24,777 nt of DNA from a virus: positions 1 to 24,777 of the IMG/VR virus record IMGVR_UViG_3300044237_000020. One strand, 5' to 3'. The first letter of the stretch is position 1. Every line of letters starts with the position of its first letter. Under the pieces are notes generated by a model, which did not search any database, was not told the DNA's origin, and worked only from the letters and a program-made list of their open reading frames with translations. Made by a program: the position numbers and the translations under genes. Of this stretch, positions 1-24,777 are shown piece after piece.

Positions 1-1290
1 TTTAATAGATCAAACTTTCAACAAGAAATATTTGAATTGTACCATGACCTTATAACATTTGGTACAGCAGCAATGTTTATTGAAGAAGATAATGATGACA
101 TAATTAAATTTTCAACAAGGCATATCAACGAAGTATTTATTGCAGAAAATGATAAAGGTAGAATAGATACTATTTATAGAAAATTTAAAATATCTGCTAG
201 AGCTGCAATACAAAAATTTGGAGACACAGTTTCTTCTGATGTGCAAACAAAAGCAAAAAAAGATCCATACGAAGAAATAGAAATACTACACGCAGTTTAT
301 CCAAGAGCAGATTTTAATCCTAACAAAAAAGATAAAGCTAATATGCCATTTGAATCTGTGTATATTGAATTTAAAAATGGTAATGAATTATCTGTATCTG
401 GATTTAGAGAGTTTCCTTTTGTTGTACCAAGATATTTAAAAGCATCAAATGAAATTTATGGAAGATCACCTGCAATGACAGCATTGCCAGATGTCAAGAT
501 GTTAAATGAAATGTCAAAGACAACTATTAAAGCTGCACAGAAACAAGTAGACCCACCACTATTAGTTCCTGATGATGGATTTTTATTACCAGTTAGAACT
601 GTACCAGGTGGATTAAATTTTTATAGATCAGGTACAAGAGATAGAATTGAACCATTAAACATTGGTGCAAACAATCCACTAGGTTTAAATATGGAAGAGC
701 AAAGAAGAGATAGTATTAGAGCTGTGTTCTATGTAAATCAATTAATGATGCAACAAGGTCCACAAATGACAGCAACAGAAGTCATACAAAGAAACGAAGA
801 GAAGATGAGATTACTAGGACCTGTATTAGGTAGATTACAATCTGAATTATTAAAACCATTAATTGATAGAGTGTTTGCAATATTACTTCGTAACAATATG
901 TTACCACCAGCTCCAGAGTTTTTATCAGGTAGAGATATAGAAATAGAATATGTTTCTCCACTTGCTAAAGCACAAAAATCTACAGAGCTACAATCCATTA
1001 TAAGAACAGTAGAAATATTAGGATCACTTGCAAATGTAGCACCAGTATTTGATTATATTAATTTTGATAACCTTGTAAAACACTTGGCAGACATTGTTGG
1101 TGTGCCACAAAAAATATTAAAATCACAAAGTGAAGTAAATGCAGAAAGACAACAAGCACAACAACAACAACAAGAAATGCAACAGATGCAACAACTACAA
1201 CAAGTTGCTAAAGCAGGAGGAGATGTAGCACCACTAGCAAAAGCATTGCCAGACGAAGCAAGAGCTGTAGCAAATGCTGATGTGGAATAG
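1..1290 (+). CDS. Portal (head-to-tail connector) protein, 5' end missing
   Basis: The reading frame is open from base 1, so the gene is truncated by the window edge; the TTG at 37 is internal, not a start. The visible 429 residues resemble the head-tail connector family of podoviruses (T7 gp8-like), the ring of subunits at the capsid vertex through which DNA is packaged and ejected. Typical of the family are the early segment with DLITFGTAAMFIEED, a GNELSVSGFREFPFVVPRY segment around residues 124-142, and the central helical region that follows. The C-terminus is glutamine-rich (QQAQQQQQEMQQMQQLQQ). Family members are about 500-560 residues, so roughly a fifth of the protein lies upstream, presumably next to the terminase. 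The next gene starts 1 base after the stop. Confidence 0.93.
   Translation, partial: FNRSNFQQEIFELYHDLITFGTAAMFIEEDNDDIIKFSTRHINEVFIAENDKGRIDTIYRKFKISARAAIQKFGDTVSSDVQTKAKKDPYEEIEILHAVYPRADFNPNKKDKANMPFESVYIEFKNGNELSVSGFREFPFVVPRYLKASNEIYGRSPAMTALPDVKMLNEMSKTTIKAAQKQVDPPLLVPDDGFLLPVRTVPGGLNFYRSGTRDRIEPLNIGANNPLGLNMEEQRRDSIRAVFYVNQLMMQQGPQMTATEVIQRNEEKMRLLGPVLGRLQSELLKPLIDRVFAILLRNNMLPPAPEFLSGRDIEIEYVSPLAKAQKSTELQSIIRTVEILGSLANVAPVFDYINFDNLVKHLADIVGVPQKILKSQSEVNAERQQAQQQQQEMQQMQQLQQVAKAGGDVAPLAKALPDEARAVANADVE
1150..1206 (+). repeat. CAA-rich low-complexity tract (poly-Gln) in the portal 3' end
   Basis: A run of CAA/ATG/CAG codons encodes the Gln/Met-rich tail of the portal protein. It is a simple sequence within the coding frame, so its length may vary among relatives. 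Confidence 0.7.
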
Positions 1291-1291
1291 T

Positions 1292-1528
1292 ATGGAAGAA
1301 AATAAACAATTAGAAAAATTAATAACAAAATTAAAAACAAATTATAAATACATATTCAATACAGACGAAGGCAAAGAAGTCTTAGCTGATCTTGAAAAAA
1401 GATGTCATTATCATTCTACCACTAATGTAAAAGGTGATAGTCATGAGAGTGCATACATGGAAGGACAACGCAGCGTTCTTCTATTTATTAAATCAATGCT
1501 GCAAAAGGAAAATGAAAAAGGTAAATAA
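1292..1528 (+). CDS. Bbp19-like small phage protein
   Basis: A 78-residue protein from the ATG at 1292, chosen because it lies 1 base after the portal stop; in-frame ATGs at 1274 and 1280 would overlap the portal. The pattern FNTDEGKEVLADLEKRC, followed by HESAYMEGQRSVLLFI, fits the Bbp19-like phage domain (named after Bordetella phage BPP-1), which occurs as a small ORF between portal and scaffold or capsid genes in many podoviruses. It is probably a virion or head-assembly protein, but its exact role is not visible here. The next gene follows after 2 bases. The family call is from memory. Confidence 0.72.
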   Translation: MEENKQLEKLITKLKTNYKYIFNTDEGKEVLADLEKRCHYHSTTNVKGDSHESAYMEGQRSVLLFIKSMLQKENEKGK

Positions 1529-1530
1529 CT

Positions 1531-2430
1531 ATGTCAAGCGAACAGATAACACAGGAAACTGTGCCTGTAGAACAAAAGACAACTACAGAAACAGAGACAC
1601 CTACACCAACTGCCACACAAGTTGCAGTTAAAGGAGCAGATACTCCTGCACCACAAACAACACAAACAACAACTCAATCAACTTGGAAAGATTCTATAAG
1701 TGAACAATATAGAAACGATCCAAATATTGAAAAGTTTACTGAAGCAGATGCTTTAGCAAAATCTTATATCAATGCAGTCAAAATGATTGGTCAAGATAAA
1801 CTTGTTATCCCAACTAATAATTCTACAGAAGAACATTGGGATGAGGTTTATACTAAACTTGGTAGACCAGAATCTGCTGATAAATATTCTTTAGATGCAA
1901 AATCTGAAGTAGTAAATTTAGATGAAAATGCAATAAAACAATTTGCAGAGCAATCACATAAGCTAGGTTTAAATAATAAACAAGCTCAAGGTATCTTAGA
2001 GTTTTATAAAAATAATATGGAAGGTACTGCACAACAATCAAAGATTGATACTGAAACTGCTCAAGCTCAAGCTGAACAACAGTTAAGACAAGAGTGGGGT
2101 AGAGACTTTGAAGGTAAAGTTAAACAAGCTGGTGCATTAGCAAAAGCTAATATTAATCCAGAAGTTTTAGATATGACTTTATCAAATGGTACAAGACTTG
2201 GAGATCATCCAGAGATTATAAAAGGTTTTGCAAAGATAGCAGGTATGATGCAAGAAGATAAAATTGTTGCAACAGAAAGCGAAAATGCACAATCGGTTAG
2301 TAATATTGAAGAAGAAATATCTTCTATTGTTAATGATAGAAGTAATCCATACTGGAATAAAGGTCATCCAGATCACGATAAAATGGTACAACAAGTCTAT
2401 ACATTAAGAGAAATGTTAAATGCCAAGTAA
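1531..2430 (+). CDS. Capsid scaffolding (assembly) protein
   Basis: A 299-residue acidic, mostly helical protein just upstream of the major capsid gene, where podoviruses carry the scaffold that templates the procapsid and then leaves. The first 50 residues are low-complexity Thr/Gln/Pro. The segment EEHWDEVYTKLGRPESADKY (about residues 96-115) is highly characteristic of marine podovirus scaffolds. The C-terminal part has NPYWNKGHPDHDKMVQQVY followed by a short helix, as expected for the capsid-binding tail. An AAAGG-type ribosome site precedes the ATG. Its last codons overlap the start of the next small gene by 11 bases. Confidence 0.88.
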   Translation: MSSEQITQETVPVEQKTTTETETPTPTATQVAVKGADTPAPQTTQTTTQSTWKDSISEQYRNDPNIEKFTEADALAKSYINAVKMIGQDKLVIPTNNSTEEHWDEVYTKLGRPESADKYSLDAKSEVVNLDENAIKQFAEQSHKLGLNNKQAQGILEFYKNNMEGTAQQSKIDTETAQAQAEQQLRQEWGRDFEGKVKQAGALAKANINPEVLDMTLSNGTRLGDHPEIIKGFAKIAGMMQEDKIVATESENAQSVSNIEEEISSIVNDRSNPYWNKGHPDHDKMVQQVYTLREMLNAK

Positions 2431-2590
2431 CAATCTAAACGATAAAGAAATTAGATTAGAAATATTGCGGTTGATTAAGGAGACAGGTTCTGAACAACAG
2501 AAAAATAATCCCTTGCCAACCGCAGATATTTATTATAAGTGGATAAATGGTAAGACAATTCGAAAGAACCTTATTGACAAAAAGGAATAG
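2420..2590 (+). CDS. Small uncharacterised protein, 56 aa
   Basis: The ATG at 2420 overlaps the scaffold stop by 11 bases and the frame runs 56 codons to TAG at 2588. The protein is charged, with a predicted helix (NDKEIRLEILRLIKETGSE) followed by IYYKWINGKT and a Lys-rich end. Its tight overlap and lack of rare features suggest it is translated by coupling with the scaffold. I do not recognise a family; a helix-turn-helix or capsid-assembly accessory role would be speculation. Confidence 0.62.
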   Translation: MPSNNLNDKEIRLEILRLIKETGSEQQKNNPLPTADIYYKWINGKTIRKNLIDKKE

Positions 2591-2603
2591 ACTCTAGTCT
2601 AAA
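2574..2603 (+). promoter_or_regulatory. Candidate sigma70-type promoter before the capsid gene
   Basis: A perfect TTGACA lies at 2574-2579 and a 4/6 match TCTAAA at 2598-2603, spacing 18. It is in the last codons of the 56-aa gene, about 85 bases upstream of the capsid ATG, in one of the few non-coding gaps of the late region. The placement is sensible for boosting the two genes before the terminator at 4058, but the -10 match is only moderate. Confidence 0.33.
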
Positions 2604-2689
2604 AGACTTAAAATCCAAGAGATGCCTACTATTATTTAGTGGAGAACCTTTCTGATTATTTTAACTAACAATAATATGGAGAGACAAAT
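2591..2689 (+). other. Leader region of the capsid gene
   Basis: A 99-base gap without an ORF. It contains a small perfect hairpin, AGTCT-AAA-AGACT (2596-2608), without a following T-run, and the GGAGAGA ribosome site of the capsid gene. It probably acts as a 5' leader. Confidence 0.4.
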
Positions 2690-3544
2690 ATGTCATCAAA
2701 TATAACTACAGCTTTTGTACAGCAGTATTCTGCTAATGTACAAATGCTATCTCAACAAATGGGATCGTTATTAAGAGACAAAGTCAGAGTTGAATCTGTG
2801 GTTGGAAAAAATGCTTTTTTTGACCAAGTTGGCTCAGTAACTGCTGTTGAAAAAACTAGCAGACATTCAGACACTCCACAAATAGACACACCTCATGCGA
2901 GAAGAAGAGTGTCTCTTGCGGATTATGAATTTGCTGATTTAATAGATCAACAAGACAAAGTTAGACTCTTAATAGATCCAACTTCATCTTATGCTCAAGC
3001 TGCTGCTATGGCAATGGGAAGAGCAATAGATGATGTGATCATAACTGCTGCACTTGGTACTGCGTACACAGGTGAAACAGGATCAACAAGTACATCAGCA
3101 CAATCAGCTATAGCTCATGGCTCTACTGGTTTAACGATTGCTAAATTAAGAACTGCAAAACAGACTTTTGATTTAGGTGATGTAGATCCTTCAATTCCTA
3201 GACACATAATCGTGTCTCCGAAGCAGATCACTGATCTTTTAGGAACAACTGAGGTTACAAGTTCTGACTTCAACACTGTCAAAGCATTGGCAAATGGTGA
3301 AGTAAACTCGTTCCTTGGTTTTAATTTCATTGTATCAAACAGACTTTCATTATCTAGCACAACTAGATCATGTATAGCTTTTGCACAAGATGGAATCGCT
3401 TTAGGTATTGGCAAAGATGTTAATGCTCGTATAGACGAAAGAAGTGATAAATCTTATGCTACTCAAGTGTACTACTGCATGAGCATTGGTGCAACTCGTA
3501 TGGAAGAAGCTAAAGTTCTTGAAGTACAATGTACAGAATCATAA
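2690..3544 (+). CDS. Major capsid protein
   Basis: A 284-residue protein starting MSSNITTAFVQQYSANVQML, with a GGAGAGA ribosome site 8-9 bases before the ATG. Composition and order (KVRVESVVGKNAFFDQVG, then DTPHARRRVSLADYEFADLI, then AAMAMGRAIDDVIITAALGT) match the small major capsid proteins of the BPP-1/marine podovirus type, which adopt the HK97 fold and form the icosahedral shell. Position after scaffold and before a strongly translated beta-rich protein agrees. The length is at the short end for HK97-fold capsids, and no N-terminal delta domain is apparent, consistent with a separate scaffold gene. Confidence 0.92.
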   Translation: MSSNITTAFVQQYSANVQMLSQQMGSLLRDKVRVESVVGKNAFFDQVGSVTAVEKTSRHSDTPQIDTPHARRRVSLADYEFADLIDQQDKVRLLIDPTSSYAQAAAMAMGRAIDDVIITAALGTAYTGETGSTSTSAQSAIAHGSTGLTIAKLRTAKQTFDLGDVDPSIPRHIIVSPKQITDLLGTTEVTSSDFNTVKALANGEVNSFLGFNFIVSNRLSLSSTTRSCIAFAQDGIALGIGKDVNARIDERSDKSYATQVYYCMSIGATRMEEAKVLEVQCTES

Positions 3545-3551
3545 TAGTAAT

Positions 3552-3558
3552 AGGAGGA
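3552..3558 (+). promoter_or_regulatory. Consensus ribosome binding site AGGAGGA
   Basis: A full-strength Shine-Dalgarno sequence 7 bases before the ATG at 3566, one of only two of this strength in the window. It implies very high expression of the decoration protein candidate. Confidence 0.8.
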
Positions 3559-3565
3559 TATAATT

Positions 3566-4045
3566 ATGACAACTAAAAATACAGACCTGGTATCAAACTT
3601 CGAAGCGACTCCACCAGTTCTTAATAATGCTGCTGAATTAGCAGGTGTTGTTAGAACTGCACATGGATCGGTAGAACTTGCTGCTGGTGATAGTACAGAT
3701 AACGACATTGTTATGTTAGCACCTATTCCTAGTAATGCTGCTGTGCCACAATTATTTATTGGCTCAGACACATTCGGTGGTTCGTGTACATTCAATGTTG
3801 GTATATACAAAACTGATGGTACAGTTAAAGACGAAGATGCTTTTGCTACTTCAGTAGCTGATGCTGCTGGAATGACAGATGTTCGTTTTGAAGCTGCTGA
3901 CTTGAACACTGGTTCTCAAAAACTTTGGGAATTAGCTGGTGATAGTACAGATCCTGGTGGATATTACTATATTGCGATTACTTTTGACGCAACTGGTGGT
4001 ACTGCTGGAACATTAAACTGGAACATTAATTATGTAGTTAATTAA
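3566..4045 (+). CDS. Probable capsid decoration/cement or head fibre protein
   Basis: A 159-residue protein rich in Ala, Gly, Thr and Asp with alternating beta-type segments, no membrane segment and no cysteine pair. It sits directly after the major capsid gene, has the best ribosome site in the region and is the last gene before a strong terminator. This placement and inferred abundance are those of a cement or decoration protein; in BPP-1-like phages a jelly-roll cement protein is encoded near the capsid gene. The fragment DPGGYYYIAITFDATGG is typical of an outer beta-sheet. The role is inferred from context; I could not assign a family. Confidence 0.62.
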   Translation: MTTKNTDLVSNFEATPPVLNNAAELAGVVRTAHGSVELAAGDSTDNDIVMLAPIPSNAAVPQLFIGSDTFGGSCTFNVGIYKTDGTVKDEDAFATSVADAAGMTDVRFEAADLNTGSQKLWELAGDSTDPGGYYYIAITFDATGGTAGTLNWNINYVVN

Positions 4046-4057
4046 TAACTAGATATT

Positions 4058-4083
4058 AGGTGGGGAGTAATCCCCACCTTTTT
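4058..4083 (+). terminator. Rho-independent terminator after the capsid genes
   Basis: A 9-bp perfect stem (AGGTGGGGA/TCCCCACCT) closes on a GTAA loop, which is a GNRA tetraloop in RNA, and is followed by a T-run at 4079-4083. It lies 12 bases after the decoration gene stop, in the same place as the T7 late terminator after gene 10. Partial read-through must occur if the tail genes have no promoter of their own. Confidence 0.92.
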
Positions 4084-4284
4084 ATGAAAAAGATTCAAGA
4101 TTTAAAAACTGTACTACATTTTAAAAAAAATAATTATGTGTACAGATATGTTTTGGTAGACAGATTTAAACATACTTCTAAGTATCATTATGGATTTGAT
4201 GCCAAAGAAGAGAGAACAGAAGAAGAAATTTTTGCTTTAGAAAAAGATAGACATATAAGGCGAAAATATATAATAAGGAAATAG
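4084..4284 (+). CDS. Small basic protein with VYRYxLVD motif, 66 aa
   Basis: ATG at 4084 directly follows the terminator T-run; an in-frame GTG at 4060 is inside the terminator stem and is rejected as a start. The protein has LHF...YVYRYVLVD at residues 11-26 and an acidic then basic C-terminal helix (EERTEEEIFALEKDRHIRRKY). The same LHF/IHF and VYRYxLVD pattern occurs in the 72-aa protein at 21583, so the two look like diverged paralogues. No Shine-Dalgarno sequence is accessible: the purine-rich bases upstream are in the hairpin. Function unknown. Confidence 0.7.
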   Translation: MKKIQDLKTVLHFKKNNYVYRYVLVDRFKHTSKYHYGFDAKEERTEEEIFALEKDRHIRRKYIIRK

Positions 4285-4285
4285 T

Positions 4286-4867
4286 ATGGCATCAGTAGTA
4301 GACATTTGTAATGGAGCATTAAATCAACTAGGTGCAACAACTATCCTTTCATTAACAGAAGATTCAAAAAATGCTAGACTTTGCAACTCAAGATATACTC
4401 AAGTAAGAGATGCAGTATTCAGATCACATCCTTGGAACTGCTTACAAAAAAGAGTTGAACTAGCAGCAGACACTACAGCTCCTGCATGGGGTTTTAGTTA
4501 TGCTTATACATTACCAGCAGATTGTTTAAGGTTGCTTAGAATATTAGATTATGATTCAAACTACAAAGTAGAAGGTAGAAAGATATTAAGTAATACATCA
4601 AGTATGAAAATATTATACATTGGAAGAATAACAGATCCCAATGAATATGATGAATCATTAAGAGAAACTTTATCTGCTGCTTTAGGTGCAGACATTGCTT
4701 TTGCAGTTACATCAAATAATCAAACAGCTTCTAATATGTACAATTTATTTCAAGATAAATTAAAAGATGCTAGATTTATAGATTCAACTGAAGGTCAAAA
4801 TATAGATCAAGACCTAGGCATGTCAGATCAAATAGATGCAGGTACATTTATAAACTCAAGGTTTTAA
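4286..4867 (+). CDS. Tail adaptor protein (tail tubular protein A, T7 gp11-like)
   Basis: A 193-residue protein that joins the portal to the tail nozzle in short-tailed phages. The family pattern is clear: N-terminal VDICNGALNQLGA, the NARLCNSRYTQVRDAVFRSH segment followed by PWNC at 29-52, and YTLPADCLRLLRI at 74-86. About 190-200 residues is the usual length. The ribosome site AAGGA lies before the ATG, 1 base after the previous stop; the nozzle gene follows after 3 bases, the standard order. Confidence 0.92.
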   Translation: MASVVDICNGALNQLGATTILSLTEDSKNARLCNSRYTQVRDAVFRSHPWNCLQKRVELAADTTAPAWGFSYAYTLPADCLRLLRILDYDSNYKVEGRKILSNTSSMKILYIGRITDPNEYDESLRETLSAALGADIAFAVTSNNQTASNMYNLFQDKLKDARFIDSTEGQNIDQDLGMSDQIDAGTFINSRF

Positions 4868-4870
4868 TAA

Positions 4871-7435
4871 ATGGCTAGGGTAGCTGTAGAACTAACAAAC
4901 TTTACTGGTGGCGAACTATCACCAAGATTAGATGGAAGAACTGATCTAACTAAATACGCATCAGGTTGCTCAACTTTAGAAAATTTAGTGGTATATCCAC
5001 ATGGGTCAGCAGCTCGTAGACCAGGATCTACATTCGTAGCAGAGGTAGCTGATAGCGATAACAAAACAAGATTAATTCCTTTTGAATTTTCAACAACACA
5101 AACTTATATGCTTGAGTTCTCAAACTTAAAAATGAGAGTGTATAAAGATAGTGGTGCTGTGTTAGAAGGAGACAAAACTATATCTGGAATTACTGCTGCG
5201 AATCCTGCTGTCGTAACTGCTACATCACATGGTTATGAAAATGGTGATGAAGTATTGATTAGTGGTGTTTCTGGTATGACACAAGTTAATGGTAAAAGAT
5301 TTTTAGTTGCAGACAAAACAACAAACACATTTGAACTACAAGATAAAGATGGAGTTGATATAAATAGTTCTGCATTTACTGCTTATAGTTCTGGTGGTGT
5401 AGCTAATAAAGTTTTTGAAATAACAACACCTTATACTACTGCACAACTTTTTGATTTAAAATTTGCACAGAGTGCTGATGTTATGTACATCACTCATCCT
5501 GCACATGAAGTAGAAAAACTATCTCGTACTGCTCATACTACTTGGACATTAACAGATGTAGATTTTACTAAAGGACCAATGCAAGATGCCAACACAACTG
5601 ACACAACTTTAAATCCAGGTCAATCAGCAGTAGGTACAGGTATAGCTTTAGTTGCTTCTGCGGTTACCGGTATTAATGGTGGATCAGGTTTTCAATCAAC
5701 AGATGTTGGAAGATTTGTTTATTTAAGTGCAGGTTATGCAAAGATAACTGGAGTAACAGATACAACTAATGCAACCATTACAATTATTACAGCTTTAGAT
5801 AGTGCTAGTGCTACAGCTAACTGGCAACTAGGAGCTTTCTCTGACACTACAGGTCATCCTTCTTGCGTAACTTTTTTTGAACAAAGATTAGTTTTTGCAG
5901 GAACAACTGATCAACCACAAACAATATTCTTTTCAAAGTCTGGTGATTACGAAAACATGGATGCAAACATTGGTGGTACTATAGCTGATGATGATGCAAT
6001 CATTTATACAATCGCATCTAACCAAGTTAATGCTATTAGATTTATGACAGCAACTAGAACTTTAATTATTGGTACAGCAGGTGGTGAGTTTACTGTATCA
6101 GGAGGTGGTACTGATAGTGCTGTTACACCTACAAACATATTAATTAAAAAACAATCTAACCATGGTGCAGCTAATGTAGATGCTATAGCTGTAGGTAATG
6201 CAACATTATTTTTACAAAGAGCAAAAAGAAAAATTAGAGAACTAGCATATAACTTTGATGTAGATGGTTACATTGCACCTGATATGACTATCCTTGCTGA
6301 ACACATTAGTGAAGGTGGTTTAACACAGATTGCATATCAACAAGAACCAAATCAAATTGTTTATGGAGTTAGAGGTGATGGTGAGTTGGTAGGATTAACT
6401 TATCAAAGAGAACAACAAGTAACTGCTTGGCACAGACATATTTTTGGTGGTAGATTTGGTAATGCAACAATTACAGTTACTGATTATGCAAACATAGCAA
6501 ATGGTACAAGAATAGTTTTAACAAAAGCAGATGGCACAACTACAACTTTTACTTCTGCTACATCTTCTACAACTGGTAAGTTTCATACAACAACAAGTAA
6601 CAACCAAAGTGCAACAAATTTAAAAACATTAATAGATGCTGACTCTGATTTTACAGCAACAGTTAGTAGTAATGTAGTTACGATTACAGAAACATCACCA
6701 TTGTCTACAGGATTTTTAACTGTTACATCTTTAGATGATTCTACTAGATTAGCTAAAACCAATGAAGGTAAAGCAGTATGTGAAAGTGTTGCAGTTATTC
6801 CAACTGACGATACTGAATATCAAGTTTATGTAATTGTTAAAAGAACAATCAATGGTGCAACTAGAAGATTTGTAGAAATATTAAATGTATTTGATTTTGA
6901 TGAAACAGATAATACATCATTTAATTTTTTAGATAGTGCATTAAGTTATAGTGGTAGTGCTGCTACAACAATATCAGGACTAGATCACCTTGAAGGACAA
7001 ACAGTTTCTATATTAGCAGATGGTGCAACGCACCCAGATAAAACTGTTAGCTCTGGTAGTGTAACTTTAGATCGTTCTTCAACCAATGTTAAAATAGGTT
7101 TAGCTTATACATCTTTACTACAAACTATGAGATTAAATGCTGGTTCACAGAATGGTACATCACAAGGTAAGACAAAAAGAATATATGATATAACAGTTAG
7201 AATGTTTGAAACAATAGGTGTAGAAGTAGGACCTGATCTTTCAAACATGGAAAGAATACCATTTAGAAGTTCTGCTGATTTAATGGATGAAGGTATACCA
7301 CCATTTACAGGAGACAAAGAGGTAGAGTTTAGAGGAAACTATGAAACAGATGGTTTTATTTATGTTAGGCAAAGACAACCTTTACCTTTTACAATTTTAT
7401 CGTTATACCCAAGATTACAGACAAATGATGGATAA
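4871..7435 (+). CDS. Tail nozzle protein (tail tubular protein B, T7 gp12-like)
   Basis: An 854-residue protein forming the distal tail tube of podoviruses. Diagnostic segments are the N-terminal NFTGGELSPRLDGRTDLTKY and HGSAARRPGSTF (44-55), FFEQRLVFAGT near 334-344, WHRHIFGG near 520 and the VKRTINGATRRFVEIL segment near 656. Residues about 104-182 (VVTATSHGYENGDEVLISGV, AYSSGG) form the beta-rich insertion common in nozzles, resembling the FCCH-like domain. Residues about 529-633 (ATITVTDYANIANGTRIVLT, DADSDFTATVSSNVVTIT) look like an extra beta domain inserted between WHRHIFGG and KAVCESVAVIP, which are usually nearly adjacent. The next gene overlaps its end by 11 bases. Confidence 0.93.
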   Translation: MARVAVELTNFTGGELSPRLDGRTDLTKYASGCSTLENLVVYPHGSAARRPGSTFVAEVADSDNKTRLIPFEFSTTQTYMLEFSNLKMRVYKDSGAVLEGDKTISGITAANPAVVTATSHGYENGDEVLISGVSGMTQVNGKRFLVADKTTNTFELQDKDGVDINSSAFTAYSSGGVANKVFEITTPYTTAQLFDLKFAQSADVMYITHPAHEVEKLSRTAHTTWTLTDVDFTKGPMQDANTTDTTLNPGQSAVGTGIALVASAVTGINGGSGFQSTDVGRFVYLSAGYAKITGVTDTTNATITIITALDSASATANWQLGAFSDTTGHPSCVTFFEQRLVFAGTTDQPQTIFFSKSGDYENMDANIGGTIADDDAIIYTIASNQVNAIRFMTATRTLIIGTAGGEFTVSGGGTDSAVTPTNILIKKQSNHGAANVDAIAVGNATLFLQRAKRKIRELAYNFDVDGYIAPDMTILAEHISEGGLTQIAYQQEPNQIVYGVRGDGELVGLTYQREQQVTAWHRHIFGGRFGNATITVTDYANIANGTRIVLTKADGTTTTFTSATSSTTGKFHTTTSNNQSATNLKTLIDADSDFTATVSSNVVTITETSPLSTGFLTVTSLDDSTRLAKTNEGKAVCESVAVIPTDDTEYQVYVIVKRTINGATRRFVEILNVFDFDETDNTSFNFLDSALSYSGSAATTISGLDHLEGQTVSILADGATHPDKTVSSGSVTLDRSSTNVKIGLAYTSLLQTMRLNAGSQNGTSQGKTKRIYDITVRMFETIGVEVGPDLSNMERIPFRSSADLMDEGIPPFTGDKEVEFRGNYETDGFIYVRQRQPLPFTILSLYPRLQTNDG

Positions 7436-7880
7436 TATGCTATATATAGTACCTTACACTGCTGAACATGGAAGATTTATACTATCATGCCAAATGAATC
7501 ATAAACTTATGGATAAGGATGCACAGTTTGATGGAGATGCTATGAACCTTGTGCAAGACCACTTAGCTTTTACAGGTATGGTTGATAACAAACCAATCTT
7601 TGCTGCTGGTATGAAAATGATTTGGGGTCAAGTTGCAGAAGGTTGGGTCATTGCAACACAAGATGTTTGGGATCATCCTATTGCAGTAGCGAAAGCAATT
7701 AAAAAAGATTTTGCCAAGGTTGCAAAAAAATATAATATTAAAAGAGTTCAAACTGCTGTAAGAACAGACTTTGACAAAGGTATAAGATTTGCAGAATGGT
7801 TAGGATTAAAGAACGAGGGATTAATGAAACACTATGGGTTTGATGGTTCAGACCAATACAGATATGCGAGGATATTTTAA
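7425..7880 (+). CDS. Internal virion protein A-like (T7 gp13-like, GNAT-like fold)
   Basis: A 151-residue protein; the ATGs at 7425, 7428 and 7437 are all possible starts and none has a strong ribosome site, while an upstream in-frame ATG at 7341 lies deep inside the nozzle gene and is less likely. It resembles the acetyltransferase-like gp13 group, with GMVDNKPIFAAGMKMIWGQV in the centre, then a helix, VQTAVRTDFDKGIRFAEWLG and the final YARIF strand. In T7 the cognate protein is needed for head morphogenesis and is ejected or lost during maturation. Whether this protein has any acetyltransferase activity cannot be told. Its stop overlaps the next start (TAATG). Confidence 0.75.
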   Translation: MMDNMLYIVPYTAEHGRFILSCQMNHKLMDKDAQFDGDAMNLVQDHLAFTGMVDNKPIFAAGMKMIWGQVAEGWVIATQDVWDHPIAVAKAIKKDFAKVAKKYNIKRVQTAVRTDFDKGIRFAEWLGLKNEGLMKHYGFDGSDQYRYARIF

Positions 7881-8359
7881 TGGGATTTTTAGCAGCAGCA
7901 GCACCAGCATTAACAACAGCAGCACCTTATATATCCGCAGGAACAGCAATAGTAGCTGGTAGACAAGCAAGTACAGTTGGAGCATACAATAAAGCAATAG
8001 CTGATAGAAATTTTAGAGTTAAAGTACAAGAAGCTGAAAGAATACAACAACAAAAAGAATTTGATCTTGCTAGATTTGATCAAAAATTTGCACAGTTACA
8101 AGGTCAAACAAAAACTGCTGTACTAACTTCTGGTGCAGAACTTTCTAATTCTGGCTTAAGAATTTTAAAATTTAATGCTGAACAAGCAGAAATAGAAAAA
8201 GATATTATTGATTACAATTCTAAAGTTGCAGAATCAAGAAAATTAGAAGAAGCAAACTTTGCTCGTATGTCAGGTGAACTTGCTAGACAACAAGCTAAAG
8301 CAACAGAGTTTGGGTATTATGCTCAAGCAGGAACAAGTTTATTAAAAGCGTTTGGATAA
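7880..8359 (+). CDS. Internal virion protein B-like (T7 gp14-like)
   Basis: A 159-residue protein with a hydrophobic, small-residue N-terminus (MGFLAAAAPALTTAAPYISA) followed by long charged helices rich in Gln, Glu, Arg and Lys. This matches gp14-type internal core proteins, which are ejected first and insert in the outer membrane to extend the tail through the cell envelope. The call rests on position between the gp13-like and two larger helical proteins, on length (T7 gp14 is 196 residues) and on the N-terminal hydrophobic segment. TAATG coupling to the gene before; 2 bases to the next. Confidence 0.72.
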   Translation: MGFLAAAAPALTTAAPYISAGTAIVAGRQASTVGAYNKAIADRNFRVKVQEAERIQQQKEFDLARFDQKFAQLQGQTKTAVLTSGAELSNSGLRILKFNAEQAEIEKDIIDYNSKVAESRKLEEANFARMSGELARQQAKATEFGYYAQAGTSLLKAFG

Positions 8360-8361
8360 TT

Positions 8362-9777
8362 ATGCCTAAAATACCTACATTTGAATCAACTGCAAGACCC
8401 ACAACAGATGTTGGAAGTGTAGCAACTGGTATACAAGTATCACCAACTTCTACTATTGCTGCAAAACTTTTACCTGCATCTGATCAATTAGCAAATTATG
8501 CAATTAAAAAAAGAGATAACGAAGAAAAGTTAATTGCAAAAAAAGCAGTATTAGAATTAAAAGCAGAATCAGATAAAATTATTGAATCACAAAAAGATAA
8601 TATTAGTGAAGATGAAGCTATTAATAATTGGAAAACAACTTTTACACCTTTAATAAATCAAAAATTATCTACTGTTAAAAATAGAAGAGTTAAAAAATTA
8701 ATTGAAAACAGTATTGATTTAGAAAACTCTGAAAGCATTTATCATTTAAAACAAAATTCTTTTAAAGCATACGAAAAAGAAAGTGCTAAAATTTATAATG
8801 ATGATATTAATGCAGATGTAGCAAAGTTTAAATCTGAAACTAATCCTGTATTAAAACAAAAATATAAAGACCAATTATATTTAAAAGCTGAATTATTTAA
8901 TGAAGAACATATGTTAGGATCTAACGATCTTAAAAAAAGAATAGAAGCTATTGATAGTGTTTTATTATTAACAGATGCTGATTCTCTTATTGGTACACCA
9001 GATGCTGTAGAAAAAATTAAACAATTAGATAAAGATATAAATGGTGCTAAATTTTTATCTGATGAAATATTTAATAATTCTATTTATAATTCTTATGTAC
9101 AAAAAATTGAATCTATTGCTGTTAAAGGTGATCCTAATGCTGACTATGAAGAAGCTGAAAGATTATTAAATGAACTAGAAAATTTTGAAAGATACAATGG
9201 TAGCAAAACTATATCTGGTAAAAGAGAAGCACAATTTGCAACATTAAAACAAAAAATATTAAGTGAAAGTATTACTCACGATACTTTTGTTAGAAAAATT
9301 GAACAAGGTAATAAATTTTTTGAATATCAAACAGAACAAAAGAAATTATTAGAAGGAACTTTTTTTAATGCTTTTGATGCTTCTTTTAATAAAGCTGTTA
9401 ATAAAGAAAGAGCAACAGAGGCTAGTTTGGAATATGATGCAAGAATAGATTTATATGTACAATCAAATCCAGACGCAACTTATAATGAACAGCAACAATA
9501 TGCTAGACAACTTAGATTAGATTTAATTGATAAATATGAAGAAGTTTCAATAGAACAAATAACAGCATTTAATTTAGAAGAAAATAAATTTAATGTAATT
9601 AGAGAAACATCTAATATAATTTCTTTATATGATCAATATAAAGCTGATCCAAGTCAAAAAAATATTTTAATAACAATGGCTAGATTAAATGGTTATGTAG
9701 ATGAGGAAGGTAAACCTCAAGTTAATAAATTTTTTAATGACTATATTAAAATTCTTAAATCAAGACAAGAAGGATAA
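8362..9777 (+). CDS. Internal virion protein C-like (T7 gp15 position)
   Basis: A 471-residue, almost entirely helical, Lys/Glu/Asn-rich protein beginning MPKIPTFESTARPTTDVGSV. It has no membrane segment and no recognisable enzyme motif. Location between the gp14-like protein and the very large following protein, and the helical repeat-like composition, agree with the gp15 class that forms the internal core and the periplasmic part of the ejection channel. It is clearly shorter than T7 gp15 (747 residues). Homology is inferred from context, not from sequence signature. Confidence 0.6.
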   Translation: MPKIPTFESTARPTTDVGSVATGIQVSPTSTIAAKLLPASDQLANYAIKKRDNEEKLIAKKAVLELKAESDKIIESQKDNISEDEAINNWKTTFTPLINQKLSTVKNRRVKKLIENSIDLENSESIYHLKQNSFKAYEKESAKIYNDDINADVAKFKSETNPVLKQKYKDQLYLKAELFNEEHMLGSNDLKKRIEAIDSVLLLTDADSLIGTPDAVEKIKQLDKDINGAKFLSDEIFNNSIYNSYVQKIESIAVKGDPNADYEEAERLLNELENFERYNGSKTISGKREAQFATLKQKILSESITHDTFVRKIEQGNKFFEYQTEQKKLLEGTFFNAFDASFNKAVNKERATEASLEYDARIDLYVQSNPDATYNEQQQYARQLRLDLIDKYEEVSIEQITAFNLEENKFNVIRETSNIISLYDQYKADPSQKNILITMARLNGYVDEEGKPQVNKFFNDYIKILKSRQEG

Positions 9778-9779
9778 TT

Positions 9780-12700
9780 ATGGCGGATGTACAGCTATCT
9801 GAAGAAGCTCTACAATTTATTAAAGAAGCTAAAAAAAATATTAATAAAGTAGAACCAGTTAATTCTGGATTAATTACTAATCCAGATGAAGAAGATTTTA
9901 ATTTTTGGAATAAAGCAGGAAGTTTAACTTTATCAGCAGCTCAAGGTGTTGTTAATGCGGTAGAAGAACAAGGTGATTTTTTAGATGAAAATATAGTTTC
10001 ATTGGGTGGATTAGAGTTTGGAGATAAAGATGGTAAATTTACATTTAAAGATTTAATACCAAAATATGTTTCTCCTAAGAAATGGAAAGAAGGAGCATAT
10101 TCTCAACAAAGAAATTTACCTGTGTTTCATAAACCAGAAGGTATTGGTGAAAATTTAACTGAAGGTGCAGCAAGATTTGTAACAGGATTTATAGGACCAT
10201 CTAAAATTTTAAAAGGTGTTGGTCTAGGTGGTAATATAGTTAAGACAGCATTAAGAGGTATATCTGCTGGAGCTGTAGCTGATCTTACTGTGTTTGATCC
10301 TAATGAAGGTAGACTAGCAGATATGCTAGTTGAGTTTGATTCTCCTGTATTAAATAATGCAGTTACTCAATACTTAGCTACAGACGAAGATGATACTGAA
10401 ATGGAAGGTAGGTTAAAAAATGTACTTGAGGGGATGCTTATTGGTGGACCACTTGAAATATTGTTTGGTGTCAAAGCATTTAAAAAAGCTAAAAAAACTA
10501 AAGACATAGCAGAGAAAGAAAAAATTTATAAAGAAACTGGTGAAGCTATTGATGGTTTAAAGAAAAAGAAAAAAAATAAAAAAGTATTAACTAAAATTGT
10601 AGAAGATAATAAAGCTATTAATACTAAAGAATATATAAAAAAAATAAACATTGGTGAAAAAGAAGCTAAGAAACAAACTGAATCTTTTATTAAAAGAATA
10701 TTAAATACTAAATCATTTTTAAATTCTGCTGAAGTTTTAAAAACAATAGATGATGTATCTGAAAGATTTGATGATGTAACAAAAGATTATTTAGAAAATG
10801 ATGTATTAAAAAATCAAACAGCAGAAGAACTTGCAACATTATTATCAAGAAATAAAGAAGAAGTTTTAAAAGCATTACCTAAAGAAGCTGCTGCCGCAAA
10901 AAATGCTACAGTTAGAATGTTAGCATCTAAACAAGTATTACAAGAACTTGCATTTACTTTAAAAGAAACTTCTGAACAATATGTTAAAAAATTTGGCAGA
11001 GATACTAAAGCATGGACTAAACAAGCAAAAGAAGATGTGGCTTTGCAAAGTGAAATAATTAGAAAAACAGTTATTGCTCTTAAAGATCAAATAAGAGGTG
11101 CAGCTAGAACTACTCAAGCAGGTAGAATAAAAGTTGCTAGATCAGAAGGTAAAGTTTTAGATATAGAAAAAATGGTAGATATTATTCAAAACTTTAGAGG
11201 AGACTCTACAACAATAGCAAACTTAATTAAAGATGCACCATTAGAAGAAGTAATTAATTCTGTTGCTAAAACAAGATACCAAAGAACAATAGAAGCATTT
11301 AACTCACTTTATATTAACTCATTATTGTCTGGTGTATTTACACAAGCTATCAACATGAAGTCTGGTATTTATGAAGCATTTATTAGACCATTAGAACAAA
11401 TTGGTGGTGGTCTTGCGAGAGCAGATGTTAGATCAATAAGATTAGGTTTTGCTCAATATCAAGGAATGATGATGAGTTTTGGAGATACTATAAAAGCTAC
11501 AGGACTAGCTTTAAAACAAGGTGATGCAATACTTGATCCTCTTGCTAGAACTCAAGATAACTTAGAAATTGTAGGTGGTAAAGCAGTAAGACCTATTAGT
11601 GGTGCTAATTTAGGTTTTGATGGAGCTGCTGGAACTGCAATAGATTGGATAGGTAATGTTATAGAATTACCATCAAGACTTTTAATGACAGGTGATGAAC
11701 TTTTAAAACAAATGAATTATAGAGGTAGATTGTTTACTAATGCTTTAGATAATACTATGGAAAGAGGTTTATCAATAAGTTCTAAAGAAGGTAAAGAAAA
11801 TATTAAAAGAATTTTTGATGAAGGTTTTGATAAAAATGGATCAGCAAATACAAAAGATAACAGTATTAATACAAAAACTTTAGACTATGCAAGAGAAGCA
11901 ACTTATACAAATTCTTTAAAAGGTGGTTCTTATTTAGATTGGGGTAGTAAAATACAAACATTTTTAAATAATTCACCTGAATTTAGATTTATGGCTCCCT
12001 TTATAAGAACACCTACAAACCTTTGGAGACATTTTGGAAATCGTATTCCTGGATTTGGTTTACTTACAAAACAAAATAGAAATTTATGGAATAGTGGAGA
12101 TAGAAGAGCAAGAGCTGAAGTTATAGGTAGACAATTTATGGGTATGGCTTATGCAGGTTATGGATTACATTTAGCAACAGAAGATATTGCAGATAAAGAT
12201 GGTAAATTATATCCTAAAATAACAGGTAATGGACCATCTAATTTTCAAGTTAAAAAAACATGGTTATCAATGGGTTGGCAACCTTACTCTATTGCACAAA
12301 AAAATGAAGATGGAAGTATAACCTACAAACAATATAATAGAATGGATCCTCGTTTTTACATACTTGGAATTGTTGCAGATTTAAAAGAAAATTTAATTAA
12401 TATTAATGATCAACAAAAAGAAGATATATTTAGTTCAGCAGCTTTAACTGTATTTAGAAACGCATCTAATAAAACTTATTTAAGAGGTTTATCTGATGCT
12501 ATGGAACTTATTGCTAATCCTACTGAAAATAGTTTTTCTAAATTTTTTGGTGGAGTAGTAGGAAATGCTATACCTTATGCTTCATTAAGAAATCAAGGTA
12601 TACCAGGAATATTAGATCCAGAAACAGAATCATACGAAACAAGAGGATTTTTAGATAGAATTATAGCAAGGTCTGGATTAGGTGAAAAATATTTAGAACC

Positions 12701-13259
12701 TAGAAGAGACATATTAACAGGTGAACCTATAGAAAAAACACCAAGTAGTTTATATTTAAATCCAGATGGTGTAGCATCATTTTCTTTTTGGTTTCAAGGA
12801 CCTAGCTTAGTAGGTAGAAAAATAGATGTTAAAAATAACCCAGTTGCATTTGAGATTGCTAGACTTAGAGTTCCTCTTGGAGAACCACAAAAAATAAAAT
12901 ATAAGACAGTAGATTTAACTGAATATAAAAAAGGTGATCAATCTGCTTATGATTATATGATGGAAAATATAGGTAAAGTTAAAATAGAAGGTAAAACATT
13001 AACAGAATACTTACAAAAAACATTTGATTCAAATAATTATCAAAGTTTACAAGAAGGAAATACTGAAAATGATGGTGGTAAAGAAGTATATATTAAAAAA
13101 ATATTTAAAGGATTTAAAGATAAAGCATATTATGAAATGCTTAAAGAATATCCTGAAGTTAAGGATGCAATAGAAGCTGCTCAAATTAAAAAATATGGCT
13201 TATTAAAAAGAAAAAAAGGAGATGAAACAGAAGAAATAAATGTACTATTACCACAATAA
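9780..13259 (+). CDS. Large internal virion protein D-like (T7 gp16 position), 1159 aa
   Basis: The largest gene in the window. The N-terminal third contains hydrophobic glycine-rich stretches (about residues 133-170 and 210-230) that may contact membrane, then a Lys-rich hinge (GLKKKKKNKK near 260), long helices, and a C-terminal half with conserved-looking segments such as FRFMAPFIRTPTNLWRHFGN and WLSMGWQPYSIA. T7 gp16 ejects DNA and carries an N-terminal lytic transglycosylase; no such catalytic motif is visible here, so wall cutting must be done elsewhere or not at all. AAGGA ribosome site before the ATG. The assignment is by size and position and by resemblance to marine podovirus internal core proteins. 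Confidence 0.7.
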   Translation: MADVQLSEEALQFIKEAKKNINKVEPVNSGLITNPDEEDFNFWNKAGSLTLSAAQGVVNAVEEQGDFLDENIVSLGGLEFGDKDGKFTFKDLIPKYVSPKKWKEGAYSQQRNLPVFHKPEGIGENLTEGAARFVTGFIGPSKILKGVGLGGNIVKTALRGISAGAVADLTVFDPNEGRLADMLVEFDSPVLNNAVTQYLATDEDDTEMEGRLKNVLEGMLIGGPLEILFGVKAFKKAKKTKDIAEKEKIYKETGEAIDGLKKKKKNKKVLTKIVEDNKAINTKEYIKKINIGEKEAKKQTESFIKRILNTKSFLNSAEVLKTIDDVSERFDDVTKDYLENDVLKNQTAEELATLLSRNKEEVLKALPKEAAAAKNATVRMLASKQVLQELAFTLKETSEQYVKKFGRDTKAWTKQAKEDVALQSEIIRKTVIALKDQIRGAARTTQAGRIKVARSEGKVLDIEKMVDIIQNFRGDSTTIANLIKDAPLEEVINSVAKTRYQRTIEAFNSLYINSLLSGVFTQAINMKSGIYEAFIRPLEQIGGGLARADVRSIRLGFAQYQGMMMSFGDTIKATGLALKQGDAILDPLARTQDNLEIVGGKAVRPISGANLGFDGAAGTAIDWIGNVIELPSRLLMTGDELLKQMNYRGRLFTNALDNTMERGLSISSKEGKENIKRIFDEGFDKNGSANTKDNSINTKTLDYAREATYTNSLKGGSYLDWGSKIQTFLNNSPEFRFMAPFIRTPTNLWRHFGNRIPGFGLLTKQNRNLWNSGDRRARAEVIGRQFMGMAYAGYGLHLATEDIADKDGKLYPKITGNGPSNFQVKKTWLSMGWQPYSIAQKNEDGSITYKQYNRMDPRFYILGIVADLKENLININDQQKEDIFSSAALTVFRNASNKTYLRGLSDAMELIANPTENSFSKFFGGVVGNAIPYASLRNQGIPGILDPETESYETRGFLDRIIARSGLGEKYLEPRRDILTGEPIEKTPSSLYLNPDGVASFSFWFQGPSLVGRKIDVKNNPVAFEIARLRVPLGEPQKIKYKTVDLTEYKKGDQSAYDYMMENIGKVKIEGKTLTEYLQKTFDSNNYQSLQEGNTENDGGKEVYIKKIFKGFKDKAYYEMLKEYPEVKDAIEAAQIKKYGLLKRKKGDETEEINVLLPQ

Positions 13260-13303
13260 TATGGTATTGCTAATTGTAACATTTAATAATATAGAGAATT
13301 AAT

Positions 13304-15172
13304 ATGACAGTATCTTCAACTACAGTAAAAAATTCCTATTCAGGTAATTCAAGCACAACAGCTTTTGCCTATACCTTTAAGATTTTTGCGGACACAGATT
13401 TACAAGTAATTATCAGATCCTCTACAGGAACTGAGACAACCAAAACTCTAACCACGCACTACACAGTATCTGGTGCTGGAGATGCGTCAGGTGGTAATGT
13501 TACATTTACATCTGGGAATACTCCTGCAACTGGTGAAACAGTTGTTATTAGAAGAGGTGTTCCGCAAACTCAGGCAATAGATTATATTGCCAATGATCCA
13601 TTCCCTGCGGAATCACATGAAGAGGGTTTGGATCGTGCAACTATGACTATCCAACAGATGCAAGAGGAGCTAGATAGATCGTTTAAAGTTTCAAGAACAA
13701 ATACAATTACATCACCAGAATTTACAGATGATGCCACAACAAGAGCATCTAAAACTTTAGGATTTGATAGTTCTGGTAATTTAACAACAGTTGCTAATTT
13801 TTTACCTGCTGGTGGAGATAGTGCTGAATTTCAATATTCAACAACAACAAGTGATGCTGATCCTGGAGCAGGAAAATTTAGATTAAACCATGCAACAATT
13901 TCTAGTGCAACTGAAATGTACATTGATGACTTAGAATACAATGGTACAGATGTTTCAGCATGGGTACAATCATGGGATGATGTTGCAGGTAATGATACTA
14001 ATAGAGGAAGAATAAGAATTTCAAAAACAAATACATTAGATACTTGGATGGTATTTAAAGTAACTGGTGCTATTACAGATGCTAGTGGTTATACAAAAGT
14101 TTCTTTAGTTTATATTGATAATGCTGGTACTTTTGCTGATGATGATAGAGTATTTGTTTCTTTTGTAGCATCTGGAGAAGATGGTGCAATACCTGGATAT
14201 TACTACAAGTTTGATACAGGTACATCTGATGCAGACCCTGGTGCTGGAGAAATAGCATTTAATAATGGAACTTACGCATCTGTTACAGCAATTTATATTG
14301 ATGATGCTGATGCAAATGGAGTAACAACTTCTGCGGATGTTTTAACTTGGGATGATTCAACATCTACAATAAAAGGTTTCTTAATGATCTATGATATTAA
14401 TGATAGATCAACTTATGCAAGATTTAAAATTACAGGTGCTTCAACAGATGCTAGTGGCTACAATAAATTAGCTGTTACACATTTAGCATCTAACAATACT
14501 TTTAGTGCTGCTGACGAATTATCAGTACACTTTACTGCAAGTGGTAGTAAAGGAGATACAGGTTCAACAGGTGCTACAGGATCAACTGGTTCTACAGGTT
14601 CTACTGGAGCAAGTGGAACTAACTCACAACTTGCAATGACTTGGAATAATTCTACTTCTGATGCTGATCCAGGTGCAGGAAAAATTGCTTTTAACAATGG
14701 AACACTATCAAGTGTTTCAATTTTATATGTAGATGATGCAGATGATGCTAGTGCAGATATATCTGGTTATGTACAATCTTGGGATGATATATCTAATACA
14801 GTTGCAAGAGGAATTGTAACTGTAACTAAAGAAGGTACACCTTCTACTTATGCAATGTTTAAAGTATCTGGTGCTGTTACAGACGCATCAGGATATACAA
14901 AAGTTCCAGTAACTCATGTTGTTAGTTCAGGGTCATTTTCAAATTTAGATGGTGTTGGAGTTCACTTTAGTTATTCTGGAGCAGATGGTTCAGATGGAGA
15001 CATGACTAGCTTTACATTAGCTGGTTCTAGTGGCTCTAGTCAAACTATCACTAATGGTAATACAGTAACAATAGCAGCAGGGTCAGGGATTACGACTACT
15101 GGTGGTTCAACAGATACAGTAACGATAGCTGTAACAGATGATCCAACAGCTCTTGCAATCGCACTCGGCTAG
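13304..15172 (+). CDS. Tail fibre protein with T7 gp17-like N-terminus
   Basis: A 622-residue protein. Residues 1-about 130 (TVKNSYSGNSSTTAFAYTFK, TVVIRRGVPQTQAIDY, EEGLDRATMTIQQMQEELDR) are the virion-anchoring domain of T7-type fibres. Then come three copies of a beta module each beginning SDADPGAG at residues 183, 308 and 452, followed by a YIDD or YVDD strand and SWDD/TWDD. Between copies two and three lies a collagen-like stretch of eight Gly-X-Y triplets (414-437). The end (FTLAGSSGSSQTITNGNTVT, then TDTVTIAV) is a motif that usually continues into more fibre, so the tip may be supplied by the following genes. No chaperone-type autocleavage domain seen. The upstream 44-base gap holds only a weak ribosome site. 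Confidence 0.88.
   Translation: MTVSSTTVKNSYSGNSSTTAFAYTFKIFADTDLQVIIRSSTGTETTKTLTTHYTVSGAGDASGGNVTFTSGNTPATGETVVIRRGVPQTQAIDYIANDPFPAESHEEGLDRATMTIQQMQEELDRSFKVSRTNTITSPEFTDDATTRASKTLGFDSSGNLTTVANFLPAGGDSAEFQYSTTTSDADPGAGKFRLNHATISSATEMYIDDLEYNGTDVSAWVQSWDDVAGNDTNRGRIRISKTNTLDTWMVFKVTGAITDASGYTKVSLVYIDNAGTFADDDRVFVSFVASGEDGAIPGYYYKFDTGTSDADPGAGEIAFNNGTYASVTAIYIDDADANGVTTSADVLTWDDSTSTIKGFLMIYDINDRSTYARFKITGASTDASGYNKLAVTHLASNNTFSAADELSVHFTASGSKGDTGSTGATGSTGSTGSTGASGTNSQLAMTWNNSTSDADPGAGKIAFNNGTLSSVSILYVDDADDASADISGYVQSWDDISNTVARGIVTVTKEGTPSTYAMFKVSGAVTDASGYTKVPVTHVVSSGSFSNLDGVGVHFSYSGADGSDGDMTSFTLAGSSGSSQTITNGNTVTIAAGSGITTTGGSTDTVTIAVTDDPTALAIALG
13850..14999 (+). repeat. Three diverged tandem copies of the SDADPGAG fibre module
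   Basis: Copies begin at 13850, 14225 and 14657 and encode similar 110-120-residue units ending in a (F/V)xxSG(E/S/A)xG turn. Spacing is 125 and then 144 residues, the extra length being the collagen-like insert. Confidence 0.85.
14543..14614 (+). repeat. Collagen-like Gly-X-Y repeat
   Basis: Eight consecutive GXY triplets (GSK GDT GST GAT GST GST GST GAS) built from near-identical nine-base units of GGT/TCA/ACA type. Such repeats make trimeric stalks in fibres and can change length by recombination. Confidence 0.85.
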
Positions 15173-15199
15173 TATATAAGGAGAAAATAGGAGATATAA

Positions 15200-15565
15200 A
15201 TGGCAAACACTTTCAAGGCAATAACTTTTGCAGCAGAACCAGCTTCGGCAGGTACACCTTATGTTATGTATACAGCAGCAGGGAGTACAACTACTGTAGT
15301 TCTTGGCTTGATACTTGCTAACATACATACAACTGCGGTAACAGCAGAAGTAGAATTAGTTTCTACAACAGCAAACAGAGGTGGTGCTAACAATGTAACT
15401 AATGGTACATCAATGTTAGTAAAAGATGTGAGCATCCCTAGCGGATCTTCACTTGAGATTTTATCTGGCTCTAAAGTTATTTTAGAAGCTGGAGACAAAA
15501 TACAAATTGATTGTTCTGTCGCTGATAAACTTTCAGGTACATTATCAGTAATGGAAATTACATAG
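15200..15565 (+). CDS. Small beta-rich virion protein, probable fibre-associated
   Basis: A 121-residue protein beginning MANTFKAITFAAEPASAGTP, with alternating beta strands and the segments GLILANIHTTAVTAEVELV, VKDVSIPSGSSLEIL and LEAGDKIQIDC. Proteins of this shape are common near fibre genes of marine cyanophages and pelagiphages and look like jelly-roll or Ig-like structural parts. Two purine-rich ribosome sites (AAGGAGAA and AGGAGAT) precede the ATG. It stands between the long fibre and the small fibre array. The role is inferred; there is no enzyme motif. Confidence 0.65.
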   Translation: MANTFKAITFAAEPASAGTPYVMYTAAGSTTTVVLGLILANIHTTAVTAEVELVSTTANRGGANNVTNGTSMLVKDVSIPSGSSLEILSGSKVILEAGDKIQIDCSVADKLSGTLSVMEIT

Positions 15566-15574
15566 GAGTTTTAA

Positions 15575-16177
15575 TTGGCTTATATTGGAAACAAACCAGC
15601 TAACAAAGCAGTAGTTGCAAGTGATCTTGATCCAGCAGTTATTACTGGTCAAACAGCTTTAGCAGTTGAGCCAGCAGACACAGATGAATTTTTAATTAGT
15701 GATGCTGGAGTTTTAAAAAGATTAGATGCTAGTTTAATTGGTGGTGGTAAAGTTTTAAAAATAGAAGAACAGACAAATAATACAAGAGCAGCTTTATCCA
15801 CTTCTACAAGTAAGGTAACTATTTTGTCAGGTACATATACCAATGTTAAAGCAAGTAGCAAAGTTATAATAAACTGTTTAATTCCATCTATTGGAAATGG
15901 TGCTGCTGCCATGAATGTAGGAATTACATGGAATGGAACTGACCATGATGGAGTTGGCTCATTTGCTTATATAGGATCTGATAGTCAAACAATGATGGTT
16001 GTTTCAAAAAGTTTTGATTGTCCAGCATCAACTGGATCAATAAATTGGGTTTTGTTTTGGGAATCTCAAAATTCTCAAAATTCTTATCCAGTTAAAGTAA
16101 TAAATCCAAACAGTACAGATGATGGCAGACTTGCTCAATGTATATCAACAATAAATTTTATGGAGTACACAACATAA
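15575..16177 (+). CDS. Small tail fibre/adhesin protein (TTG start)
   Basis: A 200-residue protein starting MAYIGNKPANKAVVASDLDP. The start is TTG at 15575 with an AGGAG site 8 bases upstream; no ATG is available near, and the same MAYIG beginning with ATG in the gene at 16462 supports this choice. Residues 24-55 (TGQTALAVEPADTDEFLISD and AGVLKRLDASLI) form a linker shared with that gene. The rest is a beta-rich domain ending in IKFMEY-like strands, with a different sequence from the later paralogues. Probably a receptor-binding tip or fibre segment. Stop overlaps the next start (TAATG). Confidence 0.75.
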   Translation: MAYIGNKPANKAVVASDLDPAVITGQTALAVEPADTDEFLISDAGVLKRLDASLIGGGKVLKIEEQTNNTRAALSTSTSKVTILSGTYTNVKASSKVIINCLIPSIGNGAAAMNVGITWNGTDHDGVGSFAYIGSDSQTMMVVSKSFDCPASTGSINWVLFWESQNSQNSYPVKVINPNSTDDGRLAQCISTINFMEYTT

Positions 16178-16458
16178 TGGCAAATTTTGACAAAGCAGCA
16201 GTATATTTTAATTCAGAAAACTTTTTAGGTTATAAAGGAAATCCACCAACTAATGAAGCTGAATATAATTTAGTTAAAAATTCTATGTTTTCTAAAAATC
16301 CTCCAGCATGGAATGAAATTGAAACTAAAATACAAGAATATATTGATAAAGAATTAACTGATGAACAAAAAGAAACAGCTAAACAAACAGGCAAAGCTAA
16401 ACTAAAAGCTGGAGAACCCTTAACAGATGCTGAAATAACAGCATTATTTGGAGATTAA
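16177..16458 (+). CDS. Small helical protein, candidate fibre-assembly partner, 93 aa
   Basis: The ATG at 16177 overlaps the preceding stop as TAATG; an upstream in-frame ATG at 16138 would overlap more and is not needed. The protein is hydrophilic and helical: an N-terminal NFDKAAVYFNSENFLGYKGN part, then a Lys/Glu helix, ending KAKLKAGEPLTDAEITALFG. A similar end (KQKLKDLGLNDDEIKALTG) is found in the 66-aa product of 17429. Being interleaved with fibre genes, it could be a chaperone for the fibre before it. Function not established. Confidence 0.62.
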   Translation: MANFDKAAVYFNSENFLGYKGNPPTNEAEYNLVKNSMFSKNPPAWNEIETKIQEYIDKELTDEQKETAKQTGKAKLKAGEPLTDAEITALFGD

Positions 16459-16461
16459 TTT

Positions 16462-17427
16462 ATGGCATATATAGGTAGAGAACCACAAATAGGAAACTTT
16501 CAAGTTTGTGATGCTATATCAGTAGTCAATGGTCAAGCTGCATACACTATGCAAGTAGGTGGTGCTAATGTTTCACCTGAAACTGCAAACCACATGATTG
16601 TATCTTTAAATGGTATTATACAAGCACCTGGAACTTCTTATACTGTAGCAGGATCTACAATTACCTTTGCTTCTAACCTTGCAACAGGTGATGTTATAAA
16701 TTTTATTCATATACTAGGATCAGTTCTTGATCTTGGTGTACCAAGCGATGGAACTGTAACAGCAGCTAAAGTTGCTAATGATTTAATTTCTGGAAAAACT
16801 GCTTTAGCAACAGCTCCAGCAGATACAGATGAGTTTTTAGTTTCGGATGCTGGAACACTTAAAAGAGTTGATTACAGTTTAATAAAAAGTGGAGGTGTAG
16901 CTCTTTTAAACACAACTTCTGTTTCATCTGGTTCAAGTTCTATTTCTATTGATGGACATTTTACCACTGATTATAAAACTTATATATTTGAATATTACGA
17001 TTTTGAAATGACATCAGGTGCAAGTGGAGAACCAAGATTAAGATTTAATTTTAGTGGTAGTGCATATACAACTGCTAATTACCGATCAATTTCAGGTGGT
17101 ACTCAAACAGCTTCAGATGGCAATGGAGCTGATACTAATTTTGCAGCATGGAATACAAATTATATATCAATGAATACTGGATATAATTATCCTGAAGATG
17201 GAGATGCTGGAGCAGTAGGAAGAATATATTTATATAATCCACTAAGCACATCTAATTATAAAACAGCAGAAGGAACAGCTAGTTATTTAAGTGCAAGTAA
17301 TGTTGTAGTTTCTCATTTTGCTGGAACTTTAGTTGCTAATTCAGGAACAGCTTGTTCAGGAATTACTCTTTATCCAAATGCTGGAACATTTGCGGCTGGA
17401 ACAATAAGACTATTAGGAGTTAAATAA
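16462..17427 (+). CDS. Tail fibre/adhesin protein, 321 aa
   Basis: Three parts can be seen: residues 1-100, an N-terminal fibre domain common in marine phages (NGQAAYTMQVGG, HMIVSLNGIIQAPGTSYTV, GSTITFASNLATGDVINFIH); residues 110-141, the linker GKTALATAPADTDEFLVSDA plus GTLKRVDYSLI shared with the 15575 product; and residues 145-321, a beta-sandwich related to the C-terminal domains of the next three fibre proteins (ISIDGHFTTDYKTYIFEYYD, then FAAGTIRLLGVK at the end). It therefore bridges both halves of the array. Likely attached to the virion through the N-terminal domain and binding the host surface through the C-terminal one. Confidence 0.82.
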   Translation: MAYIGREPQIGNFQVCDAISVVNGQAAYTMQVGGANVSPETANHMIVSLNGIIQAPGTSYTVAGSTITFASNLATGDVINFIHILGSVLDLGVPSDGTVTAAKVANDLISGKTALATAPADTDEFLVSDAGTLKRVDYSLIKSGGVALLNTTSVSSGSSSISIDGHFTTDYKTYIFEYYDFEMTSGASGEPRLRFNFSGSAYTTANYRSISGGTQTASDGNGADTNFAAWNTNYISMNTGYNYPEDGDAGAVGRIYLYNPLSTSNYKTAEGTASYLSASNVVVSHFAGTLVANSGTACSGITLYPNAGTFAAGTIRLLGVK

Positions 17428-17428
17428 T

Positions 17429-17629
17429 ATGACATTAAAAATACAAATAAATAATGAAGTAAGAGATATGACTTCTGAAGAAGAAAATCAACATAATGCT
17501 GATTTGCAACAAACAATAAAAGATAAAGAAAAAATAATTGCTAAAGAAAATGACAAAGCATCTGGCAAACAAAAGTTAAAAGATCTTGGTTTAAATGACG
17601 ATGAAATTAAAGCATTGACTGGAGCTTAA
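17429..17629 (+). CDS. Small helical protein, candidate fibre-assembly partner, 66 aa
   Basis: One base after the preceding fibre gene. The sequence starts MTLKIQINNEVRDMTSEEEN, continues as a strongly charged Lys/Glu helix and ends KDLGLNDDEIKALTGA. The RDMTSEEE start resembles the VPFTAEEEAQW start of the 19577 product, and the end resembles that of the 16177 product, so it may be a short member of a fibre-assembly chaperone group. Inferred only. Confidence 0.55.
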   Translation: MTLKIQINNEVRDMTSEEENQHNADLQQTIKDKEKIIAKENDKASGKQKLKDLGLNDDEIKALTGA

Positions 17630-17631
17630 TT

Positions 17632-17727
17632 ATGGCAATCAAAGTAGCCAATAACAATTCCTTGTCTGCAATTACAGCTTCGTTAAACAAGTTTAACAAA
17701 GAAGTGGAGATCCTGTTATGGCTATAA
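17632..17727 (+). pseudogene. 31-codon stub copying the N-terminus of the next fibre gene
   Basis: ATG at 17632, with GGAG 7 bases upstream, opens a frame whose first 16 residues (MAIKVANNNSLSAITA) differ at one position from the first 16 of the 17718 product (MAINVANNNSLSAITA). The frame then departs, passes a 16-base inverted repeat (17682-17697) and stops at 17725-17727 inside the next gene's third codon. The bases differ mainly at silent sites, so the copy is old and was under protein selection for some time. It is either the remains of a deleted paralogue or a short leader peptide. Confidence 0.7.
17682..17697. repeat. Inverted repeat GTTAAAC-AA-GTTTAAC
   Basis: Two perfect 7-base arms separated by two bases, within the fibre stub and just upstream of the next fibre start. 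Without a T-run it is not a terminator. Confidence 0.6.
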
Positions 17728-18320
17728 ATGTAGCAAACAATAATTCATTATCAGCCATAACTGCTTTACCAGCAGCAGTTTCTGGTGGTGCTATGACTTT
17801 ATTAGAAACACAAACTGCATCAAGTTCATCTGCAATATCCTTTACATCAGGCATAGATTCTACTTATAAAGAATATATTTTTAAATTTTATAATATACAC
17901 CCATCAGCAAACGCATCTTTTGGAATAAATTTTTCTGTTGATGGTGGATCAAATTATAATGTTGCAAAAACAACCACATCTTTTTATGCTTTTCAAAATG
18001 AATCAGGTAGTTCTACAACACTACAATACAGAACAGCTTATGATCTAGCACAAGGAACAGGATCAGCACCTTTAGGTGGAGATACAATGACAACTCTTGA
18101 TGATGAGTGTGGTACAGGTTCTTTACATTTATTTGATCCATCTAACACTACTTTTGTAAAACATTTTATTTCAAGATTTACACCAATGTATCCAAGTTAT
18201 GCAATGGACGGATTTACTGCTGGGTACGGAAATACGACATCAGCAATTAATGCAGTACAATTTGCTATGTCGTCAGGCAACATAGATAGTGGAGTAATAA
18301 AATTATATGGCGTTAGTTAA
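17718..18320 (+). CDS. Small tail fibre/adhesin paralogue 1, 200 aa
   Basis: First of three tandem paralogues. The short N-terminal tag (MAINVANNNSLSAITALPAA, then VSGGAMTLL) is followed by TASSSSAISFTSGIDSTYKE, YIFKFYNIHP, a variable centre, and the shared end (FVKHFISRF, NTTSAINAVQF, MSSGNIDSGVIKLYGVS). All strands are beta; there is no membrane segment. The pattern suggests a compact receptor-binding domain whose core is conserved and whose central loops vary. GGAG 8 bases before the ATG. The next paralogue starts 14 bases before this stop. Confidence 0.78.
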   Translation: MAINVANNNSLSAITALPAAVSGGAMTLLETQTASSSSAISFTSGIDSTYKEYIFKFYNIHPSANASFGINFSVDGGSNYNVAKTTTSFYAFQNESGSSTTLQYRTAYDLAQGTGSAPLGGDTMTTLDDECGTGSLHLFDPSNTTFVKHFISRFTPMYPSYAMDGFTAGYGNTTSAINAVQFAMSSGNIDSGVIKLYGVS

Positions 18321-18933
18321 GTATAACAATAATAGCATAAGTGATGTTACAGCTTTGGCTGGTGTGCCTTCTGGTGCTATGACTTTAATTAAAGAACAAA
18401 CAGCATCCTCAAGTTCTACTATTAGCTTTGTTGATGGTACATCAGATGTAGTTTTGGATAGCACATATCCTATTTATCTATTCAAATGGATTAGCTGTCA
18501 TCCAGAAACTAATAATGTTAAATTTCAATTTCAAGCAAACGCATCTGGAGGTAGTGGTTATAATGAAACAATAACTTCTACTGCTTTTAATGCCACTGCT
18601 GATGAGGCTAACTCAGATGCTGGTTTAAACTATCAAGCTGGTAGAGATCAAGCTCAAGGAACAAGCTATCAAGATTTAACTGCTTTTAATGGAAATCAAA
18701 ATGATAGTGCTACTTCTGGAGAACTTTGGTTATTTAATCCATCATCAACTACCTATGTTAAGCATTTTATTAGTAGATCACAGCAAATGAATCCAGAGGC
18801 ACCTTTTTCAACTGATGACTACAGAGGTGGATATTTTAACACTACTTCAGCTATTGACGAAATACAATTTAAAATGTCATCTGGCGATATTGATGCTGGC
18901 ACAATAAAACTCTATGGAATTAAGGATAGTTAA
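18307..18933 (+). CDS. Small tail fibre/adhesin paralogue 2, 208 aa
   Basis: Second tandem paralogue: MALVKYNNNSISDVTALAG, then PSGAMTLIKEQTASSSSTIS, a short insertion relative to its neighbours (VDGTSDVVLDSTYPIYLFKW), DQAQGTSYQDLTAF in the middle, and the conserved end YVKHFISRS, GGYFNTTSAIDEIQFKMSSG and TIKLYGIK. It overlaps the previous gene by 14 bases and its own stop overlaps the next start (TAATG), so the three genes are translationally coupled. Same structural expectation as its neighbours; specificity unknown. Confidence 0.78.
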   Translation: MALVKYNNNSISDVTALAGVPSGAMTLIKEQTASSSSTISFVDGTSDVVLDSTYPIYLFKWISCHPETNNVKFQFQANASGGSGYNETITSTAFNATADEANSDAGLNYQAGRDQAQGTSYQDLTAFNGNQNDSATSGELWLFNPSSTTYVKHFISRSQQMNPEAPFSTDDYRGGYFNTTSAIDEIQFKMSSGDIDAGTIKLYGIKDS

Positions 18934-19550
18934 TGGCTTTAGTTAAATTAAATAATAGAGGTGTAAGATCAGCTACTGCTTTTGGAAGTATTACTGGATT
19001 AGGTAGTATGACATTTTTATCTAAACAAACAGCATCAAGTTCATCTACAATTAGTTTTACTTCTGGAATTGATAGCACATATAAGGAATACTTATTTACT
19101 TTTAATAATATTCATCCATCGGCTGATAGTGCAGAATTTAGTTTTCAAGGTGATACAGGAACAAATACAAGTTACAATCAAACTATAACTTCTACATTTT
19201 TTCATGCTGCACATAGACAGGATGCAGCAGTTACTGAGCTTGCTTATGATACAGGTCAAGATTTAGCTCAAAGCACAAACTTTCAAAGACTTGCTTATAA
19301 TATTGATAATGGAAATGAAGATAATCTTTCAGGATATTTACATTTATTCAATCCAAGTTCTAGCACATTTGTTAAACATTTTATAGCTACTTGTAATTAT
19401 ACTTATGATGGAGATGCAAATGAACAATATAGTTATAATACTTTTGTAGGTGGATATTTTAATACAACAACTGCAATTACAAGATTACAGTTTAAATTTG
19501 AAAGTGGGAATATAGACGCTGGAGATATTTGCCTTTATGGTATTGCATAA
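18933..19550 (+). CDS. Small tail fibre/adhesin paralogue 3, 205 aa
   Basis: Third tandem paralogue: MALVKLNNRGVRSATAFGSI, SMTFLSKQTASSSSTISFTS, GIDSTYKEYLFTFNNIHPSA, the middle DLAQSTNFQRLAYNID, and the end FVKHFIATCNYTYDGD, GGYFNTTTAITRLQFKFESG and ICLYGIA. In the conserved parts it is closer to paralogue 1 in some segments (GIDSTYKEY) and to paralogue 2 in others (MALVK, GGYFNTT), as expected after recombination among copies. Followed by a 26-base gap with an AGGAG ribosome site for the chaperone-like gene. Confidence 0.78.
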   Translation: MALVKLNNRGVRSATAFGSITGLGSMTFLSKQTASSSSTISFTSGIDSTYKEYLFTFNNIHPSADSAEFSFQGDTGTNTSYNQTITSTFFHAAHRQDAAVTELAYDTGQDLAQSTNFQRLAYNIDNGNEDNLSGYLHLFNPSSSTFVKHFIATCNYTYDGDANEQYSYNTFVGGYFNTTTAITRLQFKFESGNIDAGDICLYGIA

Positions 19551-19576
19551 CAATTAACAAAGGAGTATAGATAATT

Positions 19577-19867
19577 ATGGCTAGACATCATTTAATAAAT
19601 GGGAACATAGTTCCTTTCACAGCAGAAGAAGAAGCACAATGGGATGCTAATGAAGCAGCTCATGCTGATGGTGCGTTTGATCGTGCTATTGCAAATTTAA
19701 GACAAGATAGAAATAGAAAATTAGCTGAAACAGATTTTTATGCTTTATCAGATGTAACTATGTCAGAGGAAATGACTACATATCGTCAAGAACTTCGTGA
19801 TTTAACAAATGGTTTATCTACTGTTGAAGATGTAAATGCTGTTGTATTTCCAACTAAACCATCATAA
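19577..19867 (+). CDS. Tail fibre assembly chaperone-like protein
   Basis: A 96-residue protein resembling the phage tail assembly chaperone group found after fibre genes. Features: VPFTAEEEAQWDANEAAHA near the N-terminus, a basic helix (LRQDRNRKLAETDFYALSD, 41-59), YRQELRDLTNG at 69-79 and the closing FPTKP (91-95). The R-x-x-R-N-x-x-L-A-x-(S/T)-D-(W/F) and YRQxLRDL...(W/F)PxKP pattern is typical of that group. Good AGGAG ribosome site 12 bases before the ATG. It probably helps one or more of the upstream fibres to fold or trimerise. Stop overlaps next start (TAATG). Confidence 0.75.
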   Translation: MARHHLINGNIVPFTAEEEAQWDANEAAHADGAFDRAIANLRQDRNRKLAETDFYALSDVTMSEEMTTYRQELRDLTNGLSTVEDVNAVVFPTKPS

Positions 19868-20091
19868 TGAAATTTGTATTAACATTATATTTGTTTAGTT
19901 TTGTTAATATGCAAAATTCAGTTCCACTTACATCACACATAGTTCCATTAGAATTTAATACATATAAAGATTGTATTTTACATGGTTACAAAGCATCACA
20001 TAATACTTTAAAAGAATTATATGGTGATAGAATAGAAGATGAAAAACTTGCTATTAAGTTTCAATGTCAAGAAGTAACAGTAGGAACATAA
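19867..20091 (+). CDS. Small secreted or membrane-anchored protein, 74 aa
   Basis: The N-terminus MKFVLTLYLFSFVNMQN is a hydrophobic signal-like segment; the rest has two cysteines (C36, C67), FNTYKDCILHGYKASHNTLK and a final AIKFQCQEV strand. Proteins of this pattern recur in marine phages as small exported proteins. Coupled by TAATG to the chaperone-like gene and 1 base before the next. Its location at the start of the lysis block suggests an envelope role, but none is shown. Confidence 0.68.
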   Translation: MKFVLTLYLFSFVNMQNSVPLTSHIVPLEFNTYKDCILHGYKASHNTLKELYGDRIEDEKLAIKFQCQEVTVGT

Positions 20092-20092
20092 T

Positions 20093-20338
20093 ATGCCTAG
20101 AAAAAAAAGCACAACTGCAAAACAATTTACAGATCAAATGACAGGCATGAGATTATCAAAGCATGAAGCTATTTGTGCAGAAAGAATGAAAACATTATTT
20201 AAAGCAATAGATGAAATGAGAACAGAAATTAAACAACTAAGAACAGATGTAAGTAAAGGAAAAGGTGCTATTAACTTATTAATTATTCTTGGGGGTCTTG
20301 CAGGAGTCTTACTTGGCTTCTTCAAATGGGATGGCTAG
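20093..20338 (+). CDS. Holin-like protein: coiled coil plus one C-terminal TM
   Basis: 81 residues: a basic N-terminus, MRLSKHEAICAERMKTLFKA leading into a coiled coil (IDEMRTEIKQLRTDV), then one hydrophobic segment (about 58-77, INLLIILGGLAGVLLGFF) and a short tail. This is the layout of XhlA/holin-associated proteins and of many small marine phage lysis proteins. It is two genes upstream of the endolysin. A holin or holin-accessory role is plausible but based on topology only. Its stop overlaps the next gene by 8 bases. Confidence 0.62.
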   Translation: MPRKKSTTAKQFTDQMTGMRLSKHEAICAERMKTLFKAIDEMRTEIKQLRTDVSKGKGAINLLIILGGLAGVLLGFFKWDG

Positions 20339-20636
20339 GCGAAAGAAAGCAGTTATAGGACTTATTAATGAACTTGCAGCACAACTTAACCTTGCCAAAG
20401 ACCCAAATATATTGGTATTTACACCACTTGGAGGACTAGGACCTATTGACATTGTTACTTTAAATATGTCTACTGGTGAGTATAGTGCTTATGATGTTAA
20501 AACTAAAAATTATAGAAAAAAGGATAGTACACCTAGTGATGGCTATAAGAGAAAAACTAAAGGATCTCTTATTAACAGGCAAACTACTATTGAACAAAAA
20601 AAATTAAAGGTAAAAATATTATATGCAACTATCTAA
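20331..20636 (+). CDS. Small protein with PD-(D/E)XK-like residue pattern, 101 aa
   Basis: The ATG at 20331 (MARRKKAVIGLINELAAQLN) overlaps the preceding stop by 8 bases; an upstream in-frame alternative start at 20289 lies within the holin-like gene and is not favoured. A helix containing E14 is followed by GGLGPIDIVTLN (D40) and YDVKTKNYRKKD (D55, K57), i.e. E...D-I-V...D-V-K, the arrangement of PD-(D/E)XK nucleases such as resolvases. The C-terminus is strongly basic, fitting nucleic-acid binding. The protein is short for an active nuclease and could be a minimal or inactive form. It lies directly before the endolysin, with 14 bases of overlap. Confidence 0.55.
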   Translation: MARRKKAVIGLINELAAQLNLAKDPNILVFTPLGGLGPIDIVTLNMSTGEYSAYDVKTKNYRKKDSTPSDGYKRKTKGSLINRQTTIEQKKLKVKILYATI

Positions 20637-21108
20637 ACATTTTAAATTAGAAGAATTTACAAAGTCAATGACAGCAACTCGTAAGGGTATAGACAATACA
20701 CCTGGAGCTGGTGATATTAAAAACCTTGAGAATGTATGCTATGAAATATTAGAACCAGTACGAGCTAAGTTTGACAAACCTATAACTGTAACATCAGGGT
20801 ATAGATCAGAAGAATTATGTGAAGCTATTGGTAGTAAGAAAACATCACAACACGCAAAGGGTCAGGCAGTAGATTTTGAAATAGCAGGTGTACCTAACAT
20901 TCAAACAGCTTATTGGATACAAGCTAACTGCGACTTTGATCAATTAATATTAGAGTTTTATAATCCAGATGATCCTGCTGGTGGTTGGGTTCATGTATCT
21001 TATAATGAAAAAGGATCTAATAGAAAACAAGTTCTCACTTATGATGGTAAAAAATTTGACAATGGTTTACCAGAAATGAAGTGGAAAGATGGAAAGGTAG
21101 AAGGATAA
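20623..21108 (+). CDS. Endolysin, peptidase M15-type (D-Ala-D-Ala carboxypeptidase-like)
   Basis: 161 residues. The Zn-peptidase pattern is complete: SGYRSEELCEAIG (58-70), SQHAKGQAVDFEI with H77 and D84, E111 in LILEF, and GGWVHVSY with H124. This matches the M15 family that cuts peptide crosslinks of peptidoglycan, and the protein is of the normal size for single-domain phage enzymes. No signal peptide, so release depends on a holin; holin-like proteins are encoded on both sides. The stop overlaps the next start (TAATG). Confidence 0.92.
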   Translation: MQLSKHFKLEEFTKSMTATRKGIDNTPGAGDIKNLENVCYEILEPVRAKFDKPITVTSGYRSEELCEAIGSKKTSQHAKGQAVDFEIAGVPNIQTAYWIQANCDFDQLILEFYNPDDPAGGWVHVSYNEKGSNRKQVLTYDGKKFDNGLPEMKWKDGKVEG

Positions 21109-21485
21109 TGTGGTTGAATTTATTAAGTTTAGGTGTAAAGACTGGAGCTAGAATATATCAGAACAAGCAACGAACTAAACAGTTGATGTCAGATGCTCAG
21201 ATGCACCACGCAGAGCAAATGGCGAAAGGTGAAATTGAATATAAAGCGAAAGTTATTGAGAGCAATGATAATGGTTGGAAGGATGAATTTGTCCTTATTC
21301 TTGTATCTTTGCCTATTCTTTTATTGGGTTGGTCTGTTTTCTCTGACGATCCTACGATTCGTGATCGAATAGATTTATTCTTTGAATACTTTAAAAACTT
21401 ACCTTATTGGTATCAAGCTATATTTATAGGTGTAGTGTCTGCAATTTATGGTCTTAAAGGTGCAGACATAATGAGAAAAAAATAA
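21108..21485 (+). CDS. Two-TM membrane protein, holin candidate
   Basis: 125 residues from the ATG at 21108, which overlaps the endolysin stop as TAATG; an upstream in-frame ATG at 21081 is inside the endolysin. A weakly hydrophobic N-terminus (MWLNLLSLGVKTGARIYQNK) and a helical region are followed by GWKDEFVLILVSLPILLLGW (TM about 61-78) and by PYWYQAIFIGVVSAIYGLKG (TM about 101-117), with a basic end. This resembles the 3TM holin-type proteins of gene transfer agents and marine phages. Position right after the endolysin supports the holin call. Confidence 0.7.
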   Translation: MWLNLLSLGVKTGARIYQNKQRTKQLMSDAQMHHAEQMAKGEIEYKAKVIESNDNGWKDEFVLILVSLPILLLGWSVFSDDPTIRDRIDLFFEYFKNLPYWYQAIFIGVVSAIYGLKGADIMRKK

Positions 21486-21586
21486 TGAAAAGAAAAAATA
21501 TTATAGCAAAAGATTTAATGTCAAAAAAATATAAACCAAGAATAGTAAAACCTAAAAAAGGCAAGGGTAGTTTTAAAAGAAAATGA
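21485..21586 (+). CDS. Basic microprotein, 33 aa
   Basis: ATG overlaps the preceding stop (TAATG) and its own stop overlaps the next start (ATGA). MKRKNIIAKDLMSKKYKPRI is followed by VKPKKGKGSFKRK: nearly half Lys/Arg. I recall similar AKDL...KKGKGSFKRK ORFs in pelagiphage genomes. Likely nucleic-acid contacting; function unknown. Confidence 0.68.
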   Translation: MKRKNIIAKDLMSKKYKPRIVKPKKGKGSFKRK

Positions 21587-21801
21587 CATTAGCTGCATTT
21601 GATCCAAGACTAATTGAACAATACGAAGATCCTAGATACTTAATACATTTTCAATGGAGAGATAATACTAAAGTTTATAGATACGCATTAGTTGATATTA
21701 TAAAACAAGAAGATATTGAACCAACTTGTAAACAAAAACAAGATGAAATAGGATTAAGTCAAAAAGAAATTTGGCAGAAAAAATATAATGGCTCGTGTTA
21801 A
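21583..21801 (+). CDS. Small protein with VYRYxLVD motif, 72 aa
   Basis: ATGA overlap with the gene before. IHFQWRDNTKVYRYALVDII at residues 21-40 parallels LHFKKNNYVYRYVLVDRF in the 66-aa product of 4084, and both end with a charged helix. No membrane segment or catalytic motif. The pair is probably paralogous; function unknown. Its end overlaps the next gene by 14 bases. Confidence 0.68.
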   Translation: MTLAAFDPRLIEQYEDPRYLIHFQWRDNTKVYRYALVDIIKQEDIEPTCKQKQDEIGLSQKEIWQKKYNGSC

Positions 21802-21916
21802 GTTTCTACACTTTGTACCTAGAGATAAGCCACCTAAAAGACCAAGAAGGCATAAGAAAAATCTAAACAAATCAGAAGCTCGTAGCTTTAAAAAATACAA
21901 TAGACAAGGAAGATAA
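21788..21916 (+). CDS. Basic microprotein, 42 aa
   Basis: ATG at 21788 inside the end of the previous gene. MARVKFLHFVPRDKPPKRPR is followed by RHKKNLNKSEARSFKKYNRQ and GR: very basic, with a Pro-rich linker. The type is familiar from pelagiphages. Possibly a DNA- or RNA-binding virion component; no proof. Confidence 0.7.
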   Translation: MARVKFLHFVPRDKPPKRPRRHKKNLNKSEARSFKKYNRQGR

Positions 21917-21954
21917 AGACCTTACAATTCTAAAAGAAAATGGTATACACTTTT

Positions 21955-21961
21955 AGGAGGA
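21955..21961 (+). promoter_or_regulatory. Consensus ribosome binding site AGGAGGA
   Basis: Full Shine-Dalgarno 7 bases before the ATG at 21969, in a 52-base gap. It marks the 32-aa membrane microprotein as a real, strongly translated gene. Confidence 0.78.
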
Positions 21962-21968
21962 TAATATT

Positions 21969-22067
21969 ATGGACAAAATATTTGAAACAATTAAACACTT
22001 CTGGACAGACCATAAGGTTATTGCAGGTGTTGTTATATTAATATTTGTAATAGCAACTATTTTCTAA
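21969..22067 (+). CDS. Single-TM microprotein, 32 aa
   Basis: MDKIFETIKHFWTDHKVIAG followed by VVILIFVIATIF: a short amphipathic start and one C-terminal transmembrane helix (about 17-32). It has the second consensus ribosome site in the window, so expression is high for such a small protein. A pinholin, antiholin or toxin-like membrane role is possible; none can be chosen from sequence. TAATG coupling to the next gene. Confidence 0.72.
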   Translation: MDKIFETIKHFWTDHKVIAGVVILIFVIATIF

Positions 22068-22429
22068 TGAAGGTAAGCGAAAATACTTCAGTTGCCATGC
22101 CAATTAAAAACATGATTGGTATTGTTGTAGCTGTGGCTATGGGTATATTTGCGTACACCGAATTGACTTCCAGGTTGACCTCGTTGGAAACTTCAAGAGA
22201 ATTATTTAGTAGTGATTTACTTAAAAAGTCTGAGCAAGTTCCTACTGACCAAGAACAGTTTATGTTACTTGAACACATGGCTAGTCAAATCGAAGAGCTA
22301 GAAAATGAAATGCAAGGCATGAGAAATAACACAGTTAATCTTAATAGAGCTATGGAAGATATAAAAAATATAGAAACAAACATAGAAAATATGAAAGATA
22401 AAATTAGAAATAATGGTAACCACCAATGA
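22067..22429 (+). CDS. Membrane-anchored coiled-coil protein, 120 aa, spanin-like candidate
   Basis: An N-terminal transmembrane anchor (about 14-30, NMIGIVVAVAMGIFAYTE) precedes about 85 residues of charged helix (TSRLTSLETSRELF, EHMASQIEELENEMQGM, IKNIETNIENMKDKIRNN). This is the shape of an inner-membrane spanin or of an envelope tether. It lies downstream of endolysin and holin candidates and overlaps the next gene as ATGA. No lipobox gene typical of an o-spanin was recognised, so the spanin idea remains weak. Confidence 0.66.
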   Translation: MKVSENTSVAMPIKNMIGIVVAVAMGIFAYTELTSRLTSLETSRELFSSDLLKKSEQVPTDQEQFMLLEHMASQIEELENEMQGMRNNTVNLNRAMEDIKNIETNIENMKDKIRNNGNHQ

Positions 22430-22641
22430 TTGAAACAGTTTTTGCTTTATTACTTATTGTAAATAACGAAATTAAAGAACACAGAATACAAGATAGTTTA
22501 AGCAAATGCCTTAAAGCTAAAAGATATGCTATGAGAGATAAGTCTGATAGTGGTAGAGTTACTTATCAATGTATTAAATCAAAAGCTAACATAGAAATCT
22601 ATATGGGAGAGAAGAAAATAACTTCTTTAATATTAGAATGA
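22426..22641 (+). CDS. Small protein with N-terminal hydrophobic segment and two Cys, 71 aa
   Basis: MIETVFALLLIVNN is a short signal- or anchor-like segment, followed by EHRIQDSLSKCLKAKRYAMR and RVTYQCIKSKANIEIYMGEK. Cysteines at 28 and 49 could form a disulfide in the periplasm. Similar small proteins occur widely in marine phages. ATGA junctions at both ends show tight coupling. Function unknown. Confidence 0.66.
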   Translation: MIETVFALLLIVNNEIKEHRIQDSLSKCLKAKRYAMRDKSDSGRVTYQCIKSKANIEIYMGEKKITSLILE

Positions 22642-22886
22642 GTATAAATTATAGAGGTGAAACATTTGCAGGTTACAATAAACCAAAGAAAGCTAGAACT
22701 AAAACTAAAAAGTTTGCGGTACTAGCAAAGTCAGGCAACAAGGTAAAGCTCATTAGATATGGGGATGCCAACATGACTATTAAAAAATCTAATCCAGCTA
22801 GAAGAAAGTCTTTTCGTGCTAGACATAGATGTGCTACTGCAACTAATAAATTAAGTGCAAGATATTGGAGCTGCAAAAAATGGTAG
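22638..22886 (+). CDS. Basic conserved-type phage protein, 82 aa
   Basis: A Lys/Arg-rich protein: YRGETFAGYNKPKKARTKTK, a beta-like core (FAVLAKSGNKVKLIRYGD), then MTIKKSNPARRKSFRARHRC and a final ARYWSCKKW. Cysteines at 65 and 79 with nearby histidine could bind metal. I recognise the FAGYN...RRKSFRARH...YWSCK pattern from other marine phages but cannot attach a function; a nucleic-acid or virion role is likely from its charge. The stop TAG overlaps the next ATG. Confidence 0.7.
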   Translation: MSINYRGETFAGYNKPKKARTKTKKFAVLAKSGNKVKLIRYGDANMTIKKSNPARRKSFRARHRCATATNKLSARYWSCKKW

Positions 22887-23008
22887 ACAAATTATTATTA
22901 AAATTTTTTGGTTGGATAGATAGTTTAAATGAAAAAATAAATGATCTATTAACCTTTAAGTTATGTAGTTGTAAAAAGAAAAATGCTAAGAAAAAAAACT
23001 TGGAATAG
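22880..23008 (+). CDS. Small hypothetical protein, 42 aa
   Basis: ATG at 22880 overlaps the preceding stop by 7 bases. MVDKLLLKFFGWIDSLNEKI is an amphipathic helix, followed by NDLLTFKLCSCKKKNAKKKN with a CxC pair and a Lys-rich end. It overlaps the next gene by 26 bases. It may associate with membrane through the first helix. Unknown function. Confidence 0.55.
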   Translation: MVDKLLLKFFGWIDSLNEKINDLLTFKLCSCKKKNAKKKNLE

Positions 23009-23207
23009 ATCAAAGATAAGGGAGTTTATCTGTGGATATTGCGATTGGTGTAAAAAAGAACTATTGAATACTATGGGTGGATGGATTATAAATGCAGAAC
23101 ACAAACACTTTTGCCATAATGGTAAAGATGAATTGTGCTTTGATAAATATATAAATTTTAAAAAGGAGACTAATGAAAAAAGGTTATCACAAAACAAAAT
23201 CTGGTAA
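22983..23207 (+). CDS. Small zinc-finger-like protein, 74 aa
   Basis: Cysteines and histidines are grouped as C17-x2-C20-x2-C23 (ICGYCDWC) and H40-x-H42-x-C44-H45 with C52 (AEHKHFCHNGKDELC), a pattern suited to binding one zinc. The ends are basic. The GYCDWCKKE...FCHNGKDELCFDKY pattern resembles small zinc-ribbon proteins of phages. Starts within the end of the 42-aa gene. Possibly binds nucleic acid or a host protein; not determined. Confidence 0.66.
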   Translation: MLRKKTWNRSKIREFICGYCDWCKKELLNTMGGWIINAEHKHFCHNGKDELCFDKYINFKKETNEKRLSQNKIW

Positions 23208-23334
23208 GACAGCTAAAAAAGGTTTGTATTATAATATAAATAAAAGAAAAAAAGCTGGTACAAGCAGATCAAAATCTAAATCTACTATTAGCTCTAAGTC
23301 TTACAAGTCTATGCTATCAGGATTTAAGAAGTAA
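23173..23334 (+). CDS. Basic microprotein, 53 aa, last gene of the plus-strand block
   Basis: ATG at 23173 with AAGGAG four bases upstream, overlapping the previous gene by 35 bases. MKKGYHKTKSGKTAKKGLYY, NINKRKKAGTSRSKSKSTIS and SKSYKSMLSGFKK: almost entirely Lys/Ser/Gly. The KGYHKTKSGKTAKKGLYYNI start is a recurrent one in marine phage genomes. Probably a DNA-contacting protein, perhaps packaged. It converges on, and overlaps by 11 bases, the minus-strand CxxC gene. Confidence 0.75.
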   Translation: MKKGYHKTKSGKTAKKGLYYNINKRKKAGTSRSKSKSTISSKSYKSMLSGFKK

Positions 23335-23434
23335 ATATTTTTTTTAATATTAAATAACAATCAGCACAAAAATATATTTTATTTTCTATAATTATAGCAG
23401 CTCTTTTACATTTAGAGCATTTGTGCTTTGGCAT
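23324..23434 (-). CDS. Double-CxxC zinc-ribbon microprotein, 36 aa
   Basis: Minus-strand ATG at 23434-23432 overlaps the stop of the DnaA-like gene (TAATG). MPKHKCSKCKRAAIIIENKI followed by YFCADCYLILKKIFTS has two CxxC knuckles 14 residues apart around a beta turn, a minimal zinc ribbon. It is the last gene of the minus operon and its stop lies inside the last codons of the convergent plus-strand gene. Possibly a DNA-binding or adaptor protein. Confidence 0.72.
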   Translation of the reverse strand: MPKHKCSKCKRAAIIIENKIYFCADCYLILKKIFTS

Positions 23435-23967
23435 TATGCTATAAGTTCTTGAAACTCTTGCCAAATAGTTTGCTCATCACTCCAGAATCTTTTTCTATTT
23501 TGTTTCATTTCTATTGAATGTAAAACTGTAGTATGATCTTGTCCAAAAATTTTTCCTATCTCTGTTAAGCTCATCTTATATTTTTCACTTAATACATTAT
23601 GAATAATATTTCTGGATCGCACAATATCTGTAGTTCTAGTCTTGGTAAATAATTCTTTCTTACTTACTTCATACTTAATACAAACCTTATTAATTATGGA
23701 GTCTATCTCTGTTTGTCTAGGTTTTCTAAATTGATAACCAACAATCTTTCTTTCTGTATTGATAGGCACTATGTGTGTTTGTTTTATTTCACTAATATGA
23801 TTTGACATTTTTTGTTGTGCTAACTCAAAACCTTTTTTAAATCCTGCTTCATATAATTTATATTCTCTATCTGATAATAAATAAAAAGCTATCTTATGCT
23901 TGTAGATAAAATCGTTGTTATTTATTTTTTTAATATGTTTTTGAAATTCTTGTTTTGCTAAAGACAT
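23434..23967 (-). CDS. Stand-alone DnaA domain IV-like DNA-binding protein
   Basis: 177 residues. The C-terminal 95 residues match DnaA domain IV: a helix with IINKVCIKYEVSKKELFTKT (91-110), the basic loop RTTDIVRSRN (111-120), the helix NVLSEKYKMSLTEIGKIFG (124-142) and the signature QDHTTVLHSIE (143-153). In DnaA this domain binds the DnaA box through the basic loop and the DHTTV helix. The N-terminal 80 residues are helical (LSDREYKLYEAGFKKGFELA) and carry no P-loop, so there is no AAA+ ATPase. It could compete with or redirect host DnaA, or regulate phage genes. Ribosome site AGGGGG lies before ATTTATG. Confidence 0.88.
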   Translation of the reverse strand: MSLAKQEFQKHIKKINNNDFIYKHKIAFYLLSDREYKLYEAGFKKGFELAQQKMSNHISEIKQTHIVPINTERKIVGYQFRKPRQTEIDSIINKVCIKYEVSKKELFTKTRTTDIVRSRNIIHNVLSEKYKMSLTEIGKIFGQDHTTVLHSIEMKQNRKRFWSDEQTIWQEFQELIA

Positions 23968-24016
23968 AAATCCCCCTAGGTATTTGTTGTTTTTTTTATC
24001 AATGTAAACTAATGAG

Positions 24017-24178
24017 TTATGCTCTCATCAATTCTTCTTTTGCCTTCTCTATTTTCCAAAGCAATCTATAAGAATCTTTTTGATACTTATGTACTTTATG
24101 CTTTGCTTCCAGGTACTTCTCGTGTTTCTTTTGTTGAAGATCCCTGTATTTCTGAAGGCGAGTTCTCAACTCTTCCAT
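24017..24178 (-). CDS. Small coiled-coil protein, 53 aa
   Basis: Minus-strand ATG at 24178 with AAGGAG at a good distance. MEELRTRLQKYRDLQQKKHE, KYLEAKHKVHKYQKDSYRLL and WKIEKAKEELMRA form one continuous charged helix with heptad-like spacing. Its first 83 bases overlap the end of the 81-aa gene in another frame, and that stretch uses CTG, CGC and CTT codons unlike the rest of the phage. Probably a dimerising adaptor or a phage inhibitor of a host protein; unknown. Confidence 0.68.
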   Translation of the reverse strand: MEELRTRLQKYRDLQQKKHEKYLEAKHKVHKYQKDSYRLLWKIEKAKEELMRA

Positions 24179-24341
24179 CTTTCTCCTTTTTCACTTTGGT
24201 AAAGTCTATTTTAATTGCTGAGACTTTACATTCTACATACTCTCCCTGTGCGTTGGGGTCGGCAGCTTTCTTTACATCATCAAATCTTTCAACTAATTCA
24301 AAACTAGCTTCGCCAGATTTAATTCTTAAATACTTACTCAT
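24096..24341 (-). CDS. Small hypothetical protein, 81 aa
   Basis: ATG at 24341-24339 overlaps the stop of the preceding gene by 8 bases. The first 57 residues look structured (YLRIKSGEASFELVERFDDV, EYVECKVSAIKIDFTKVKKE), the rest (KDGRVENSPSEIQGSSTKET and REVPGSKA) looks disordered and lies over the start of the 53-aa gene. The frame may be a true overlapping pair, or the tail may be incidental. Function unknown. Confidence 0.62.
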   Translation of the reverse strand: MSKYLRIKSGEASFELVERFDDVKKAADPNAQGEYVECKVSAIKIDFTKVKKEKDGRVENSPSEIQGSSTKETREVPGSKA

Positions 24342-24633
24342 TTTTATCTCTTTTGTCTATATCTTTTTTGTGTAAGTCAAATGTCATGTCATTATAGATA
24401 GATAGGTCGTGATAGTTATCTGCCTTATAACCCTTGGTAGTCCTAAACAATTTGAGTGTCATCATTAGCTGACCTACTTGATATGGCTTTAATTTTTTTT
24501 TTAAATTCGGAGCTAATATTAAGGTAAAAAGCTCGGCAAGTATAGTGAAATTGTATTGGTAATCGCCATATTCTTTTTGACGATCTGATACAATCTTCTT
24601 CTTAATCTCTTTGTCTAAGTCTGTAATTTTCAT
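24334..24633 (-). CDS. DUF6378-like (MazG-like) phage protein
   Basis: 99 residues from the ATG at 24633 (MKITDLDKEIKKKIVSDRQK). The pattern VSDRQKEYGDYQYNFTILAE, LKPYQVGQLMMTLKLFRTTK and GYKADNYHDLSIYNDM is typical of the DUF6378 group of small phage proteins, which I associate with the all-alpha MazG-like NTP pyrophosphohydrolase fold; acidic residues E-Y-G-D and D-N-Y-x-D would be the metal ligands. It may clean or reshape the nucleotide pool. A longer in-frame start at 24705 adds a hydrophobic, low-quality extension and is less likely. No strong ribosome site for either start. Confidence 0.75.
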   Translation of the reverse strand: MKITDLDKEIKKKIVSDRQKEYGDYQYNFTILAELFTLILAPNLKKKLKPYQVGQLMMTLKLFRTTKGYKADNYHDLSIYNDMTFDLHKKDIDKRDKNE

Positions 24634-24777
24634 ATTGTTTTTAAAGGTATGGCAGAAGAAAACAAATAAAGAGGGAGCATTGCCAAGAAAGGGAAGAGGC
24701 AACATGATTCGCTACTCTGAAAAAAACTTCCGCCACACCACTCAACTACAAAATCTAAATTAGTCTTCCCTTCTTTC
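24634..24777. other. Unresolved region at the right edge
   Basis: 144 bases without a convincing gene. A minus-strand frame is open from the window edge to a TGA overlapping the ATG at 24633, but its product (CCLFPFLAMLPLYLFSSAIP) is unlike phage proteins. On the plus strand a short TTG-initiated frame (MPRKGRGNMIRYSEKNFRHT and so on, 24682-24756) has a GGGAG site before it. Base composition is less AT-rich than nearby. Confidence 0.35.

Follow-up and report, generated by a model that had tools for sequence, protein, structure and literature searches.

The window (the whole 24,777 nt stretch of DNA that was analysed) is that of an HTVC010P-type pelagiphage. Pelagiphages of this type are very common ocean viruses that infect SAR11 bacteria and are among the most abundant phages of the ocean. 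The tail-fibre block (Table 1) includes single-gene fibres, three adjacent paralogous genes (referred to here as the triad) and a tail assembly chaperone gene. The four reading frames from position 16462 to 19550 that were delineated in a first-pass annotation, including the 14-base overlap and the TAATG junction, are confirmed. The chaperone gene matches PF16778 (phage tail assembly chaperone) at 37.4 bits, above the Pfam gathering cut-off of 26.6.

Table 1. Genes of the tail-fibre block in the pelagiphage window.
Feature	Position	Strand	Remarks
T7-type tail fibre, phrog_13893	13304..15172	+	Internal repeats and collagen-like stretch; upstream neighbour, outside the triad
Small protein	15200..15565	+	Neighbour; relatives annotated as virion structural protein
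Single-gene fibre, TTG start	15575..16177	+	Linker TALAxxPADTDEFLxSDAG in common with 16462; triad knob not matched
Small protein 3' of the 15575 fibre	16138..16458	+	Slot holds small putative fibre-accessory proteins in relatives; role suggested by position
Single-gene fibre	16462..17427	+	MAYIG anchor (phrog_18673), linker and C-terminal knob with fold as in the triad
Small protein 3' of the 16462 fibre	17429..17629	+	Role suggested by position
Triad chain type 1	17718..18320	+	Anchor MAINVANNNSLSAIT; tail IKLYGVS
Triad chain type 2	18307..18933	+	Anchor MALVKYNNNSIS; tail IKLYGIKDS; overlaps chain 1 by 14 bases
Triad chain type 3	18933..19550	+	Anchor MALVKLNNRGVRSATAFGS; tail DICLYGIA; TAATG junction
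Tail assembly chaperone, PF16778, phrog_4912	19577..19867	+	Pfam and profile match

The triad proteins (17718, 18307 and 18933) are full-length paralogues that are 45–48% identical (BLASTP E 1e-42 to 1e-53), and each matches phrog_14820 over its full length with E values of 3e-78 (residues 1-200), 1e-79 (1-206) and 2e-75 (1-205), respectively. The 16462 protein had been counted as a fourth member with the same C-terminal domain; it is, however, only a distant relative, with its C-terminal domain detected by BLASTP at E about 0.002–0.004 against paralogue 2 and at E 2e-5 to 7e-4 against relatives of the triad, and scored at 26 bits by the triad-family HMM. The knobs of 16462 and the triad are nonetheless of the same fold and have Foldseek neighbours in common in a viral library. 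The 15575 protein has no match to the triad knob, and the linker TALAxxPADTDEFLxSDAGxLKRxD is the sole module it has in common with 16462. Thus, as 15575 lacks a knob match and the 16462 knob is only distantly related, a set of four equal paralogues is ruled out, and the array consists of a triad and one single-gene fibre (16462) that has the same knob.

Across 337 surveyed loci, which are the best matches from pattern searches such that the counts are not an unbiased census, the three adjacent paralogues are kept together, each as a distinct conserved type. The complete unique arrays (194) have three genes (168 arrays), six genes (24) or four genes (2), and none has one, two or five genes, while a further locus (L244) has three triads (9 genes). 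The four-gene arrays depart from the rule of three but were rejected as counter-examples, as both can be read as 3+1: in L235, a single gene accompanies triad B, and L115 can be taken as a single gene next to a triad whose first member has an unusual N-terminus. In relatives with a generic N-terminus (MAIIKPNNN), the triad slot is occupied by exactly one gene (59/59 complete loci).

The three chain types are each represented once in every triad; the usual order is 1-2-3, and the order in one other N-terminal class (B) is 3-2-1. Typing by HMM only is blurred by head exchange and was replaced by typing at base sites, which finds types 1,2,3 in 168/171 of class A (a figure that is not independent, as the type sites were learned on this class) and 40/49 of class C, types 3,2,1 in 23/27 of class B, and types that are only partly resolved in classes D and E. 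Thus, the set of types is constant while the order changes. Where several classes co-occur, the class order is always C-B-A (CA 25, BA 14, CBA 3 and CB 1). The length of the C-terminal tail is specific to the position in the triad, and the N-termini within a triad are more alike than those of shuffled triads (0.445 vs. 0.241, with a shuffle maximum of 0.285).

Coupling between the chains, calculated by mean-field DCA (245 effective sequences; underdetermined), is directional in its strongest inter-gene pairs, which link residue 56 of chain n to residue 60 of chain n+1 (E-K, I-T and E-K for the three interfaces). This pair has z scores of 12.9 (block 1-2) and 14.7 (block 2-3), compared to a reversed sum of 0.6, and five residue pairs exceed the largest asymmetry obtained from within-class shuffles. 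The residues found at 56/60 are EK (103) and SE (26) for 1 > 2, IT, IY and VI for 2 > 3, and EK (150) for 3 > 1, where the pair is almost invariant and, thus, displays complementarity with little covariation. In a sister-pair control, the 56 > 60 pair is significant in the forward direction (p = 0.0023 and 0.01) and not when reversed (0.29 and 0.2, a comparison partly limited by low variance), as is the 116 > 98 pair (forward p = 0.0034 and 0.0036; reversed 0.38 and 0.75). Tested globally, replication of the top couplings in a single orientation at all three interfaces is not significant; thus, the argument for directionality relies on the pairs with the strongest coupling, together with the sister-pair control.

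Based on this gene complement and covariation, 17718, 18307 and 18933 very probably encode three different chains that assemble into a single fibre, as an obligate 1:1:1 heterotrimer with exchangeable tips. The usual assumption for phage receptor-binding fibres is a homotrimer, under which three adjacent tip genes would represent three specificities. The first-pass annotation suggested that the array could provide several alternative receptor specificities. If each chain formed a homotrimeric fibre of its own and the three fibres docked at related sites, one virion would have several specificities, which would be in keeping with the multi-fibre podoviruses that are known, with the fold and N-terminal class that the chains have in common (by which they could compete for one site) and with heads that are variable and exchanged. 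Such an arrangement is, however, unlikely, as the number of genes is constrained to multiples of three with no arrays of one or two, a single gene occupies the triad slot in relatives, every base type is represented once per triad even with the order reversed, and the covariation between genes is directional. A single heterotrimer is the better fit to these four observations.

The triad chains are predicted to be all-beta (monomer predictions), and the receptor-tip-like C-terminal beta domains, variable middles and translational coupling noted in the first-pass annotation are supported. The triad knob has no match in the searched copy of the PDB by sequence and no confident match by structure (Foldseek best E 1.4e-3, TM 0.31). 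The chains match no Pfam family above cut-off, and scanning Pfam at E values up to 1 does not detect the phage tail collar domain (PF07484). Relatives of the knob are the C-terminal parts of fibres that bear Stf-repeat and collagen. A heterotrimer that functions as a head decoration or neck appendage, and not as a receptor-binding tail fibre, is quite improbable given these relatives and the location of the genes within a tail-fibre block with a tail chaperone downstream. Of the 194 complete arrays, 165 are followed by an APC-like gene.

Each triad chain is divided into a base (residues 1-71 plus the last strand) that is type-locked and a head (residues about 66-192) that is shuffled between types population-wide. 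The nearest neighbour is of the same type at a frequency of 0.97–0.99 for residues 1-71, compared to 0.31–0.50 for segments starting at residues 66 to 162 and 0.74 for residues 175-204 (chance 0.33). The paralogues share different segments with different neighbours, in agreement with the segment exchange suggested in the first-pass annotation; however, the exchange is population-wide across types, is limited to the head and is not in excess within arrays. Nearest neighbours from the same array account for 0.000–0.008 per segment vs. a random expectation of 0.004, which rules out within-array gene conversion as the main process. The unrelated folds and decaying copies that, according to the first-pass annotation, would refute its view are not observed. 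The decay of extra copies is ruled out, as all three genes are open in every complete array and are under constraint (dN/dS 0.40–0.58 in 7 pairs). The recombination reservoir that had been suggested, in which a single working tip would receive head segments from the remaining copies, accords with the exchange of heads between types across the population but is highly improbable, as this same-array rate and constraint argue against it and donor copies would be expected to vary in number.

In the proposed heterotrimer, each chain would consist of a head, a type-locked base (to about residue 71 plus the C-terminal strand) and, at the N-terminus, a short anchor. Through the base, each chain would pack onto chains of the two remaining types, always in the same cyclic order (1 > 2 > 3 > 1), while the variable beta-sandwich head is presumed to contact the host. 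The overlapping start and stop codons would lead to coupled, near-equimolar translation of the three chains, and the chaperone encoded directly downstream may assist folding. The slot in which a fibre docks would be specified by its N-terminal class (A, B, C and others), such that the number of heterotrimeric fibres per virion may be one, two or three (3, 6 or 9 genes). Since only the base must match, head segments could be swapped by recombination between types and phages to generate combinatorial tips.

It is reasonably likely that these very abundant ocean phages use up to three obligate heterotrimeric receptor-binding fibres per virion, in which the base is type-locked and the heads are freely interchangeable. 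If so, recognition would be combinatorial, with three independently swappable tips on every fibre, and the division into base and head would explain how a hypervariable tip recombines freely without breaking assembly. Annotation, structure prediction and host-range inference for pelagiphages would need to consider 1:1:1 complexes, and the recognition of SAR11 by pelagiphages would be directly testable with three small co-expressed proteins.

The triad is also present in HTVC010P (gp30-32), HTVC034P (gp37-35) and HTVC019P (gp45-47; Autographiviridae), with the same genes, order, and N- and C-terminal signatures as in the window. These genes are annotated only as hypothetical proteins (phrog_14820 is of unknown function), and no published proposal that the proteins of these three phages form one unit was found. 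Of the systems that resemble the triad, the tripartite tail proteins of virophage DSLV2 are encoded by three consecutive paralogous genes (about 200–250 aa), form position-specific clades with the same three carried by relatives, and co-purify in a complex interpreted by the authors as a 1:1:1 heterotrimeric fibre (PMC12724248, J Virol 2025). The pelagiphage triad is similar in its consecutive paralogues, position-specific types and retention of all three in relatives. By contrast, DSLV2 has a collar/gp37-type domain (PF07484) and a virophage capsid context, whereas the pelagiphage triad is without a Pfam match above cut-off, lies in a tail-fibre block, occurs in up to three copies and has shuffled heads. 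The gp35, gp36 and gp37 proteins of mycobacteriophage Mysterious form a heterotrimer by cryo-EM, in which gp35, at least 205 residues long, has a beta-sandwich core and an arm at the N-terminus (PMC13252515, preprint 2026). As with the triad, the phage is tailed and the three gene products have consecutive numbers; unlike the triad, they form a baseplate accessory protein of a siphophage of actinobacteria. The DSLV2 and Mysterious proteins are viewed by analogy as recent precedents for three-gene heterotrimers, with no family membership claimed for the pelagiphage triad. A further likeness, by analogy only, is to complement C1q, a heterotrimer of three related chains (A, B and C) that each contribute a base and a globular head. 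Other pelagiphage fibres have been described as C1q-like.

The window, a viral contig of 24.8 kb, comes from an HTVC010P-type pelagiphage; 55% of it is covered by pieces ~90% identical to HTVC010P. Internal virion proteins and a T7-type fibre are followed in it by a block of fibre genes and a tail assembly chaperone (see table; genes are named by start coordinate). The proteins encoded by 17718, 18307 and 18933, here termed the triad (chains 1, 2 and 3), are 200-208 aa long, paralogous over their full length (identity 45-48%) and members of a single PHROG of unknown function (phrog_14820). The array of fibre paralogues described in the first-pass annotation is thus confirmed, but its tight unit is the triad: the C-domain of 16462 is distantly related to the triad proteins, with fold neighbours in common, and 15575 has just a linker module in common with 16462.

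Features of the window and of related loci
Feature	Sequence	Position	Remarks
Small protein	window	4060-4284	'VYRYxLVD' motif; may be a paralogue of the protein at 21583-21801
T7-type fibre	window	13304-15172	upstream of fibre-gene block
Fibre-gene block	window	15575, 16462, 17718, 18307, 18933	last three are short genes
Tail assembly chaperone	window	19577	directly after fibre block; PF16778, phrog_4912
Small protein	window	21583-21801	'VYRYxLVD' motif
Protein in place of a DnaA-like gene	window	23434-23967 (-)	occupies position of the HTVC034P DnaA-like replication initiation gene
Triads	L099	3634-5787	
Nine family genes	L244	11-6361	
gp25 and upstream	HTVC010P (L001)	6001-6654	
gp27 and gp28	HTVC010P (L001)	6951-7774	

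Six scans of IMG/VR with different family members as queries, together with reference phages, provide 337 sequences. By family HMM, the complete de-duplicated arrays have three genes (168), six (24) or four (2), and none has one, two or five. Both four-gene arrays are readable as 3+1; locus L235 carries a class B triad (A, B and C being N-terminal classes) followed by a single gene and the chaperone, and L115 one gene and then a triad. The six-gene arrays are two triads that differ in class, while the nine family genes of L244 form three triads (classes C, B and A) with a MAYIG fibre, a single-gene fibre like 16462, between the first and second. Where several classes co-occur, their order is C, B, A (CA 25, BA 14, CBA 3, CB 1). 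Such array sizes and class order would not be expected from random duplication and loss.

Within a triad, the N- and C-termini are both position-specific. The residues beyond the final YG number two at position 1 (239/258), four at position 2 (211/258) and two at position 3 (258/258). Typing by base sites learned in class A assigns the order 1,2,3 to 168/171 class A triads, a figure not independent of the learning set, and to 40/49 class C triads; 23/27 class B triads are typed 3,2,1, so that by this typing class B is reversed in chain order with its complement of three types intact. The N-termini of each triad belong to a single class (likeness 0.445 vs 0.241 in shuffled triads, shuffle maximum 0.285). 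Adjacent genes of most arrays share an overlap of 1 or 14 bases, in keeping with coupled translation.

The triad is best accounted for as an obligate 1:1:1 heterotrimer, here predicted from the genes. The type-specific base (residues 1-71 and the last strand) would set the cyclic order of the chains, the N-terminal class would select the docking slot, and each fibre would carry three exchangeable heads, the variable parts between; receptor contact and a role for the chaperone are likewise putative. A sliding-window nearest-neighbour test on class A triads, close relatives left out, finds a neighbour of like type for 97-99% in residues 1-71, 31-50% in windows that begin anywhere from residue 66 to residue 162 (33% expected by chance) and 74% in residues 175-204. 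Thus, head segments move between types and the base does not. Gene conversion inside one array is rejected as the main route, as nearest neighbours come from the same array at no more than chance frequency; the exchange among copies suspected from the window holds for head segments, but proceeds population-wide.

In mean-field DCA of 258 triads (245 effective), the top inter-gene coupling apart from the N-terminal anchors links residue 56 in chain n to residue 60 in chain n+1 (z 12.9 for 1->2 and 14.7 for 2->3; sum 0.6 in reversed orientation). In class A, 103 triads carry EK and 26 carry SE at 56(1)-60(2); 56(2)-60(3) is mostly IT, IY or VI, and 56(3)-60(1) is EK in 150. Five pairs (56-60, 56-199, 116-98, 56-201 and 55-30), with n-side residues 55, 56 and 116 throughout, exceed in asymmetry the maximum of three within-class shuffles. 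Residue 35 of class A is coupled to itself at all three interfaces, as a near-axis residue should be. The direction persists among 129 phylogenetically independent sister pairs, used as a control: 56->60 gives p=0.0023 (1->2) and 0.01 (2->3), reversed 0.29 and 0.2, and 116->98 gives p=0.0034 (2->3) and 0.0036 (3->1), reversed 0.38 and 0.75. The covariation supports the heterotrimer model short of proof, since a global replication test across the top couplings is not significant.

In relatives including HTVC203P, HTVC035P and HTVC106P, a single gene occupies the triad slot; its generic N-terminus, MAIIKPNNNT(L/I)SAITALP, is similar to the triad anchors, and a scan for this N-terminus finds exactly one such gene in 59/59 complete loci. 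Occupancy by one gene or by three would match the needs of a homotrimer and of a heterotrimer, respectively. Three-gene heterotrimers are described from virophage DSLV2, with three consecutive, co-purifying tail proteins in position-specific clades (PMC12724248), and from mycobacteriophage Mysterious, where gp35/36/37 are resolved by cryo-EM (PMC13252515, preprint). The pelagiphage triad resembles both sets, but is known here from its genes and is not classed with them; PF07484 was looked for in the triad proteins and not found, and the triad is therefore not assigned to the DSLV2 type. Host-recognition genes of marine phages are hypervariable (PMC3909814; PMC10504331); no proposal of a pelagiphage heterotrimer was found in the open-access library searched.

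The AlphaFold2 model of chain 2 is all-beta (pLDDT 88.9, pTM 0.83), with no confident match in a PDB structure comparison; its relatives in a viral library include portions of long fibres with Stf or collagen-like repeats. The 16462 model has a mean pLDDT of 71 (blocks from residue 141 onward mostly 73-93), and its viral neighbours are largely those of the triad chain; unrelated folds, which would have counted against the first-pass annotation, are not seen. Seven close pairs give dN/dS of 0.48, 0.40 and 0.58 for the three genes, ratios that show, at the sequence level, constraint on all three.

The triad is present in HTVC010P and HTVC034P and also in HTVC019P, a phage listed in the Autographiviridae. 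The L099 contig encodes triads and a siphovirus-type central tail fibre J, and the triad-bearing L142 contig a podovirus-type internal virion protein; thus, the triad is found in more than one phage group, also outside podoviruses. In HTVC010P, annotated gp25 seems to start within a longer TTG-start frame (LAYIGNKPANKAVV...) that matches 15575, and the true start of gp25 probably lies further upstream than annotated. The MAYIG fibre of this phage seems broken into open frames of 216 aa and 45 aa (gp27 and gp28), as if by a frameshift or sequencing error.
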